A stretch of DNA of 64,000 nucleotides from Treponema sp. (GTDB lineage: Bacteria; Spirochaetota; Spirochaetia; Treponematales; Treponemataceae), in contig JAEESN010000001.1 of assembly GCA_016286365.1 (NCBI GenBank), forward strand, positions 124,001 through 188,000. Reading direction: 5' to 3'. The position numbers and the translations under genes were made by a program. Of this stretch, positions 1 through 64,000 are shown piece by piece. Every line of letters begins with the position of its first letter. Positions within the stretch are counted from its first letter, which is position 1. The notes under the pieces were generated by a model. It made no database searches. It was not told the DNA's origin and was given only the letters and a program-made list of their open reading frames with translations.

Positions 1-482
1 CCGTTGTTGTTACTTCTTTTGCAAAAAACTTAAGTTTACCGGGAGAACGAATCGGATACATCTGTGTAAACCCTGCATGTAAAGAATCAAAGGATTTCAT
101 TGCAGCAGCAATTTTTGCAACACGTATTTTAGGTTATGTAAACGCTCCGGCATTCTTCCAGAAGGTAATCACAAAAAGCTGGGATGCAAAGTGTGATTAT
201 TCTTTATACGAAAAACGCTGTAAAGAAATCTGCGAAGTTATGGATTATGCGGGATTAAAATATTCTGTTCCCGAAGGTGCTTTCTATCTTTTTGTAAAGG
301 TTCCTTCTAAATGGAATGATGATGATATGGCGTTTGTAAATCATCTTAAAAAATATAATATCCTCTGTGCTCCTGGAAGCGGATTTGGCGGTAAGGGCTG
401 GATTCGTCTGGCATACTGCGTTTCCGAAAGCACAATCCTTAATTCAAAAGAAGCTTTCAAAAAAGCAATGGATGAACAGTAA
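1..482 (+). CDS. PLP-dependent class I/II aminotransferase, C-terminal part (5' end outside window)
   Basis: The reading frame is open from base 3 to the stop at 480-482, so this is the last ~159 residues of a gene that starts before the window. Near the visible N-end is the class I aminotransferase pyridoxal-phosphate lysine motif, S-F-A-K-N-L-S-L-P-G-E-R-I-G-Y, with the Schiff-base lysine at about the eighth visible residue. The end carries the small-domain signature G-SGFGGKGWIRLAYC, with the substrate-carboxylate arginine. Full-length relatives are about 390-400 residues and use aspartate, alanine or aromatic amino acids; the substrate cannot be told from this fragment. glgA follows 51 bases later on the same strand. 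Confidence 0.9.
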   Translation, partial: VVVTSFAKNLSLPGERIGYICVNPACKESKDFIAAAIFATRILGYVNAPAFFQKVITKSWDAKCDYSLYEKRCKEICEVMDYAGLKYSVPEGAFYLFVKVPSKWNDDDMAFVNHLKKYNILCAPGSGFGGKGWIRLAYCVSESTILNSKEAFKKAMDEQ

Positions 483-533
483 TTTATCGGATTTAATCTG
501 AATTAATATTTTGAACTTAATGCGAGGTAACGT

Positions 534-2024
534 ATGAAGATTTTAATGATAACAAGTGAAACAGTTCCTTTTGCAAAGACAGGCGGACTTGCAGATGCTG
601 TAAGTGCTCTTGCCATTAATCTTAGTAAACAGGGCCACGATGTAAGAATTGTTATGCCTCGTTATTATAAAATCGACAGATCTAAGCTTACCCCGATTGA
701 TGAACCTGTTGCCGTTGCCGCAGGACAGAGCGAAACCTGGGTTAAGTTCTATCATTCAAAATTACCGGATTCAAATGTACCGGTTTATTTTATAGACCAC
801 GAACAAAGCTTTGGCCGCGACGGTATTTACGGAACAAAGGCCGAGCCAGACTTCCACGATAATCCATACCGTTCTGCAGTGCTCTGCCACGGTGCTTTCC
901 AGCTCTGCCGCTTTTTAGGCTGGTACCCTGATATTATGCACGCACATGACTGGTTCTGTGGTCTTGTTCCTGTTTTATTAAAATGTGTCTGCCGTAACGG
1001 CTATTTTGCTCATACTTCATCGGTTCTTACAATTCATAACCTTGGATACCAGGGCGTATACGGAAAGGATTCTTTTCCGGCTTTAGGCTTAGACTGGAAT
1101 CTTTACTACGGTGGCGGCCTTGAACACCACGGTGCAATCAATCTTTTACAGGGTGGAATTTCCTGTGCAGATATGATTACAACTGTTTCTCCAACTTATG
1201 CCGGAGAGATGCAGAGTGTAGAAGGTGGATTCGGGCTCGACGGTCTTTTACGTGTTCGAACAGATGTTGTACGCGGTGTATTAAACGGCTGCGACCTGGA
1301 TACATGGAATCCTTCTACCGATAAGCTCATCCCTGCAAACTTCAGCTATAAAGAGATGGAAGGAAAGGCAAAATGTAAGGCCGCATTACAAAAGAAGATG
1401 GGCTTAAAAGTTGACCCTAAAGTTCCTGTAATCGGAATTGTAACACGCCTTGCAGATCAGAAAGGTATTGCAGAAGTATTTGCTCCAACTTACGGAAGCA
1501 TTTACAGCATGTGTACAAATATGAATATTCAGTTTGCAATCCTTGGAAGCGGTGAAAAATGGTGCGAAGAAGAAATTGCAGCACTCCAGGCAAAGCTTCC
1601 AAATTTACGTGCATACATCGGCTATGATGAATCTTTGAGCCACTTAATCGAAGCGGGAAGCGATTTCTTCCTTATGCCGTCCCGTTACGAGCCATGCGGC
1701 TTAAACCAGATGTATTCAATGCTTTATGGAACTTTACCGATTGTAAGACGTACAGGCGGTCTTGCAGATACAGTCGAACAGTATAACGAAGAAACAGGAG
1801 ACGGAACAGGCTTCTTGTTCGATGCATTAACCCCAGGTGCAATTTACGATACTGTAGGCTGGGCTGTATACGCTTATTACAACAAAAAAGCACATATCCA
1901 GAAGATGCAGAAAAAGGGAATGCAGAAGAATTTCAGCTGGGATAGTTCTGCATTAAATTATGTAAATGTCTATTCCGAAGCCTTAATGCGTGGCTGTGGA
2001 ATAAACACTGCAGATTGGAAATAA
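534..2024 (+). CDS. glgA: Glycogen synthase, ADP-glucose type (GT5)
   Basis: At 496 residues this has the normal length for bacterial GlgA, which adds glucose from ADP-glucose to alpha-1,4-glucan in the cytoplasm. The N-terminal KTGGLAD motif (about residues 15-21) binds ADP-glucose. A second KTGGL-like block, RTGGLADTV, follows the catalytic E-P-C-G-L segment around residue 385, as in GT-B fold starch/glycogen synthases. GCGAGGTAAC just upstream provides a weak Shine-Dalgarno at good spacing. The gene is convergent with the secreted propeller gene at 2094, with a hairpin between them. Presence of glgA implies glycogen storage. Confidence 0.96.
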   Translation: MKILMITSETVPFAKTGGLADAVSALAINLSKQGHDVRIVMPRYYKIDRSKLTPIDEPVAVAAGQSETWVKFYHSKLPDSNVPVYFIDHEQSFGRDGIYGTKAEPDFHDNPYRSAVLCHGAFQLCRFLGWYPDIMHAHDWFCGLVPVLLKCVCRNGYFAHTSSVLTIHNLGYQGVYGKDSFPALGLDWNLYYGGGLEHHGAINLLQGGISCADMITTVSPTYAGEMQSVEGGFGLDGLLRVRTDVVRGVLNGCDLDTWNPSTDKLIPANFSYKEMEGKAKCKAALQKKMGLKVDPKVPVIGIVTRLADQKGIAEVFAPTYGSIYSMCTNMNIQFAILGSGEKWCEEEIAALQAKLPNLRAYIGYDESLSHLIEAGSDFFLMPSRYEPCGLNQMYSMLYGTLPIVRRTGGLADTVEQYNEETGDGTGFLFDALTPGAIYDTVGWAVYAYYNKKAHIQKMQKKGMQKNFSWDSSALNYVNVYSEALMRGCGINTADWK

Positions 2025-2037
2025 AATCGTATTAAAT

Positions 2038-2082
2038 AAAAAAGCCGGTCTTGCATAAATAAATATTAATCTTCCGACCGGC
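2038..2082 (-). terminator. Rho-independent terminator of the minus-strand rpsB-rseP operon
   Basis: A 7-bp perfect stem (GCCGGTC at 2044-2050 with GACCGGC at 2076-2082) encloses a long AT-rich loop. Read on the minus strand it is followed by six T. It lies between two convergent genes and would end transcription of the propeller gene at 2094-4019. Confidence 0.75.
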
Positions 2083-2093
2083 ACAAAAGCGTC

Positions 2094-4019
2094 TTATTTC
2101 TTAGAGAAAATATACCATTCGTCGCTTGCAAGAAGATACCAGTCTGCGATTATTGCTTCTCCCGAAGTTTTAGCCCACGAAAGGCTTCCGTTCGAATTCA
2201 AAATCACTACGTAATCATTGTTGTGGCAAACGCTGGAAGGAATCGCTGCAGAGCGCTTGTAGTTCATCTTTTTATTCTTTTTTACGTTGTAGCTGTAAAT
2301 TGAATTTTTTCCAATGTTTGTAAAGAGTGTATCTTCTTCGAAAGTTGTAAATGCATCTGTGTCTTCTTCTGCAAATTTTAAAATTTCCTTATACTGATTT
2401 TTTTCTGTATTCAAAGAGAAGACATAGGTATTTGTGTCGTTAGGATCGTCGTGGAAAATAATTCCGTAGATTGTTTTTCCGTCGTCACTTTTTTCCAGGT
2501 TGAATGCAATGTTTCCGGAAATCTTACAAGGAACAGTTTCTAAAGTTTTAATGCTTACCTTTAATAAAGGAGTATTAGGGAAGATTGCACTGGATTTTGA
2601 AATATATATAAATCCATCGCCACCAACTACAGCATCCTGAATACCTGTTCCGCTGTACATCTGTTTATAGCTCTTATTTGCAAAATCATAAAGATTTACT
2701 GTTCCGTTTGTTTCAACTTCAAGAATATAAGATTTCTGTCCGTCGTTATAGAACTTAATCTTTTTAATCATATTTTTTGGCGAAATGAGTGTTTCAGATT
2801 TTTTAGTTTTTACATCCACTGCAACAACGTCGTTCATTGTTCCGTTAGTCCAGAGAATGAGTTTATTGTCCATTGCATAGAAGTTTTTCTGTCCGGCGGT
2901 TGTAAATACTTTTTCTATGCTCTGTGATTCATAAGATGTTTTATAAATTGCCTTGTCTGTAAGAAGATAGAAGCTGTCTTCGCCTGGAACACGTTTTACA
3001 TCCTGAATGTTTTTGTAGTTATTGTTAGAAAATGCTGTTGCCTTATTTTCAGATTCAGCGCTGTATGTATAAACCTGACCGTTTCTTGTTCCAAATACGT
3101 ATCTGTCGCTGAATTTTTTACCTGTAACAATTATGCTGCCCGAGCCCGAAAGTGAGAAACTGAATTCCTTTATTTTTTTAGCGCTGTCGAGTGATTCAGA
3201 AGGAACAACAGAATAAACAGTATACTGACCACCTTCGCGAACAAGATAGAATAATTTATCATCTTTTTCGGAAGAAAGGATTACAGCTCCCGGTGCGCTT
3301 AAGTTTGTAATCTGTTTTCCCTTATATGCGTTTATGAGGTATAAATCATTACCCTTCATTCCGGCTAAAACTTTTGCATCGTTAAAAAGGATTGCCTGAG
3401 ACATTCCCTGTGTTACTGTAAATTTTGTTTTCTGCTGACCGTTTTGAAGGTTATAGTAATAAAGATTTCCCGAGCCTGAATAAAAAACACCTGTTTTTTC
3501 TGAATCACTTGTGTAGATGTAATTTACAATGCTCGAAGAATTTTTTAATTTTCCGTTTTCTATGCTTCCGTTTCCAGCCTTAAGAAACTGAACTCCATTT
3601 ATAGAAGAAGTTCCTACAATAAGATATTTTCCTTTTGCCGAATATTTGAGCGAAGAAATTGTATCAAGATATTTTATGGTGTATTTTTTCTTTAAATTTT
3701 TCCAGTCCCATACAGAGATTCTGTTTACCGAGCCTCCGTCTGTTTCGTAAATAGCAATGTCGTTTCCGTCTGGAGATACTGCAATCAGTTTTACCCATAA
3801 TTCCGAAACCTGATAGTGTTCTCCTGTTCCATCTTCCGACCATTTAATGATGTATCCGTCTTCACCGGCTGTAAAAAATGATGATGGATTTTTCTTGTCG
3901 TTCGAAGCTTCTACCTGTGTTACACTTGCATTATGTCCCTGAGTTGTGATATGAGACTGTGCGAATAAAAGACCTGTAAGACAAGTCAAAACTAAAAGTA
4001 CGGAAAAAACTCTTTTCAT
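2094..4019 (-). CDS. Secreted WD40-like beta-propeller protein
   Basis: This is a 641-residue protein with a signal peptide (MKR, hydrophobic core, LLFAQ cleavage at about residue 21). The rest consists of degenerate repeats of about 40 residues ending in motifs such as SVWDWKNL, FTAGEDGYIIKWSEDG and YVFGTRNGQVYTYS, typical of WD40 or quinoprotein-like propellers. No catalytic motif is visible. It starts 3 bases after rseP, so it is probably the last gene of the rpsB-to-rseP operon, and a periplasmic or outer-membrane role linked to envelope assembly is an inference. It is not BamB by any motif I can recognise. Function unknown. Confidence 0.75.
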   Translation of the reverse strand: MKRVFSVLLVLTCLTGLLFAQSHITTQGHNASVTQVEASNDKKNPSSFFTAGEDGYIIKWSEDGTGEHYQVSELWVKLIAVSPDGNDIAIYETDGGSVNRISVWDWKNLKKKYTIKYLDTISSLKYSAKGKYLIVGTSSINGVQFLKAGNGSIENGKLKNSSSIVNYIYTSDSEKTGVFYSGSGNLYYYNLQNGQQKTKFTVTQGMSQAILFNDAKVLAGMKGNDLYLINAYKGKQITNLSAPGAVILSSEKDDKLFYLVREGGQYTVYSVVPSESLDSAKKIKEFSFSLSGSGSIIVTGKKFSDRYVFGTRNGQVYTYSAESENKATAFSNNNYKNIQDVKRVPGEDSFYLLTDKAIYKTSYESQSIEKVFTTAGQKNFYAMDNKLILWTNGTMNDVVAVDVKTKKSETLISPKNMIKKIKFYNDGQKSYILEVETNGTVNLYDFANKSYKQMYSGTGIQDAVVGGDGFIYISKSSAIFPNTPLLKVSIKTLETVPCKISGNIAFNLEKSDDGKTIYGIIFHDDPNDTNTYVFSLNTEKNQYKEILKFAEEDTDAFTTFEEDTLFTNIGKNSIYSYNVKKNKKMNYKRSAAIPSSVCHNNDYVVILNSNGSLSWAKTSGEAIIADWYLLASDEWYIFSKK

Positions 4020-4022
4020 AAA

Positions 4023-5138
4023 CTATTTACTCCTGTTTGTAAAATAAGATATATCACCATAAATTGCTAATATAAGACATAATATTATAAAGGCAATTCC
4101 TATAAATTGTATATAGTACTGAACCTTAGGTTTGATTTTTCTTCGTATTATACATTCTATAACAGCAATCAGAATTAAGCCACCGTCTAAAACCGGAATA
4201 GGAAGAAGATTCATCACAGCAAGTGAAACACTGATTATTGCCATTAAATCAAAAAGCGAAATAAAACCTGTTTTAGCGTCGTGGGAAAATCCCGAAACAA
4301 CGCTGGTACCAAGCATATCTGTAACTCGTCCAAGCCCAGAAACAGTATTTTTAAGTTCCACTCCTTTAAATAAAATCCCTATGCTTTTAAAAGTTACTTT
4401 GATTGTTTTAATCGTATCTATAAAGCCGTGACCAAAGGCCGGGAAAAAACTGTAACGCGGAGAATCCCTTTTAATAAGATTTTCTGCATCTGCCTTGATT
4501 CCCAAAACTCCGATTCCCTGACTTTTATCGAGCCCGGTATGAACATTAAAACTGATTTCCTGTCCGTCTCGGTCTACAATAATAACAATATCTTCGTCCG
4601 GTCTGATTACAATATTCTGAGTGATGTCGTCCCAGTATTCGGTTTTATTTCCGTTTATAGAGATGATTTTATCTCCGGTCAATAATCCTGCGTCTTTAGC
4701 AATTGTGATTTTTGATTCTTCGGGAGTAGGGATGATTATTCTGTTCGAAGCCGTTACATAAGAATAGCCTATCATGTTGATTATAGCGTATCCGATTACG
4801 GCGAAAATAAAATTAAAGAAAGGTCCTGCAAATGCAATCATTGCTCTTTTAGCAGGATGTACACCGTAAAAAGAATCCTTATCTGCAACTATTTCTGTAA
4901 GTCCTGATTCAACTGACTTCTGAAAATCCTTTTCTCCCTTCATACCGCAGTAACCGCCCAATGGTAAAAGAGAAAGGCGGAAATCAGTTCCTTTAATTGT
5001 TTTATGAAGAAGAACCGGTCCCATGCCGATTGAAAATGATTCAACCTTTACTCCGAATAATTTTGCAGCAACAAAATGTCCGAATTCATGAAAAAGAATT
5101 AAAAAGATTAAACAAAGGATTCCATATACCCAGCTCAT
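4023..5138 (-). CDS. rseP: Site-2 zinc metalloprotease, RseP/M50 family
   Basis: The protein has 371 residues. The zinc site HEFGH lies at residues 17-21 in the first membrane helix. A PDZ-like domain occupies the middle (about 130-210), and the third zinc ligand sits in the later N-L-L-P-I-P-V-L-D-G-G motif. These are the hallmarks of intramembrane site-2 proteases that cut anti-sigma factors or signal-peptide remnants. A polar C-terminal membrane helix follows. It overlaps the end of dxr by 4 bases, so it is translationally coupled. The dxr-rseP order is conserved in many bacteria. Confidence 0.95.
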   Translation of the reverse strand: MSWVYGILCLIFLILFHEFGHFVAAKLFGVKVESFSIGMGPVLLHKTIKGTDFRLSLLPLGGYCGMKGEKDFQKSVESGLTEIVADKDSFYGVHPAKRAMIAFAGPFFNFIFAVIGYAIINMIGYSYVTASNRIIIPTPEESKITIAKDAGLLTGDKIISINGNKTEYWDDITQNIVIRPDEDIVIIVDRDGQEISFNVHTGLDKSQGIGVLGIKADAENLIKRDSPRYSFFPAFGHGFIDTIKTIKVTFKSIGILFKGVELKNTVSGLGRVTDMLGTSVVSGFSHDAKTGFISLFDLMAIISVSLAVMNLLPIPVLDGGLILIAVIECIIRRKIKPKVQYYIQFIGIAFIILCLILAIYGDISYFTNRSK

Positions 5139-6223
5139 AATTCCTCCATAGCATACTGGCGGGCAGCTTTATCTGTTTCAAAAACATCATCAAAAGAGTT
5201 TATTGGAGCATTCCATCCCCTGTCGATAACTGATTTTACGATTCTTGCAATAGAAAGATAATCAATTTTTTTATCTAAAAAAGCGTGAACTGCAATTTCG
5301 TTTGCCGCATTAAACACGATTGTATAAGCCTGTCCTTTTTTTACCGAGTCGAATGCATACTGTAAAAGAGGAAAGTCATCCATGCGGGGTTTATAAAAAG
5401 TCATTTCCTTATCGAAGAGTTCAAACGGCTCAAGGTAAGTCGGCTTATTCTCCGGCCAGGTGAGGGCGCCGAAAATCGGATGCTTCATATCGGGATCAGA
5501 AATCTGTGCATAAAGCATACCGTCGTTTGTGCGAACAAGTGAGTGAATAAGACTCTGCGGATGAACAACAACCTGAATCTGTTCTGCAGTAACATCAAAA
5601 AGGTAAGCTGCTTCTATTACTTCAAGACCTTTGTTCGCAAGCGTAGAAGAATCTATGGTAATTTTTTTACCCATATTCCAGGTCGGATGATTAAGGGCTT
5701 GTTCAACAGTTACGTTTTTAAGCTGTTCTTTTGTGTAATTTCTGAATGGTCCGCCGCTTGCCGTAATCACGATTTTTGAAATATTTTCTTTTCCGATTTT
5801 TTCTACAAGATTAAAAATTGCAGAATGTTCTGAATCAACCGGTATGATTTTTGCATTTTTATCCCGGGCAAGTTTTTTTATAAGAGAACCTGCCATTACG
5901 ATTGTTTCTTTATTTGCAAGGGCAAGATTTATTCCGTTTTCCAAAGCGATTTTAGAAGGCAAAAGTCCCGCAGCCCCGGCAATTCCATTTACGATGATAT
6001 CTGGTTTAGAAGAGTCAATCAGTTTTTGAAAGGCAGCCGGAGAATCATCATCTTTTGTAAGAAGGGAAGGGCAGTTATATTTTTTTGCAAGCGCTTGTAA
6101 TTTTTCTTTGTTTGAATGAGCCTGAATTCCGCAAAGCGAAAAATCATCACTCATATTATTGATTATATTGATTGCATTAGTACCAATCGATCCGGTACAG
6201 CCTAATACTAAAACTCTTTTCAT
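5135..6223 (-). CDS. dxr: 1-deoxy-D-xylulose 5-phosphate reductoisomerase
   Basis: This is the second enzyme of the MEP isoprenoid pathway; it converts DXP to MEP with NADPH. The N-terminal Rossmann motif GCTGSIGTNAI is present. The metal and substrate residues lie in PVDSEHSAIFN and the flexible-loop region ASGGPFRNYT, followed by the HPTWNMGKKITIDSSTLANKG block. Its 362 residues are slightly short of the usual ~390 because the C-terminal helical domain is compact. It sits 9 bases after cdsA and overlaps rseP by 4 bases. Confidence 0.96.
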   Translation of the reverse strand: MKRVLVLGCTGSIGTNAINIINNMSDDFSLCGIQAHSNKEKLQALAKKYNCPSLLTKDDDSPAAFQKLIDSSKPDIIVNGIAGAAGLLPSKIALENGINLALANKETIVMAGSLIKKLARDKNAKIIPVDSEHSAIFNLVEKIGKENISKIVITASGGPFRNYTKEQLKNVTVEQALNHPTWNMGKKITIDSSTLANKGLEVIEAAYLFDVTAEQIQVVVHPQSLIHSLVRTNDGMLYAQISDPDMKHPIFGALTWPENKPTYLEPFELFDKEMTFYKPRMDDFPLLQYAFDSVKKGQAYTIVFNAANEIAVHAFLDKKIDYLSIARIVKSVIDRGWNAPINSFDDVFETDKAARQYAMEEL

Positions 6224-6232
6224 GATGAGGGA

Positions 6233-7075
6233 TTAAATTATTTGTAAAAGTGTAATTGCAATAATGAATACTGGAGCCGAAATGATTACAGAATCAACTG
6301 AGTCCAATGCTCCACCACGTCCCGGAATAAAGTTTCCTGAGTCTTTAAAGTCGCTTGAGCGTTTGAATACAGATTCAATTAAATCTCCAACGATTGTAGA
6401 AGTAGAAGTTATTAATGCGAGTACAATAAGCTTCCACATCGGGAAATCTAATACATCCGAGCAGATGATTTTAAAGATTACAGAGAATAAAACAGAACCG
6501 AAAATACCGCCTATAAATCCTACAATACTTTTGTTAGGACTTGCTGCAATAATTCCACGGTTATTTTTCCCGAATAAAATTCCAAAGAACCATGCGCATG
6601 AATCACAGAGGAAAACCTGGATAAAGAAAAGTCCAAGATAATAGTTTGAGTTTTCCGGTAATGTTGAAATTCTAATCAGGAAAGAAAAAAGATAGCTTAC
6701 ATAGAATAAATGAAGGACTGTAAATCCGATTTTTTTAAGTGAGTTTTCGAAAGTTTTTGCAGCAAAACATTCAGCTCCCATAAAGATGAGTGATTCAACA
6801 ATTAATATCCAGAGCACTAAATCCTGATTAATTTTTAAAAGGCTGAATACGTATGTTGCAATCGGGATGATTAATGAAACTGCTACGAGTAAAGGTTTTG
6901 GTGGAAGAACTGCCTGCTTAGAACAGATGTTGTAAAATTCACATGCAGAAACAATCACAAAACCAAGAATCAGAATGTTTAAAAAAAGATGATTATACAA
7001 AGGAATGAACGCCAGGGTCAAAACAAGTGGAATACCAATTATAAATGTCAATAATCTTTTTACTGTCGAACTCAT
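6233..7075 (-). CDS. cdsA: Phosphatidate cytidylyltransferase (CDP-diglyceride synthase)
   Basis: This 280-residue integral membrane protein has about eight hydrophobic helices. It makes CDP-diacylglycerol from CTP and phosphatidic acid. The C-terminal family signature is recognisable (GD-ESVFKR, then KDSGNFIPGRGGALDSVDS). Two normally strict positions differ: the H of the P-G-H-G-G element is R, and the D-R pair is D-S. The catalytic acidic positions are retained, so it is probably active, but the deviation is notable. The gene lies between uppS and dxr in the usual order. Confidence 0.88.
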   Translation of the reverse strand: MSSTVKRLLTFIIGIPLVLTLAFIPLYNHLFLNILILGFVIVSACEFYNICSKQAVLPPKPLLVAVSLIIPIATYVFSLLKINQDLVLWILIVESLIFMGAECFAAKTFENSLKKIGFTVLHLFYVSYLFSFLIRISTLPENSNYYLGLFFIQVFLCDSCAWFFGILFGKNNRGIIAASPNKSIVGFIGGIFGSVLFSVIFKIICSDVLDFPMWKLIVLALITSTSTIVGDLIESVFKRSSDFKDSGNFIPGRGGALDSVDSVIISAPVFIIAITLLQII

Positions 7076-7109
7076 ATAAAACCTTTGTACTTTTAATATC
7101 TATATTATA

Positions 7110-7823
7110 CTACTTTTTTGCTTTTTCTGCACCAAATCTTCTGTTTCTTTTTTGAAATTCTTCTATATCTTTATAAAATTCTTCTTCCGTATAATCAGGC
7201 CAGAGAGTATCTGTATAAACCTGTTCAGCATAAGGAACATGCCACAATAAATAATTACTAAGACGTTTTTCTCCGCCCGTTCTTATAAGTAAATCTACAT
7301 CCGGGCTTTGAGGCATATCAAGGTAAGAAGAAAAAGTGTTTTCATCAATTTCGTTTTCTTTTTTACCTTCGCTGATAAGCTTTTTTATTCCACGGATGAT
7401 TTCGTCCCTGCCGCCATAATTGATTGCAAGGTTCAGAGTCATACCGGTAAAGTCTTTTGTATCATCCATAGCCTGGTGAATATCCTTACGGATTTTTTCC
7501 GGTATGTTTTCGGGATTTCCAATGTGATTGATTTTAATCCCGTTTTCTTTATAAAAATTCAGTTCCCCAACAAGATGAGTATGAATAAGGTTCATCAAAA
7601 ACCCAACTTCTGACTGAGCTCTTTTCCAGTTTTCCGTAGAAAAAACATAGAGCGTAAGGTGCTTGATTCCAACTTCAGCCGCAGCCTTTACGATTCTTTT
7701 TGCAACCTTAAGACCTTCTGTGTGACCGTTTGTTCGAGGTTGATTTTTTGCCTGAGCCCATCTTCCGTTACCGTCCATTGTGATGGCAACATGCAGCGGA
7801 AGATTTTCTTTATTGATCGACAT
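7110..7823 (-). CDS. uppS: Undecaprenyl (polyprenyl) diphosphate synthase
   Basis: This 237-residue cis-prenyltransferase makes the C55 lipid carrier for cell-wall synthesis. The catalytic aspartate lies in ITMDGNGRWA near the N-terminus. The other family blocks are NLAINYGGRDEI, DLLIRTGGEKRLSNYLLW and the YTDTLWPDYTEEEF end. The position usually read RTSGE is RTGGE here. Its start codon overlaps the frr stop by one base, so translation is probably coupled. Confidence 0.95.
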   Translation of the reverse strand: MSINKENLPLHVAITMDGNGRWAQAKNQPRTNGHTEGLKVAKRIVKAAAEVGIKHLTLYVFSTENWKRAQSEVGFLMNLIHTHLVGELNFYKENGIKINHIGNPENIPEKIRKDIHQAMDDTKDFTGMTLNLAINYGGRDEIIRGIKKLISEGKKENEIDENTFSSYLDMPQSPDVDLLIRTGGEKRLSNYLLWHVPYAEQVYTDTLWPDYTEEEFYKDIEEFQKRNRRFGAEKAKK

Positions 7824-8365
7824 TAGTTTTGTAAAATGTCCTTTTCTTTTGCGTCGTAAATCTTATTGATTTCGTCGATATATTTATCTGTGAGCTTCTG
7901 AAGCTTGTCTGTTTCTGTTTTAAGACCGTCTTCTGTAAGTTCACCGTTTTTCTGCTGTTTTTTAAGATCGTCGTTTCCGTCGCGGCGGATGTTTCTGATA
8001 GCAGTTCTTGAGTTTTCTGCAGTTGTCTTAGCCTGCTTTACAAGTTCCTGTCTTCTTTCTGCTGTTAATGCCGGAATAGAAACACGGATTACTTTTCCAT
8101 CATTTGATGGGTTCAAACCTAAATCCGAAGCCTGAATTGCTTTTTCAATTTCACCGATAAGGGATTTATCAAAAGGAGTGATGATAACAGAACGAGCCTC
8201 TGGAATAGCAATTGTTGCAACCTGATTTAATGGAGATTTTGTTCCGTAATAATCAACACGTACCTTATCGAAAATTGCTGCATTAGCACGTCCAGTTCTG
8301 ATTGAATTAAATGAATCCTTAAGAGAGGAAATAGTTTTTTCCATTCTTTCTTCGATTTCTGCCAT
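7823..8365 (-). CDS. frr: Ribosome recycling factor
   Basis: At 180 residues this has near-standard length (about 185). It has the N-terminal F-N-S-I-R-T-G-R-A-N-A helix, the central I-T-P-F-D-K-S block and the C-terminal helix ending TDKYIDEI. RRF releases ribosomes with EF-G after termination. A clear AAGGAG site precedes the ATG. pyrH, which normally lies between tsf and frr, is absent; instead there are three hairpins in the gap. Confidence 0.96.
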   Translation of the reverse strand: MAEIEERMEKTISSLKDSFNSIRTGRANAAIFDKVRVDYYGTKSPLNQVATIAIPEARSVIITPFDKSLIGEIEKAIQASDLGLNPSNDGKVIRVSIPALTAERRQELVKQAKTTAENSRTAIRNIRRDGNDDLKKQQKNGELTEDGLKTETDKLQKLTDKYIDEINKIYDAKEKDILQN

Positions 8366-8390
8366 ATTAACTCCTTATTTTTCTGATGTA

Positions 8391-8501
8391 AAAAACTTAT
8401 ACTGCACAAAGTGTCAGTATAAGTTTTTTATGGTGCATTTTTGTACTGCTTTTGTCAGTACGAAAAATGCTGAAAAAAACTGCCTAAAAGTCAGTTTTTT
8501 T
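8391..8501 (-). terminator. Three tandem hairpins between tsf and frr (terminator/attenuator cluster)
   Basis: Three adjacent inverted repeats fill the gap after tsf: about 8473-8501 (short stem with A and T runs), 8435-8470 (14-15 bp arms with one bulge) and 8391-8428 (14-bp perfect arms plus three more pairs). All three share an ACTG/CAGT core. The first to be transcribed, next to the tsf stop, and the last have T-rich 3' sides on the minus strand. They probably terminate most rpsB-tsf transcripts, and frr may depend on read-through. Confidence 0.75.
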
Positions 8502-9335
8502 TTATTTGCCTAATACGTACAATTTTGCTGTTACGAAGCTTAATGTTGCGCCGACTTCTTTGCCTACTTCGGCGAGTTTAGCTGTAACAGTTTTTTTGTC
8601 GTCTTTTACGAACATCTGGTCTTCGAAACAGATTTCTGCAAGGTGTTTGTTGATCTTACCCTGTAAGATTCCTTCCTTAACGTTATCTGGTTTAGAAGCC
8701 ATTTTTTCGTCCTGATCCATCTGTACTTTGAAGATTTCCTTCTGTTCAGCAATGTAGCTTTCAGGAACATCTTTCTTAGATGTGTATTCAGGTGTGAATG
8801 CTGCAATGTGGAGACAACAGTCATAAGCAAAAGTTTTAACTGCATCTGCAGTAGAACCCTTGATTACAACGATAGCACCAGTTTTCTTGTCTGAGTGAAC
8901 ATAGAATGATGCTGTTGAATCTGCAGGAACATCTACAACTTCAACCTTTGCAACTTTCATGTTTTCGCGGATAGAAACTTTTAATGGTTCAAGGATTGCT
9001 TCGTGATCAGCTTCTACCTTTGTGTAACCCTTAGAGAGTGTTACATCGAGCATTTTTTCGCCGGCTGCAATAAAATCAGAGTTGTTAGCAACAAAGTCTG
9101 TTTCACAAGTAAGTTCAACTAAAGCAATTTTATTACCTTCCTGGCGTACGAATAAACGACCTTCAGAAGTAGCACGTTCTGCACGTTTTGCTACAGCTGC
9201 AAGTCCTTTTTCCTTAAGATATTTTTCTGCTTCTGCCATATCGCCATTACATTCTGTAAGAGCGTTTTTGCATTCCATCATACCAGCTCCGGTTTTTTCA
9301 CGGAGGGCTTTTACGTCAGCTGCTGTAATTGCCAT
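8502..9335 (-). CDS. tsf: Elongation factor Ts
   Basis: This 277-residue protein is the nucleotide exchange factor for EF-Tu. The N-terminal UBA-like domain contains V-K-A-L-R-E-K-T-G-A-G-M-M-E-C-K-N-A-L, the first family signature. The second signature, E-L-T-C-E-T-D-F-V-A-N-N, lies at about residues 73-84. It begins 3 bases after rpsB, in the universal rpsB-tsf pairing. Confidence 0.97.
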   Translation of the reverse strand: MAITAADVKALREKTGAGMMECKNALTECNGDMAEAEKYLKEKGLAAVAKRAERATSEGRLFVRQEGNKIALVELTCETDFVANNSDFIAAGEKMLDVTLSKGYTKVEADHEAILEPLKVSIRENMKVAKVEVVDVPADSTASFYVHSDKKTGAIVVIKGSTADAVKTFAYDCCLHIAAFTPEYTSKKDVPESYIAEQKEIFKVQMDQDEKMASKPDNVKEGILQGKINKHLAEICFEDQMFVKDDKKTVTAKLAEVGKEVGATLSFVTAKLYVLGK

Positions 9336-9338
9336 AAA

Positions 9339-10205
9339 TTAGTCCTTATAAATTTTATCTTCGTCTACGAGACTTTCTTTTTCGTCAGCTTCAACATCTT
9401 CTTCTTTCTGTTCTGTTGGCTGATAGTTAGAATAATCAACGATTTCTTCGTCTTCATTCTTAACTGCTGCGTCTGTAGTGATTTCTTCTTCATCATTAAG
9501 ATTTTCGAGAATCTTAAGTCCAGCTTCGTTATCAGATTCGATTACTGCATTTGCAATGATTGATGTGAATAATGAGATAGCGCGGATAGCATCATCGTTA
9601 CCTGGGATAGGGAAGTCAATTCCTTCCGGGTTACAGTTTGTATCTACAACTGCGATGATTGGAATACCCATTCTGCGTGCTTCTGCAACTGCAATCTGTT
9701 CCTTGTGTGTGTCGATTACAAAGAGACATCCAGGGAGCTCTTTCATTTCTTTAATACCACCAAGGTTCTTTTCGAGCTTTGCCTTTTCCTTCTGGAGAGC
9801 AGAAACTTCTTTTTTTGTAAGATTGTCGAATGTGCCGTCAATTTCCATCTTTTCGATTTTCTTGAGGCGCTGAAGTGATTTTTTGATTGTAGAGAAGTTT
9901 GTAAGCATACCACCAAGCCAGCGGTTGTTTACATAGAACATGCCACAGCGTTCTGCTTCTTTCTGAACTGCCTGCTGTGCCTGTTTTTTAGTACCTACGA
10001 AAAGTACTGATTTTCCTGCGGCTGTAACTTTGCGAACTTCGTCGTAGCCGTCTTTAATTGCAGCGATTGTTTTCTGCAAATCGATAATGTGGATACCATT
10101 GCGTTCTGCGAAGATGTACTTCTTCATACGTGGATCCCATCTTTTAACCTGATGACCGAAGTGAACTCCAGATTCCAACAGGTTTTTCATTGTTACTACT
10201 GCCAT
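9339..10205 (-). CDS. rpsB: 30S ribosomal protein S2
   Basis: This is a 288-residue S2 with the motifs [19 protein letters not shown] near the N-terminus and [23 protein letters not shown] later. The last ~65 residues form a very acidic low-complexity tail (repeated DEEE and [12 protein letters not shown]), so the protein is longer than typical ~230-260 residue S2. A strong AAGGAGCG site precedes the ATG. It is the first gene of the operon, with a structured leader upstream. Confidence 0.97.
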
Positions 10206-10372
10206 GAGTAACGCTCCTTCACGGGTAAATACAAAAAGATTCTAAACCGGCCGTTATTAAACAGCTGGATTTTAATATTGGTATTTACCACCAAACTCTG
10301 TTTCTCGTACCTCAAAAGAGGCCGGAAGATAGACTTTTATAAAGATTATAAAATCTAAAAAAGCCTTCAATT
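10206..10372 (-). promoter_or_regulatory. rpsB promoter and structured 5' leader (possible S2 autoregulatory element)
   Basis: On the minus strand a candidate promoter (TTGAAG at 10370-10365, then TAATCT at 10348-10343, 16-base spacer) precedes a leader of roughly 130 bases. Two complementary pairs are visible: a 9-bp pair (10281-10289 with 10224-10232) and a 6-bp CCGGCC/GGCCGG pair (10320-10325 with 10247-10252). They are interleaved, so they can form a pseudoknot or two alternative folds. Many ribosomal operons use such leaders for feedback; the S2 link is an inference. Confidence 0.5.
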
Positions 10373-10402
10373 TTTTTGAGCCGACGACTCAAAATATCAG
10401 TT

Positions 10403-10993
10403 CTATTCCAATATAGAATAGCCTTGTTCTTTTAATATATCGTAAAGTTCATAAATAGGCAACCCGATGACGCCCGAGTAAGAACCTTCGATTTTTGTAA
10501 TAAAGGTAGATGCATCACCCTGGATTCTGTATCCGCCGGCAGCACCATGCCATTCACCGGTGTCTACATACCATTCAATTTCTTTATCTGTCATTGGTGC
10601 AAAAGTAACCTTTGTCTTACAGATTCTTGATGTAGTTGATTTCTTTTTTCCGTTGTAAAGAACGATTGCAGTGATTACAGTGTGGCTTTTTCCCTGAAAC
10701 TGCTTTATGAACTTAAATGCTTCTTCCTGATTCTGTGGCTTTCCGTAAACATTAGAGCCCATTGTGATGATCGTATCGGCTCCTAAAATCCACTGGATTT
10801 CCTGTTCAGGCGGAAGGCTTTTAATTACAGATGTTACCTTATTGCGCGCAAGATACTCCGGAATCTCATCGTTTTTAAGTGATTTAGAAATAGTTTCATC
10901 ACCTGTTGGCAATACAACACGAAAGGGAATACGGAGTTTTTTTAAAATATCCTGGCGTCGTGGAGACGAAGAAGCAAGAATTATCGGGTCCAT
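10403..10993 (-). CDS. maf: Maf-family nucleoside triphosphate pyrophosphatase
   Basis: This 196-residue protein starts with the Maf signature ILASSSPRRQDIL and has the catalytic region GADTII around residue 72. Maf proteins hydrolyse dTTP/UTP or modified nucleotides to monophosphates and are linked to septum control. Which subfamily (YhdE or YceF type) this is cannot be decided here. It lies 14 bases after the HEAT-repeat gene on the same strand, with no obvious Shine-Dalgarno. Confidence 0.93.
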   Translation of the reverse strand: MDPIILASSSPRRQDILKKLRIPFRVVLPTGDETISKSLKNDEIPEYLARNKVTSVIKSLPPEQEIQWILGADTIITMGSNVYGKPQNQEEAFKFIKQFQGKSHTVITAIVLYNGKKKSTTSRICKTKVTFAPMTDKEIEWYVDTGEWHGAAGGYRIQGDASTFITKIEGSYSGVIGLPIYELYDILKEQGYSILE

Positions 10994-11007
10994 TTTCTAA
11001 TCAAAGC

Positions 11008-11757
11008 TTATTTAGCATTTCCTGTTGATGTTTTTGATGAGCTTTTCTTAGAATTAGATTTATCACTCTGGCTCGACATTTTTTTAAGAAGCTTCTGTGC
11101 CTTGTCTCTTACAGGTGTTACATAGTGATAGTCGCTTGCAATCAGTGTGATTGAGTTAATCATTGTCTTTTTGTTTTCTGTTTTATCTGCAAGTTTTTCG
11201 TATGCAGTTAAAACTTCAGATGCAAGAGAACTTGTAGGATTTAATACCTGATTTCTTTTATTTGCAAAAGCGATTGCTTCTACTGTTTCGTCGTTGTTGT
11301 TGATTCCGATTTCTCCAAGAGAGAAAACTGCAGCTGCAATTACCATTGGTTCGTTATCTGCAATTGCAACATTGATTAAAGTATTTTTAGAATGTTCTGT
11401 TGGAACTTTAGCAAGAAGAAGACATGCCTGTCTGCGGATTTCAGGGAAGTTATTAGATAAACGTCTTCCTGTTCTTGTCTGGTTTGTAACACCTTCGCCG
11501 GCGAGTTTGTCCAATGCAGCAACAACCTGGTCTGTTACGTTTCCTTCTTCAACAGCCTGCTGAAGATACTGTAATGCAACAAGTTTATTATCAAACTCAT
11601 CAGAATTGGCAAGTCCCATGATGATTTCGCCGTCAACATCGTTTAAGTATTCACTTTCTACAGATGTTTCAGACTCTTTTTTATTTGCCTGTGCAAAAAG
11701 CATTGATGTAAAAGACAAAACTGCGAGTGTAATGATTAATTTTTTAGACATTTTCAT
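11008..11757 (-). CDS. Secreted HEAT-repeat protein
   Basis: This 249-residue protein has a signal peptide (K-rich start, hydrophobic core, LFAQA cleavage near residue 23). Alpha-helical repeats follow with the form E-I-R-R-Q-A-C-L-L-L-A-K-V and M-V-I-A-A-A-V-F-S-L-G-E-I-G, typical of HEAT/PBS lyase-like repeats. The tail is rich in S and K. A strong GGAGGAAG site precedes two in-frame ATGs two codons apart. It is followed by maf. The function is probably a periplasmic scaffold; nothing more specific can be said. Confidence 0.75.
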   Translation of the reverse strand: MKMSKKLIITLAVLSFTSMLFAQANKKESETSVESEYLNDVDGEIIMGLANSDEFDNKLVALQYLQQAVEEGNVTDQVVAALDKLAGEGVTNQTRTGRRLSNNFPEIRRQACLLLAKVPTEHSKNTLINVAIADNEPMVIAAAVFSLGEIGINNNDETVEAIAFANKRNQVLNPTSSLASEVLTAYEKLADKTENKKTMINSITLIASDYHYVTPVRDKAQKLLKKMSSQSDKSNSKKSSSKTSTGNAK

Positions 11758-11772
11758 AAAATTTCTTCCTCC

Positions 11773-11786
11773 AGAACATTTGTTCT
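11773..11786. promoter_or_regulatory. Palindrome resembling a Gram-positive type LexA box
   Basis: AGAACATTTGTTCT is a 14-base near-perfect palindrome of the GAAC-N4-GTTC form. It lies 16 bases upstream of the HEAT-repeat gene start, next to its ribosome binding site. The form matches the DinR/LexA operator of Firmicutes; a short hairpin or chance palindrome is equally possible. Confidence 0.3.
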
Positions 11787-11849
11787 AAACTATTTAATTA
11801 TAAATTATAGATAGTAAAAAATCAACTTTTATAAAAATCAGAAAAAGGT

Positions 11850-12476
11850 TTAATCAACTTCCGGTAAGTGTACAAACCACTGGTTTCCGATTTTTGTAAA
11901 GTAATAATAAACAACGATTGATTTATCTGTTTTTACCTGTACTGCCTTGATGTTTGTTTTTGAGATATAACGGATTTCGTCTACCTTGCTTCGCTTTCTT
12001 GATGGAATAAAAACATACTTAAAGTAATCATTGATTGACCTTAATTTGACTGCCTTATTCGGAAGCTTCTGCTGGGCCTTCTGCAGGTTTACAGGATTTT
12101 TATAGTACTTGATTGATTCAGGTTCAATGTATTTAAGCCATCCTTCAACATCTTTGTTTTCCATAATCACAGAAAGCTCTTCGATGATTTTTAAGATTGC
12201 GGCTTTATCTTCGTTGAATTCTTCTTTTGTTACCTTGTCGTTTTTATCAAGATTATCTGTTGAACGAAGGTATTCTTCATCAGTTTCATCAGGCTCAGGC
12301 TTTTCTTCTTTAACGGGAGCAGGTTTAACTTCGGGCTTTTTTTCTTCTACCGGAGCTGCCTGTTCTGTTTTCCCAGGCTCTGGTTTTTTATCTTTTTTTG
12401 GGAATAAATCATCATCACACGAAATGAACATAAAAAGAAAAAGAGTAGTGATGAGGGTTAAAAATATTTTTTTCAT
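11850..12476 (-). CDS. Putative lipoprotein with C-terminal NTF2-like region
   Basis: The start at 12476 (MKKIFLTLITTLF) is chosen because it gives a clean lipoprotein signal with lipobox F-I-S-C. A -10 element lies 6 bases upstream, so earlier in-frame starts would precede transcription. After the cysteine there is a charged, proline-rich linker (PEPGKTEQAAP, EEKKPEVKPAP). A globular C-terminal ~115 residues resembles small NTF2-like accessory domains. It shares its upstream region with the divergent coaD. Function unknown. Confidence 0.75.
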   Translation of the reverse strand: MKKIFLTLITTLFLFMFISCDDDLFPKKDKKPEPGKTEQAAPVEEKKPEVKPAPVKEEKPEPDETDEEYLRSTDNLDKNDKVTKEEFNEDKAAILKIIEELSVIMENKDVEGWLKYIEPESIKYYKNPVNLQKAQQKLPNKAVKLRSINDYFKYVFIPSRKRSKVDEIRYISKTNIKAVQVKTDKSIVVYYYFTKIGNQWFVHLPEVD

Positions 12477-12531
12477 ATATAAAATATACCATCTATTGCT
12501 AGCATTCGTCAAATAAGTTAGAATTGATTTT
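12477..12531. promoter_or_regulatory. Overlapping divergent promoters for the lipoprotein gene and coaD
   Basis: In only 55 bases there are two good sigma-70 promoters. Minus strand: TTGACG (12512-12507), 18-base spacer, TATATT (12488-12483), 6 bases, ATG at 12476. Plus strand: TTGCTA (12496-12501), 17-base spacer, TAGAAT (12519-12524), 7 bases, ATG at 12532. Each -35 lies inside the other promoter's spacer. Both transcripts would start at or next to the start codon. Confidence 0.75.
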
Positions 12532-13008
12532 ATGGTAAAAGCTGTATTTGCAGGGTCCTTTGATCCTCCTACTTACGGACATCTTGATGTAATAAAAAGA
12601 GCCTCATCCTTATTCGACGAAATTGATGTTGTTATCTCTGTAAATCCCGAAAAAAATTATATGTTTTCGCAGGAAGAGCGACTTTCCATGCTTACAAGTC
12701 TTGTAAAAGAGTTTAAAAATGTATCTGTTCACGCATATACAGGGCTCATCGTAAATTATGCAAAAGAAGTAAATGCACGTGTTTTAATCCGTGGTGTACG
12801 CTCTGCAAATGATTTTCCTTATGAGTTTGATTTAGCCCTTATGAATCAGAATCTTAATCCGGAAATAGAAACAGTATTCCTTCAGTCAAAAGAGGAATAT
12901 ACAATCGTAAAATCATCTTCGATTAAACAGCTTGCAATGTTCGGAGGAGACATAAGCCGCATGGTTCCAAAAATCGTAGAAGATGCTCTTAAGGCAAAAT
13001 TCAAATAA
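12532..13008 (+). CDS. coaD: Phosphopantetheine adenylyltransferase
   Basis: This 158-residue enzyme catalyses the penultimate step of coenzyme A synthesis (4'-phosphopantetheine plus ATP to dephospho-CoA). The nucleotidyltransferase motif A-G-S-F-D-P-P-T-Y-G-H-L-D at residues 6-18 has the T-x-G-H form. The C-terminal half has the VLIRGVRSANDFPYEFDLA block and the S-S-S-I-K end motif. There is no Shine-Dalgarno; the -10 box lies 7 bases upstream, which suggests a leaderless mRNA. Confidence 0.96.
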   Translation: MVKAVFAGSFDPPTYGHLDVIKRASSLFDEIDVVISVNPEKNYMFSQEERLSMLTSLVKEFKNVSVHAYTGLIVNYAKEVNARVLIRGVRSANDFPYEFDLALMNQNLNPEIETVFLQSKEEYTIVKSSSIKQLAMFGGDISRMVPKIVEDALKAKFK

Positions 13009-13058
13009 GCCTGGAAGAACAATTTTCATAAATTTTAAGAATTTACTTATTTTTTGTT

Positions 13059-13119
13059 TTGACATATCTTGAATTTTTGTTATAATAGATTGACACAATA
13101 TATGGAACTGTTGTATTAT
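13059..13119 (+). promoter_or_regulatory. Tandem sigma-70 promoters upstream of rpmF-acpP
   Basis: First promoter: TTGACA (13059-13064), 16 bases, TATAAT (13081-13086), an almost perfect consensus. Second: TTGACA (13090-13095), 18 bases, TATTAT (13114-13119). Both lead into rpmF at 13159, which has a GTGAGG ribosome binding site. This fits the high expression expected for L32 and acyl carrier protein. Confidence 0.75.
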
Positions 13120-13158
13120 GACATTCAGTTTTATAAGATTTAAAGTGAGGTTATATAT

Positions 13159-13347
13159 ATGGCAGTACCTAGATCAAAAACATCAAAGGCCGTTACAAAA
13201 AGACGTCAGACTATAAACATGAAACTCAAGGCACCTCAGCTTGTTGAATGCAATAACTGCGGAAACCTTGTACAGTCTCATCACGTATGTCCAAAATGCG
13301 GTTTCTACCGTGGACGTCAGGTTATCACTCCAGAAGTAAATGGCTGA
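13159..13347 (+). CDS. rpmF: 50S ribosomal protein L32
   Basis: The 62 residues start MAVPRSKTSKAVTKRRQ, as in all L32 proteins. A zinc-ribbon follows (C-N-N-C at 32-35 and C-P-K-C further on), so this is the zinc-binding C+ form. It precedes acpP by 17 bases, which links ribosome and fatty-acid synthesis genes as in many bacteria. Confidence 0.97.
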   Translation: MAVPRSKTSKAVTKRRQTINMKLKAPQLVECNNCGNLVQSHHVCPKCGFYRGRQVITPEVNG

Positions 13348-13364
13348 TAAACAGGAGATATTAA

Positions 13365-13604
13365 ATGGACGAATTATTCGAAAAAATCCAGAAACTTATT
13401 GTTGAAAAGCTCGATATTGATGCCAGCAAAGTAACAATGGAAGCTTCTTTCAGAAACGACCTTGGTGCCGACAGTCTTGACACTTACGAACTTGTTTATG
13501 CTATCGAAGAAGAACTTGGTGTTAGCATCCCTGATGAAAGAGCAAACGAATTCGAAACAGTTCGCGATGCTTATGAGTTCATCAAAGCAGAACAGAACAA
13601 ATAA
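13365..13604 (+). CDS. acpP: Acyl carrier protein
   Basis: This is a 79-residue acidic four-helix protein with the phosphopantetheine attachment serine in G-A-D-S-L-D-T at about residue 38. It carries acyl chains for fatty-acid synthesis in the cytoplasm. An AGGAGAT site precedes the ATG. It is followed by a strong terminator, and coaD upstream makes the precursor of its prosthetic group. Confidence 0.97.
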   Translation: MDELFEKIQKLIVEKLDIDASKVTMEASFRNDLGADSLDTYELVYAIEEELGVSIPDERANEFETVRDAYEFIKAEQNK

Positions 13605-13625
13605 ATAACAATAATTATTGTTAGT

Positions 13626-13663
13626 AAAAAGTACAGGTTTTTTATGGCTTGTACTTTTTTTTT
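13626..13663 (+). terminator. Terminator after acpP
   Basis: A 10-bp stem (AAAAAGTACA at 13626-13635 with the TGTACTTTTT side near 13650-13659) has a long T run at its 3' side. It ends the rpmF-acpP unit and lies just upstream of the rnc promoter. Confidence 0.85.
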
Positions 13664-13689
13664 GTTTTAAATCTTTTTATAATATAATC

Positions 13690-14391
13690 ATGCTTGAAAA
13701 CCAGAGAATAAAAGAACTGACTGATTTTTGTAAAAGAGTTGATATCCGTTTTAAGGATATGGAGCTTTTAAATCAGGCTTTTAATCATAGATCCGTAACA
13801 AACGAAAAACAGAACGTAAAGAATAACGAACGTCTTGAATTTCTTGGCGACTCGGTTCTTGGAGTAGTTACTGCAAGCTACCTCTATCAGAATCTTGATA
13901 TGGTAGAAGGCGATCTTGCAAAGATTAAATCATCCGTGGTTTCGGAAAAAGCCCTTGCTCCTGTCGCATTAAAATTCGGTATAGATAAACTTTTAATCTT
14001 AGGTCACGGAGAAGAACTTTCCGGCGGAAGAACTAAGCCTGCAATTTTAGCAGACTGTATGGAAGCAATAATCGGAGCATATTATCTTGATGCAGGTTAT
14101 AAAAATGCAGAAAAATATGTTTTAGAATTTATAATCCCTGCTGTAGAAGACATCCTTAAAAACGGAATGAAGGATTATAAGACACAGCTTCAGGAATATG
14201 TTCAGAAAAACCTTAAATGCTGCCCCGAATACCGCGTATTAAAAAAGACAGGCCCCGACCACGATCAGACTTTCGAAATCGGTGTTTTTATAAACGAAAA
14301 TCAGGCAGGTAAGGGAAGCGGAAAGACTAAAAAAGATGCCGAACAGATGGCCGCAAAAATCGCTTTGATGAGTTTTAAAAATAGTAATTAA
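13690..14391 (+). CDS. rnc: Ribonuclease III
   Basis: I start the gene at ATG 13690 (MLENQRIKELTDFC). The upstream in-frame extension runs through the acpP terminator and would be untranscribed. The protein then has 233 residues, the normal length. The catalytic signature N-E-R-L-E-F-L-G-D-S-V-L-G lies near residue 45, and the C-terminal double-stranded RNA-binding domain ends G-S-G-K-T-K-K-D-A-E-Q-M-A-A. It cuts double-stranded rRNA precursors and mRNAs. TATAAT at 13678-13683 sits 6 bases before the ATG and no Shine-Dalgarno is seen. Confidence 0.95.
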   Translation: MLENQRIKELTDFCKRVDIRFKDMELLNQAFNHRSVTNEKQNVKNNERLEFLGDSVLGVVTASYLYQNLDMVEGDLAKIKSSVVSEKALAPVALKFGIDKLLILGHGEELSGGRTKPAILADCMEAIIGAYYLDAGYKNAEKYVLEFIIPAVEDILKNGMKDYKTQLQEYVQKNLKCCPEYRVLKKTGPDHDQTFEIGVFINENQAGKGSGKTKKDAEQMAAKIALMSFKNSN

Positions 14392-14417
14392 TTAATTTTT
14401 CTGTTATAATTTATTGT

Positions 14418-17315
14418 ATGAACAGAAAATCTATTTTAATCAGCCTGATTTTTACGGGAGTTTTTACGCTCCTTTTTGGAATTGCAGGCCTTACAAATCT
14501 TTTTGAAAAAATTGACTTAAGACTTTACGACGGACTTTTACACCTTAAAAAAGACCCACCGATTTCTGAAAAAGTTGTGATGGGAATTATCGACGAAGAC
14601 GATATCGATAAGCTTGGTGACTGGCCTTGGACAAGAAATATCCTTGCAGATTCAATCATCCGTATGAAGGAATTCGGAACAAAGGCGGCTGTATTCGATA
14701 TTGAATATATTTCGCCATCATTAAAATCTGTTGCTTCGAACGCAGAAGAAAATATCATAAATCAGATTCAGAAAAACCAGGCAGAAACAGAAGAGCTCAT
14801 GAAGTCAATTCCTCTGGCTTTGAACCGCGGTTATCCTGCAAGCTCGCTTGGAACTTATACCGATGCACTTATTCACGAAAACCTTTCTGACAATTACAAC
14901 GAACTTTATAACTACGTAGAAAACAATGTTTCTTTCGATAATGATGAATATTTTGGAAAAGCTGCACAGTTCTTCGAAAATACATTCTTAACTGTAAATA
15001 ATCAGGACCTTGGATATTCAAACATCACACAGGAAGATATTGATTACATATTCAAAAGATTTTTAACATACAAAGTAGATGACCCGGACCACTTAACTCT
15101 CCGCGATAACGATTACACCTTCCGCGAAACTTACGAAGGAATCGGTAAAGGCTTTACACCGGCCCTTCATTCAATGATGCAGCGTGCTCATGGAGCAGGC
15201 TTTACAAACTCAAACGTAGACTCGGACGGTACAAGAAGGCGAATGGAGCTTTTGTATGCCTATGGAGATAATTATCTTCCACAGCTTGTGTTTGAACCGC
15301 TTTTAAACATTCTTGACGTACAGGAATTACAGAGAACAAAAAAAGCGCTAATCATGAAAAATGCTCTGTACCCGGGAGAAACAGAAAGAAAGGATGTAAA
15401 AATTCCGCTTGATAATCACGGGCAGATGCTCATAAACTGGCAGCACGAAGATACATCGGACGAAAACCGCTACAACGGAATCAACTACGAACACATCTAT
15501 ACAGTCAATCAGCTTGATTACATTGAGCAGAATCTTTTTGATAATCTTTGCATAATGCAGCAGTGGTATGTTCTTATTAAAAACGGCTATCCTCTTGATT
15601 ACGTTGTTCAGGGAGCAAAGCTTGTAGAACATTACAACGAAATCTTAAACTTTAAAAATTATCTTTTGTCGCATTGTACTGGCTTTGACGAAGACGAAAA
15701 TCCTTACGACGGAAATACCGACGAAGAATACAACATCTATTTTGAACTCCGCCAGAATTTCTTTGAAGAATTAACAGAATTTGTTCACGCAGATTATCTT
15801 GCAGAAATTAATGATTATTTTACCGAAGTTCATTTTACGGATCAGGAATTTATTGACGACATAAACGATTTATTCAACACTCTCCAGAGCGACACAGATT
15901 TTTATAATGCATCTTTTGCAAAACTTAAGAATAAGTTCGAAGGTGCTTACTGCATAATCGGTATGACAGCCGCTTCTACAACAGATATCGGAGCCATTCC
16001 ATTCAAAAAGCAGTATGCGAACGTAGGTATTCACGCAAACATCATGAACACAATTTTAACTAAATCATTCATCAGTTATATGGACTGGGGATGGGGATTT
16101 TTAGTTTCCGTGATTGTTTCTCTTTTAGGAATTCTTTTATTAGGTCTTTCTAACACAAAACAGAATATCATAAACGGAGTTGCAAAGCTTGTTGAAATCC
16201 TCTTCTTTATGATTTTATTTGTTGCCGGAAATATTTACATGCCACTTATGTGCGGCGTTGTAACGTTTAATATAGTTGATTATCTTGGCGGAGTTTTAAG
16301 ACGTTATCTTGCTTCCAGCCGCGAAAAGAAATTTATCACACAGATTGCGTCTTCTTTTGCAAATAAAGATACAGTCGATGAGCTTCGAAAAAATCCGGAA
16401 GCATTTAAGACAGAAGGTCAGAAGAAAAACATTACCGCTCTTTTCTCAGATATCCAGAAGTTCTCTACACTCAGCGAAAGCATTTCTAAGATTTATGGTG
16501 ATGAAGGTCCAAACAAGCTCATCGAAATCTTAAACGAATATCTTGGAAGCATGTCTAACGAGATTTTAAGAAACAACGGAAATATAGATAAATACGAAGG
16601 TGATGCGATTATCTCGATGTTTGGTGCTCCAGACCCTCTTAATTCACACACAAAAGAAGAATGGGCATATCTTTGTCTTGATTCTGCAATCCGCATGAAA
16701 AAAGTAGAAGTTGAATTTAACCAGACTCATTCAGATTTGTTTAAAGACTATGAAGTAACTAATGCCGAAGGTCAGAAAGAGATGATTAAATTAAATCCTC
16801 TTCAGACAAGAATCGGTATAAATTCTGGAGAAGCATTTGTCGGCCTTATGGGAAGTAAGACAGAAAGCTTTAGTAAATTAAACTACACAATGATTGGTGA
16901 TACGGTAAACCTTGCAAGCCGTCTTGAAGGTGTAAACAAGGTTTATAGTTCATGGATTATGTGTTCCGAAGATACATGGAAGCTTGCAAATACAGGTGCA
17001 AACGAAGGAAAGATTATTGTCCGTCCGTTCGACAGAGTAAGGGTTGTAGGTCGTGCAACTCCTGTTCAACTTTATAATGTCCTTGGATTTGCTGATGAAG
17101 TTGATTCACAGAAAAAAGAAGAACTTGATATGTTTAATAATGCCTTGAGTTTATATCTTGACCGCCAGTTTGCAAAAGCAGAGCAGGCATTTATTGAATG
17201 TTCAAAGATTTTACAGGATAAAACAGCGCTCATTTTTGCAGACCGTTGTAAATTGTATAAAACCAAAGGCGTTCCCGAAAACTGGGACGGCGTAATGAAT
17301 ATGACAAGCAAATAA
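14418..17315 (+). CDS. CHASE2-domain class III adenylate cyclase
   Basis: The protein has 965 residues. One N-terminal membrane helix (about 7-27) precedes a very long extracytoplasmic CHASE2-type sensor with the D-x-R-x-Y-D start, to about residue 550. Three membrane helices follow (about 553-630), then a cytoplasmic catalytic domain (about 665-890). Catalytic features are the metal aspartates in L-F-S-D-I-Q and Y-E-G-D-A-I-I-S-M-F-G, and Y-T-M-I-G-D-T-V-N-L-A-S-R. The lysine in D-K-Y-E-G-D and threonine in Y-T-M fit class IIIb adenylate rather than guanylate cyclase. The sensor is longer than the usual ~300-400 residues. TATAAT 7 bases before ATG suggests a leaderless start. Confidence 0.9.
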   Translation: MNRKSILISLIFTGVFTLLFGIAGLTNLFEKIDLRLYDGLLHLKKDPPISEKVVMGIIDEDDIDKLGDWPWTRNILADSIIRMKEFGTKAAVFDIEYISPSLKSVASNAEENIINQIQKNQAETEELMKSIPLALNRGYPASSLGTYTDALIHENLSDNYNELYNYVENNVSFDNDEYFGKAAQFFENTFLTVNNQDLGYSNITQEDIDYIFKRFLTYKVDDPDHLTLRDNDYTFRETYEGIGKGFTPALHSMMQRAHGAGFTNSNVDSDGTRRRMELLYAYGDNYLPQLVFEPLLNILDVQELQRTKKALIMKNALYPGETERKDVKIPLDNHGQMLINWQHEDTSDENRYNGINYEHIYTVNQLDYIEQNLFDNLCIMQQWYVLIKNGYPLDYVVQGAKLVEHYNEILNFKNYLLSHCTGFDEDENPYDGNTDEEYNIYFELRQNFFEELTEFVHADYLAEINDYFTEVHFTDQEFIDDINDLFNTLQSDTDFYNASFAKLKNKFEGAYCIIGMTAASTTDIGAIPFKKQYANVGIHANIMNTILTKSFISYMDWGWGFLVSVIVSLLGILLLGLSNTKQNIINGVAKLVEILFFMILFVAGNIYMPLMCGVVTFNIVDYLGGVLRRYLASSREKKFITQIASSFANKDTVDELRKNPEAFKTEGQKKNITALFSDIQKFSTLSESISKIYGDEGPNKLIEILNEYLGSMSNEILRNNGNIDKYEGDAIISMFGAPDPLNSHTKEEWAYLCLDSAIRMKKVEVEFNQTHSDLFKDYEVTNAEGQKEMIKLNPLQTRIGINSGEAFVGLMGSKTESFSKLNYTMIGDTVNLASRLEGVNKVYSSWIMCSEDTWKLANTGANEGKIIVRPFDRVRVVGRATPVQLYNVLGFADEVDSQKKEELDMFNNALSLYLDRQFAKAEQAFIECSKILQDKTALIFADRCKLYKTKGVPENWDGVMNMTSK

Positions 17316-17327
17316 GGGAGAAGAAGA

Positions 17328-19001
17328 ATGAAAAAACATTTTTTAGCAGGCACAATTTTTGCATTAATTTTTCTGATTGCTGGATGTGATTTGAGTGGGA
17401 ATACATTTTCATTGCCTTTGTCAACAGAACCAGTTCCCGATGAGGGTAAAGGCTTAAACATATATCTTGTAAAAGTAAATGGAAATACAAGAATTATAAA
17501 TGGAAGTAATACCGGTTATGTAAGAGCTACAAGAAATGTTATAACAGAAGAGGCTATGGAAGATGAATCAAGTCTTTCTGACTTTACTTTACCGGATGAT
17601 ATTTATAATATGCCATCTTATTTTGATGAATATAATACCCAGACAGTAAGAAAATATCTTAAAAATGATGCAAGAGAAAATGAAACTCCTAATACAAGAG
17701 AACAACAGGCAAACAGTGCGACAGAAGGGGAGATAAGAACATTTAATGTTGCAACTTCCGAAAAAGGTTATGATGATTTAGATGCTGTATGTAAATATAC
17801 AAATAATTTCTGTAATGTCTGGTATATTGATTCAAATAAGTCATATACTTTTGAAAATAATTACAGCGGTTTAGAAAGTGTTTTGTTAGCTTCAAAGTTT
17901 AAAGAAATAGGTGATAAGTTTGCGACTTTTGTACAGGCAGAAGAACAACTTTGCGGTTCACATACTTATACAACTTCCCGTTATGCAAATATAATAAATC
18001 CAGTAGATAAAATTGATATAATCATTTTTGATATTTTTGGTGATGCAAAGAGCACACAGACTGGTGGAACTTTCGGATATTTTTTTTCAAGAGATATGCT
18101 TACAAAACTTACTGCAACAGGAAGTAACGAAACTCAGTGTATTTATATAGATTCATTCTTCTTGTGTAATCCTCGTTCAACTCCAATGGTTTATTCCACT
18201 TTAGTTCATGAATATAATCACCTTTTAAACTTTGTTAATAAAACTGTTATACAAGGCTTACAGTATGATACCTGGTATACCGAAATGCTCAGCATGGTTT
18301 GTGAGGATATCTTTCAAAAATGTTTAAACATAGACGATAAATATGGTCCAAAAGGGCGATTCCCATATTTTGTAAAATATGCAAATTACGGTTTTAAAAA
18401 ATGGCTTGACGGAGATAAAGTTTTAATATCTTATGCAAATGATTATATTTTTGGAGCCTATCTTGGAAGAAATTACGGAGGTCCTGAGTTGATTCATAAG
18501 ATTGCTACAAATGCTTTTGTTGGAGAGCAATCAATAACAAAAGCTATCCAGGAAATGGGGTTTGCAGATGATTTTTATACAGCATTAGAAAATGAGTTTA
18601 TAATAATGTTTAATACAGAGCAGGATGATGTATATGAAAATCTTGCAGCACAAAGACCCAATAAATATGGGAATCTTGTTGATAGATCAAATTTTTTCAC
18701 ATTGAATAACAGTTCGGACGTAGTATGGGAAACAAACTCGAAAGCACGTTTTACTTCTTTAGATATTTCAACTAAATATGTAAATGACCAGCAGACTGCT
18801 TATGTAAATGAACTGGAAGATTATTATCATACTTCAGCATTAGAACCATACAGTGTAAGAACTTTATATCCTTATGGTTTTGATATTAATATGATTACAG
18901 ATTACCTCAATCCTGTTGATTATGTTGATTTATATTATAATAGTGCGTTGTACACTAATGATGGAAAATGTGGCTATTTATGGTACTGGAGCGCAAAATG
19001 A
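17328..19001 (+). CDS. Putative zinc metallopeptidase lipoprotein with HEYNH motif
   Basis: This 557-residue protein has a lipoprotein signal (hydrophobic core then L-I-A-G-C at about residue 20), so it should be membrane-anchored and exported. The segment S-T-L-V-H-E-Y-N-H-L-L-N-F-V-N around residue 300 is an H-E-x-x-H zinc site in a hydrophobic frame. It fits hyicolysin-like (M30) peptidases found in spirochaetes, and a downstream T-E-M-L-S-M-V-C-E-D stretch could supply the third ligand. GGGAG before the ATG is a good ribosome binding site. It follows the cyclase by 12 bases and overlaps the next small gene by 4 bases. Family assignment is by motif only. Confidence 0.75.
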   Translation: MKKHFLAGTIFALIFLIAGCDLSGNTFSLPLSTEPVPDEGKGLNIYLVKVNGNTRIINGSNTGYVRATRNVITEEAMEDESSLSDFTLPDDIYNMPSYFDEYNTQTVRKYLKNDARENETPNTREQQANSATEGEIRTFNVATSEKGYDDLDAVCKYTNNFCNVWYIDSNKSYTFENNYSGLESVLLASKFKEIGDKFATFVQAEEQLCGSHTYTTSRYANIINPVDKIDIIIFDIFGDAKSTQTGGTFGYFFSRDMLTKLTATGSNETQCIYIDSFFLCNPRSTPMVYSTLVHEYNHLLNFVNKTVIQGLQYDTWYTEMLSMVCEDIFQKCLNIDDKYGPKGRFPYFVKYANYGFKKWLDGDKVLISYANDYIFGAYLGRNYGGPELIHKIATNAFVGEQSITKAIQEMGFADDFYTALENEFIIMFNTEQDDVYENLAAQRPNKYGNLVDRSNFFTLNNSSDVVWETNSKARFTSLDISTKYVNDQQTAYVNELEDYYHTSALEPYSVRTLYPYGFDINMITDYLNPVDYVDLYYNSALYTNDGKCGYLWYWSAK

Positions 19002-19303
19002 AAAAACTCCTGATATCTTTTTTTATAATCATCCTTGCGTTCATGCTCGTTTCGTTTTCTAAGAATAAGTCGGTAACTGTGGAAGGGCGGCTTGGACTTT
19101 ATGGGAATGAGCCTTTTACATACCTTGGCCTTACAGCAGAAGATGATTTTTATGTATTACAAACTGATGATAAACAACTTTATAAAGAGCTTTATGATGC
19201 CCAGTTACAGTCTGTGAAAGTTACAGGCGTAATGAATGGTTCTGAATACTTAACACATAAAGTCATAATTGTAGAAGAATTTGAAATAATCAAGAAAAAA
19301 TAA
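18998..19303 (+). CDS. Small exported or membrane-anchored protein of unknown function
   Basis: The start at 18998 (MKKLLISFFIII) overlaps the stop of the metallopeptidase gene by ATGA and removes an unlikely hydrophilic extension. It gives a 101-residue protein with an N-terminal signal or anchor and a small beta-rich domain (V-T-V-E-G-R-L-G-L-Y-G, V-K-V-T-G-V-M-N-G) that resembles an OB-like fold. Translational coupling suggests it works with the metallopeptidase. No family recognised. Confidence 0.7.
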   Translation: MKKLLISFFIIILAFMLVSFSKNKSVTVEGRLGLYGNEPFTYLGLTAEDDFYVLQTDDKQLYKELYDAQLQSVKVTGVMNGSEYLTHKVIIVEEFEIIKKK

Positions 19304-19304
19304 A

Positions 19305-19336
19305 AAAAGGATATCCATATTAAATGAATATCCTTT
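19305..19336 (+). terminator. Terminator hairpin after the metallopeptidase operon
   Basis: An inverted repeat, AAAGGATAT...ATATCCTTT, with A-rich 5' and T-containing 3' sides, starts right after the stop of the small exported gene. It is followed directly by an interspersed repeat. Confidence 0.65.
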
Positions 19337-19340
19337 CTCT

Positions 19341-19455
19341 GGATTGCTTCGCTGCGCTCGCAATGACGTATGCTTTTTGTTCATGCGAATAGTTACATTC
19401 TCAATGAAGTAAAATCCACCGTCATTGCGAGACTCCATAGGAGTCGTGGCAATCT
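19341..19455. repeat. Interspersed palindromic repeat of the GCAATGACG/CGTCATTGC type
   Basis: Two inverted blocks face each other: GGATTGCTTCGCTGCGCTCG followed by CAATGACG (19341-19368), and CGTCATTGCGAGACTCC ending in GGCAATC (19420-19454). This pair of termini is familiar from dispersed intergenic repeats in many bacterial genomes. It lies between convergent genes and its composition is richer in GC than the surroundings. Confidence 0.75.
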
Positions 19456-19456
19456 A

Positions 19457-20701
19457 TTATCTGAATATAATCAACAGGAACTGAGAAACCAGAACAACGG
19501 CTACCAAAGCGATTGGGTATGTCGATGCGTAGGCGCCGGCTACCTTTTCGGTTTTAGCTGTTCCGATTAATGTTCCAAGAGCTGGAGTTGATGTCATACC
19601 ACCACAGATAGAACCAAGGTTGTTCAAAAGGTTGATCTTTAATACAAACTTAGCAAAGATAAATCCGATAATCATTGGAACCAAAGTCATGATGATACCG
19701 TAGATGAAGTATACCCAGTGGAAGTGCTGAACAAATTTAGCACCACCAGCAACACCGGCACCAATCAAGAAGAGCATAAGTCCGAGTTCGCGGAATACCT
19801 GTAATGTTTCTGTTTTTGGCATAAGAGAAACTTTTCCGATTTTCTGGAAGTGACCAAAAATCAAAGAAAGAATCAAACATCCGCCTGTTGTTGTTAAAGA
19901 GAAGTTTCCGAATTTGAATGATCCGATTAAAATACCAAGAATTGCTACAACGCTGAATGCACAGAATCCTAATGGATCTAATTCAATTTCTTTTCCTGTA
20001 AGTTTTGTTGGAGCTTCTGGAGTTGCTTCAGAAAGCTTCTGTCTTTCTTTGTCCATATCAGCTTTTGTAATTTTTGGAACAAGCTGAACAAAAAGAACTA
20101 CACCAATTACACCAAAGAGGTAAGCAATTCCATGTCCTACAGTTACAATGTCCTGAAGAGTTTTACTTGTTACTGTTTCTTTTGCGGCAGAGAAGGCTGG
20201 AGTAGAAGTAAGGGAACCGGAAAGAAGACCTACGAGCATTGCAGAAACTTCTTCAAGTGGACGTCCGTAAACTTTATTGTCATAGATAATACATCCTGCG
20301 CAAGAAAGACCACCAAATACGATGATGATTACACCCAAAAGAATGTATGATTTAAAGTTCTTTTTTAAATCTCCAAAGAAACTAGGACCTGCAATAAAAC
20401 CAACTGAAGTAACGAACAAAATCAATCCTAAATTTTCTACAATTTTAAGTGCATCTAAAGCAAAAGTTACTTTTGCAATTACTTCTTCACCTACTTTATA
20501 ATCAACCAAAAGCTGATTTGCAAGCGGCTGATACAAGAATGCACCAAAAAGAAGAGCTACAATAAATACACCTGCAGTTCCCAAAGAAACACCTTTAATT
20601 GTGATTCTACCAAGCAAATAACCAAGACCGGCGATTAAAAATACGCAGAATACTAAAAAAGTAATGGTCTTGATTGAAAGAATTCCTCCGAAGAGTATCA
20701 T
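19457..20701 (-). CDS. AspT/YbjL-type membrane exchanger (no RCK domains)
   Basis: This 414-residue polytopic protein consists of two homologous halves. Each half carries the duplicated motif (G-S-L-T-S-T-P-A-F in the first half, G-G-M-T-S-T-P-A-L-G in the second), as in the aspartate:alanine exchanger family. The central TrkA-C/RCK regulatory domains found in many members are missing; a short charged loop stands in their place (about residues 213-238). The substrate is probably a dicarboxylate or amino acid anion, which is an inference. GAGG precedes the ATG. Confidence 0.82.
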   Translation of the reverse strand: MILFGGILSIKTITFLVFCVFLIAGLGYLLGRITIKGVSLGTAGVFIVALLFGAFLYQPLANQLLVDYKVGEEVIAKVTFALDALKIVENLGLILFVTSVGFIAGPSFFGDLKKNFKSYILLGVIIIVFGGLSCAGCIIYDNKVYGRPLEEVSAMLVGLLSGSLTSTPAFSAAKETVTSKTLQDIVTVGHGIAYLFGVIGVVLFVQLVPKITKADMDKERQKLSEATPEAPTKLTGKEIELDPLGFCAFSVVAILGILIGSFKFGNFSLTTTGGCLILSLIFGHFQKIGKVSLMPKTETLQVFRELGLMLFLIGAGVAGGAKFVQHFHWVYFIYGIIMTLVPMIIGFIFAKFVLKINLLNNLGSICGGMTSTPALGTLIGTAKTEKVAGAYASTYPIALVAVVLVSQFLLIIFR

Positions 20702-20849
20702 GATTAAAACCTCGATTTTTTTATAATATTAACAAATATTATATTGTTTCTGCAGATTTTAAGCAATAAGACCCCTTTTTTGACCCATTTCTAATGTTTT
20801 ATAACACAAAAAAATAGATTTAAAAAAAGAAGTGATTTATAATTTTTTT

Positions 20850-22460
20850 ATGGCAAGGAAAAAATTTTCATTAGCAAGTTTATCATTCAAACTTCCGGTA
20901 TATCTTTTGATTTTCTGTATTATTTTGAGCGTAACAAACGGTTTTATAGGTTACCGCGTTTTTAAATCCTTATTCGAAAGACAGTACAGGGATATTACAG
21001 AACAGATCTGCGAAACAGCACTTTCTTATATCGATGCAGAAAAAATCCCTGAATATGCAGCAGGAGCCCCAGCCGACGAAGCCTGGTTTGAATCAGACAA
21101 GATGCTCGACATGCTCACAGTGACTCAAAAGCTTGCATATATTTATGTTACCATTCCGGATGAAAATTATGAATCACGCATTTACATTTATGATACAGTT
21201 CATCCCGACATAAAAAATGGAACAAAATATCAGCTTGGCTGGGTAAATACATTAAAAAATTATGATGAAGATTATATTCAGAATCTTAAAAACGTAATGA
21301 TAGACGGAGAACCTTATATCCGCTTTGTTTACCGCGATACAGGCGGTCACGTTACTACATCAATTCCTGTAAAAGATAAAAATGGAAAAAATATCGCCAT
21401 CATGAGTATTGTAAAACCGATGAGCGAAATAAAAGAATTTACACACAGCTATAGATTAAACGTAGGACTTTCATCATCCATAATCACTTTTGTATTTTTG
21501 CTCATAATCATCGGCGTTCTTATGGGACGATTCGTAAAACCGATGACAATCATCACACACGAAACATCGCATTTTGCTGAACATAAAGGACATCTTTCAG
21601 ACAAACTCACAACAATTAAAGGAAAAGATGAACTTGGCGTCCTTGCGCGCTCTGTAGAAAAGATGAGTGTGGATATGAATCAGTACATCAATGAGCTTAC
21701 AAAAACAACCGCAGAAAAAGAAAGACTTTCTGCAGAGCTCAACGTTGCAACCCAGATTCAGGCTAATATGCTTCCCCGCATTTTCCCTCCGTATAAGGAT
21801 CATCCTGAGTTGGTACTTTATGCCACAATGGAACCTGCAAAAGAAGTAGGCGGCGATTTTTATGATTTTTTTATGATTGATGATAATCATTTTGCCATTG
21901 TAGTAGGGGATGTAAGCGGCAAGGGAGTTCCTGCAGCTCTCTTTATGGTTATTACAAAAACACTTTTAAAAAGCAGTATCCTCTTAGGCTTAAGCCCTGC
22001 CCAGGTTTTCGAAAAAGTAAACAATGAATTATGCGAATGTAATGATTCTTCATTATTCGTAACCTGTTGGATGGGAATACTTTCCATAAAAGAAAAAGAA
22101 TTGACATTTGCAAATGCAGGTCACAATCCACCGGTTTTATATCACGACAACAATGTTGATTTTATTAAAACAAAGCCAAACCTCATGCTTGCCGGTCTTG
22201 AAGGAACAAAATACCAGGAGCATAAAATTAAACTCAATAAAGAAGATTTACTTTTTGTTTATACAGACGGAGTTACAGAAGCAACAGATTCCCAAAACAA
22301 TATGTACGGCGAAGAGCGTCTTTTGAACTTCCTTAAAAACAATAAAACAACAGATGTAAAAGAATCACTTGCACTTGTCCGAAAAGATATAGATTCTTTT
22401 GTAAACGGAACAGATCAGTTTGATGATATAACAATGCTTGAATTATTCTTAAAAGGCTGA
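20850..22460 (+). CDS. Membrane PP2C-type serine phosphatase (RsbU-like) with HAMP
   Basis: The ATG at 20850 (MARKKFSLASLSFKL) is chosen; TATAAT ends 6 bases before it, so the upstream GTG would lie in the promoter. The 536-residue protein has a membrane helix (about 16-36), an extracytoplasmic sensor, a second helix (about 205-230), a HAMP segment, a short coiled coil and a SpoIIE/PP2C domain. Metal-binding motifs K-E-V-G-G-D-F-Y-D-F-F and V-G-D-V-S-G-K-G-V-P-A-A are intact, as is D-D-I-T near the end. Such phosphatases dephosphorylate STAS antagonists. It forms a trio with the kinase downstream and the STAS gene. Confidence 0.9.
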   Translation: MARKKFSLASLSFKLPVYLLIFCIILSVTNGFIGYRVFKSLFERQYRDITEQICETALSYIDAEKIPEYAAGAPADEAWFESDKMLDMLTVTQKLAYIYVTIPDENYESRIYIYDTVHPDIKNGTKYQLGWVNTLKNYDEDYIQNLKNVMIDGEPYIRFVYRDTGGHVTTSIPVKDKNGKNIAIMSIVKPMSEIKEFTHSYRLNVGLSSSIITFVFLLIIIGVLMGRFVKPMTIITHETSHFAEHKGHLSDKLTTIKGKDELGVLARSVEKMSVDMNQYINELTKTTAEKERLSAELNVATQIQANMLPRIFPPYKDHPELVLYATMEPAKEVGGDFYDFFMIDDNHFAIVVGDVSGKGVPAALFMVITKTLLKSSILLGLSPAQVFEKVNNELCECNDSSLFVTCWMGILSIKEKELTFANAGHNPPVLYHDNNVDFIKTKPNLMLAGLEGTKYQEHKIKLNKEDLLFVYTDGVTEATDSQNNMYGEERLLNFLKNNKTTDVKESLALVRKDIDSFVNGTDQFDDITMLELFLKG

Positions 22461-22468
22461 GGTGTGCG

Positions 22469-22870
22469 ATGATAACAAAAAATTTTACAGCCGTTGACGA
22501 AAATCTTGAGCAGGTTATAAACCTTATTCACACACAAATCCCAAGCTCCTGCCCGGAAGAAATTTTAAATAAAATAGACCTTGCTGTAGAAGAAATATAT
22601 GTAAACATCAGTCATTACGCTTATAAAGATAAAACAGGCGATGCTTTGATTAATTGTTCTTTCGAAGAAAATACACTTGAAGTTCAGTTTATAGATTCAG
22701 GCATTAAGTTTAATCCTCTTGAAAAAGCAGACCCCGACATTACAGCCCCATTAGAAGAGCGTGATATCGGCGGGCTTGGAATCTTTTTAACAAAGAAATT
22801 TATGGACAGCGTTAACTATGAATATAAAGACAATAAAAACGTTCTTACAATAAAAAAGAGGATAGATTAA
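22469..22870 (+). CDS. Anti-sigma-type serine kinase (RsbW-like HATPase)
   Basis: This 133-residue GHKL ATPase has the N-box K-I-D-L-A-V-E-E-I-Y-V-N, the G1 motif I-D-S-G-I-K-F-N-P and a G2-like R-D-I-G-G-L-G-I-F-L motif. RsbW proteins phosphorylate a STAS protein and bind a sigma factor. It begins 8 bases after the phosphatase gene, with GAGGTG as the ribosome binding site. No sigma-factor gene is near, so its target may be a non-sigma partner. Confidence 0.88.
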   Translation: MITKNFTAVDENLEQVINLIHTQIPSSCPEEILNKIDLAVEEIYVNISHYAYKDKTGDALINCSFEENTLEVQFIDSGIKFNPLEKADPDITAPLEERDIGGLGIFLTKKFMDSVNYEYKDNKNVLTIKKRID

Positions 22871-22896
22871 TTTTTGATTAGTTTTTAATAAACTGA

Positions 22897-23202
22897 TTAT
22901 GATTTTACAATAGAAAGAACGCTTTCCATTCCGGTTGCCTGAAGAACCTGCAGACAGAAATCAGAAGGATTACGGACAGTCATCTTACCGCCAATACCTT
23001 CCATCAATTTATGAGCAAGTAAAACAACTCTTAATCCGGAACTTGAAATATAATTTACATCCTTTAAATCGAGGATTAAAACTTTACAGTATTGAACACA
23101 ATCCTTTAATCTTGCTTCCAGCTGAGGTGCAGTTGTAGTATCTAATCGTCCTTCAATCTGCAGTACCATTGTAGTGTCATTCTGATTTTCAGTAATTGTC
23201 AT
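22897..23202 (-). CDS. STAS-domain anti-sigma factor antagonist (RsbV-like)
   Basis: This 101-residue single STAS domain has the phosphorylatable serine in D-V-N-Y-I-S-S-S-G-L-R. It would be phosphorylated by the RsbW-like kinase and dephosphorylated by the RsbU-like phosphatase encoded next door. It lies convergent to them, so it is made from its own promoter; GGAG precedes the ATG at short spacing. Confidence 0.9.
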   Translation of the reverse strand: MTITENQNDTTMVLQIEGRLDTTTAPQLEARLKDCVQYCKVLILDLKDVNYISSSGLRVVLLAHKLMEGIGGKMTVRNPSDFCLQVLQATGMESVLSIVKS

Positions 23203-23364
23203 TTTGTCTCCATAAATAAACTTTAAATAAGAATTCAGACTTTATGATATTACTATTTATAATAATTATATTTTCGTTCTAAACTCATAAATTGTCAATC
23301 AATTCCTTTGTATATTTATAAATCAGTGTTATAATTAATTATTCACATTAAATGGAGAAATAAA

Positions 23365-24243
23365 ATGAATTGTCCAAATTGTAATTCAGAATTACCGGAA
23401 AATTTTAAATTCTGCCCTCACTGTGGAAAACCAATTCAGACAGAAGCAGAGCAGGGAACAGATTCTTCAAAAGAAAAAATGAACACCTTTAATGATAACG
23501 AACCTCATTTAATAGCAGTTCCGGCAGATAATTTCTTTATGGGAAACGGAGAAAGTACACACAATGTTTCTGTAGATTCTTTTATGATTTCCGAGACCCT
23601 TGTAACACAAAAACAATTCAGATACGTAATGGGCCGAAACCCTTCAAAATTGATCGGAGAAAACCGCCCTGTAGAATCAGTAAACTGGTGCGAAGCATTA
23701 ATCTATTGCAACAGATTAAGCATGCTCAGAAAATTAAATCCTTGCTACAGCATTGGAAACGTAAAAGATCTTTCGACTTTTGATGCAGGAAGCCCTGTGT
23801 GGAAAAGAGTTATCTGTGATTTTAATTGTAACGGCTACAGACTCCCTACCGAAGCAGAATGGGAATATGCTGCCCGTGGTTCATCAAATCAAGATTTTGA
23901 ATATGCCGGAAGTAACGATATAAACGAAGTTGCATGGTATGGTGAAAACAGCGACGTTCGTACCCACGATGTAAGTACTAAAAAGCCGAACTCTCTTGGC
24001 CTTTACGATATGTGTGGAAACGTAGCCGAATGGTGCTGGGATTTTATGGATGTCCTTCCAAGAAGTCCTCAGACAAATCCAAGAGGCCCGCAGCTTGGAA
24101 CACTCCGCATTAAACGTGGAGGAAGCTGGCTCGATGACTACCAGCAGTGCACCGTTTTTTTCAGAAGCGGCAGTGCCCCGGCCGGTAAGAGCAGTAACCT
24201 CGGTTTCCGTGTCTGCCAGTCGATTATTGAAGAAAAGGAATAG
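23365..24243 (+). CDS. Zinc-ribbon protein with formylglycine-generating-enzyme (SUMF1-like) domain
   Basis: This 292-residue protein has an N-terminal C-P-N-C...C-P-H-C zinc ribbon (residues 3-21), a linker, and an FGE-sulfatase domain (about 45-288). Hallmarks are V-T-Q-K-Q-F, R-L-P-T-E-A-E-W-E-Y-A-A-R-G, L-Y-D-M-C-G-N-V-A-E-W and the end G-G-S-W...L-G-F-R-V. No sulfatase is nearby and there is no export signal, so a role as a ligand-binding or modification domain is more likely than sulfatase activation. Own promoter: TATAAT at about 23329 with a GGAG site before ATG. Confidence 0.85.
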   Translation: MNCPNCNSELPENFKFCPHCGKPIQTEAEQGTDSSKEKMNTFNDNEPHLIAVPADNFFMGNGESTHNVSVDSFMISETLVTQKQFRYVMGRNPSKLIGENRPVESVNWCEALIYCNRLSMLRKLNPCYSIGNVKDLSTFDAGSPVWKRVICDFNCNGYRLPTEAEWEYAARGSSNQDFEYAGSNDINEVAWYGENSDVRTHDVSTKKPNSLGLYDMCGNVAEWCWDFMDVLPRSPQTNPRGPQLGTLRIKRGGSWLDDYQQCTVFFRSGSAPAGKSSNLGFRVCQSIIEEKE

Positions 24244-24256
24244 CCTGTTCCTGTTG

Positions 24257-24283
24257 AAAAACGCTGATTAATCAACCGTTTTA
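24257..24283 (+). terminator. Terminator after the FGE-like gene
   Basis: AAAACG...CGTTTT arms enclose a TGATTAATCA palindrome 13-40 bases past the stop codon. A second small hairpin, GCTGCTTCAGCAGC, follows near 24319. Confidence 0.55.
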
Positions 24284-24364
24284 TCAAAAAACACGAAAAT
24301 TAAATACCAATTAAAACGCTGCTTCAGCAGCCGTATTAAAAATCTAAACCAACAAACCATATAA

Positions 24365-24390
24365 AAGGCCACTTCGAATGAAGTGGCCTT
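24365..24390 (-). terminator. Terminator of the frdB-frdA unit
   Basis: A perfect 11-bp stem (AAGGCCACTTC, loop GAAT, GAAGTGGCCTT) is followed on the minus strand by T-rich sequence, 30 bases past the flavoprotein stop codon. Confidence 0.85.
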
Positions 24391-24420
24391 CTACGATTTT
24401 AACCGCAGCTATGCTTTCTG

Positions 24421-26058
24421 TTAGAGAGTAGCACCAGGAATTTCTTTTTCGAATTCCTTGTTTCCGTGTGTATAGCGTGGCAAAAGCTTTGGAGAAACTA
24501 CATCTCCCTTGATTCCGGCAGCATCTCTTTCTTTTTCGAATGCTTTTACGTGGTCAAGGTTCATCTTGTCAGAAAGCTTGATATTTTTATACATCTTTCC
24601 AGCTTCGATTCCAGCTTCACGTCCGAATACAACAACGTCGAGGAGTGAGTTACCCATAAGACGGTTTGTACCATGAACACCACCAGAAGCTTCTCCTGCA
24701 ACCAAGAGGTTTGCAACGTTTGTGTGACATGTCTTGTCGATTTCTACACCACCGTTCTGATAGTGTAAAGTAGGGTAAACAAGGATTGGTTCCTTACGGA
24801 TATCGATTCCATATTTAATGAACATGTTGTACATAGCAGGAATTGATTTAAGGATTGTTCCTTCTCCGTGAATCATTTCGATCATTGGAGTATCAAGCCA
24901 TACAGCATCCTGTACATCGTTTTTAACACCGCGGCCTTCACGAACTTCGCGGATAATACCAGAAGCGTTTACGTCACGAGTTTCGAGTGGGTGAATATAA
25001 ACTTCACCATCTTTGTTTATAAGTTTAGCTCCAAGTGAGCGAACCTTTTCTGTTACAAGTTTACCAAGAATTTGTGTTGGGTAAGCAGCACCAGTAGGGT
25101 GATACTGTAGAGAATCCTGATAGAGGAGTTTTGCACCTGCACGATAAGCCATTACAAGACCATCGGCTGTAGCACCGTAGTGGTTAGAAGTAGGGAATCC
25201 CTGATAGTGCATACGTCCAGCTCCACCAGTTGCAATAATTACAACCTTAGCTTTAGCAATGCGGATTTCACCAGTTTCGATGTTCATCAAAACAGCACCA
25301 CAAGCTTCTCCCTTGTCGTTTTTAATAATTTCGATAGCAGCTGTAAAATCTACAACTGTGATAGAATCTGCGCGGTTGAATGTTTCGTCGCGGAGAGTAC
25401 GCATGATTTCGGCACCTGAGTAGTCTTTACATGCGTGCATTCTCTTACGGCTTGTTCCACCACCGTGAGTTGTTACCATTGTACCATCCGGCATCTTGTC
25501 AAATTCAACACCAAGATCGTTGAGCCATTTGATTACAGATGGAGCTTTATTTACGAGTGTATATACAAGTTCTGGTTTTCCGTCAAAGTGACCGCCACCA
25601 AATGCGTCGAGGTAGTGCTGAGCAGGTGAATCGTTTGGCTTATCTGCAGCCTGGATACCACCTTCTGCCATCATTGTATTTGCATCACCTACGCGGAGCT
25701 TTGTAACGAGCATTACTTTTGCACCGGCTTCGCTAGCCATAATAGCAGCACTAGTTCCGGCACCACCACCACCGATTACAAGAACATCAGCTTCGTAGTC
25801 GATGTGGTTAAGATCGATTTTTTCCGGTTCAAGGCGTGGTTTTGCCTGAAGCATTTCTGCCAGTTCAATAGGAGCTTTCTGGCCTTTATTTGGACCGATT
25901 TTAAGTTCTGTGAACTGTTCTTTAATGCGGTCCGGATGGAATTTTAAAAGCAGGTCGTCTTTCTGTTCTGCTGTAAGACGAACATGTTCAAATTTAAGGT
26001 TTTCTTCGCGTTTTTCTGCAACGATTTTTGCAGCATCGTCAAGATAATTTCCGTACAT
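24421..26058 (-). CDS. Soluble fumarate reductase/succinate dehydrogenase-type flavoprotein
   Basis: This 545-residue protein has an ~85-residue helical N-terminal extension and then the FAD-binding G-G-G-G-A-G-T (96-102). Family motifs follow: A-E-G-G-I-Q-A-A, the H-P-T-G substrate region and G-E-A-S-G-G-V-H-G-T-N-R-L-M-G-N-S-L. The histidine that holds FAD covalently in membrane FrdA/SdhA is replaced by asparagine (N127). The flavin should therefore be non-covalent, as in thiol:fumarate reductase and aspartate oxidase. No membrane-anchor subunit gene is adjacent. It probably reduces fumarate to succinate with the FeS partner gene upstream (26071). Confidence 0.85.
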   Translation of the reverse strand: MYGNYLDDAAKIVAEKREENLKFEHVRLTAEQKDDLLLKFHPDRIKEQFTELKIGPNKGQKAPIELAEMLQAKPRLEPEKIDLNHIDYEADVLVIGGGGAGTSAAIMASEAGAKVMLVTKLRVGDANTMMAEGGIQAADKPNDSPAQHYLDAFGGGHFDGKPELVYTLVNKAPSVIKWLNDLGVEFDKMPDGTMVTTHGGGTSRKRMHACKDYSGAEIMRTLRDETFNRADSITVVDFTAAIEIIKNDKGEACGAVLMNIETGEIRIAKAKVVIIATGGAGRMHYQGFPTSNHYGATADGLVMAYRAGAKLLYQDSLQYHPTGAAYPTQILGKLVTEKVRSLGAKLINKDGEVYIHPLETRDVNASGIIREVREGRGVKNDVQDAVWLDTPMIEMIHGEGTILKSIPAMYNMFIKYGIDIRKEPILVYPTLHYQNGGVEIDKTCHTNVANLLVAGEASGGVHGTNRLMGNSLLDVVVFGREAGIEAGKMYKNIKLSDKMNLDHVKAFEKERDAAGIKGDVVSPKLLPRYTHGNKEFEKEIPGATL

Positions 26059-26070
26059 ATTCGTCTTCTC

Positions 26071-26760
26071 CTATTTTTCTATTTCTCTATTATTGTATAA
26101 ATTCTTGATTTCTTCTTTGTTGCCGGTAGACATTGCTACGAACTTCTGGATTGCTTCTTCGCATTTTCCATCTTCGATTTCTTTTACGCGGTCAAGAAGG
26201 TGCTGTGTTTCCGGCTGAATGTATTTTCCGTTGATACGGCGTGCAAGTTCAGCAACCTGTGGGTGACTGATTCCTGCAGGACAGCGGCTTGAACAGCATC
26301 CGCACATAACACAGTCAAAAGAAAGATCTGCACATTTTGCAAAATCTCCGCGCTGTGCGTAAGCAATATACTGCATAGTCTGTAAGCTCTGTGGACATGC
26401 TCTTGTACAAGCGTTACATCCAACACAAGAATAAATCTCCGGGTAAAGCTGCATCATAAGCTGCTGTTCAGGCTTAACTTTGTTTATATCATAAATCTGT
26501 TTAACGAGAGGGAAGAAAGGAAGAGTTGCAATATACATGTCGTTTTCAACTTTCTTAGAACATGCAAGACAAGTCTGCAACTGATTCTGTCCTTTAATAC
26601 GATAGATTGTGGCACAAGCGCCGCAAAATCCATTTCTACATCCACATCCACGTTTCAGCTGGTATCCGGCATACTCCATGGCATTCATAATAGTTAATTC
26701 AGCTGGTACATCATATTTTTTACCAAAAATATAGATTGTAGCCATTTCTTTATCAGCCAT
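26071..26760 (-). CDS. Iron-sulfur subunit partner of the soluble fumarate reductase
   Basis: This 229-residue protein has an N-terminal plant-type [2Fe-2S] motif (C-G-C-R-N-G-F-C-G-A-C and a later C-L-A-C). Two [4Fe-4S] motifs follow: C-V-G-C-N-A-C-T-R-A-C-P and C-V-M-C-G-C-C-S-S-R-C-P. Both four-cysteine motifs are complete, which differs from the [3Fe-4S]-containing membrane SdhB. It is the first gene of a two-gene unit, 12 bases before the flavoprotein, with AGGAGC before the ATG. It would shuttle electrons from an unknown soluble donor to the flavin. Confidence 0.85.
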   Translation of the reverse strand: MADKEMATIYIFGKKYDVPAELTIMNAMEYAGYQLKRGCGCRNGFCGACATIYRIKGQNQLQTCLACSKKVENDMYIATLPFFPLVKQIYDINKVKPEQQLMMQLYPEIYSCVGCNACTRACPQSLQTMQYIAYAQRGDFAKCADLSFDCVMCGCCSSRCPAGISHPQVAELARRINGKYIQPETQHLLDRVKEIEDGKCEEAIQKFVAMSTGNKEEIKNLYNNREIEK

Positions 26761-26857
26761 ATTATATATTGCTCCTAAAAAAATAATAATATAGAAAATA
26801 TTATAATGCTTTTTAAAATATTATGGAATAGAAAAAAAATCAAAATAAAAAAAATTT

Positions 26858-26894
26858 TTGCATTTTACTATGAATAGTAATAAAATATTACTAT
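26858..26894 (+). promoter_or_regulatory. Leaderless promoter with repeated TTACTAT operator-like half-sites
   Basis: TTGCAT (26858-26863), 17-base spacer, TAAAAT (26881-26886), then 6 bases to ATG 26893. The spacer holds a perfect inverted repeat TTACTAT-GA-ATAGTAA (26865-26880). A second inverted repeat, ATAGTAATA-AAA-TATTACTAT (26874-26894), spans the -10 and the start codon. A regulator bound here would block the promoter; its identity is unknown. Confidence 0.6.
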
Positions 26895-29800
26895 GAAAAG
26901 AAATATACTAGTATCTTTATTTTTAGTGCTATTTTTCAACACTTTTCTATGCTTACAGGGCTTTGCTTCATCAATTTATTCAGAGAATTCTTTCTTTGAT
27001 AATTACGTTTATCAGTCATGGAATTCTTTTGATTCATTAAACGGAACAACCACCACAGATATTATTCAGTCTCGCGACGGTTATATAAACATCGGAACTT
27101 ACGAAGGTCTTGCTCGTTTTGACGGTATTAGTTTTACAACTCACAAACGAGGGCTTGATAATGATTTAACCTTTGTTTCTGTTCGTGCTATCTTAGAAGA
27201 TTCAAGAGGAAACTTATGGATCGGGTCTAACGACGAAGGATTACAAAAGCTTTCCCGCCGCGGAAATAAAACATATACAACAAAAAACGGACTTCCAAAT
27301 AATTCAATCAGATGTCTTACAGAAGATAAAAGAGGAAATGTCTGGATTGGAACTGCAGCGGGAGTTTGTTACATCACACCGGAAGGACATTTGATTACAT
27401 GCCAGTTCGAAGCCGGTACAATTGCCAAGGGTATTATTGCAAAAGCATTTTACTGCGATACAGCCGGAAGAATGTGGCTTTTAACTTCTAATGAAAGAGG
27501 AATTTTCTTATATCAGAACGAAGTATTCAGAACAAGACCGGAGATTAAAAAATTCGGAAACTGTTTTGCTACTGCAATCTCTCAGGATAAAAGAGGCGTT
27601 TACTGGGTAGGTCTTGGAGACGACGGAATTATCCGAATGCAGAATGGAGAAGCAGAAAAAATTAAAACAGGCACCATGCTTGATAATGTTTCCACAAACT
27701 CAATCTTTACAAATAAGGACGGAACAATCTGGTTTGGAACAGAAAGTGGTCTTGCAGTTTATGAAAACGGAAAGTTTCATGAGTTTACAAATTATGATTT
27801 AACAGCTGCCAAAATAAATAAAATCATCTGCGACCGTGAAAATAACATTTGGTTTGCTACCGACAGAAACGGAATCGGAAAGTTAACCCACGGTAAATTC
27901 AGAATGAGAAAATTCAACACCTCTGTAAACAGTATTACCGAAGATAGATTCGGTTGTGTATGGGTTGGAACAGACAGCGGTGTAAAATGCTTCGAAAAAG
28001 ATATTGAAGTAAAAAATCAGCTTACAGAATACACAAAGGGCTTAAGGATTCGCGATGTTCAGGCAACAAAAAAAGGTGAACTTTTAGTAAGCTGTTATAC
28101 AAAGCCGGGCCAGCTCTTGTACGACGGAAAAACAATTAAAAGCTGGACAACAGATAACGGACTTGCCGGAAACAAGGTTCGTGTTGCAATAGAAGCCGAT
28201 GACGAAGTGATTTATGTAGGAACCACAACCGGTTTAAGCATCATTCATCCCGACGGCTCAATTAAAAACTACAAGCAGAACAATGGTCTTGATAACGAAT
28301 ACATCATGGCAATCTATCAGGACACAAATGACATTGTGTGGGTTGGAACAGATGGAGACGGAATCTATCTTTTAAAAGACGAAAAAATAATCTCGCATTT
28401 TACTTCGGAAAACGGACTTGCAGGAAACGTAATTTTTAAAATCACACAGGAAGTAGACGGTGCATTCTGGATCTGTACAGGTAGCGGTGTTTCAAGATGT
28501 CCGGACTTTGACAGTAACACAGGCATTCCAAAAACCTTTGAAAACATCAACTCAGAAAACGGAATCCAGACAGACTCAGTTTTCCAGGTAATTGCAGATA
28601 TGTCCAACACACTCTGGATGACAAGTAACCACGGAATTTCCTCTGTAGATTATTTTGAATTTGTAGAAGCTGCTTCAAACAATAATACAAACCTCAACGT
28701 AAAGTTCTACAGTAAAAACGACGGTCTTGATTCAAACGGACCAACCTCAACTTCCAAAAGCTTAATAGACCGCTTTGGTAGAATCTGGTTTACGATGGTA
28801 GACGGTATTGCCATTTACGACCCGGTAAAGGTGGAAGAAAACCCGGTTATGCCTTTAGTGCAGATTGCAAGTGTTTATGTTGATAATGCTTTGGTAATAG
28901 ATAACACACTGAGCATGAGTAAAGAATATTCACTTACATTAAATCCTGGAACAAAACGTATTGTCGTAAATTACACAGGCTTTAGCTTTGATTCTCCTGA
29001 ACGAATGAACTTTACTTATAAGCTTACAAACTTTGAAGATGATTTCTGCTCGCCAACTAATGTACGCACCATGTCTTATACAAACTTACGGCCGGGCAAG
29101 CACGAGTTTGTTGTAAACGCAATTAACGGAGACGGCTTATATTCAGAGCAGAGTGAAACAATCATCTTTGTACAAAAACCGTATTATTACCAGATGCCGA
29201 TTTTCTGGATTGTGATTGTAATTTTATTCTTGAGCGGAATCGGATTTATTTTCCACATTAAACAGCGCAAGATGATTAAAGAAAATATCCGCCTTGAAAA
29301 AATCGTACAGGAAAGAACAGCCGAAGTTATTCAGGAAAAAGCTAAATCCGATAACCTTTTGCGTGCCATTCTTCCAAACGAAATTGCAGATGAATTAAAG
29401 GACGGAATCCATTCTATTGGTCGAGACTTCCACGATGTTACAATTTTGTTCAGTGATATTGTTAGCTTTACAAAAACTTCCAGCGGACATTCTGCGGGTG
29501 AGATTGTAGATGCATTAAACGATTTGTTTACTTTGTTCGACGAAAGAGCCGTAAGCATGGGAGTTGAAAAAATCAAGACAATCGGAGATGCATACATGGC
29601 AGCCTGCGGACTTCCAACCTTAAACGAAAATCATGCTCAGATAATGATTGAATTTGCAAAGGGTATGCTCGAGGATTTAAAGACTTACAACAAAACTGCA
29701 AAGATAAAATTCAACATCAGAATCGGATTGAACTCTGGTCCTGTAACAGCCGGTGTAATCGGAAAAACAAAGTTTATTTATGATGTGTGGGGTAATACTG

Positions 29801-29961
29801 TAAACGTTGCAAGCCGCATGGAAACCTTAGCAAATCCTGGCGGAATCAGGGTAGCAGAATCAGTTTACGAACACCTTCAGCACAGCATGATAAAATTCAG
29901 TAAACCGATTGAATGCGATGTAAAAGGAAAGGGTATAATGACAACCTACGACATTAAGTGA
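26893..29961 (+). CDS. Periplasmic propeller/Y_Y_Y sensor adenylate cyclase
   Basis: This 1022-residue one-protein signalling system has a signal peptide (1-26) and two-component-regulator propeller repeats (W-I-G-T-x-x-G and related) to about residue 640. A Y_Y_Y domain follows (to about 760, F-T-Y-K-L-T-N-F), then one membrane helix (about 772-790), a coiled linker and a class III cyclase domain (about 835-1020). Catalytic features are L-F-S-D-I-V-S-F, K-I-K-T-I-G-D-A-Y-M-A and Y-D-V-W-G-N-T-V-N-V-A-S-R-M. The K and D positions specify ATP. This propeller is usually joined to histidine kinases that sense oligosaccharides. It is divergent from the fumarate-reductase pair. Confidence 0.9.
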   Translation: MKRNILVSLFLVLFFNTFLCLQGFASSIYSENSFFDNYVYQSWNSFDSLNGTTTTDIIQSRDGYINIGTYEGLARFDGISFTTHKRGLDNDLTFVSVRAILEDSRGNLWIGSNDEGLQKLSRRGNKTYTTKNGLPNNSIRCLTEDKRGNVWIGTAAGVCYITPEGHLITCQFEAGTIAKGIIAKAFYCDTAGRMWLLTSNERGIFLYQNEVFRTRPEIKKFGNCFATAISQDKRGVYWVGLGDDGIIRMQNGEAEKIKTGTMLDNVSTNSIFTNKDGTIWFGTESGLAVYENGKFHEFTNYDLTAAKINKIICDRENNIWFATDRNGIGKLTHGKFRMRKFNTSVNSITEDRFGCVWVGTDSGVKCFEKDIEVKNQLTEYTKGLRIRDVQATKKGELLVSCYTKPGQLLYDGKTIKSWTTDNGLAGNKVRVAIEADDEVIYVGTTTGLSIIHPDGSIKNYKQNNGLDNEYIMAIYQDTNDIVWVGTDGDGIYLLKDEKIISHFTSENGLAGNVIFKITQEVDGAFWICTGSGVSRCPDFDSNTGIPKTFENINSENGIQTDSVFQVIADMSNTLWMTSNHGISSVDYFEFVEAASNNNTNLNVKFYSKNDGLDSNGPTSTSKSLIDRFGRIWFTMVDGIAIYDPVKVEENPVMPLVQIASVYVDNALVIDNTLSMSKEYSLTLNPGTKRIVVNYTGFSFDSPERMNFTYKLTNFEDDFCSPTNVRTMSYTNLRPGKHEFVVNAINGDGLYSEQSETIIFVQKPYYYQMPIFWIVIVILFLSGIGFIFHIKQRKMIKENIRLEKIVQERTAEVIQEKAKSDNLLRAILPNEIADELKDGIHSIGRDFHDVTILFSDIVSFTKTSSGHSAGEIVDALNDLFTLFDERAVSMGVEKIKTIGDAYMAACGLPTLNENHAQIMIEFAKGMLEDLKTYNKTAKIKFNIRIGLNSGPVTAGVIGKTKFIYDVWGNTVNVASRMETLANPGGIRVAESVYEHLQHSMIKFSKPIECDVKGKGIMTTYDIK

Positions 29962-30087
29962 TAAAATACGCTATATATACCGAAAATATAATAATACAAA
30001 AATACATATAATAAAGTTAAATAATTAAGAAAGTTCAAAAAATTAATAAAGTGTTTTTTCTAGTCATCATTGGAGGTGATGGTAATT

Positions 30088-31278
30088 ATGAAAAAATTTA
30101 TTTATTTAACTGTTATTATTTTAATTAGTTTGAGTTTATTTGGATGTAAGAAAAAGGAAGATAAAACAATCAAGGTTGGTCTTCTTCATTCATTAACCGG
30201 AACAATGGCAATCAGTGAAACACCGGTAAGAGATTCAGAGCTTTTAGCAATCAAAGAGATTAACGAAGCAGGCGGAGTTCTTGGAAAACAGATTATTCCT
30301 GTAGAAGAAGACGGTGAAAGTGATCCTTACACATTTGGACAAAAAGCACGTAAATTAATTACAGAAGATAATGTAGCCGCAATTTTCGGATGCTGGACTT
30401 CTGCTTCAAGAAAGGCTGTAAAACCGGTTGTAGAAGAATACTTTAATCTTTTGTGGTACCCGGTACAGTACGAAGGAATGGAAGCAAGTCCTAACATCAT
30501 GTATATGGGAGCTTCTCCAAACCAGCAGGTAGTTCCAGCCGTTGATTATTGTGCCGAAAACTTTGGTAAAAGAATGTTCCTTGTTGGAAGTGATTATATT
30601 TTCCCTCGTACAGCAAACAGAATTATTAAAGCACAGCTTGCACAGTTAGGCGGTGAATGTGTTGGAGAAGCTTACGTTCCTATGGGTTCCCAGGATTTTT
30701 CTGATGTAATAAAAGATATCCTTAAAGAAAAGCCGGATGTAATTATTAATTCTATTAACGGAGACTCAAACATTTATTTCTTTAAACAGCTCCAGGCAGC
30801 AGGCATTACTTCCGAGAAAATCCCTGTAATGAGCTTTTCTATTTCGGAAGAAGAAGTAAGCACAATCGGTATTGAATATCTTAAAAATAACCTTGTTGCA
30901 TGGAACTATTACGAAACAACACAGACAGATAAAAACAAAAAATTCGTAAGTGATTATAAATCTGAATACGGAAACGAAAGAGTAACCGGAGACCCGATTG
31001 AGGCTGGCTACATTGCAGTTTACATGTGGGCCCTGGCTTGTGTAAAAGCCGGAAGCTTTGATGTAGAAGAAGTTCGTATGGCAGCCAAAGGATTAAGCTT
31101 TACCGCTCCTGAAGGAACTGTTACAATCGACGGATTCAACCAGCATTTATATAAGCAGGTAAGAATCGGAAAGATTAACGACAAGGGATTGATTGATGAA
31201 ATCTGGGCAACACCGGGATCAATTAAACCAGACCCATATCTTTCTACTTACGAATGGGCTCGCGGTATTCAAGATTAA
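30088..31278 (+). CDS. urtA: Urea/amide ABC transporter substrate-binding lipoprotein (UrtA-like), orphan
   Basis: The start at ATG 30088 is decided by a perfect GGAGGTGAT site (30072-30080) 7 bases upstream. The 396-residue protein has a lipoprotein signal ending L-F-G-C. The type I periplasmic-binding fold carries UrtA-like features (G-L-L-H-S-L-T-G-T-M-A-I-S-E, G-C-W-T-S-A-S-R-K, L-W-Y-P-V-Q-Y-E-G). UrtA binds urea or short amides. The expected permease and ATPase genes urtBCDE do not follow; a bidirectional terminator and an opposite-strand sugar operon come next. Confidence 0.88.
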   Translation: MKKFIYLTVIILISLSLFGCKKKEDKTIKVGLLHSLTGTMAISETPVRDSELLAIKEINEAGGVLGKQIIPVEEDGESDPYTFGQKARKLITEDNVAAIFGCWTSASRKAVKPVVEEYFNLLWYPVQYEGMEASPNIMYMGASPNQQVVPAVDYCAENFGKRMFLVGSDYIFPRTANRIIKAQLAQLGGECVGEAYVPMGSQDFSDVIKDILKEKPDVIINSINGDSNIYFFKQLQAAGITSEKIPVMSFSISEEEVSTIGIEYLKNNLVAWNYYETTQTDKNKKFVSDYKSEYGNERVTGDPIEAGYIAVYMWALACVKAGSFDVEEVRMAAKGLSFTAPEGTVTIDGFNQHLYKQVRIGKINDKGLIDEIWATPGSIKPDPYLSTYEWARGIQD

Positions 31279-31360
31279 TTAAATTTTTAATCAAAGACTA
31301 AATACGGATACTTGTGATTTACGGGCATTTATTAATAATTTTGTGAATAATTTAGGCATA

Positions 31361-31394
31361 AAAAAACTGCAGATTTCTCTGCAGTTTTTTTTTT
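31361..31394. terminator. Bidirectional terminator between urtA and the sugar ABC operon
   Basis: AAAAAACTGCAGA (31361-31373) pairs with TCTGCAGTTTTTT (31378 onward), with poly-A on one side and poly-T on the other. It can therefore end transcription from both sides. Confidence 0.9.
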
Positions 31395-31446
31395 CAAAAG
31401 AATTTTTATGAATTTCCTAATTGGGATAAGAAATCTTGAAAAATCT

Positions 31447-32301
31447 TTATCCCTTGATAGCACCTTCCATAAAGCTTGATTGAATCTTTTTACTTAAGAA
31501 TACATAAACAAGCAAAGTAGGGAAGGTTGCAAGAACAAGAGCTGCACCAATAGGACCCCAGTTTGTAGTATGCTGACCAGAAAGAGCCTGAATACCAACA
31601 GGAAGAGTTCTTAACGCCTGCTTACTATTAAAGGTTGTTGCAAACATAAGTTCATTCCAGCACTGAAGGAATGTATAAATTCCGATTGTAGAAACTGATG
31701 GTTTCATCAAAGGGAAAATAATTCTGAAGAATATACCCCAGGTACCACAACCGTCAATTGTAGCAGCTTCATCCAACTCCATAGGAATATCTTCCATAAA
31801 GCCCATACTTATGAGAATAGCCATCGCCAGAGAGAAGGCTGCATAAGGAATAATAAGAGCCTGATAAGAGTTAAGCATTCCAAGCTTTTTGAGTGTCATG
31901 TATACAGGAATAAGAGAAGCATGAATAGGAATTGTAAGTCCTAACATAAAGAACTTATTCATCATTTTTCGTCCTTTCCATACAATTCTCTGCATAACAT
32001 AAGAAGCCATAACCGCAGCAACAATAGTGATTACGATTGTTGCAAGAGCAATAATGATACTGTTTAAGAAATAAACTCCCATCTTTCCGGTACGTATAGC
32101 TGTTACATAGTTGCTCCATAACCATTTATGAGGAAGACCTGCTACATTTGCACCAAAAATTTCTGCATTATCCTTTAAAGAGAAGGTAAACATCCAATAG
32201 ATAGGAAAAATATTTAATAAAAGCCAGAATACGAGCAATGCATAAATAAAATATTTTAAGGTTTTGTCGCTTCCCTTTGTTTTATAAACTGTAGATTCCA
32301 T
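31447..32301 (-). CDS. Sugar ABC transporter permease (MalG type)
   Basis: This 284-residue CUT1-family permease has six membrane helices. The cytoplasmic ATPase-docking EAA loop reads D-E-A-A-T-I-D-G-C-G-T-W-G-I-F-F-R-I-I-F-P-L-M-K-P. It is the last gene of a three-gene importer operon. No ATPase gene is present, so a shared MsiK/MalK-type ATPase from elsewhere must be used. Substrate unknown. Confidence 0.93.
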   Translation of the reverse strand: MESTVYKTKGSDKTLKYFIYALLVFWLLLNIFPIYWMFTFSLKDNAEIFGANVAGLPHKWLWSNYVTAIRTGKMGVYFLNSIIIALATIVITIVAAVMASYVMQRIVWKGRKMMNKFFMLGLTIPIHASLIPVYMTLKKLGMLNSYQALIIPYAAFSLAMAILISMGFMEDIPMELDEAATIDGCGTWGIFFRIIFPLMKPSVSTIGIYTFLQCWNELMFATTFNSKQALRTLPVGIQALSGQHTTNWGPIGAALVLATFPTLLVYVFLSKKIQSSFMEGAIKG

Positions 32302-32303
32302 TT

Positions 32304-33233
32304 TTAGTCCTCCTTCTTGAACATGGCACTAATAATCAAAGAGAAGACAAAACAGAGAATAATCAACATTACTGCTATTGTACTACCCATTCCGTAACGA
32401 TTACTTAAGTAAAGCATCTGGAAAAGCCATGTATTTGGTACTTCAACTAGGTGCTGGTGACTGTTTCCCATAAGAACATATACAAGGTCGAATGTTTTAA
32501 GGGAACCTGTAACAGCAAAAATAACACAAATCTTGAGAATAGGTTTGATGTATGGAATTACGATATATCTATTTACCTGGCCCGGAGTTGCACCATCAAG
32601 CATAGCGGCTTCTCTAAGCTCAAGAGGCACACCTTTGACACCTGCATACATCAAGAGCATATGATAACCTACATATTGCCACAAAGTTGGAGCAAAAACC
32701 GCACCAAGCGCAATTTTCTTATTACCAAGCCAAAGAATATCTTTGGTATCGCCGGTCCATTTCATAATTTCCTGTTCCAGACCAATCTTTCTTAAAAATA
32801 CATTTAAAAGACCATAGTCTGGATTGTAAATCTTAAGCCAGAGCTGACCGATTACAACAGTTGAAATTAAAACCGGTGCAAAATAAACAGAAAGAAAAAC
32901 TCTTTCACCTTTAATACCCTTTCCCAAAGCTAAAGCAAAAGCCAGAGAAATAGGTAACTGTATAAATACTGATAAAGCCGCAAGAAGCAGCGAATTTTTC
33001 AAAGCTTCAAGAAAATTTATATCTTTACTTTTAAAAAGTTCAATATAATTTGAAAATCCGACAAAAGTTTTGTTTCCAAATCCCTTCCAATCAAAAAAAC
33101 TGTAATATAGAGACATTATAATAGGGGCAATGAGGATTCCAATAAAAAGAATCAGAGCTGGAAGTAAGAATGCCGTAATATTAAGTGGTTTTAAAAGATT
33201 TTCAGCTTTTTTATTCATAATTATTCCTTTCAA
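32304..33233 (-). CDS. Sugar ABC transporter permease (MalF type)
   Basis: This 309-residue permease has six helices and an EAA loop, R-E-A-A-M-L-D-G-A-T-P-G-Q. It pairs with the MalG-type permease, whose gene begins 2 bases later. The first in-frame codon is ATG 33233 (MKGIIMNKKAENLL), but the ATG four to five codons later (MNKKAENLLKPL, 33218) may be the real start, since AAAGGAAT lies just before it. Confidence 0.92.
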   Translation of the reverse strand: MKGIIMNKKAENLLKPLNITAFLLPALILFIGILIAPIIMSLYYSFFDWKGFGNKTFVGFSNYIELFKSKDINFLEALKNSLLLAALSVFIQLPISLAFALALGKGIKGERVFLSVYFAPVLISTVVIGQLWLKIYNPDYGLLNVFLRKIGLEQEIMKWTGDTKDILWLGNKKIALGAVFAPTLWQYVGYHMLLMYAGVKGVPLELREAAMLDGATPGQVNRYIVIPYIKPILKICVIFAVTGSLKTFDLVYVLMGNSHQHLVEVPNTWLFQMLYLSNRYGMGSTIAVMLIILCFVFSLIISAMFKKED

Positions 33234-33237
33234 AAAA

Positions 33238-33275
33238 GGGAATCTTTCCTATATAAAATATATGGGAAAGATTCC
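33238..33275 (-). terminator. Intraoperonic terminator between sugar-binding protein and permease genes
   Basis: A 12-bp perfect stem (GGGAATCTTTCC at 33238-33249 with GGAAAGATTCCC at 33264-33275) is followed on the minus strand by six T. Partial termination here would make more binding protein than permease, a known pattern for ABC importers. Confidence 0.85.
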
Positions 33276-33307
33276 CCCGTAAGTTAGAAAAACATTAAAT
33301 TTTTAAA

Positions 33308-34570
33308 TTATTTGATTTCGCTAGAAAGACCTGCAATGAATTCAGATCCGTTAACTTCCTTACCGTAAACTTTAGCTACATAAGAAAGGTAAATCTGAGC
33401 GATGTCAGCACTCATAGCTGTATCTCCGAAGAGAACCATCTGATCAGCGCCAGCAACGATCTTCTGAACTTCACGTGTTAAACCGTTTACAGAAGATGTG
33501 TCATAGTATGGTGTCCAAGCTGGAAGTCCACAACCATCAAGGTATCCATAGTGACAGATTTCTTTACCAAGTTCGAATGTGAACTTAGCTGCAAGTGAAG
33601 CGTTCTTGCTGCTCTTAGCAACAGCTAATGTGTCAGAAGGACCACCAATGAGCTGTCCGAGTTTAGCTTTTGAAGAATCGATTACTGGGAATTCAGCAAC
33701 CTTTACTTTAGGGAAGAATTCAGCGTTGTTAGCGAAGTCAGCACAGTTCCATGTACCGTTCATATAGAATGCATATTTACCAGCCATGAAGTTAGCTTTA
33801 ACTTCGTCGTTTGAAAGAGCCATACCGTTTGGATCGAAGTATCCGTTTGTAACCATAGCCTGGAATGTATCTACAGCTTTAGCTACATCTTTGTTGTTCC
33901 AAGAAGCTCTTCCCATGAAGATATCATCAAGAGTCTTAGCACCACAGCTCTTTTCGATTACAGATTCAAGATATTCTGTAACACACCATGTTTCTTTTCC
34001 TGCACATCCGAAAGGAATGATTCCTTTTGCAATGAGCTTATCACAACAAGCGATGAAGTCATCGTATGTTCCTGGAACTTCTGTATAACCAACCTGTTTA
34101 AGAAGATCCATGTTAGCGAAAAGACCAACAATGTTCATTGTTAAAGGAACACCATAGTGTTTTCCGTTGAATGTTGTGTTTCCAAGCATTTTTGCATCAA
34201 GTTCGTTTGCAAATGCTTTGTATTCTTCATCGAGACAGTAAACACGATCTGCATTTACGAAGTCACCAATGAATGCACATGACCATGTGAAGAAGATATC
34301 AGGCATTTCATCAGCTGCAACTGCTGCCTTAATCTTTGTCTTATAAGACTGGTTTTCGAAAGCTTCCCATGTGAAATCAACTTCTGGATGAGCAGCTGTA
34401 ACTGTCTTAATAGCTTCTTCATACGAATGGCGGTTAGAGTCAGATTCTGTAGCAATACACCACATTTCGAGCTTTGTTTTTCCACCTTTAGCTGCGTCTT
34501 TTTTAGTACAAGCAGTAAAGAGAGGGAGAACTAAAAGTCCGAATCCTAACACTTTAAGAATTTTTTTCAT
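33308..34570 (-). CDS. Sugar ABC transporter substrate-binding lipoprotein
   Basis: The start at 34570 is set by a strong AAGGAGGAT site. It gives a 420-residue protein beginning MKKILKVLGFGLL, with lipobox L-F-T-A-C. It belongs to the family 1 solute-binding proteins (opening L-E-M-W-C-I-A-T-E, typical T-Y-D-D-F segment). It is the first gene of the importer operon. The sugar cannot be predicted; related proteins bind oligosaccharides. Confidence 0.92.
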   Translation of the reverse strand: MKKILKVLGFGLLVLPLFTACTKKDAAKGGKTKLEMWCIATESDSNRHSYEEAIKTVTAAHPEVDFTWEAFENQSYKTKIKAAVAADEMPDIFFTWSCAFIGDFVNADRVYCLDEEYKAFANELDAKMLGNTTFNGKHYGVPLTMNIVGLFANMDLLKQVGYTEVPGTYDDFIACCDKLIAKGIIPFGCAGKETWCVTEYLESVIEKSCGAKTLDDIFMGRASWNNKDVAKAVDTFQAMVTNGYFDPNGMALSNDEVKANFMAGKYAFYMNGTWNCADFANNAEFFPKVKVAEFPVIDSSKAKLGQLIGGPSDTLAVAKSSKNASLAAKFTFELGKEICHYGYLDGCGLPAWTPYYDTSSVNGLTREVQKIVAGADQMVLFGDTAMSADIAQIYLSYVAKVYGKEVNGSEFIAGLSSEIK

Positions 34571-34679
34571 TTTTTTTATCCTCCTTATTAAAATAAAAAA
34601 AATATTTTTGCGATCCTTTTGGATCAATTATGTCTACTGTTCCTCCAAAGGTTTATGCCTTCTTATGAAACTTAGAAAC

Positions 34680-35228
34680 CTAATTTGTCGTTTTTACCAT
34701 TTCCCAAGGGTAGTCTAGTATAAGCTTATTATCTTTGAGCTCATAAGGAATAATGGTATTTTCAAACTGATCGTTATAAATCAGCACAAGGGTAGAATTT
34801 TCTTCATCTACTGAATAGTGTCCCGGGAAATAGCCATCCTCCAGAAAAGTTCCAACTTCAGTAAATTCAAAAGACCATTTTCCTGATGTCCACTTGCCAA
34901 TTAGTCCATCATTATTGGAACCTGTGTAGATTGTGTGCTTAAAAAGAAAGATGTGATTTTTATCATTATTCTTAAATTTCGCATAAGCTAAATCCCCAGT
35001 CTTGCTTTCAAGTCTAAGGCTACCATCTTTTTCGGTATAGGTAAAATTTTTACCATCTAACTTTGCTTTGCCACTATTTTTAACTACCAGTGCAGGTTCT
35101 TTCGGTTCGTGACTGTAGGACCAATTACCCTTGTAGGAAGATTCTGAGTTTTTTTCATTACATGCAACAAGCAATACAAAAAGTAAAAACATTGTACAGA
35201 CAAGAGCCGGTAATCTTTTTAAACTCAT
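34680..35228 (-). CDS. Putative lipoprotein of unknown function
   Basis: The start at 35228 (MSLKRLPALVCTMF) has GAGAGGAA upstream and gives a 182-residue protein with lipobox L-L-V-A-C. The rest is beta-rich, with G-K-W-T-S-G-K-W-S-F-E-F-T and similar strands found in small lipocalin-like or DUF-type lipoproteins. It lies alone between the sugar importer and the electron-transfer operon. Confidence 0.7.
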   Translation of the reverse strand: MSLKRLPALVCTMFLLFVLLVACNEKNSESSYKGNWSYSHEPKEPALVVKNSGKAKLDGKNFTYTEKDGSLRLESKTGDLAYAKFKNNDKNHIFLFKHTIYTGSNNDGLIGKWTSGKWSFEFTEVGTFLEDGYFPGHYSVDEENSTLVLIYNDQFENTIIPYELKDNKLILDYPWEMVKTTN

Positions 35229-35335
35229 CAATTTTCCTCTCAAAAACTTTATATATACATATAACTTTATCACAAGGTTTGGTAAAAGTAAAGAAAAATT
35301 TATTTATTACTTCTATATTACTCTTAAACCATGAA

Positions 35336-35353
35336 GGGGTGATAAATCACCCC
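35336..35353. other. GC-rich hairpin downstream of flxA
   Basis: GGGGTGA-TAAA-TCACCCC (35336-35353) lies inside weaker CATG...CATG flanks, 60 bases past the flxA stop. No clear T run follows on the minus strand, so it may stabilise the 3' end rather than terminate. Confidence 0.45.
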
Positions 35354-35414
35354 CTCCTCATGATATGTTTTTATGTTATAAATTTTACTGAAATAATCAG
35401 ATTCAAATTTTAAA

Positions 35415-36251
35415 TTAGTATTCAGGTGGAAGTTCACCAAGCTGGTCAAAGCTGAATACCGGACCGTCTTTACAAACAAACTTATCACCGATATTACAGC
35501 GGCCACACTTACCAATACCACACTTCATTCTCATTTCCATTGTTGTAAAGATCTGTTCATCTTTAAAACCAAGGTCTTTAAGAATCTTGAGCGACATGTG
35601 GATAAGGATTGGAGGTCCACACATGATTACAGTCATTCCTGCATCAGGTTTAAGCTCTGTGATGAATGGAGGAACAAATCCAACGTGTCCGTCCCATCCG
35701 TCTTCTGCACGGTCGATTGTAAGGTCGATAGAGCAGTTAGGCTGTTTCATCCAAACGTTCTGCATTTCTTCAAGGCGAACCAAGTCTGCCTTAGAACGTG
35801 AACCGTAGATTACCTGGATTTTTCCGTAGTTAGCACGGTTATCCATCATATAATTAACTACAGAGTGTACTGGAGCAATACCAATACCTCCGGCAATTAC
35901 TAAAACATCTTTTCCTTTGAGTGCGCCTTCTACAGGGAAGCCGTTACCGATCGGACCTCTTACACAGATTTCCTGACCAACTTCTGCATTGTGGAGCCAT
36001 TCAGTTACACAACCGCATTTTTTGATGGAAAATTCCATGTGAGTTTCGAGGGTAGGTGAAGAAGTGATGGAAATCATTGATTCACCAACACCAGGGACTA
36101 TGAGCATTGCACACTGGCCCGGAATATGCTGGAACAATTTTTTTCCATCAAGTCCAACTACACTAAAGGTTTTTACATCAGGAGTTTCCTGCTTAATATC
36201 AATAATTTTTCCTACATAAGGAATGAATGATTCTTTTGTTTCCATAAGCAT
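35415..36251 (-). CDS. flxA: FlxA-like FAD/NAD(P)-binding oxidoreductase subunit
   Basis: The 278-residue protein has a ferredoxin-reductase fold. The FAD-binding barrel comes first, with I-S-I-T-S-S in place of R-x-Y-S. The NAD motif V-I-A-G-G-I-G-I-A-P-V-H-S lies at about residue 112, followed by C-G-P-P. The C-terminal [2Fe-2S] loop is C-G-I-G-K-C-G-R-C-N-I-G...C. In FlxABCD-HdrABC complexes this subunit oxidises NADH. It is the last gene of a seven-gene operon. Confidence 0.85.
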   Translation of the reverse strand: MLMETKESFIPYVGKIIDIKQETPDVKTFSVVGLDGKKLFQHIPGQCAMLIVPGVGESMISITSSPTLETHMEFSIKKCGCVTEWLHNAEVGQEICVRGPIGNGFPVEGALKGKDVLVIAGGIGIAPVHSVVNYMMDNRANYGKIQVIYGSRSKADLVRLEEMQNVWMKQPNCSIDLTIDRAEDGWDGHVGFVPPFITELKPDAGMTVIMCGPPILIHMSLKILKDLGFKDEQIFTTMEMRMKCGIGKCGRCNIGDKFVCKDGPVFSFDQLGELPPEY

Positions 36252-36254
36252 CTG

Positions 36255-37304
36255 CTATAAATCAGCATCCTCCTGTATCATTTTTATTACCTTTACAATG
36301 TTCATGTTTACAGGGCAGCTTTCTACACAGCGTCCGCATCCAACACAAGAGAACATGTCGTCGTGTGCCATTGGATAGTAAACAAGCTTATGCATAAATC
36401 TCTGGCGGCTTCTTTCTACCTGTGTAAGACGTGGGTTTGCAGCAGCCATCTGAGTAAAGTCAGAATACATACAAGAGTCCCAGCATCTAACCTGATGGAT
36501 TCCTTTTCCTGTATCAAAGTCGCGAACATCAAAACACATACATGTCGGACATACATAAGTACAGGTTCCGCATCCAAGACAAGGTTCTGCGACCTTAGAC
36601 CAGATTTTAGAATTAAAGATTTTCATCATCTGTTCAGGTTTTACGCCACCAACTTTAGATAAGTCGAGTTTTGCAAAAGGAAGCTTTTCTGTCTTAGCCT
36701 GAATGTCTTTTTTAAGAGAGTCAACAGCCTTTTGGTCAGAATCACTTAAAACAGATTTTACTGAATCTATTAATTTTTTACCCTTATCGGTATTTGCATT
36801 AAAGAAGAATTTTCCGTCTGCATTCCAGCATGAAACATCAGATGAATCATCATTAGAAAGAGATGAATCAATCTTATATGCAGCACAGAAGCATTCTTTA
36901 GCAGGTTCGTTACAAGCTAAAGTGATTACGATTCCGTGTTCGCGGCGGTTCTTGTAGTATGAATCTACCGGGTTCATGTTAAGGTAAACGTTATCGATTG
37001 CTTTAAAAGCTTTTGCATCACAGGCACGTACACCAAAAACAACAAAGTCTTCGAGTTCGTTTCTTGGATCAATAACCTTTACTTCTTTTCCGTGGCGTTC
37101 ATATTCAACCATTTTTTCTGCTTTTGGAAAGAAGAAATCCTTTGCAGAACGAACAGTCTTAAGAGCTGAACTTAATTTAGTACCTTTTTCCCATTTCTGG
37201 AAATCTGCCTTTCCCGAAGAGTTGTCTACAGGAAGGTAAAGTGATTGTTTTGAACCGATGAGTTCAAAGAGTGAATCAATTTTATCAGCTGAAATACTAA
37301 GCAT
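36255..37304 (-). CDS. flxB: FlxB-like iron-sulfur subunit
   Basis: This 349-residue protein resembles the AsrA/HyhB group. The C-terminal third has two [4Fe-4S] motifs, C-L-G-C-G-T-C-T-Y-V-C-P and C-V-G-C-G-R-C-V-E-S-C-P, and extra cysteines in P-T-C-M-C-F-D. The N-terminal part has the G-V-R-A-C-D-A motif of this family. Its start overlaps the stop of flxC by one base. It should relay electrons between FlxA and FlxC/FlxD. Confidence 0.82.
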   Translation of the reverse strand: MLSISADKIDSLFELIGSKQSLYLPVDNSSGKADFQKWEKGTKLSSALKTVRSAKDFFFPKAEKMVEYERHGKEVKVIDPRNELEDFVVFGVRACDAKAFKAIDNVYLNMNPVDSYYKNRREHGIVITLACNEPAKECFCAAYKIDSSLSNDDSSDVSCWNADGKFFFNANTDKGKKLIDSVKSVLSDSDQKAVDSLKKDIQAKTEKLPFAKLDLSKVGGVKPEQMMKIFNSKIWSKVAEPCLGCGTCTYVCPTCMCFDVRDFDTGKGIHQVRCWDSCMYSDFTQMAAANPRLTQVERSRQRFMHKLVYYPMAHDDMFSCVGCGRCVESCPVNMNIVKVIKMIQEDADL

Positions 37305-38266
37305 TATTGTTCACCTCCATCTTTAGATCTGTCGTAAACGATTGTTGTTTCAGGATCATCAGTTTTGAAAGTCCACATTGCAGGTTTAGAATCCATATCC
37401 TGTCCTGCCTGATATTCTCCGTAGATTTCGTTGATGTCTTTGATGAACTTTCTGTTCAAAAGATATAACGGAATGTGCTGAGGACAAACGCGTGAACATT
37501 CACCACAGTCTGTACAGCGTCCGGCTACGTGCCATGCGCGGATTATGTGGAATAAGCTTTCTTCGAAGTTAGTCTCTGCAACCTTCTGTGAAGTATAAAG
37601 CTTATTGTTATCGAATACACATTTTTCGCAGGTACATGCAGGGCAGATGTCGCGGCAGGCATTACAGCGTAAACATCTTGAAAATTCGTTCTTCCAGAAA
37701 GCGTCTCTTTCGTCGGCTGTCATAGCTTCGAGCTTAGAAACTTCTTCCATGCGGCTTGTGTTTGGTACAGGTTCTGCTTCTGCGTCTACACCAATGTATT
37801 CGTCGCATGAAACAGGCTTTTTACCCTTACAGTTGTCACATGGTTCTCCGCCATCGATTGCATCCTGGCAAGGAACTCCGATTGCATATACGTCTTCGCG
37901 TGTAATGCGGTTTTCTTTTAATAACTGAGTAAAAGAAAGAGTATCGTTTGGCTTTAAGAAAACAGCTGCAACTTCCTGTGGAATTGGTGCATCCTGTGCA
38001 TTAGGATCACGCTGTTTTGCCATAACGTTATTCATTCTTGTTGTGCTTTTGGCAATTTCAATATTCTTTGTAATCTGAACAAGGTACTTAGAAAGATTAG
38101 CCTTGCAGAATTTGTTGAATACAAAGTCTTTGTCCAGTTCTTCTACAGAAGTGAATACGCCCGGAGTTACGTCTTCGTCAAAAAGACCTTTTTTCCATCC
38201 GATTACTTTCTGAACTTTTCCTTCCGAAAGAAGTTCTTTTGCACGCTTGATTAATTTGTCTTGCAT
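37304..38266 (-). CDS. flxC: FlxC-like iron-sulfur subunit
   Basis: This 320-residue protein has an N-terminal region with conserved C-Q-D-A...C-D-N-C. C-terminal ferredoxin motifs are C-L-R-C-N-A-C-R-D-I-C-P-A-C-T-C and C-T-D-C-G-E-C-S-R-V-C-P. The domain order matches coenzyme-F420-hydrogenase-beta/FlxC-type electron relay proteins. Its start lies inside the 3' end of flxD (16-base overlap), which indicates tight translational coupling. Confidence 0.8.
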   Translation of the reverse strand: MQDKLIKRAKELLSEGKVQKVIGWKKGLFDEDVTPGVFTSVEELDKDFVFNKFCKANLSKYLVQITKNIEIAKSTTRMNNVMAKQRDPNAQDAPIPQEVAAVFLKPNDTLSFTQLLKENRITREDVYAIGVPCQDAIDGGEPCDNCKGKKPVSCDEYIGVDAEAEPVPNTSRMEEVSKLEAMTADERDAFWKNEFSRCLRCNACRDICPACTCEKCVFDNNKLYTSQKVAETNFEESLFHIIRAWHVAGRCTDCGECSRVCPQHIPLYLLNRKFIKDINEIYGEYQAGQDMDSKPAMWTFKTDDPETTIVYDRSKDGGEQ

Positions 38267-38697
38267 CTTACATCCTCCAGTTTTTTACATTCACCGAGTT
38301 CTGTAACTTTTGCAACGAAATCATTCATAATTCCTGCAAAGCGTACACCTTCAGCAGCTGAACACCATTCAACACGTGTACGTCCTTTTTCAATACCAAG
38401 GTAATCAAGCATACTAAAGAGTAAAGTCATACGACGGCGTGCAAAATAGTTTCCTGTAGAATAGTGACAGTCACCTGGGTGACAACCACACAAAATAACT
38501 CCATCAGCTCCACGCTGGAATGCGCGAAGAATAAAAAGCGGATTCAAACGGCAAGAGCATGGAATACGGATAATCTTTACGTTAGCAGGGTATTCAAGAC
38601 GGTTGTTACCGGCAAGATCGGCACCTGCGTAAGAGCACCAGTTGCAGCAGAAGGCTACGATTTTAGGTGTCCATGTTTTATTTTCACTCATAATCAT
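38251..38697 (-). CDS. flxD: MvhD/FlxD-like electron-transfer subunit
   Basis: This 148-residue protein matches methyl-viologen hydrogenase delta (MvhD), the [2Fe-2S] protein that hands electrons to HdrA. Key cysteines lie in F-C-C-N-W-C-S-Y-A-G, P-C-S-C-R and C-G-C-H-P-G-D-C-H. Here it sits between hdrA and flxC, as expected when Flx rather than a hydrogenase feeds HdrA. Two in-frame ATGs two codons apart make the exact start uncertain. Confidence 0.88.
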   Translation of the reverse strand: MIMSENKTWTPKIVAFCCNWCSYAGADLAGNNRLEYPANVKIIRIPCSCRLNPLFILRAFQRGADGVILCGCHPGDCHYSTGNYFARRRMTLLFSMLDYLGIEKGRTRVEWCSAAEGVRFAGIMNDFVAKVTELGECKKLEDVRCKTN

Positions 38698-38712
38698 TTT
38701 AAGCGTGACTGA

Positions 38713-40725
38713 TTAAAGTACGCTGTCTACCTCCGCCAGAATTTGTTTATTGCTGAATCCGTGAAGATCCATTGCACCGGAAGGACAAGCTACGGTACAA
38801 GCACCACAACCGTGACACATAGCGCTGTTTACCTGAGAAACGCGTCTTGTAATTGTAGTTCTGTTTGGACCACGGAAATCTTTATCAACATAAGAAATAG
38901 CACCGTAAGGACATACATTCTTACATGCACCACAACCGTTACATGCATTTTCATCAGGATGTGCGGTACAAGGGTCGTTCTTAAGCTTATCTTTTACGAG
39001 TAAGCAGATTGCCTTTGCAGCTGCACCAGATGACTGAGCAACAGTTTCCGGAATATCTTTTGGACCCTGACAGCATCCTGCAAGGAAGATACCGGCTGTT
39101 GGAGATTCTACCGGACGAAGTTTTGCGTGAGCTTCTAAGAAGAAGTCGTTGTTGTCCATAGAAGTTGTAAGCATTGTAGCAAGAGGACGTGCAGATTTGT
39201 CTGCTTCGATTGATGCTGCAAGAACAACCATGTCGGCTTTGATGTGAACCTGTCTGTTAAGGATTAAATCGCTTCCCTGAACATCCAAAGTTCCGTCCGA
39301 CTGTGGAGTAACTTTTCCGACCTGACCTTTGATGTAGTGAACACCATACTGTTCAACTGCACGGCGGTAGAATTCATCAAAGTTTTTACCAGGAGTACGA
39401 ACGTCAATATAGAATACATAACAGTTTGTATCCGGATAATGATCGCGGGTAAGGATTGCATGCTTTGCTGTATACATACAACAAATCTTAGAACAGTATT
39501 CATGACCCTTTGTAGAATCTGCAGAACAGCGTGAACCAACACACTGAACAAATACGATAGTCTTAGGTTCTTTTCCGTCAGAAGGGCGAAGGAGGTGACC
39601 ATTAGTAGGTCCCGATGCATTACAGAGGCGTTCAAATTCAAGAGAAGAAACAACGTCTGGGCTCTGGCTGTATGCATATTCATCAAACTTTTCAAGGCTG
39701 ATCGGATTGTATCCTGTTGCAACAACAATAGCACCGTATTTTTCTGTAAGCTTTTCTTCCTGCTGCTTAAAGTTGATTGCTCCTGCTGTACATGCTTTTT
39801 CACAGAATCCGCAGACACCGTCTTTGCCGTTTTTCAAAGCCTTCATGTGAAGACAGTATGTAGCGTCGATGTTTGCAACCTTTGGAACAGCCTGTGCAAA
39901 AGGAATATCAATTGCCTTGCGGTTATTAAGGTTTAAGTTGAACGGATTAGGAACCTTTGCGTTAGGACATTTTTCGATACATGCACCACAACCTGTACAC
40001 TTTGTTTCGTCAACATAGCGTGGGTGGCGTGTGATTTCGATTTCGAAGTTTCCGATGTATCCGCTCACTGCTGTTACTTCAGAAGCAGATAAAATCCTGA
40101 TGTTAGGATTCTGGCTTACTTCTGTCATTTTAGGAGTAACGATACAGGAAGCACAGTCGAGGGTTGGGAAAGTCTTATCGAGCTTAGCCATCTTACCACC
40201 AACTGTGTAATCTTTTTCTACGATATCAACAGGGAAGCCTGCATCTGCAATATCAAGGGCTGCTGTAATACCTGCAATTCCTCCACCAATTACCAAAGCG
40301 CGTTTAGTCATTGGAGTTTCACCTGCAATAAGAGGTGTGTTCAAAATTGTTTTGGCAATAGCAGCTTTACCCAAAGCGATGGCTTTTTCTGTTGCCTGTT
40401 CTTTATCTTTTAATACCCATGAATCCTGTTCACGGATATTAGCTACTTCAACTTTAAAAGGATTAAGACCGGCTCTTTCTGCACAGTTACGGAATGTTTT
40501 TTCGTGCATACGTGGAGAACAAGAACAAAGAACAACACCAGTTAATTTGTCGTCTTTGATATGGTCTTCAATCATCTTCTGACCGGCAGAAGAACACATA
40601 TAAGTGTAGTGAGTTGAATAAACTACGTTATCAACCTTTCCAAGTTCTTCTGCTACTTTTTCTACGTCAACTGTTCCGGCAATGTTAGTACCACAGTGAC
40701 ATACAAAAACACCAATTCTTTCCAT
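38713..40725 (-). CDS. hdrA: HdrA-type heterodisulfide reductase flavoprotein
   Basis: This 670-residue protein has an N-terminal cysteine-rich region (V-C-H-C-G-T-N-I-A-G, C-S-C-S-P-R-M-H-E). The thioredoxin-reductase-like FAD domain starts at V-I-G-G-G-I-A-G-I-T-A-A (about 145). Ferredoxin clusters are C-T-G-C-G-A-C-I-E-K-C-P, C-N-G-C-G-A-C-K-N-V-C-P and C-H-G-C-G-A-C-T-V-A-C-P. HdrA is the flavin-based bifurcating centre that splits electrons between ferredoxin and the HdrB thiol/disulfide site. The neighbours hdrC, hdrB and flxD confirm the complex. Confidence 0.93.
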   Translation of the reverse strand: MERIGVFVCHCGTNIAGTVDVEKVAEELGKVDNVVYSTHYTYMCSSAGQKMIEDHIKDDKLTGVVLCSCSPRMHEKTFRNCAERAGLNPFKVEVANIREQDSWVLKDKEQATEKAIALGKAAIAKTILNTPLIAGETPMTKRALVIGGGIAGITAALDIADAGFPVDIVEKDYTVGGKMAKLDKTFPTLDCASCIVTPKMTEVSQNPNIRILSASEVTAVSGYIGNFEIEITRHPRYVDETKCTGCGACIEKCPNAKVPNPFNLNLNNRKAIDIPFAQAVPKVANIDATYCLHMKALKNGKDGVCGFCEKACTAGAINFKQQEEKLTEKYGAIVVATGYNPISLEKFDEYAYSQSPDVVSSLEFERLCNASGPTNGHLLRPSDGKEPKTIVFVQCVGSRCSADSTKGHEYCSKICCMYTAKHAILTRDHYPDTNCYVFYIDVRTPGKNFDEFYRRAVEQYGVHYIKGQVGKVTPQSDGTLDVQGSDLILNRQVHIKADMVVLAASIEADKSARPLATMLTTSMDNNDFFLEAHAKLRPVESPTAGIFLAGCCQGPKDIPETVAQSSGAAAKAICLLVKDKLKNDPCTAHPDENACNGCGACKNVCPYGAISYVDKDFRGPNRTTITRRVSQVNSAMCHGCGACTVACPSGAMDLHGFSNKQILAEVDSVL

Positions 40726-40740
40726 TAGATTTTCCTCAGT

Positions 40741-41136
40741 TTATTTTTTGTACTTTCTGAACGCACTTACGATGGCCTGCTGTGGCATGTCATCATCCAA
40801 GTGTTCTGGTACCTGTACTGGATCCAAATGATGAGGGCCGCGAGAGCCTTCAACAACCTGACGTACTGCATCAATTAATTTTGCAGGTTCTACCTGACGT
40901 GGACATCGTTCAAGACAGGCAAAACAACTTAAACATGCATAGATAGATTTTGTATTCAACAGAGGTTCAATTTCTCCGTTTTCTACCATCTGCACAAACT
41001 GATGAGGGTGATATTCCATTGCATCGTAATTAGGACATGTTCCAGAACATTTTCCGCAAACCATGCATTTTTTAGGTTCTACACCCGACTTAAGAAGGAT
41101 TACTTCCTTAATCTGTTCTATTTCGTTAGGTAACAA
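40741..41136 (-). CDS. hdrC: HdrC-type iron-sulfur subunit (TTG start)
   Basis: This 131-residue protein has two [4Fe-4S] motifs, C-M-V-C-G-K-C-S-G-T-C-P and C-L-S-C-F-A-C-L-E-R-C-P, linking HdrA to HdrB. The start is TTG immediately after the hdrB stop, with GGAGG inside the hdrB 3' end. It is the only start that fits this ribosome binding site, which suggests that termination and re-initiation couple the two subunits. Confidence 0.9.
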   Translation of the reverse strand: MLPNEIEQIKEVILLKSGVEPKKCMVCGKCSGTCPNYDAMEYHPHQFVQMVENGEIEPLLNTKSIYACLSCFACLERCPRQVEPAKLIDAVRQVVEGSRGPHHLDPVQVPEHLDDDMPQQAIVSAFRKYKK

Positions 41137-41931
41137 TTACTTTTCCTCCTTAAGACCAAGGGCCTGAGCGAGTAATTCTGTAAAATATACAACATCGAGT
41201 TTTGAATCGCCTTTATTTTTAATAAGGTTATAGCGGCAAAGCGGGCATGAAGTAACAAGGAAATCAGCTCCCATATCCTGGGCATTACCAAGAATATTAG
41301 CCGCACGTTTTTGTGGAATGGTTTCATCTTCGAACATTGTGTAGGCACCGCAGCATTCATTTCTCTGTGCGTAAATCACTGGAGTTGCGCCGATTGCCTT
41401 AATAAAATCTTCGAGGAGTTTTGGATTTTCCGGATCATCAAGACCGAGAACTTTTCCCGGACGGAGAAGAAGACATCCGTAATAAGCACCGATTTTTTTA
41501 CCGGTGAAAGGATTTTTTACAGCCTTTTTAACATTGTCCCAGCCAACAACATCACGAAGAATTTCAAGATAATGAAGGACCTTTGTTTCTCCATGATATT
41601 CAATATTATCTTCTTTAAGATAATTATTCACCTTGAAGTCTACAAACTCATCAGTCTGAACATCATTGTTAACCTGTTTAATAACGTTGTAACATGCAGA
41701 ACAGAGAGTTACTAAATCATGACCAGCATCTTTTGAAGCGGCGAGGGCACGGACAGAAGAAAGCTTTGTTGCAATTTCATCCTTAGCCATAGGGTATTCA
41801 CCACCACAGCACTGCCAGTCAGGAATTTCTTCAAGTGTGAAACCCAATGCTTCCGCAGAAATACGCGCATATTTATCAAGATCAAGAGCCTTGTTTTTGA
41901 GCGTACATCCTGGGAAATACGAATATGTCAT
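41137..41931 (-). CDS. hdrB: HdrB-type heterodisulfide reductase catalytic subunit
   Basis: This 264-residue protein has two CCG domains that bind the unusual [4Fe-4S] clusters reducing disulfides. First: F-P-G-C, W-Q-C-C-G-G-E-Y and L-C-S-A-C-Y. Second: Y-Y-G-C, N-E-C-C-G-A-Y and S-C-P-L-C-R. Outside methanogens the substrate is not CoM-CoB; in sulfate reducers it is thought to be a small thiol protein. It is the first gene of the seven-gene operon hdrBCA-flxDCBA, with AGGAGC before ATG. Confidence 0.92.
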   Translation of the reverse strand: MTYSYFPGCTLKNKALDLDKYARISAEALGFTLEEIPDWQCCGGEYPMAKDEIATKLSSVRALAASKDAGHDLVTLCSACYNVIKQVNNDVQTDEFVDFKVNNYLKEDNIEYHGETKVLHYLEILRDVVGWDNVKKAVKNPFTGKKIGAYYGCLLLRPGKVLGLDDPENPKLLEDFIKAIGATPVIYAQRNECCGAYTMFEDETIPQKRAANILGNAQDMGADFLVTSCPLCRYNLIKNKGDSKLDVVYFTELLAQALGLKEEK

Positions 41932-42004
41932 ACTTGCTCCTTAAAATAAAACAAACAAATTTAGATATATTATTTTAATGCATTTTTGCTCTTTTGTTAA
42001 GGAC

Positions 42005-43390
42005 TTAAAGTACGATTTTTATGACTGCACCGTGGCCAGTTTTGGAATTGAAGGCAGAAATTTCACCATCCATGGAGTCGATGATTGTCTTTGCAATGGA
42101 AAGACCAAGACCCGAACCTCCAGCTGCACGAGAATGAGAATCGTCTCCGCGGTAGAAGCGTTCGAATACGTGAGGAATGATTTTTGTCTGAAATCCAGGT
42201 CCGTTGTCTTCTATTTCGAAGCAGTGATGTTTTTTCTGCATGTAGTGTGAAAGCTTTATGACAACGCCGTCGCCTACGAATTTTATGCTGTTCGAGATGA
42301 CAACCGTAAACACCTGGTGTAAAAGCTCTTTATCTGTATTGATTTTGAGGTTGATTTTATCGTCATATTCAATTTCGGCTTTCTGATTAATACTTTTTGT
42401 TTCGATGGCAAGACGTTCAAAAAATTCTTTAACATCGATTTCTGTAGGCTGAGGGATGATTTTTCCGCATTCAAGGCGCGACATCTGTAAGAGGATGGAG
42501 ATGATGTTTTCCATGGACCTTGTTTCTGTGATGATGATATCAAGGGACTTTTCGAGCTGAACAGGATCATCTTTTCCCCATCGCCTTAAAAGATTTGACT
42601 GCCCCGAAATTACAGTAACAGGAGTTCTTAATTCGTGGGAAACATCGCTTGTAAACTGCCTTTCGCGGTCAAAATCACTTTTTAAGCGCTTGAATAAATC
42701 GTTGAAGGTTTTAGCAAGATTATCAAATTCATCATGATTGTCGGTTACAGGAAGCAGGGTGTCGAGGTTTGTACTCTTTATTTTCTGAGCTTTTTTTGTA
42801 ATCAGTTCTACAGGTTTAAGAGTTCGTTTTGTGATGTAAATCGAAAGGAAGAAGCAGAGGATAAAAACCGGCACGATTGCAAAAACAAGGATTTTCGGCA
42901 TGGTATAAACTATTTTTGTAGAAGAGTCAGTTTCCATGTTTACAGAAGTCTGGATGATTATTGTATTTTCAAAAAATTTAATTTTCTTTGCGTAATATAA
43001 AATGTTTAAGTTTCCGTCGATGTAGTAGTTATCTTCCTTGTAGATTTTTGCGTTACCAAGGGTTTCGGGCAGGTGAGGAAGATAGGGATTGTTTGACGAA
43101 ATAAGATTATAGTTTTCGTTATAGGTAGAATGTTCAGCGCTGTAGACGATGTAATCAATGTAGTAAGGCAGGGAAGGAAAGCCGTTATTAATCTGTTCAT
43201 CATTCTGAGTTTCTACAGCCTTTTCGATAATGTTAGCGGCATTAATCAGTTCCGAAGCTTTCTGATTACGGATTGTAAGCCATAAAGATTCAGTAATGAT
43301 TAAGGCAACTAAGAGCGAAAGAATTGTAAGGATGATTGAAAACTGTAAGGCAAACCGGAACGATACCGACTGCCTTTTTTTTACTTTCAT
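42005..43390 (-). CDS. Two-component sensor histidine kinase
   Basis: The protein has 461 residues: membrane helix (about 14-34), periplasmic sensor (35-150), second helix (about 168-188), HAMP segment and HisKA domain. The phospho-acceptor histidine lies in F-T-S-D-V-S-H-E-L-R-T-P (about 245). The ATPase domain has N-S-I-K-F, D-N-G-P-G-F and G-S-G-L-G-L-S-I-A. It overlaps the response regulator gene by 4 bases. The hdr/flx operon lies 73 bases downstream on the same strand. Confidence 0.94.
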   Translation of the reverse strand: MKVKKRQSVSFRFALQFSIILTILSLLVALIITESLWLTIRNQKASELINAANIIEKAVETQNDEQINNGFPSLPYYIDYIVYSAEHSTYNENYNLISSNNPYLPHLPETLGNAKIYKEDNYYIDGNLNILYYAKKIKFFENTIIIQTSVNMETDSSTKIVYTMPKILVFAIVPVFILCFFLSIYITKRTLKPVELITKKAQKIKSTNLDTLLPVTDNHDEFDNLAKTFNDLFKRLKSDFDRERQFTSDVSHELRTPVTVISGQSNLLRRWGKDDPVQLEKSLDIIITETRSMENIISILLQMSRLECGKIIPQPTEIDVKEFFERLAIETKSINQKAEIEYDDKINLKINTDKELLHQVFTVVISNSIKFVGDGVVIKLSHYMQKKHHCFEIEDNGPGFQTKIIPHVFERFYRGDDSHSRAAGGSGLGLSIAKTIIDSMDGEISAFNSKTGHGAVIKIVL

Positions 43391-44079
43391 TTTTCAGACC
43401 CGTCAATCATCATAAAGCCGGCACCACGTACAGTTTTGATGTATTCTTCGTGAACTTCCTGGTCAATTTTTGAACGTAAGTATCCTACATAAACGTCGAT
43501 TGTATTTTCGTCGATAAAGTGATTTTTACCCCAGATTTCATCAATCAGATTGTCGCGTGAAAGAACCTTGTTTACGTTTTCCATAAAAAGCTTGAGCATA
43601 AGGAATTCTGTTTTAGAAAGGTTGATTACTTCGCCTTTTAAAGTAACCTTCATGCTGCCGATGTGCATTTCGAGGTCGCGGTTTTTAAGGATTTCCGGAG
43701 TAGCAGAATTGAAAGAAAGGCGTCTTAAGATGGCGCGCATTCTTGCTAAAAGCTCTTCGATTTCGAATGGCTTTGGAATATAATCATCAGCTCCGGCATC
43801 AAGTCCATTAACTCTGTCGTAAGTTTCGCCGCGTGCTGTAAGAATAATTACAGGAACGTTTGAGGTTTTTCTGATTCTTCTTAAAACTTCAAGTCCGCTG
43901 AGTTCCGGAAGCATGATATCGAGAAGGATTAAATCCGGATTAAAGGATTCAAACTTTTCAAGTGCAACTCTTCCGTCTGCGGCAACTTCGGTTGTAAAAC
44001 CTTCGTGTTTAAGTTCAAGATTAACGAAATCAGAAATTCCTGAATCGTCTTCTACAATTAAGATTCGTTCCTCGGCCAT
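43387..44079 (-). CDS. OmpR/PhoB-family response regulator
   Basis: The 230-residue protein has a receiver domain with acidic pocket (E-D-D), the phospho-acceptor aspartate in L-I-L-L-D-I-M-L-P and K in P-K-P-F. The winged-helix DNA-binding domain contains V-I-N-L-S-K-T-E-F-L-M-L and I-D-V-Y-V-G-Y-L-R-S-K-I. It partners with the sensor kinase downstream. Its ATG lies inside the 3' end of the small secreted gene upstream, with GGAG as ribosome binding site. Confidence 0.95.
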   Translation of the reverse strand: MAEERILIVEDDSGISDFVNLELKHEGFTTEVAADGRVALEKFESFNPDLILLDIMLPELSGLEVLRRIRKTSNVPVIILTARGETYDRVNGLDAGADDYIPKPFEIEELLARMRAILRRLSFNSATPEILKNRDLEMHIGSMKVTLKGEVINLSKTEFLMLKLFMENVNKVLSRDNLIDEIWGKNHFIDENTIDVYVGYLRSKIDQEVHEEYIKTVRGAGFMMIDGSEK

Positions 44080-44438
44080 ACTGTATCTCCATTTAGTGGT
44101 ATTGTACCTGTTGAAATTTCTTTGCCCGAATTAGTCATCAGATGGATTAGTTTTAATGAAAAACTTCCGTTTAATTCAACATAAAATCTTACCTGAGTAC
44201 CTTCGCGGTTGTACATGAATTTTGTGTTGTTGTTAATCGGATTTCCATTTATGAGGATTGACTGGGGCCCAAGAGTGCGGGGGTTTACTGCTTCAGAAAA
44301 AAAGATATTAATCTGAACAGAGCTTCCCTCGGTTTTAGTCACAATACGTGTAACAAGATTATTATTAGGATGGCCGTTTTGAGCGAATGCCATAAATGAG
44401 AAAATTGCAATTAATAAAACTGAAATTATTCTTTTCAT
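44058..44438 (-). CDS. Small secreted protein of unknown function
   Basis: This 126-residue protein has a signal peptide (MKRIISVLLIAIFSF, cleavage after M-A-F-A). The mature domain is beta-rich (V-Q-I-N-I-F-F-S-E-A-V-N-P-R-T-L) and resembles the Ig-like domains that bear the S-E-A-V-x-P-x-T pattern. It overlaps the response regulator by 22 bases, so it probably belongs to this signalling operon, perhaps as a periplasmic accessory. A -10 TATTAT lies 6 bases upstream of the ATG, so the mRNA may be leaderless. Confidence 0.7.
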   Translation of the reverse strand: MKRIISVLLIAIFSFMAFAQNGHPNNNLVTRIVTKTEGSSVQINIFFSEAVNPRTLGPQSILINGNPINNNTKFMYNREGTQVRFYVELNGSFSLKLIHLMTNSGKEISTGTIPLNGDTVWPRNES

Positions 44439-44552
44439 ATCTTAATAATAATTCAAAATTACACAAAGTAACTTAAGAAAATCTAAGAAATTCTTAAATA
44501 AATTATAAATTATTTTAAGAAAAAAAGCGAATGATTTGTGCACCGCTGACGG

Positions 44553-44592
44553 GAAAAAAATAACCGGCTGCCTGAAACTACATGCAACCGGC
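44553..44592 (-). terminator. Terminator after fumC
   Basis: CCGGTTGC and GCAGCCGG arms (44591-44584 and 44571-44564 on the minus strand, one G-U pair) are followed by a T-rich run. This sits 27 bases past the fumC stop. Confidence 0.75.
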
Positions 44593-44618
44593 TCTTAAAT
44601 TATTTACCCTGAGGAAAA

Positions 44619-46010
44619 CTATTTCCCCTGAGGATATGCCATAGCCTCAGGCTTAAACACTTCGTCGAATTTTTCTGCTGTGAGGAAGCCAAGACCTACG
44701 CATGCTTCTTTTAAGCTGATGTTTTCGTCAAAGGCTTTGTGTGCTGTTTTTGCAGCGTTTTCATAACCGATATATGGGTTTAATGCAGTTACGAGCATCA
44801 GAGAGTTGTAGAGGTTATGATGCATTTTGTCCTTGTTGGCTGTGATTCCTACGGCACAGTTTTTGTTAAAGCTCATCATGCTTTCTGCAAGAAGGCGTGC
44901 ACTCTGAATAAAGTTGTAAGCGATTACTGGCATGAATACGTTTAATTCAAAGTTACCCTGGCTTGCGGCAAAGCTAACGGCAGCATCGTTACCCATAACC
45001 TGAACGGCAACCATAGTAACAGCTTCGCACTGAGTAGGATTTACTTTTCCAGGCATGATTGATGAGCCTGGTTCATTTTCAGGAATGTGGATTTCTCCAA
45101 GACCGTCGCGAGGACCTGATGCGAGCCAGCGTACGTCGTTTGCAATTTTCATCATATCGCAGGCAAGAGCCTTGATAGCACCGTGAGCAAATACAAGTTC
45201 ATCTTTTGATGTGAGTGCGTGGAATTTATTTGGAGCGGTAATAAAATCTTTACCGGTTAATTTTGAAACACATTCAGCAACTTTAGTGTCGAATCCTTTT
45301 GGAGCATTGAGACCTGTTCCAACGGCAGTACCACCAAGAGCAAGCTGCTTTAAGTAAGGAAGAGATGAGCAGAGCATTTCTCTGTCACGTTCGAGGGATG
45401 TTCTCCAGCCGGAGATTTCCTGATCAAAAGAAATAGGTACAGCGTCCTGAAGATGAGTGCGTCCTGATTTTACGATTCCTTCGTTTTCTTTTTCAAGGCG
45501 TTTGAAAGTAGAAACCAAAGTGTCGATTGCAGGAAGGAGTTTATCTTCGATTACGCATACAGCAGAGATGTGGAGAGCAGTAGGGAATGTGTCGTTAGAA
45601 GACTGACTCATGTTGATGTCGTCGTTTGGATGACAGAGTTTTTTACCTGCGATTTCGTTTGAGCGGTTTGCAATAACTTCGTTTGCATTCATGTTACTCT
45701 GAGTACCAGAACCAGTCTGCCATACAACGAGAGGGAAGTGATCGTTTAAAGAACCAGAGATAACTTCATCACAAGCCTGACTGATTGCCTTTAATTTTTC
45801 ATCAGTCATCTTTTCCGGTTTAAGAGCGTTATTTGCCATAGCGGCAGCCTTTTTGAGGTAACCGAATGCCTTAGTGATTTCGCGAGGCATTGTTTCGATT
45901 CCAACTCCAATTTCGAAATTTTCGTGACTGCGTTCAGTCTGAGCGCCCCAGTATTTATCTGCAGGAACTTTTACTTCTCCCATAGAGTCATGTTCAATTT
46001 TGTATTCCAT
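44619..46010 (-). CDS. fumC: Fumarate hydratase, class II
   Basis: This 463-residue enzyme has the superfamily signature G-S-S-I-M-P-G-K-V-N-P and catalytic blocks S-G-R-T-H-L-Q-D-A-V-P and T-G-S-G-T-Q-S-N-M-N. It interconverts malate and fumarate without iron. It follows the dehydrogenase gene across a terminator. The last four codons plus stop (PQGK-stop) are repeated just downstream by a 19-base tandem duplication, leaving the protein end unchanged. Confidence 0.95.
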   Translation of the reverse strand: MEYKIEHDSMGEVKVPADKYWGAQTERSHENFEIGVGIETMPREITKAFGYLKKAAAMANNALKPEKMTDEKLKAISQACDEVISGSLNDHFPLVVWQTGSGTQSNMNANEVIANRSNEIAGKKLCHPNDDINMSQSSNDTFPTALHISAVCVIEDKLLPAIDTLVSTFKRLEKENEGIVKSGRTHLQDAVPISFDQEISGWRTSLERDREMLCSSLPYLKQLALGGTAVGTGLNAPKGFDTKVAECVSKLTGKDFITAPNKFHALTSKDELVFAHGAIKALACDMMKIANDVRWLASGPRDGLGEIHIPENEPGSSIMPGKVNPTQCEAVTMVAVQVMGNDAAVSFAASQGNFELNVFMPVIAYNFIQSARLLAESMMSFNKNCAVGITANKDKMHHNLYNSLMLVTALNPYIGYENAAKTAHKAFDENISLKEACVGLGFLTAEKFDEVFKPEAMAYPQGK

Positions 46011-46034
46011 ATTATTTGTCCTTTAAAATAAATA

Positions 46035-46065
46035 AAGGCAGTCTGAACTTTCAGACTACCTTTTA
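46035..46065 (-). terminator. Hairpin between the dehydrogenase gene and fumC
   Basis: GGTAGTCTGA-AAGT-TCAGACTGCC, read on the minus strand, is followed by TTT and AT-rich sequence. It probably reduces transcription into fumC. Confidence 0.8.
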
Positions 46066-46070
46066 TAGAT

Positions 46071-47015
46071 TTAGAATTTAATCTGCTTTATTACGTCTTT
46101 AAGACAATCTGCACTGTGACGCAGCGATTTAACTTCATCATCAGTAAGAGGAGTTGCGATGTGACCTTTAATTCCGTTTATACCAACGATAGTAGGAATA
46201 GAAAGACAAACATCTTTGATATCGTATTCACCGTCGAGAAGTGATGAAATTGTAAGGACAGAATCAGTGCTGTAGTTTAATGCTTCTACTAAAGTTGCAG
46301 TTGTGATTCCAATACCATAGTTTGTACATTTTTTAGCAGCGATGATGATTCCGCCTGATTTACGGATATAATCTTCTACGTCGTTTTTGTCGAAAGTAGG
46401 AAGCTTTTCTTTTCCTGTAAATGAGTTTGCATAGTAATCAACAGGTATAGAACCGATGTTTGCAATAGACCAAGGAACGAATGATGAATCACCGTGTTCA
46501 CCAAAAACATAACCATGAACGTTTGTCTGGCAAACCTTATATGTTTCTGCAATGCGGGCACGGAAGCGGGCAGTATCGAGCATAGTTCCTGTACCAAAGA
46601 TGTGATTTGCAGGAATGCCTGAAGTTTTGATGAACTGATAGGTAAGAATATCAACAGGATTTGCTACGATAACATAAAGAGCGTTTGGACAAGCCTTTGC
46701 AATCTGAGGAATTACAGATTTAGCAATGTCAACGTTAGTCTGAGTTAAATCAAGGCGTGACTGACCAGGCTTTCTTCCAACACCGGAAGTAAAGATTACT
46801 ACATCCGAACCTTTTGCATCTTCATAGTCACCATCGTGAACGTAAACAGGACCAATAAACGGAGTGCCCTGACGGATATCCATAGCTTCTCCCATAGCCT
46901 TGTCTTTGATGATGTCGATAATAACGATTTCTGATGCAAGCTGCTTAACAGTTAATGCAAAAGCAACAGTTGAACCAACCTGACCGGCACCAATGATAGT
47001 AATCTTTCTAGACAT
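46071..47015 (-). CDS. Malate/L-lactate dehydrogenase family enzyme, likely malate dehydrogenase
   Basis: The 314-residue protein has an NAD Rossmann motif, G-A-G-Q-V-G-S-T-V-A, and NAD-selective D34. The catalytic pair is D147 (with R150) and H174 in F-G-E-H-G-D-S. The specificity loop reads G-R-K-P-G-Q-S-R. The residue equivalent to LDH position 102 is arginine (R81), the malate-type residue, where lactate dehydrogenases have glutamine. A later residue (T231 in C-T-N-Y-G) is lactate-type. The fumC neighbour favours malate. AGGAGAC precedes the ATG. Confidence 0.85.
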   Translation of the reverse strand: MSRKITIIGAGQVGSTVAFALTVKQLASEIVIIDIIKDKAMGEAMDIRQGTPFIGPVYVHDGDYEDAKGSDVVIFTSGVGRKPGQSRLDLTQTNVDIAKSVIPQIAKACPNALYVIVANPVDILTYQFIKTSGIPANHIFGTGTMLDTARFRARIAETYKVCQTNVHGYVFGEHGDSSFVPWSIANIGSIPVDYYANSFTGKEKLPTFDKNDVEDYIRKSGGIIIAAKKCTNYGIGITTATLVEALNYSTDSVLTISSLLDGEYDIKDVCLSIPTIVGINGIKGHIATPLTDDEVKSLRHSADCLKDVIKQIKF

Positions 47016-47154
47016 ATTATAGTCTCCTTAAAAATATATATTTTGAAGTTGTGATTATTTAGAAAATAACTATATTATTTTAATGGTTTTAATATATTTT
47101 GTTAATAGGAAAACTCCCAGATTAAAAAAAATTTGAAAAAAATAAAAAGAAGCA

Positions 47155-47183
47155 TTGACACAAGCGCTCAAAATCAATATATT
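47155..47183 (+). promoter_or_regulatory. Promoter of tRNA-Gly
   Basis: A perfect TTGACA (47155-47160), 17-base spacer and TATATT (47178-47183) place the start a few bases before the tRNA 5' end at 47196. Confidence 0.8.
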
Positions 47184-47195
47184 ATAAACATATTT

Positions 47196-47268
47196 GCGGA
47201 TGTCATATAACGGCTTATTATCTCAGCCTTCCAAGCTGATGACGAGGGTTCGACTCCCTTCATCCGCT
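47196..47268 (+). tRNA. tRNA-Gly (anticodon TCC)
   Basis: The gene is 73 bases long with a 7-bp acceptor stem GCGGATG/CATCCGC. The anticodon stem TCAGC/GCTGA has loop CTTCCAA, which gives anticodon TCC. The T arm is GAGGG-TTCGACT-CCCTT. The CCA end is not encoded. It marks the border between core genes and the accessory region; tRNA 3' ends are common integration sites. Confidence 0.95.
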
Positions 47269-47270
47269 TA

Positions 47271-47299
47271 AGCTCTCTGAATAAGAGAGCTTTTTTTAT
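47271..47299 (+). terminator. Terminator after tRNA-Gly
   Basis: AGCTCTCT-GAATAA-GAGAGCT followed by seven T, directly after the tRNA. Confidence 0.92.
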
Positions 47300-47334
47300 T
47301 TTAAAGCGATATTATTGTAATAAGAATTAGGTCA

Positions 47335-47348
47335 GGGAGTCGAACCCA
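47335..47348 (-). repeat. Inverted copy of the tRNA-Gly T-arm
   Basis: Fourteen bases, AGGGAGTCGAACCC, are the exact reverse complement of the T-arm core of the tRNA-Gly at 47246-47259. They lie 67 bases past its end. The flanking bases do not complete a tRNA. The stretch from 47300 to 47604 has no gene; it holds this fragment, the folded element at 47442 and AT-rich sequence before the toxin-antitoxin pair. Confidence 0.6.
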
Positions 47349-47441
47349 GCGCATATGGGAAATCCGTTAAAAAAAATTGAACGACAGTGCAATTTTTTAG
47401 AATTTTCCTCAAAATTAGCTCGGAACGAGACTTGCGAGCGA

Positions 47442-47507
47442 CGACGGGTTCTACGCGTGGCATAAATGCCACAGCGCAAAACGCTAAAAACCCTGTCGGC
47501 TTTTTTT
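47442..47507 (+). other. Three-way-junction RNA-like element with terminal T run
   Basis: A closing stem CGACGGGTT (47442-47450) pairs with AACCCTGTCG (47489-47498, one bulge). It encloses two hairpins: GTGGCAT-AA-ATGCCAC (47457-47472) and AGCG-CAAAA-CGCT (47473-47485). Seven T follow. A small CTCG-GAA-CGAG hairpin precedes it at 47419-47429. It could be a small RNA with its own terminator or one copy of a folded mobile repeat. Function unknown. Confidence 0.45.
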
Positions 47508-47604
47508 AACGCAAATTGTCTTCATTCGCTCGATTGGTTTAGAAATTGATTTTTAATAAAAAAGAGTTTAAAATATATATTAGATTTTAGATGGAGGTGA
47601 CAGA

Positions 47605-47808
47605 ATGTTTGCAACGACTGGAAGAGTTCAGGGTAATACGGTTTTAGTTGATGATTTTTCTCTTGAAAAATATAATGGCAGAAAAGTTATCATTACTGTT
47701 CTTGAAGACGAAAAAAACTATAAAACTGTTTCTGATGAAAAACTTTTGGCACTTTCAGATTCTCTTATAGATCAGAATAAGGAAGCTTATCAGGAACTTG
47801 CTAAATGA
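47605..47808 (+). CDS. Antitoxin of a Doc/Fic-type toxin-antitoxin pair
   Basis: This 67-residue protein has a short beta-rich N-terminal part (Q-G-N-T-V-L-V-D-D) and a helical C-terminus ending Q-E-L-A-K. A Phd-like antitoxin has this layout: DNA-binding N-terminus and toxin-blocking C-terminal helix. It has an excellent GGAGGTGA site. Its stop overlaps the start of the toxin gene by ATGA, the usual arrangement. Sequence family not recognised with certainty; the call rests on position. Confidence 0.7.
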   Translation: MFATTGRVQGNTVLVDDFSLEKYNGRKVIITVLEDEKNYKTVSDEKLLALSDSLIDQNKEAYQELAK

Positions 47809-48182
47809 TTTTTTTTGAATATGAGCAGGTAATAAAGCTTCATTCTTCATTAATTTCAAAAACAGGTGGAATTGATGGTGTAAGAGATGAGAATCTTTTG
47901 GATTCTGCATTAAAAGCCCCTTTCCAAACTTTTGGTGGAAAAGATCTTTATCCGGATATTTTAGATAAGGCCTCCCAGCTTTGTTATTCACTGATTGAAA
48001 ATCATCCATTTGTAGATGGAAACAAACGAATTGGTGTTCATTTGACTTTGATTTTCTTAAAATTAAATAATATTGAATTAAAATATTCTCAGCAGGAATT
48101 GATTGATTTTGGTCTTAACGTTGCAGCAGGAAAGCTCAATAAAGACAATATCAAAAACTGGCTGAAAAATCACGAGATTTAG
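47805..48182 (+). CDS. doc: Doc-type Fic-domain toxin
   Basis: This 125-residue protein has the Fic motif E-N-H-P-F-V-D-G-N-K-R at residues 65-75, with catalytic H67. The position that is glycine in AMP-transferring Fic proteins is lysine (G-N-K-R), as in Doc, which phosphorylates EF-Tu and stops translation. An upstream E-N-L-L-D-S-A-L motif and Y at the end of the sheet also fit Doc. It is co-translated with the antitoxin and is the first gene pair of the island after tRNA-Gly. Confidence 0.9.
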   Translation: MIFFEYEQVIKLHSSLISKTGGIDGVRDENLLDSALKAPFQTFGGKDLYPDILDKASQLCYSLIENHPFVDGNKRIGVHLTLIFLKLNNIELKYSQQELIDFGLNVAAGKLNKDNIKNWLKNHEI

Positions 48183-48183
48183 T

Positions 48184-48486
48184 ATGATTAAACACATTAT
48201 TTTATGGACATTAAAGGACATGCCCGACTCGGAAAAGGAATCGGTGAAAAAAGGGATTAAGGACGGGCTTGAAGGGCTCAAGGGGAAGATACCGGGGCTT
48301 ATTGATATAAAGGTGAATGCTCAAGGGCGGCTCGGGTCTTCTACGGCAGATTTGATGCTGGATTCTACGTTTGAATCGGAAGAGGCGCTCAAAGGGTATT
48401 CAAAACATCCTGAGCATGTGGCAGTTGCAGACAGTAAGGTTAGAACTTTTACAGCTAGCAGGGCTTGTCTGGATTTTGAGGTTTAA
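48184..48486 (+). CDS. Dabb-family stress-responsive barrel protein
   Basis: This 100-residue protein has the Dabb (alpha/beta barrel) start M-I-K-H-I-I-L-W-T-L and the later Y-S-K-H-P-E-H motif. Such small ferredoxin-like-fold proteins form dimers; most have no known role. It begins one base after the toxin stop. Its codon use is more GC-rich than the toxin pair, which suggests a different origin. Confidence 0.85.
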   Translation: MIKHIILWTLKDMPDSEKESVKKGIKDGLEGLKGKIPGLIDIKVNAQGRLGSSTADLMLDSTFESEEALKGYSKHPEHVAVADSKVRTFTASRACLDFEV

Positions 48487-48489
48487 GAA

Positions 48490-48693
48490 TTATTTTTTTT
48501 CCAGCAAAATCTCTTCAACAAGATATGCATCGCTTAAACAGTGGAAGTCGCTGATGCCTTTACTCATGAGCATGTAGGTGTCCGAATTATAAAAAAGTTC
48601 CATGGCTTTTTCTTCATCAATATTTGCTTTTTTTGCAAGGAGAGAAATAATTCGAGCATATTTCATCTGTAAAAGAGTTGGATCAGCTGTCAT
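48490..48693 (-). CDS. Small helical DUF3791-like protein (antitoxin candidate)
   Basis: This 67-residue helical protein contains M-K-Y-A-R-I-I-S-L-L-A-K-K and a later G-I-S-D-F-H-C-L-S-D-A-Y-L-V-E-E-I block. It is the last gene of a three-gene minus-strand unit and overlaps the DUF3990-like gene by 4 bases. I recognise the layout from gut bacteria, where such small proteins flank DUF3990. DUF3791 assignment is tentative. Confidence 0.6.
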   Translation of the reverse strand: MTADPTLLQMKYARIISLLAKKANIDEEKAMELFYNSDTYMLMSKGISDFHCLSDAYLVEEILLEKK

Positions 48694-49184
48694 GATGCAG
48701 CTCCTTTTACTTCATAACTTGATTCAAACTTAAGTACAGAGTTCAGAACTTTCTGATTTATAAAACAGATTTGATTATTTGGTTTTTCATATTTTAAGCG
48801 TTCAAGTGTTGTTGATTTATCTATTAGACCTGATTGATAAAGTTCAACAGTATTAAAAACTTTATCGTTTGCAATTCCACCTTCGATGACGTCATAATTC
48901 ATATAATCTTTAGAACCATTACGACAGGAGAGTACAAAATCAAGCCATTCTTCATTATATTCAGGGAATTTTTTATAACGATATTTTTCTGCAAGATTTT
49001 TATCATCAAAATTATAAATATTTATGATTCCTTTTTTGCCAAGCGAAACAAAACGTTCCACCCATTTTTCAGCCTGATTTTTTAAATCTGTTGTATAAAA
49101 TCCTTTTCCAAAATCAAGATTATCGCGACCGAACGAAACAAGAGGCTTTTCTACAATTATTGTTGACCCATGATATATTTTCAT
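48690..49184 (-). CDS. DUF3990-like protein, possible ADP-ribosyltransferase-fold toxin
   Basis: This 164-residue protein opens with K-I-Y-H-G-S-T and continues D-F-G-K-G-F-Y-T-T-D-L-K-N-Q-A. These H and Y positions are reminiscent of the H-Y-E group of ADP-ribosyltransferases. A later V-I-E-G-G-I-A-N-D-K-V block is typical of DUF3990. It overlaps the genes on both sides by 4 bases (48690-48693 and 49181-49184), so the three are co-translated. A toxin role is inferred from fold and arrangement. Confidence 0.65.
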   Translation of the reverse strand: MKIYHGSTIIVEKPLVSFGRDNLDFGKGFYTTDLKNQAEKWVERFVSLGKKGIINIYNFDDKNLAEKYRYKKFPEYNEEWLDFVLSCRNGSKDYMNYDVIEGGIANDKVFNTVELYQSGLIDKSTTLERLKYEKPNNQICFINQKVLNSVLKFESSYEVKGAAS

Positions 49185-49396
49185 GCCACAAGATTCCTTT
49201 CTTTAAGAACTGAGACAATTTCATCAACTATATATTGTTTACTCTGAGTATGGAGGGCTTCGTAGGAAGGGATGATGTAGGAATGGAGGAGGCCGGAATT
49301 ATTGAGAATTTGAAAAATTTCGGTGCCAGTTTTACCAAGCTTTTTTGCCACATTTTCGATGCAGAAAACTGAATATTCAATCTGTTTGTCGCTCAT
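49181..49396 (-). CDS. DUF3791-like small protein (antitoxin candidate)
   Basis: The start at 49396 (MSDKQIEYSVFCIENVAKK) has AGGAGGC just upstream, so the longer in-frame extension is rejected. The protein has 71 residues with the pattern F-C-I-E-N...L-L-H-S-Y-I-I-P-S-Y-E-A-L-H-T-Q-S of DUF3791. It is the first gene of the triad and is a good candidate for the antitoxin of the DUF3990-like protein. Confidence 0.7.
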   Translation of the reverse strand: MSDKQIEYSVFCIENVAKKLGKTGTEIFQILNNSGLLHSYIIPSYEALHTQSKQYIVDEIVSVLKERNLVA

Positions 49397-49481
49397 AAAA
49401 TGCCTCCTTTTAAAATCTTTTATATAAATAATATACAATATTTTTAAATTATTTGCGAATTGTTTTATTCAGATACACTAC

Positions 49482-50462
49482 TCATTTTATTTTCAAAGCC
49501 ATCTTCCTGACTTCCTCTTCATACATCTTCACCAATTCAGGCGGATTCAAAACTGTAACGGCGGCGCCAAATCGCAAGGCCCAATACAATGTTTCCTGGA
49601 GCTGGTTTGATTCAAAACTTAAAAAGACGGAGCCGTCGGGGTTCTGGTGGCATTTTTGATTTTTGTGCCAGGTGCGCTCAAGGATGTAGGTGTTTACGGA
49701 TTTATCAAAGACAAGCTCGATTGTTTTGGGTTTTGAATCGTTGTTCCAGATTCCAAAGTTCGGGTCGATGTGGATTTTTTTCGCGTAATCGGGGTCGGGA
49801 GTAAAATCATCACCAAGGCGGATATTTTTCATGCGGGCGAGGGTAAAGGTCGAAAAAGAATCACGATGGGGAGAATAGCCTAAGATATACCAGTCACCTT
49901 TTTGATTATAGATTTTATACGGGTAAAGCTCGTGCGGGGACCAGGAGGTGGCACTAATCGAACGGTAATCAAAAGTCATGATTTTATGAAGCTTTGTGGC
50001 CTTAAAGACATCATTAAAAACAGTTTCGGGGATAACGGGGATGGGGTCTGCGATGAATTCAACATCATTTGTAAAACTCGACTGCACTTCGACCTGATTG
50101 GGAAGCATCTGCGAGAGTGTATCGTAAACCTTTTCGATAGTTTTTTTGAGCGGCGTGTTGTTATATCGTTCCATGAGCGGCAAAATCCCCGTGACGGCAA
50201 AAACTTCACTTTCTGTGAGCATCATGTTTTTTACAAAATAAGTATTGTCGCTGTAATAATATCCCTTACGTGTGCGGTCATATTCAATCGGAGCATTGTA
50301 GTAGATTTTTAATTCATCGATATCCCGAAGGATAGTCCGACGCGAAACTTCAAGCTCATCCATCAGCCTAGCAACATCCGGATAGCTCAGATTCTGAATA
50401 GCCTGTTCAATTTTGAATAACCTGAGCGGCTTAGTGTGATTTTCCTTTGTTCTGGTACTCAT
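49482..50462 (-). CDS. WYL-domain transcriptional regulator
   Basis: The start at 50462 (MSTRTKENHTKPLRLFK) is chosen because TATAAT lies 6 bases upstream; the longer extension runs into the GC-rich repeat. The 326-residue protein has an N-terminal winged helix (V-A-R-L-M-D-E-L-E-V-S-R-R-T-I-L-R-D-I-D-E-L). The WYL domain is at about 150-235 (F-D-Y-R-S..., P-Y-K-I-Y-N-Q-K-G-D-W-Y-I-L-G-Y) and a WCX-type C-terminal domain follows. WYL regulators often sit beside phage-defence loci and sense nucleotides. It is divergent from hsdR. Confidence 0.9.
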   Translation of the reverse strand: MSTRTKENHTKPLRLFKIEQAIQNLSYPDVARLMDELEVSRRTILRDIDELKIYYNAPIEYDRTRKGYYYSDNTYFVKNMMLTESEVFAVTGILPLMERYNNTPLKKTIEKVYDTLSQMLPNQVEVQSSFTNDVEFIADPIPVIPETVFNDVFKATKLHKIMTFDYRSISATSWSPHELYPYKIYNQKGDWYILGYSPHRDSFSTFTLARMKNIRLGDDFTPDPDYAKKIHIDPNFGIWNNDSKPKTIELVFDKSVNTYILERTWHKNQKCHQNPDGSVFLSFESNQLQETLYWALRFGAAVTVLNPPELVKMYEEEVRKMALKIK

Positions 50463-50510
50463 AGGGATATTATAGCACAGGAATTTTAATGATTGAATTT
50501 TATAAATAAT

Positions 50511-50606
50511 ACGGGGGCCGTCTCCCCCGCGCTCCCAAGTCCTCACTCACTTTGTTCGCTCCGGTCTTGTCCGCTGCCCCCTGTACGGGCTCAAACGCCG
50601 CCCGTA
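50511..50606. repeat. GC-rich palindromic intergenic element
   Basis: In otherwise AT-rich DNA this ~95-base stretch is strongly GC-rich. It holds two perfect hairpins: CGGGGG-CCGTCT-CCCCCG (50512-50529) and TACGGGC-(9)-GCCCGTA (50584-50606). It lies between the divergent WYL and hsdR genes. It looks like one copy of a dispersed repeat rather than a promoter region. Confidence 0.65.
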
Positions 50607-50707
50607 ACGCCTGCTTATAAAATATTAATTTATGAATAAAAGCATTTTTTATGAAAAAACAGTTTTTATATGATATACTTAAATTACTATATAAAGGAAA
50701 GAGATTG

Positions 50708-53700
50708 ATGTCTTCATCATTTGAATATTTTAATAAAGATTTTCCAGTTTTAACAAAACTCGGTACATTAGCAGAATTATATTGCGAAACAGATCCGAAT
50801 AGTGCTTTATATAAAATTCGTAAAATAGGCGAAACTATTACTGGTCTTATTTTTCAATATGATTCAATTCCAGTTCCTATTGGTCGAACTGTTAATGATG
50901 TTCCTCAGAAAACACGAATAGATTTACTTCAGGATTATGGCATCATAAATTCATTGCTTGCAAAATCTTTTACACGCCTTAGAAAAATCGGTAACGAGGC
51001 AGTTCATGAAGATTTGGATTCTTCTGTTTTGGTCAGAGAACTTCTTCCAATTGCATATAGTCTTTGTTTGTGGTTTGCCGGAACTTATGGAACAAATAAA
51101 AATCCTGAATATAAAGAATATGTAACTCCTGAAAAACTTAATGCAGTTGCAAAAAAGAAATTCATCGTAAAAATAAAGAAACCGACTGATTTTACTCCTC
51201 AGGAAAAACAGGATGATGAAACAGAGAATCAGCTTATAGAACAGGCTGCAGTTGCTGCCGCACAGGTTCCAAAAATTCTAATTTCTGAACGCAAGAATCG
51301 TTCTTATAAAGCAAATAGGGCACGTCCACTTACAGAAGCAGAAACTCGTGAACTGATTGATGATCAGCTTCGTAAGGTAGGTTGGGAATGTGATACGAAT
51401 ATCCTTAATCAGAAATTACATGATACAAAACCGCAGAAAGGGCACAACATGGCCATTGCAGAATGGCAGACTGATTCTAAAATCTACAATCACGGTTATG
51501 CAGATTATGCGCTTTTTATTGGTGAGAAACTTGTCGGTGTAATTGAAGCAAAAGCCGAACATAAAGATATTCCATGTGTAATTGACGGGCAGTGTAAAGA
51601 ATATGCAAGCCTTATAAAAGATTCAGATAAAGATTATGTACAGGGAACCTGGGGTGTTAATAAAGAATATAAGGTTCCTTTTGCTTTTGCAACAAATGGC
51701 CGCCCATATCTTAAGCAGCTTGAAACAAAATCTGGAATCTGGTTCATCAATTTTACAAAACCAACAGAAGCTCCTAAAGCATTACAGGGATGGATGAGTC
51801 CTATAGGTATTGAAGAACTTTTAGAGCGAAATGCTGAAATCTACAAAAAGCAATACGAAGAACTTGATGACGATGAATTTTTACGGAATAAAGATGGTTT
51901 GAGCCTTCGAGAGTATCAGATAGAAGCAGTTCACGCAGTTGATAAAGCTCTGGAAGAGGGTAGAAAGAATATTCTTCTTGCCATGGCGACAGGAACTGGT
52001 AAAACAAGAACTTTCCTAGCTTTGATTTATCGATTCTTGAAAACCGGCCGCTTTAAGAGAATCTTACTTTTGGTAGACCGTAACTCTCTTGGAAAACAGG
52101 CATTTGATGTATTCAGCGAAGTAAAACTGGATCAGCTTCAGCCACTTACAGACATTTACAATATTAAAAATCTTGAAGAAAAAGTAATTGATAAAGAAAC
52201 AAAACTTCAGATTTCTACAGTTCAAGGAATGGTACAGCGCATCCTGTATAATGATGGAGAGCGTATGCCAGCTGTAACTGATTTTGATTTAGTAATTATT
52301 GATGAAGCACATCGCGGTTATATTCTTGATAAAGAAATGGCAGACGAAGAATTGTTTTTTCGTGACCAGTTGGATTATCAGAGTAAATACAGAAATATTA
52401 TAGAATACTTTGATGCAGTAAGAATAGGATTCACAGCAACTCCAGCGTTGCAGACAACTCAGATTTTTGGGGAACCTGTTTATACTTATTCATATCGCCG
52501 TGCAGTTTACGAAGGTTATCTTTGTGACCATGATGTTCCGTATATTATTTCTACCGATAAAACTCGTAACGGAATTCATTTTGAAGTTGGCACTCTTGTA
52601 GATAAATACGACCCGAATAATAAAACTGTTGTAAAAGCAGAAGTTGAACCAGATGAAGTTGATTACGATGTAGAAAAGTTCAATAGAGATATTATTACTC
52701 GACCATTTAATGAAGCAGTTTTTTCTGAGCTTTTTGAAAACGGATATCTTACACTTGATGCCCCCGATACACACGGAAAAACTTTGATATTTGCCGTAAA
52801 CGATGAACATGCAGATATGATTGTTGATATCATCAAAAAGATTTGCGAAAAGAATGAACTTCCGGAACAAGCAGTAATGAAAATTACAGGAAGTGCCGGT
52901 GGTGGAAATCAAAAGAAAATTGAAGACCTTATAAAGCAGTTTAAAAACGAAGCATTTCCAAGTGTTGTAGTAACAGTAGATTTGCTTACAACAGGAATTG
53001 ATGTTCCTTCAATTTCAAATCTTGTATTTATGAGATGCATTAAGTCCCGCATTTTGTTTGAACAGATGCTTGGCCGTGCTACACGCCGATGCCCAGAAAT
53101 CAATAAAACTCATTTTAATATTTATGACCCAGCCGGAGTATATGACCATATCAAAGATAAAATTGATATGCAGCCGGTAGTGCAGAAGCCAAAAATAAAA
53201 ATGACAGAACTTATTGATGCAATAGCCTCTGTTCCTGATACAGAACCAAAAATAATTCAATATCAAATTGAACAATTGCTTGCAAAGGTGAACCGCAAAA
53301 AGAATAATCTCACACCAGAGGCAATTTCAAATTTCAAAGTTTTGACAAAAGAACCAAGCATTGAATCATATCTAAAAAAGATAGAAGAACTAAATCCAGT
53401 AGAAGCGAAAAAACAGATTATTGAAGACAGAAAAGTTTTTGAACTTCTTGAAGATGACAAAGCAGAATTACGTAAGATAATCATCGATAACAAACAGGAT
53501 AAAGATGTTCAAATAACTCGTGGATATGGCAAGCACAATTTACAGCAACCGGAAGATTATATCGAAGAGTTTACAAATTATATAAAAGAAAACCGCAACA
53601 AGATTGAAGCATTAAAAATTGTCTGTACCAGACCTGCAGATCTTACCCGTCAGGCACTCAAAAGTCTTGCAGTCATTCTTGCAAACGAAGGTTATGACCT

Positions 53701-54055
53701 TACAAGTCTTAACACTGCCTGGAATAAGGTTACAAATGCGGACCTGACGGTAGACATTATCAGTGTAATCAGAACCTGTGCAATCGGCTCTCCTATGCAG
53801 AGTCACGAAGATAGAATTAAAAAAGCGGTTGCAAAACTAAAGGCAAATCATAATTTTAGTCCAGTTGAACTTGGCTGGCTTAATGTAATAGAGGCAAATC
53901 TTTTGCAGGAAAATGTATTGGAAGAATCAGTATTTGATAATGAAGTTATTTTCCGTAACAAGGGTGGTTTTAAGCGCATAGATAAGGACTTTAAGTTCCA
54001 GCTTCGCGCATTGATTGAAGAATTAAATAAGTACTTGTATGAAGATGCAGCGTAA
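50708..54055 (+). CDS. hsdR: Type I restriction enzyme, R (motor/nuclease) subunit
   Basis: The start at ATG 50708 (MSSSFEYFNKDFPVL) follows AAAGGAAAGAG and gives 1115 residues. Order: DUF4145-like N-terminal domain (about 5-120), HSDR_N nuclease domain with Y-A-D-Y-A-L-F and V-I-E-A-K catalytic residues, SF2 helicase with M-A-T-G-T-G-K-T-R-T and I-I-D-E-A-H, motif VI G-R-A-T-R-R, and an EcoEI-type C-terminal domain. It translocates DNA and cuts unmethylated DNA. A few earlier in-frame ATGs exist but lie in the promoter-like AT-rich stretch. Confidence 0.95.
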   Translation: MSSSFEYFNKDFPVLTKLGTLAELYCETDPNSALYKIRKIGETITGLIFQYDSIPVPIGRTVNDVPQKTRIDLLQDYGIINSLLAKSFTRLRKIGNEAVHEDLDSSVLVRELLPIAYSLCLWFAGTYGTNKNPEYKEYVTPEKLNAVAKKKFIVKIKKPTDFTPQEKQDDETENQLIEQAAVAAAQVPKILISERKNRSYKANRARPLTEAETRELIDDQLRKVGWECDTNILNQKLHDTKPQKGHNMAIAEWQTDSKIYNHGYADYALFIGEKLVGVIEAKAEHKDIPCVIDGQCKEYASLIKDSDKDYVQGTWGVNKEYKVPFAFATNGRPYLKQLETKSGIWFINFTKPTEAPKALQGWMSPIGIEELLERNAEIYKKQYEELDDDEFLRNKDGLSLREYQIEAVHAVDKALEEGRKNILLAMATGTGKTRTFLALIYRFLKTGRFKRILLLVDRNSLGKQAFDVFSEVKLDQLQPLTDIYNIKNLEEKVIDKETKLQISTVQGMVQRILYNDGERMPAVTDFDLVIIDEAHRGYILDKEMADEELFFRDQLDYQSKYRNIIEYFDAVRIGFTATPALQTTQIFGEPVYTYSYRRAVYEGYLCDHDVPYIISTDKTRNGIHFEVGTLVDKYDPNNKTVVKAEVEPDEVDYDVEKFNRDIITRPFNEAVFSELFENGYLTLDAPDTHGKTLIFAVNDEHADMIVDIIKKICEKNELPEQAVMKITGSAGGGNQKKIEDLIKQFKNEAFPSVVVTVDLLTTGIDVPSISNLVFMRCIKSRILFEQMLGRATRRCPEINKTHFNIYDPAGVYDHIKDKIDMQPVVQKPKIKMTELIDAIASVPDTEPKIIQYQIEQLLAKVNRKKNNLTPEAISNFKVLTKEPSIESYLKKIEELNPVEAKKQIIEDRKVFELLEDDKAELRKIIIDNKQDKDVQITRGYGKHNLQQPEDYIEEFTNYIKENRNKIEALKIVCTRPADLTRQALKSLAVILANEGYDLTSLNTAWNKVTNADLTVDIISVIRTCAIGSPMQSHEDRIKKAVAKLKANHNFSPVELGWLNVIEANLLQENVLEESVFDNEVIFRNKGGFKRIDKDFKFQLRALIEELNKYLYEDAA

Positions 54056-54095
54056 TTATTCTCATTTATTATGAGCTAATGATAAAAATACTTTA

Positions 54096-54123
54096 AAAGA
54101 TTATCAACGTATTGACAATCTTT
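54096..54123. promoter_or_regulatory. Inverted repeat overlapping a -35 element upstream of the AAA ATPase gene
   Basis: AAAGATT-A-TCAA-CGTA-TTGA-C-AATCTTT is an 11-bp-arm inverted repeat with one mismatch. The TTGACA at 54112-54117 inside it can serve as a -35, with TATTAT about 15 bases on. It could be an operator or a terminator of hsdR; no T run follows. Confidence 0.45.
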
Positions 54124-54176
54124 ACCTAGTAATATTATCATTAAGGTGTATTAATTGACAATTTTGGAGGCAAAAT

Positions 54177-55622
54177 ATGAGTTATTTTTCCGAAGAAAGT
54201 ATTTTAAATCTCCTCTATTCATATAATCCCTGGTGGAAAACCGGTATTGTCCAAAAAGAATTTGACAAACCAATGAAGCGAATTGCTTTTTACGAAAGCT
54301 GGAATGCTTTTAATAATACAGATATTCGCCGTACAGTTTTATTAAGTGGTGCAAGGCGTACTGGAAAAACCACAATTATGTATCAGACAATTGCAAAGCT
54401 CATAGAAAATGGAATTAATCCAAAAGATATCGTTTTTATATCTTTTGATCACCCGTTATTAAAACTTTGCAGTATAGAAGATGTACTTGCAATTTATAAA
54501 CGAAATATAACTGCCTCTGAAACACTTTACTGTTTTTTTGATGAAATTCAATATTCCGAAAACTGGAATTCCTGGCTTAAAGTTCTTTATGATACAAATC
54601 CAAAAATCAAGATAATGGCTACAGGTTCTGCTAGTCCTATACTTGCTGACAAGACTAGAGAAAGCGGACTTGGAAGATGGATTACAATTCTTGTTCCAAC
54701 CTTAAGCTTTTATGAATACTGTAAGCTTTTAGGTATTGAGGTGGGAGAACTTCCTGCCGGAATCAAACCTACTCAAATCTATCTTTTGGAAAAAACAAAA
54801 CAAAATGAAATATTAAACAAACTTTCTTCTCTGCAACCGCACTTTATCAGATATCTGCAGGTAGGTGGCTTTCCTGAACTTGCTCTTTCAAAAGATGATA
54901 TTTATGCCCAGCGAATACTACGGGAAGATATTGTAGATAAAGCCTTAAAAAGAGATTTGCCTGCATTGTATCCTGTGCGAAATATCGGCGATATAGAAAA
55001 GGTATTTCTTTATCTTTGTTACAATTCTTCTAATATTATTAATATGAATACAATCTGCAAGGAACTTCAAGTAACAAGAAATACACTTGAAAAATATGTA
55101 CTCTACCTTGAAGGAGCTAATCTTATTTATATTAGTCCTCTAGTAAATGTGGGATCCAAGCAAGTTTTGAAATCACAGGATAAAATCTATATTGCAGATG
55201 CTGCATTAAGAAATGCAGTCTTAATGAAAGATGATATTACAAACGACTCATTGGAACTTGGAATCATTGCAGAAACAGCTGTATACAAACATGTTAAGGC
55301 TTTTAATTATACAGCAGTAACAAAAGTCGGATATTATCGAGCCGGAGATAAAAGCAAAGAAATAGATATAGTTGTTCAGTATGCCCAGAATACAAAACCA
55401 ATAATGATAGAAGTAAAATATCGTGATAACTCTCCAATATCAGAAAAAGATTTAATTGTTGATTTGTCACAATCAGAGCATCCAAATCTGGTTATTACAA
55501 AAACTATTGATGATTTTGGTTTACATGAATATAAAAACGGAAAAAAGATTTTCAAAATACCAGCTCCTGTTTTTCTCTATTTGTTGGGATACGTAGAAGC
55601 TAAAGGATATGAGACTAAATAG
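54177..55622 (+). CDS. AAA_14/DUF4143 ATPase inside the type I R-M operon
   Basis: This 481-residue protein has an AAA_14 domain with Walker A S-G-A-R-R-T-G-K-T-T and Walker B C-F-F-D-E-I-Q-Y. The arginine-rich sensor region is T-G-S-A-S-P-I-L and the C-terminal DUF4143 domain is nuclease-like (I-D-I-V-V-Q-Y...I-M-I-E-V-K-Y, an E-V-K motif). These ATPases are very common in spirochaetes and anaerobes and have no fixed function. Here it separates hsdR from hsdM. TGGAGG precedes the ATG and its own promoter region is upstream. Confidence 0.9.
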   Translation: MSYFSEESILNLLYSYNPWWKTGIVQKEFDKPMKRIAFYESWNAFNNTDIRRTVLLSGARRTGKTTIMYQTIAKLIENGINPKDIVFISFDHPLLKLCSIEDVLAIYKRNITASETLYCFFDEIQYSENWNSWLKVLYDTNPKIKIMATGSASPILADKTRESGLGRWITILVPTLSFYEYCKLLGIEVGELPAGIKPTQIYLLEKTKQNEILNKLSSLQPHFIRYLQVGGFPELALSKDDIYAQRILREDIVDKALKRDLPALYPVRNIGDIEKVFLYLCYNSSNIINMNTICKELQVTRNTLEKYVLYLEGANLIYISPLVNVGSKQVLKSQDKIYIADAALRNAVLMKDDITNDSLELGIIAETAVYKHVKAFNYTAVTKVGYYRAGDKSKEIDIVVQYAQNTKPIMIEVKYRDNSPISEKDLIVDLSQSEHPNLVITKTIDDFGLHEYKNGKKIFKIPAPVFLYLLGYVEAKGYETK

Positions 55623-55634
55623 GAGAATTAAAAA

Positions 55635-57050
55635 ATGACTACACAAGAAATCGTAAGCAAATTATGGAACCTGTGTAATGTACTTCGCGACGATGGAATT
55701 ACATATCAAAATTATTTAAACGAACTTACATATATTTTATTCTTAAAAATGTGTTCAGAGATACCCGGAGCCGAAGAACAAATCCCGGAAAAATACCGCT
55801 GGGCAAAGCTTGTAAAAAAAGATGGTATCGCACTCAAGGATTTTTACAAAGAACTTCTCGACCACCTTGGAACAAAAACAAGTGGTCGCGTTCTTGAGAT
55901 TTATGCCGGCAGCCAGACTTCAATCGACGAGCCGAAGAATCTGGAAAAAATCATAAAGTCCATAGATGCGCTCGACTGGTTTAGCGCAAAAGATGAAGGA
56001 CTGGGCGATCTTTACGAAGGCCTGCTCGAGAAAAATGCCACAGAAAAAAAGAGCGGAGCAGGGCAGTATTTTACACCGCGAGTTTTAATCGATGTAATGA
56101 CAGAACTTATAAAACCTCAGCTTGGCGAAAAATGCAACGACCCGGCTTGCGGAACCTTTGGCTTTATGATCAGCGCTCACAAATACGTGCTGGACCACAA
56201 CGACAACCTCATTCACTGTACAAGCGAGCAGCAGGAGTTTGAAGATAGCCAGGCCTTCACCGGAACAGAACTTGTTCACGATACACATCGCCTTGCACTT
56301 ATGAACGCATACCTTCACGACATAAATGGAAAAATCACACTGGGTGACACCTTAAGTTCAATCGGAATGGAAATGAAAGGCTACGATGTAGTTCTTACAA
56401 ATCCTCCATTCGGAACTAAAAAAGGCGGTGAGCGTGCGCTTCGTACAGACCTTACTTACACCACAAGCAACAAACAGCTCAACTTTTTGCAGCACATCTA
56501 CCGCTCACTAAAAGCAGACGGAAAAGCCAGAGCCGCCGTAGTTCTTCCCGACAATGTTTTATTTGCAGATGGAGACGGTGAAAAAATCCGTGTAGACTTA
56601 ATGAACAAATGCAACCTACACACAGTCCTCCGCCTGCCAACCGGAATTTTTTATGCCCAGGGAGTAAAAACAAACGTCCTCTTTTTTACCCGCGGAAAAA
56701 GCGATAAAGAAAACACAAAAGAAGTCTGGTTCTACGATCTTCGCACCAACATGCAAAGCTTTGGCAAAACAAATCAACTCAAAAAAGAACACTTTACCGA
56801 CTTCATAAAAGCCTACGAAGCAACCGACCGCAATTCAATTAAAGACGAACGCTGGAACTGCTTTACCCGCGAACAGATTGCCGCCAAAGGAAACAGCCTT
56901 GACCTTGGCCTTATCCGCGACGAAAGCATCCTCGATTACGAAGACCTTCCCGACCCAATTGAAAGCGCTCAGGACTGCATAGACCAGCTTGAAATGGCCG
57001 CCGACCTCATCAAAGAAGTTGTCCGCGAACTGCAGAAGACGGAGAAGTAG
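55635..57050 (+). CDS. hsdM: Type I DNA methyltransferase (M) subunit
   Basis: This 471-residue N6-adenine methylase has a helical N-terminal domain, a SAM-binding motif N-D-P-A-C-G-T-F-G (about residue 165) and catalytic L-T-N-P-P-F-G (about 252). AGGAG precedes the ATG. Codon use is clearly richer in C/G-ending codons than hsdR, the ATPase before it and the block after hsdS, so it probably has a separate history. Confidence 0.96.
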   Translation: MTTQEIVSKLWNLCNVLRDDGITYQNYLNELTYILFLKMCSEIPGAEEQIPEKYRWAKLVKKDGIALKDFYKELLDHLGTKTSGRVLEIYAGSQTSIDEPKNLEKIIKSIDALDWFSAKDEGLGDLYEGLLEKNATEKKSGAGQYFTPRVLIDVMTELIKPQLGEKCNDPACGTFGFMISAHKYVLDHNDNLIHCTSEQQEFEDSQAFTGTELVHDTHRLALMNAYLHDINGKITLGDTLSSIGMEMKGYDVVLTNPPFGTKKGGERALRTDLTYTTSNKQLNFLQHIYRSLKADGKARAAVVLPDNVLFADGDGEKIRVDLMNKCNLHTVLRLPTGIFYAQGVKTNVLFFTRGKSDKENTKEVWFYDLRTNMQSFGKTNQLKKEHFTDFIKAYEATDRNSIKDERWNCFTREQIAAKGNSLDLGLIRDESILDYEDLPDPIESAQDCIDQLEMAADLIKEVVRELQKTEK

Positions 57051-57053
57051 AAG

Positions 57054-58436
57054 ATGTCAAAGAAAGCATGTCATTCCGAACTTGTTTCGGGAACTCAAAA
57101 CATGGAAACTCCGCATGAATTGCCGCAAGGATGGAAATGGTGTAGACAAAATGAAGTTTGCCGACTTACAGATGGTGAAAAGAAAACAGATGTTTCATAT
57201 CCATATCTCGAAGTAAAATATCTTCGTGGTAATAAAGAAAAAGATTTCGTTACTTCTGGAAAATTTATTAAAGCAGGAACAAAAGTAATTCTCGTTGATG
57301 GTGAAAACTCAGGTGAAGTTTTTACTGTTCCAGAAGATGGCTTTATGGGAAGTACATTTAAAGCATTATCTATTCAAAATGTTGATAAAACTTATTTGCA
57401 GTTTTTTATTCAGACAAAAAAAGATTTATACAGGAACAATAAAAAAGGATCAGCAATTCCTCATTTGAATAAAGAATTATTCTTTAATATGCCATTTCCT
57501 CTTCCTCCAACACTCGTTGAACAACAGCGCATCGTAAACCGCATAGAAACAATGTTCGCAAAATTAGACCAGGCCCAGGAAAAAGCACAAGCAGTACTAG
57601 ACAGCTTCGAAACCCGTAAAGCCGCCATCCTGCACAAAGCCTTCACCGGCCAACTAACCGCCAACTGGCGTAAAGAAAATAGCATAAATCTATGTGAAAT
57701 AGATGATATCTTAAATAAATTATTTGCTGTACGCGATACATTGATTGCTAACAAAACTATTCAGAAAGCAAAGATAAGTACAGAATTTGATGAAAGATTT
57801 GTATCATATTTATGTCCAGATTGGAAAGTAGTCAAACTTGGTTCTATTGCTTTTGTAACAAAACTTGCAGGTTTTGAATATACAAAGTACATAAAATTAG
57901 AAGAAACTGGAGAAATACCTGCTATTCGTGCTCAGAATGTTAGAAAAGGATATCTGGATGAAACAAATCTTCTTTATATTTCTAAAGAAGTTTCTGAGTT
58001 TTTACAAAGAAGTTCTTTAACAAAAAAAAGTGTTTTAGTGACTTTTATTGGTGCAGGAATCGGAGATGTTTGTGTTTTTGATAAGCCGACAAGATATCAT
58101 TTGGCTCCTAATGTTGCAAAGATTGAACCATTCAATTCAGAAAACGAAGACTTTATAAATGTGAAATACATCATGTATTATTTAATTTCAAATTTCGGAC
58201 AACATGAAATCTTCAAAAATATGAAAGCTACGGCACAACCAAGTCTCTCAATGGAAACAATAAGGGATATAGAAATTCCTATAACATCTCTTCCCGAACA
58301 GAAAGAAATTGTCCGCATTCTAGACACCGTACTAGAAAAAGAATCCCGTGCAAAAGAAGCCGCCCAAACCGTTCTGGACCAAATCGCCCTACTAAAAAAA
58401 TCAATCTTAGCCCGCGCGTTTAGAGGAGAGTTGTAG
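57054..58436 (+). CDS. hsdS: Type I specificity (S) subunit with two target-recognition domains
   Basis: The 460-residue protein has TRD1 (about 18-150), conserved region 1 (L-V-E-Q-Q-R-I-V-N-R-I-E...K-A-A-I-L-H-K-A-F-T-G-Q-L), TRD2 (about 210-405) and conserved region 2 (P-E-Q-K-E-I-V-R-I...S-I-L-A-R-A-F-R-G-E-L). The conserved regions are GC-richer than the TRDs, as expected when TRDs are exchanged. The first ~16 codons are made by an interspersed repeat (57070-57096). A second ATG at 57102 (METPHELPQGW) matches the usual HsdS N-terminus. GGAGAAG precedes the first ATG. Confidence 0.93.
   Translation: MSKKACHSELVSGTQNMETPHELPQGWKWCRQNEVCRLTDGEKKTDVSYPYLEVKYLRGNKEKDFVTSGKFIKAGTKVILVDGENSGEVFTVPEDGFMGSTFKALSIQNVDKTYLQFFIQTKKDLYRNNKKGSAIPHLNKELFFNMPFPLPPTLVEQQRIVNRIETMFAKLDQAQEKAQAVLDSFETRKAAILHKAFTGQLTANWRKENSINLCEIDDILNKLFAVRDTLIANKTIQKAKISTEFDERFVSYLCPDWKVVKLGSIAFVTKLAGFEYTKYIKLEETGEIPAIRAQNVRKGYLDETNLLYISKEVSEFLQRSSLTKKSVLVTFIGAGIGDVCVFDKPTRYHLAPNVAKIEPFNSENEDFINVKYIMYYLISNFGQHEIFKNMKATAQPSLSMETIRDIEIPITSLPEQKEIVRILDTVLEKESRAKEAAQTVLDQIALLKKSILARAFRGEL
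57070..57096. repeat. Interspersed repeat GTCATTCCGAAC...TTCGGGAACTC inside hsdS
   Basis: The 27 bases contain the CCGAA-CTTGT-TTCGG hairpin and the GTCATTCC start that mark a widespread dispersed repeat. Here it is read in frame as C-H-S-E-L-V-S-G-T-Q near the HsdS N-terminus. Confidence 0.65.
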
Positions 58437-58439
58437 AAC

Positions 58440-59291
58440 ATGCGACAAGCATTAATCGACCTTATAAAAACATCTATCTTTTTTAAATATTCTCTTCCTA
58501 ATGGTAATATTGAACGATCTGTAATTTCAACACAAAAAGATGATTGCTATGAATGTAATGATGATAATGAAATTACAAAAATTATCTATAATGCTCTTAT
58601 TGATTATTCATATAACGAGTATGAATTAGATGAAGAAAATTTTCAAAATCTGTTTACAAAAGCTCTTATTACAAAGTTACACTATAGTAATGATTCTGAA
58701 AAACTCCAAAAACTAGGTTTTTATGGTGAAATTTTATTGTACGCAATGCTTAGAATTTTTTATAATTCTAATGCTGCAATTTCTAGGGGATATTTTTATC
58801 ATATTTTGGAAAATGGAGAAACGAAAGGATTTGATGCATATCATTTTATAGATAATAATGGAACCCCAGAATTATGGTTTGGTGAAGCGAAGTTTTATCA
58901 AAATATGAACAGTGCTATAAAAAGTGTTTTAGATAAAATCGATATTTCACTATCAAATAATTATCTTAGTGAAAATATCATTGCACTAAATGAACATAAC
59001 AACAATTTTAATTTAGAAGGTACAAAACTTCAAGAAATAGTGCTTAAGTGGGATAATAATCCAGATATAAACATAATTGAAGAATTAAAATCTTGTAATG
59101 GAAAACTAATATATCCAATTTTTATAATTGGTCAAATTGATACAGACTATGACACAACAATAAAAAAAGCTATTGATTATATAAACGAATATACAATACC
59201 AGAATATTCTTTGGATATAGATGTATCCATTTTCTTTATTTTTCTTCCTGTTATTAATACTTCTAAAATAAAGGAGGATGTTGTTTCATAG
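58440..59291 (+). CDS. hamA: HamA-like (DUF1837) nuclease of a Hachiman-type defence system
   Basis: This 283-residue protein has a PD-(D/E)xK-like core: G-F-D-A-Y-H with D132, then L-W-F-G-E-A-K-F with E149 and K151. An upstream G-F-Y-G-E-I-L-L segment and S-R-G-Y-F-Y also fit DUF1837/HamA. In Hachiman, HamA is the nuclease held by the HamB helicase. Its ribosome binding site, GAGGAGAG, lies inside the last codons of hsdS, only 3 bases after whose stop it begins, so it is coupled to the R-M operon. The gene is far more AT-rich than hsdS. Confidence 0.82.
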   Translation: MRQALIDLIKTSIFFKYSLPNGNIERSVISTQKDDCYECNDDNEITKIIYNALIDYSYNEYELDEENFQNLFTKALITKLHYSNDSEKLQKLGFYGEILLYAMLRIFYNSNAAISRGYFYHILENGETKGFDAYHFIDNNGTPELWFGEAKFYQNMNSAIKSVLDKIDISLSNNYLSENIIALNEHNNNFNLEGTKLQEIVLKWDNNPDINIIEELKSCNGKLIYPIFIIGQIDTDYDTTIKKAIDYINEYTIPEYSLDIDVSIFFIFLPVINTSKIKEDVVS

Positions 59292-59326
59292 ATAGAAGCA
59301 AAGAAACCTCTAATATAATTAAACAA

Positions 59327-61564
59327 TTGAATCTCTTGCGACAAAAGAAAATATCGGATTTTGATTTTATACATTTTGTATGTGAATATTTTGATAAAAT
59401 TAAAACTGAAAAAATTAATAATGATGATTTAAATTTTCTTGTTTATTTAGCAAGTAAATGTGGAATACCTCAGTTTTACTCTATGCTTAAAAATTTTAAA
59501 ATTAATACTCAACTTTCAAATCTTTCACTTTTGTCAGCAAGTGCTTTAATTAATGAAGCAAATTTGTATACAAGTGAAACATCTAGTTTACATAAATTCC
59601 AAAAACAGATTCTAGAAAACTTTTCTAGTGGGTATAAAAATAGATTTCTATTAACTGCAAGTACATCATTTGGAAAAACACATATTATATATGAAATAAT
59701 CAGAAAAATGGGTTATACAAATATCTTATTAGTTTTTCCTTCGATAGCTTTATTAGCAGAAAATCTTGATAGAATTATTACCAATCCAAATTATTCTTCT
59801 TTGAAGGAAAACTATGATATTCATACATTAAGTGAAATCAATGAGTTTGGGATAAAGAATATATTTATATATACACCAGAAAGATATTTATCATTTTTGG
59901 AAAATAATCCTGATTATAAGTTTGATTTCATTTTTATCGATGAGATTTATAAAATTGATAATGATTTTGAAATTGATAATGAAGTCAAAGAAAATGAACG
60001 TGATACAGCATATCGATTAGCAGCTTATTTTTCTGTGGAATCAAATAGTGATATTTTGTTAGCAGGGCCATATATTGAAGACTTTCAGGAATCATTTTTA
60101 TTATTTTTGCGAAAATATGGAATAAAACAATTAGATTATAATCACTATGAAATCGTGAATAAGTATTTTTATACAAAACAGAAAAATAGATATGTTTGTG
60201 AAAATGATTTTGAGAATGAAATATTCCCGGTTATATCAAATAAAGGATTACAAGTTGTTGAAATCTCAAAGAGCATAATCCAAAAAAAACAGAACCTAAT
60301 TATTTATGTTCCTCAAAGGGGGAAGAGAGGGGGAACTGAGTATTATGCAGAAAAACTGCTAGCGGATGATTTTTTTAATGACTATGATACTTCTTCATAT
60401 TTACAATTTTTATGCCATTTGAGGAATAGGTATTCTTCTGATTGGATTGTAGTAAAAGCCTTAGAACATGGTATCGGGATTCATCATGGTATGGTGCCAA
60501 AATATATACAAAAACAAATAATTGCATTGTTTAATGAAGGAAAGATAAAAATATTACTCTCAACAACTACCATAACTGAAGGTGTAAATACGACTGCAAA
60601 ATATTTACTTATAACAGGAAATAAAAAAGGTAATAAAGATTTGAAGCCATTTGATGCGAAAAACATAGCTGGCCGGGCAGGAAGATTTACTTATCATTAT
60701 AGTGGTAAGGTTATTGATGTATCTAAGGATTTTTTGAAAACTTTAGATTCTTCTTCTGATAAATTAAGATATAAAAATTATGAGAAAACCATAGATAAGA
60801 ATGAAGTTGATATTTTTAATACAGATGAAGACTTTCTAACTGCAAACGATAAAATAAAAAAATCGGAAATTATTCGGAAACAAAAAGAATTAAATATTCC
60901 CGATGAAATTTTAAGTAAATATCGAATTGTGAGCAAAATGGATAAACTTTTTATTTACGAAAAATTTATCTTCTTAAATTCTGAAAATAACAGCCTTATC
61001 GAAGAAACTGTAGAACAATACTATTCATTTTCGACTTTTAATATAAAAGGATTTGATTTTATATTTGATCTTATTTTTCCAATTATTAAAAATGAAGATT
61101 TAAAAGCTTTGTATCATAAAGGAGTACATCCTTATTATGTTCTAACATATAAAATGTCAAATTATATGAAAAAAGGATTTTTTGGAATTGTTGATTATAA
61201 TTTAGGAAAAAGTAAGTCGTATGATGAATCTATTACTGATGCTGCAAAATTTACATATAATATTCTAAGATATCAAATAGTCAAATATCTTGGTGTATTC
61301 AATTTAATATATAAGTATTATCAATCACAAATGAAGCATATTGTTATTGAAAAGGTTCATGGATTAGATAAGTTGTTACGTAAGATTGAATATAATGCAG
61401 TATCAGATTTAGGAAGAAGGATAAGTGATTATGGAGTACCCGAAAAAATTGTTGATTTTTATGAGACAAGAGAAACTAATAAATCTAAGTCTCGTCGTAT
61501 AAAATCTGATTTTGATGATTATGAAAATATGATTTTTGAAAGAGTGAATAAAATTATTCAATAA
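59327..61564 (+). CDS. hamB: HamB-like Ski2-type helicase of a Hachiman-type system
   Basis: The 745-residue SF2 helicase has a modified Walker A, T-A-S-T-S-F-G-K-T-H (110-119), the box D-E-I-Y in place of DEAH (205-208), H-H-G-M-V-P and G-R-A-G-R, as in Ski2-like helicases. The first usual start codon is TTG 59327 with no ribosome binding site. A strong AAGGAGG (59271-59277) instead points to an ATA codon at 59288 that overlaps the hamA stop as ATAG; this would add 13 residues. It pairs with the hamA gene before it. Confidence 0.85.
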   Translation: MNLLRQKKISDFDFIHFVCEYFDKIKTEKINNDDLNFLVYLASKCGIPQFYSMLKNFKINTQLSNLSLLSASALINEANLYTSETSSLHKFQKQILENFSSGYKNRFLLTASTSFGKTHIIYEIIRKMGYTNILLVFPSIALLAENLDRIITNPNYSSLKENYDIHTLSEINEFGIKNIFIYTPERYLSFLENNPDYKFDFIFIDEIYKIDNDFEIDNEVKENERDTAYRLAAYFSVESNSDILLAGPYIEDFQESFLLFLRKYGIKQLDYNHYEIVNKYFYTKQKNRYVCENDFENEIFPVISNKGLQVVEISKSIIQKKQNLIIYVPQRGKRGGTEYYAEKLLADDFFNDYDTSSYLQFLCHLRNRYSSDWIVVKALEHGIGIHHGMVPKYIQKQIIALFNEGKIKILLSTTTITEGVNTTAKYLLITGNKKGNKDLKPFDAKNIAGRAGRFTYHYSGKVIDVSKDFLKTLDSSSDKLRYKNYEKTIDKNEVDIFNTDEDFLTANDKIKKSEIIRKQKELNIPDEILSKYRIVSKMDKLFIYEKFIFLNSENNSLIEETVEQYYSFSTFNIKGFDFIFDLIFPIIKNEDLKALYHKGVHPYYVLTYKMSNYMKKGFFGIVDYNLGKSKSYDESITDAAKFTYNILRYQIVKYLGVFNLIYKYYQSQMKHIVIEKVHGLDKLLRKIEYNAVSDLGRRISDYGVPEKIVDFYETRETNKSKSRRIKSDFDDYENMIFERVNKIIQ

Positions 61565-61580
61565 AAATGAGGAATGAAAA

Positions 61581-62276
61581 ATGATTTCAGAAAGTTCCTA
61601 TTGGAAAGATGAGTTATATAAAAACTATCAGACATTAGCTCGTTTTATTTATCTAAAGAGAAGAGATGAACGCTCATTTATAAAAGCTGAAAAAGCTATT
61701 ATGATGAGCGCGTTCATAATTCGAAAACTCAATGAAGCTGCAAAAATACCGCCGGAATTTTTGAAAAATTCAATATGTTTAACTGAATACACTGCAATAA
61801 AAACACATATAGATAAATATAATTCTCACCATATTGATAGGAATTATAATCTCGCCGAATCTAAGAAATATAACGATAAAATTGAGTTTTTTATTGACCA
61901 GATAATTCACAGCTTTGTTTTCTTTTTTATCATAGATGAAAACAACACCGATTTTGCAATTCTTTTTAATTCTGACCGAACAAAAAAAGATTCTTTGTAC
62001 GGAATTTCAATTGAAAAGATTTTTGAAATTATTCTACGGATATCAGAGGGTGGTATTAGTGAAAGCTATGTGTGTTTCGATGAAAAAAGAGGTGAAAAAA
62101 AATTAAAGACTGCAAAGTATTCATATCCTAAAAATTTTGATTTGAAGAAAATAGTAAGGGAATCTTTAAAAGGTAAAATTTATAAGCGAGATAAAAATGC
62201 AGAGTTTGATATACCAATAGTATCTTTAAAACAGATTGAAGATATGCAAAGTGGAAAAGATATTGAATTAAGTTAA
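61581..62276 (+). CDS. Unknown protein in the Hachiman-like cluster
   Basis: This 231-residue protein begins 16 bases after hamB with GAGGAATG upstream. The first half is helical (A-E-K-A-I-M-M-S-A-F-I-I-R-K-L-N-E-A is a striking helix). The second half has a beta-rich core with S-F-V-F-F-F-I-I-D-E and a lysine-rich tail. No catalytic motif is recognised. It is as AT-rich as its neighbours, which suggests one acquired unit. It could be a regulator, immunity or adaptor protein. Confidence 0.7.
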   Translation: MISESSYWKDELYKNYQTLARFIYLKRRDERSFIKAEKAIMMSAFIIRKLNEAAKIPPEFLKNSICLTEYTAIKTHIDKYNSHHIDRNYNLAESKKYNDKIEFFIDQIIHSFVFFFIIDENNTDFAILFNSDRTKKDSLYGISIEKIFEIILRISEGGISESYVCFDEKRGEKKLKTAKYSYPKNFDLKKIVRESLKGKIYKRDKNAEFDIPIVSLKQIEDMQSGKDIELS

Positions 62277-62298
62277 ACAAAAGAGGGCAAATATCAAT

Positions 62299-63285
62299 AT
62301 GGAAATAAAATATGAAGATTTGCGGGACAATGCTGTTTCGTATTTTGAAGATGCTATTGAAGATTATAAAAATAAGAAATATAAAAATGCTGTTTCTGAA
62401 TTCTGGGCTGGTATTTTATTATTATTGAAATGTAAGTTATTTATGATAAGTCCAGTATTAATCGCAGAAGATATTATTGATTGTTTGGAAATTTCTGCAA
62501 AATATGTCATAAAAGTAAATAAATTTGAGTCTTCAAAAAAAACTGGTTTTAATAAAGATGAAATTAATAGAATAAAGGCTAATTATCATAAAGTATTTAA
62601 CAGCGAAGCTGAACTTCTTAATGCTGTAAATATACAAGATATAAATAAACAGAATAGTCTCAAAAAGAATTTTATATTTATATTCAGACAATCATTTGGA
62701 TTTGTAAATCCTAAAACGGAAATGAATTTAAAAACTGTTACTCTGGATGAAATTTTGCATAGATTTGACAAATTAAAAGAACCAAATGATGTATATAAAA
62801 AATATGAAAAAGAATTAAAATTATTACAGAAAACAAGAAATACAATGGAACATTGTATTTCTTGTTCAACAGAAGAGCAGTTACTTGCTTTGTTTGAAAC
62901 AACAGTACCATTCATAAATGATTTTTTTGAAGAGGAATTAAATGAAAGTGCGGAACAGTTATTTAATAATTGGGATTCATTCTTAGAAATAGAAGAATTA
63001 GCAAAAGCAAGAGAAAAAAATGTAGATGACTTTATAAATGCTCATATAGATATTGAAGATGCAAAACTTGGAATTTCAAGAACATCAATTTGTACAAAAT
63101 GTGGACATGACACAATAGATATAGGAAACGGAGTATTATACTGTAAATTTTGCGGAAATGAAGATGAATATGAAGTCTGTAGTGAATGTGGAGAAATAAT
63201 TCCTTTAGATGGATTTATCAGTTTTCATGATGATATAGGAATTTGTGGAGAATGCTTAGATAATAAAATAAATGATAGGGATTAA
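62299..63285 (+). CDS. HEPN-motif protein with two C-terminal zinc ribbons
   Basis: This 328-residue protein is helical to about 255. It contains R180-N-T-M-E-H185, the R-N-x3-H form of the HEPN ribonuclease motif, within L-L-Q-K-T-R-N-T-M-E-H-C. The N-terminal helix F-W-A-G-I-L-L-L-L-K also fits a HEPN fold. Two zinc ribbons follow: C265/C268 with C282/C285, and C294/C297 with C316/C319. HEPN proteins are frequent RNase effectors in defence. It is 22 bases after the unknown gene. A non-defence role is possible. Confidence 0.7.
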   Translation: MEIKYEDLRDNAVSYFEDAIEDYKNKKYKNAVSEFWAGILLLLKCKLFMISPVLIAEDIIDCLEISAKYVIKVNKFESSKKTGFNKDEINRIKANYHKVFNSEAELLNAVNIQDINKQNSLKKNFIFIFRQSFGFVNPKTEMNLKTVTLDEILHRFDKLKEPNDVYKKYEKELKLLQKTRNTMEHCISCSTEEQLLALFETTVPFINDFFEEELNESAEQLFNNWDSFLEIEELAKAREKNVDDFINAHIDIEDAKLGISRTSICTKCGHDTIDIGNGVLYCKFCGNEDEYEVCSECGEIIPLDGFISFHDDIGICGECLDNKINDRD

Positions 63286-63311
63286 GGAATCATTTAAGGA
63301 AATATAATAAG

Positions 63312-64000
63312 ATGAAGTGCGTCTATTGTAATCAAGAAATCATAAAAATAAGCAAAGAACATATTATTCAAAATGCTTTAGGAGGTTCTCTTGAATCGAA
63401 GAAAATATGCTGTGATAAATGTAATGAGTTCTTAGGAAAAAGAATTGATAAACCGTTTACAGATATGTTTATTCCTATATTAATGCATATAGATAAACTT
63501 GATAAAACAAATAAAAAAGTTTCTAAACATTCGATTCATGCAAAAGGAATAACGGTTAATTCTGGAAAATATGATGTAATTGTAAAAGATAGAAAAATTA
63601 CAAGTTGTCCTGAGTTACAGAAAAAATTAAAAAATAATTACGATAAATCAATGTTCATGGCATATAATTTTGAGTTGTTTAGAATATCAGATAATAATAG
63701 TTTTCTAAATGGAATAAAAAAAATTGCATTTAATTATGCAGTACATTATTTTAATGAAAAGAAGCTTCCTACAGATATTTTAACTTCTAAAATTCATGTG
63801 TATAAATTAGTAGAATTAAAAGAAATACAATTTAATCAAGAGATAATTCCATATTATCCATTAACAATTTTTGATGATTTTATTGAGAATCAAGAAACAG
63901 AAGTATATCATAATTTAATATTATTTACATTTGATAATAAACTTTGGTGTTATGTAGGATTGTTTAATACTTTTAAGTATTATGTTTGTCTTTCTGATAA
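63312..64000 (+). CDS. HNH-endonuclease-like protein, 3' end outside window
   Basis: Translation from ATG 63312 stays open to the window end, at least 229 residues. The N-terminus reads M-K-C-V-Y-C-N-Q-E-I then S-K-E-H-I-I-Q-N-A-L-G-G and C-D-K-C-N-E-F-L-G. This is the HNH_5-like pattern with two CxxC zinc knuckles around the E-H-I-I motif. The rest is beta-rich and AT-rich like its neighbours. It would be a DNA- or RNA-cutting partner at the end of the cluster. AGGAA lies ~15 bases upstream, so ribosome binding is weak. Confidence 0.75.
   Translation, partial: MKCVYCNQEIIKISKEHIIQNALGGSLESKKICCDKCNEFLGKRIDKPFTDMFIPILMHIDKLDKTNKKVSKHSIHAKGITVNSGKYDVIVKDRKITSCPELQKKLKNNYDKSMFMAYNFELFRISDNNSFLNGIKKIAFNYAVHYFNEKKLPTDILTSKIHVYKLVELKEIQFNQEIIPYYPLTIFDDFIENQETEVYHNLILFTFDNKLWCYVGLFNTFKYYVCLSD

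Follow-up and report, generated by a model that had tools for sequence, protein, structure and literature searches.

Positions 47419-47507 of the window, as the whole stretch of 64,000 nucleotides of Treponema sp. DNA analysed here will be called, can be folded into a three-way junction followed by a T tail. According to an earlier note, this patch could be a small RNA, a mobile fold resembling a tRNA or a REP, or the structure of an attachment site; the question is which of these, if any, describes it. The patch was said to be free of genes, and indeed no ORF of at least 80 aa overlaps it. On one side it is flanked by tRNA-Gly(TCC) (47196-47268, + strand; ARAGORN; Rfam, 56.9 bits), which is located upstream and has its own terminator-like hairpin and T run (47270-47300, +), separate from the element described below, and on the other side by a small ORF and a Fic/Doc gene.

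The folded patch and two oppositely oriented repeats

All parts of the proposed structure are present, as was found in the sequence and by folding. The closing stem pairs CGACGGGTT (47442-47450) with AACCCTGTCG (47489-47498) and encloses the hairpin GTGGCATAAATGCCAC (47457-47472) and the hairpin AGCG..CGCT (47473-47485); the triloop hairpin CTCG-GAA-CGAG occupies 47419-47429, and the seven T lie at 47501-47507. The view that such order is unlikely by chance was not confirmed: the MFE of 47400-47520 had a z of -1.54, and 15 of 200 shuffles were equal or better. For 47419-47511, z was -2.03 on the + strand (6/200 shuffles) and -2.67 on the - strand (1/200). Taken together, these values (z -1.5 to -2.7) place the stability of the three-way junction only slightly above what chance would give.

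What does stand above chance is a match to a family of dispersed repeats. A covariance model of the family found hp1 at 47352-47414 on the + strand (62.2 bits, E 2.6e-12 in the window) and again at 47470-47524 on the - strand (42.8 bits, E 1.4e-7 in the window and 5.9e-6 genome-wide); the window scores of these two copies are not independent, because both sat in the training alignment of the model (A1). Copy 1 extends over 47348-47439 (+). Its hp1 includes P1 (around 47358-47365 and 47400-47407), the internal loop GTTAA (47366-47370) opposite A 47399, and P2 with a GACA loop, and is followed by the second hairpin P3, GCTCG...CGAGC (47418-47439), which includes the triloop hairpin mentioned above. 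A putative 5' strand of P0, AGC, is located at 47348-47350; its partner GCT (47418-47420) is also used by P3, and this P0 is weak. Copy 2, which is degenerate, lies antisense to copy 1 at about 47457-47524 (-); the upper five P2 pairs of its hp1 are unpaired in the alignment, and its second hairpin, GTGGCATTTATGCCAC (47457-47472), is the 7-bp hairpin of the patch. Folded alone (47347-47450), copy 1 is no better than its shuffles (z -1.03; 29 of 200 as good), and its MFE structure contains P2 and P3 and lacks the P1 of the family. Three other copies of the family gave z values from -3.4 to -5.8.

The base pairs described earlier therefore stand and the bounds do not, as the design of the element starts upstream of 47419 and the interval 47419-47507 cuts across two copies. 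Because the window has matches at 47352-47414 (+) and 47470-47524 (-), the closing stem (47442-47498, + strand of the MFE fold) joins two oppositely oriented neighbours: it is the tail of copy 1 cross-paired with the inner hairpin of copy 2 and not a conserved unit. With this cross-copy pairing and the weak z, the three-way junction was rejected as a unit.

Other identities were also tried. ARAGORN returned tRNA-Gly alone, so the folded patch is not taken as a tRNA or tmRNA. No Rfam family reached its gathering threshold on the element in the window, and 15 copy loci searched at E<=1 showed weak sub-threshold overlaps only; a known RNA family was rejected on this basis. A fragment resembling a tRNA T-arm and 3' end (GGGTTCGACTCCCTGACC on the - strand, 47330-47347) abuts the 5' end of copy 1; GAACCC (47342-47347) precedes the copy, and the inverted GGGTTC (47446-47451) lies on its far side. 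Arrangements of this kind were seen beside other copies.

Fold, covariation and distribution of the family

The family was traced from the short partial matches that 47290-47560 gave when it was searched against the own genome with BLAST. Reading these matches revealed a shared design, in which an outer and an inner arm, both covarying, are separated by GTTAA opposite a single A, and the loop is often GAAA or GACA. The element is about 85-100 bp long. On the + strand it folds as P0, an A-rich loop, P1, a GUUAA/A internal loop, P2 and a GNNA loop, followed by the hairpin P3. Essentially the same fold was obtained with RNAalifold from 19 copies, with 14 pairs, nine of which have changes on both sides. 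In these 19 copies, the covariation over 18 manually set pairs was 0.452, as against 0.112 in shuffled and at most 0.074 in slid alignments. For P0, P1 and P2 in 52 copies from four relatives, it was 0.538, as against 0.180 shuffled and at most 0.116 slid, and 90.1% of the cells were paired (73.6% in P0 alone). One of the five measures applied to the 52-copy alignment, the number of further pair types, did not rise above the shuffles (43 vs 42.0).

The 52 copies lie outside the training of the model, but were found with the model R1 and filtered with a detector. As this detector accepts only sequences with CGTTA[AT], with an A in front of the closing G and with paired arms, the fixed internal loop and the P1 and P2 percentages partly reflect the selection itself. 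The loops, the flanks and P0 are free of this selection, and P0 is part of neither the model nor the detector. In 112 of 217 copies the 5' strand of P0 departs from the consensus, and in 45 of these 112 it pairs fully with its own 3' strand, where 1000 shuffles averaged 14.3 and never exceeded 26. A tetraloop was found in 182 of 222 distinct hp1; it is GNNA in 159 of the 182 and the complement TNNC in none, and therefore the strand read here is the strand that folds. The strand bias of the loop, taken alone, fits a fold of RNA or of single-stranded DNA equally. The hairpin region behind hp1 has a mean MFE of -9.1, compared with -5.2 for shuffled sequences and -3.9 further downstream. In total, the detector yielded 247 distinct elements (336 with duplicates), and 12 in reversed sequence.

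In the own genome, R1 gave at least 41 matches at E<=1 and at least 39 at E<=0.01. The search for further copies with compensatory changes that the earlier note had proposed was thus positive, with the covariation belonging to a differently bounded fold. At E<=1e-5 the element was found in 46 of 98 same-genus genomes, the own one included, with at least 54 copies in one genome, and none was found among the candidates scored in the other 52; all per-genome counts are lower bounds, taken from the 150 candidates (in the genus scan, 55) that were scored out of up to several thousand. Eight relatives from other genera, within a sample of 20 relatives, gave no R1 match at E<=0.01 among the candidates scored. 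A scan of named genomes, which fetched loci with a pattern fixing P1, returned at least 119 stretches, and the 80 with titles all come from assemblies assigned to Treponema, Spirochaetales or Spirochaetaceae; the element-carrying matches listed include T. bryantii and T. porcinum. Among the matches listed, the element was seen only in Treponema and related spirochaete assemblies. Carriage by phages or other viruses was also considered and rejected: one exact pattern had 0 matches in viral contigs, and one filled attC region matched no phage record.

Among the titles and abstract beginnings listed in literature searches, there was no description of such an element. In the main text of the RepRanger paper (PMC12306157) the word Treponema is absent, and its table has three Spirochaetota genomes.

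Stop codons and sites of insertion

Many copies begin where a gene ends. In 103 of the 229 distinct copies with enough upstream sequence, a same-strand stop codon closing a frame of at least 80 codons lies at -4 to +11 of P0, an interval picked after the offsets were known; it directly abuts the element in 68 of these copies and falls inside its start in 35. Between -40 and +25 of P0 a stop was found in 116/229. Controls for the narrower interval gave 5/174 at 150 nt upstream, 0/183 at 300 nt downstream and 13/178 on the opposite strand at the 3' side. The proportion 103/229 describes the collection and not independent events, because orthologous copies and copies fetched with an exact pattern are included, and 126 of the 229 lie away from a stop codon by the same criterion. 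Where the offset is -3 or -2, the stop codon reaches into P0 and contributes its final one or two bases to the 5' strand; the outermost P0 pair is formed in 32 of 52 rows.

The genes examined that have the element at the stop codon include those for glutamate dehydrogenase, PNPase, nucleoside diphosphate kinase, a fused ammonium transporter/P-II, a fused histidine-biosynthesis protein, a GatC-like protein and ScpA. Comparison of the C-termini upstream of 106 stop-adjacent copies gave 12 groups of similar sequences with two to six loci each, at least one of which mixes two related proteins. In several groups P0 and P2 have changed and are still paired, and in others the copies differ little outside the loop. 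These changes in place could result from the replacement of copies instead of compensatory drift, and orthologous copies are not independent. Downstream of the 69 stop-adjacent copies with enough sequence, a same-strand start with a Shine-Dalgarno-like motif follows within 230 nt in 42, and the end of a convergent gene in 18 further copies.

The copies are inserts, present in attC sites, beside tRNA genes and at the ends of genes. In the integron array on contig C31 of the own genome, plain attC sites of 61-63 nt (such as C31:276262 and C31:278024) stand beside element-holding sites of 147-194 nt, and two more filled sites (131 nt) were found on C1, giving five filled attC. The site at C31:268626 has 86 bp more than the empty C31:278024, and its insert is preceded by AACAACTGGTTGTACC and followed by AACAATTGATTGTACC. 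Four of the five filled sites were taken into the attC alignment; the five probably represent one insertion event, since their inserts are near-identical. The region C31:262000-280448 (L103, L104) as a whole is a chromosomal integron with an IntI of 401 bits and attC-like sites of 61-194 nt, some of which are apparently fused or carry inserts. A filled and an empty orthologous stop codon could also be compared: in the relative G023, a gene located upstream of a conserved one ends inside the element, and in G085 these two genes are neighbours and the element is absent. This comparison rests on the direct sequences, because the alignment loses register behind the stop codon.

Direct repeats were looked for at 40 own copies. 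At three of these (C17:8487, C33:15222, C21:18429) the repeats are perfect, measure 24, 23 and 23 bp and end exactly at the 5' end of the element; diverged repeats accompany other own copies (C4:51797, C5:490 and the attC copies). In the relatives, 5 of 65 copies have direct repeats of 17-56 bp (L111, L115, L136, L149, L162); 11 of the 65 reached p<=0.05, and the five long repeats alone were used. One antisense self-match was removed from this set, and the tandem arrays L031, L035 and L052, as well as a 34-bp repeat at L059 that does not abut the element, were excluded as target duplications. Overall, direct repeats vary from 16 to 56 bp and were found for a minority of copies. At some copies an inverted piece of the same target lies on the far side. 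Direct repeats so long and so variable suggest that the element inserts by an unusual route.

Six tRNA loci of the own genome have copies of the element within about 400 bp, ten copies in all. At one of the loci of this genome (L022, contig C12, 3057-3818), an intact tRNA-Pro is followed by apparent broken copies of tRNA-Pro that alternate with four elements, each tandem unit of about 150-230 bp consisting of a tRNA piece and a hairpin with one element. At 4026-4497 of the same locus, near tRNA-Asp, there is a degenerate tandem array with a 36-bp unit within a 211-bp higher unit; the 36-bp units carry ATGCACG and TCGCGCAGAAAA motifs. In two relatives (L149 on G002:C121, and L115 in G004), an ORF beginning with MAKTFD has its 5' end, together with the start codon, duplicated upstream of the element, the duplicate being a short ORF with the same N-terminus and a stop inside the element.

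A probable mobile repeat acting behind stop codons, and the competing explanations

The explanation that we favour, and consider rather probable, is that the patch lies in two copies, one of them degenerate and antisense to the other, of a mobile repeat that occurs in Treponema and is non-autonomous. Within the mRNA, this repeat would fold just after the stop codon and so tune termination or decay. By analogy, the RNA of the element probably modulates the message of the upstream gene. It would be transcribed as the 3' part of this message and would fold immediately behind the terminating ribosome, where the fold may slow termination or recycling, block 3' exonucleases, or both. For E. coli REPs at a distance of at most 15 nt from the stop codon, stalling of terminating ribosomes has been reported (Liang 2015, cited in PMC12306157), and stable REPs are reported to block exonucleases (PMC12306157); the upstream cistron could be tuned in a similar way. 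Copies in harmless or useful places would persist and others would decay, as copy 2 may have done. The copy in the window may be a mere relic, because there is no stop codon at this place, a tRNA fragment lies beside it and its antisense partner is decayed; as it is not at the stop codon of a protein gene and folds like its shuffles, the proposed function may not apply to it.

By its kind the element belongs with the REP/BIME and MITE-like small mobile sequences, and it is new in its anatomy, its position and the lack of a cognate enzyme among those tested. Like the REP/BIME of enterobacteria and pseudomonads, it is a small structured repeat with tens of copies, tandem pairs, compensatory changes and a site just behind stop codons. 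In contrast to them, it is longer, has a two-hairpin fold with a GUUAA/A loop and a GNNA cap, often takes the stop codon into P0, and has direct repeats at some copies. With MITE-like sequences such as RU/ERIC, Correia and RPE (for papers on such sequences, PMC2229807 and PMC10969869) it shares a non-autonomous, dispersed mode of existence within genes and intergenic DNA. Its direct repeats vary in length, in contrast to the short and fixed duplication of MITEs, and no parent insertion sequence was found for it among IS110 and Y1. Across the 98 genomes, IS110 was not associated with the element (OR 0.87). IntI, Y1/RAYT, RVT_1 and IS110 were each tried as mobilisers, and none tracked the element convincingly.

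If this explanation is true, the element would be an independent case of a REP-like control, far from the enterobacteria, at the stop codons of housekeeping genes, and it would become testable whether hairpins behind stop codons are selected for translational control or merely tolerated. The unusual duplications, and the lack of a matching enzyme among those tested, also suggest that small DNA can be moved by a mechanism not yet characterised.

That the element is a true REP, mobilised by a REP-associated tyrosine transposase (RAYT) through the nicking of hairpins in single-stranded DNA, seems unlikely. The copy number is similar, the hairpin has fixed unpaired bases and copies lie near stop codons; besides, the element occurs in 10 of the 12 genomes with a long, RAYT-sized Y1 (frames of at least 246 aa), compared with 36 of the 86 others (OR 6.9, p 0.011, from a split made after seeing the data and not corrected for phylogeny). 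With all Y1_Tnp counted, the odds ratio across the 98 genomes was 1.48 (p 0.47). The REP head motif is GTAG or GT(A/G)G, as given in PMC2817692, but the majority 5' flank over 222 distinct hp1 is GCCTAAAATCG, with no GTAG or GGAG head. No R1 match was found in the four Y1 loci examined (L088, L089, L090 and L096, three from element-carrying genomes and one from an element-free genome), and the element-rich G023 and G085, each 99% complete and with at least 54 copies, have no Y1_Tnp match at E<=1e-6. Long direct repeats are not known as a feature of REPs. The REP-like mobile fold among the original suggestions comes close to the favoured explanation, except that no GTAG head was found and that none of the four Y1 loci examined had a rayt gene flanked by inverted copies of the repeat.

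A spreading bidirectional intrinsic terminator is quite improbable. Several copies, both of those in the window included, do show an A-run, a hairpin and a T-run, but their T run belongs to the paired part of P2. An hp1 that resembles a terminator, for which a GC-rich stem with an unpaired T run directly behind it would be required, was seen in only 2 of 69 stop-adjacent copies; a gene start lies downstream in the 42 of 69 copies mentioned above, and a separate terminator-like site follows the element in 14 of the 69. A terminator scan of 47000-48300 gave the site of tRNA-Gly alone. The same data speak against a stand-alone RNA of about 70 nt with a T tail, as the T run of the patch is the A-run side of the hairpin of the antisense copy.

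We likewise give a low probability to the idea that the element is a structured RNA which is mobile and inserts in connection with translation termination or RNA 3' ends, by means of an enzyme outside the tested transposase, integrase and reverse-transcriptase families. This idea is based on the landings at stop codons, at T-arms and 3' ends of tRNAs and in folded attC, and on the long target duplications of variable length.

It is improbable that the element arose by retroposition of a small RNA, as a bacterial counterpart of SINEs whose variable repeats would result from target-primed reverse transcription. The RNA-like GNNA loop, the strand polarity, the sharp 5' end and the variable repeats of 16-56 bp agree with it, but RVT_1 was found in 13 of the 46 genomes with the element and in 15 of the 52 without it (OR 0.97), and at E<=1e-8 it was not found in G000 (the own genome), G003, G004, G023 and G085.

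A variant of the integron attC, or a product of the integron integrase, has a still smaller probability. The own genome has an IntI above the cut-off (C31:279513-280448), five attC contain the element, and both are folded sites at gene ends; attC sites often follow stop codons. However, the same array has element-free attC of 61-63 nt with CATAAC/GTTATG boxes, and the R''/R' boxes with AAC and GTT triplets of the neighbouring attC are absent from the element, copies of which also lie outside arrays. In T. denticola the attC are 63-68 bp long, and original sites of over 100 bp were proposed, with T. succinifaciens named (PMC3607928). Presence of the integrase does not track the element in the 13 same-genus genomes compared: G003 and G004 have at least 36 and at least 64 copies without an intI over the cut-off, whereas G001 and G005 have intI and no copies among the candidates scored. 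As to the attachment-site structure once suggested, the element lies within some attC and is itself no attC.

Least probable of all is a functional small RNA formed by the three-way junction, for which the MFE fold with seven T behind it speaks, but whose z is weak, whose stem spans two separate repeat copies and which gave only piecewise matches elsewhere in a BLAST search of the own genome.

The genes beside the patch deserve a short description. Directly downstream, at 47605-48179 (+), an ORF of 67 aa with no Pfam match overlaps an ORF of the Fic/Doc family (PF02661, 68.9 bits), and the pair looks like a toxin-antitoxin system of the Phd/Doc type. Further on, at 48693-49438 (-), DUF3990 and DUF3791 genes lie side by side, as genes of these two families do elsewhere too.
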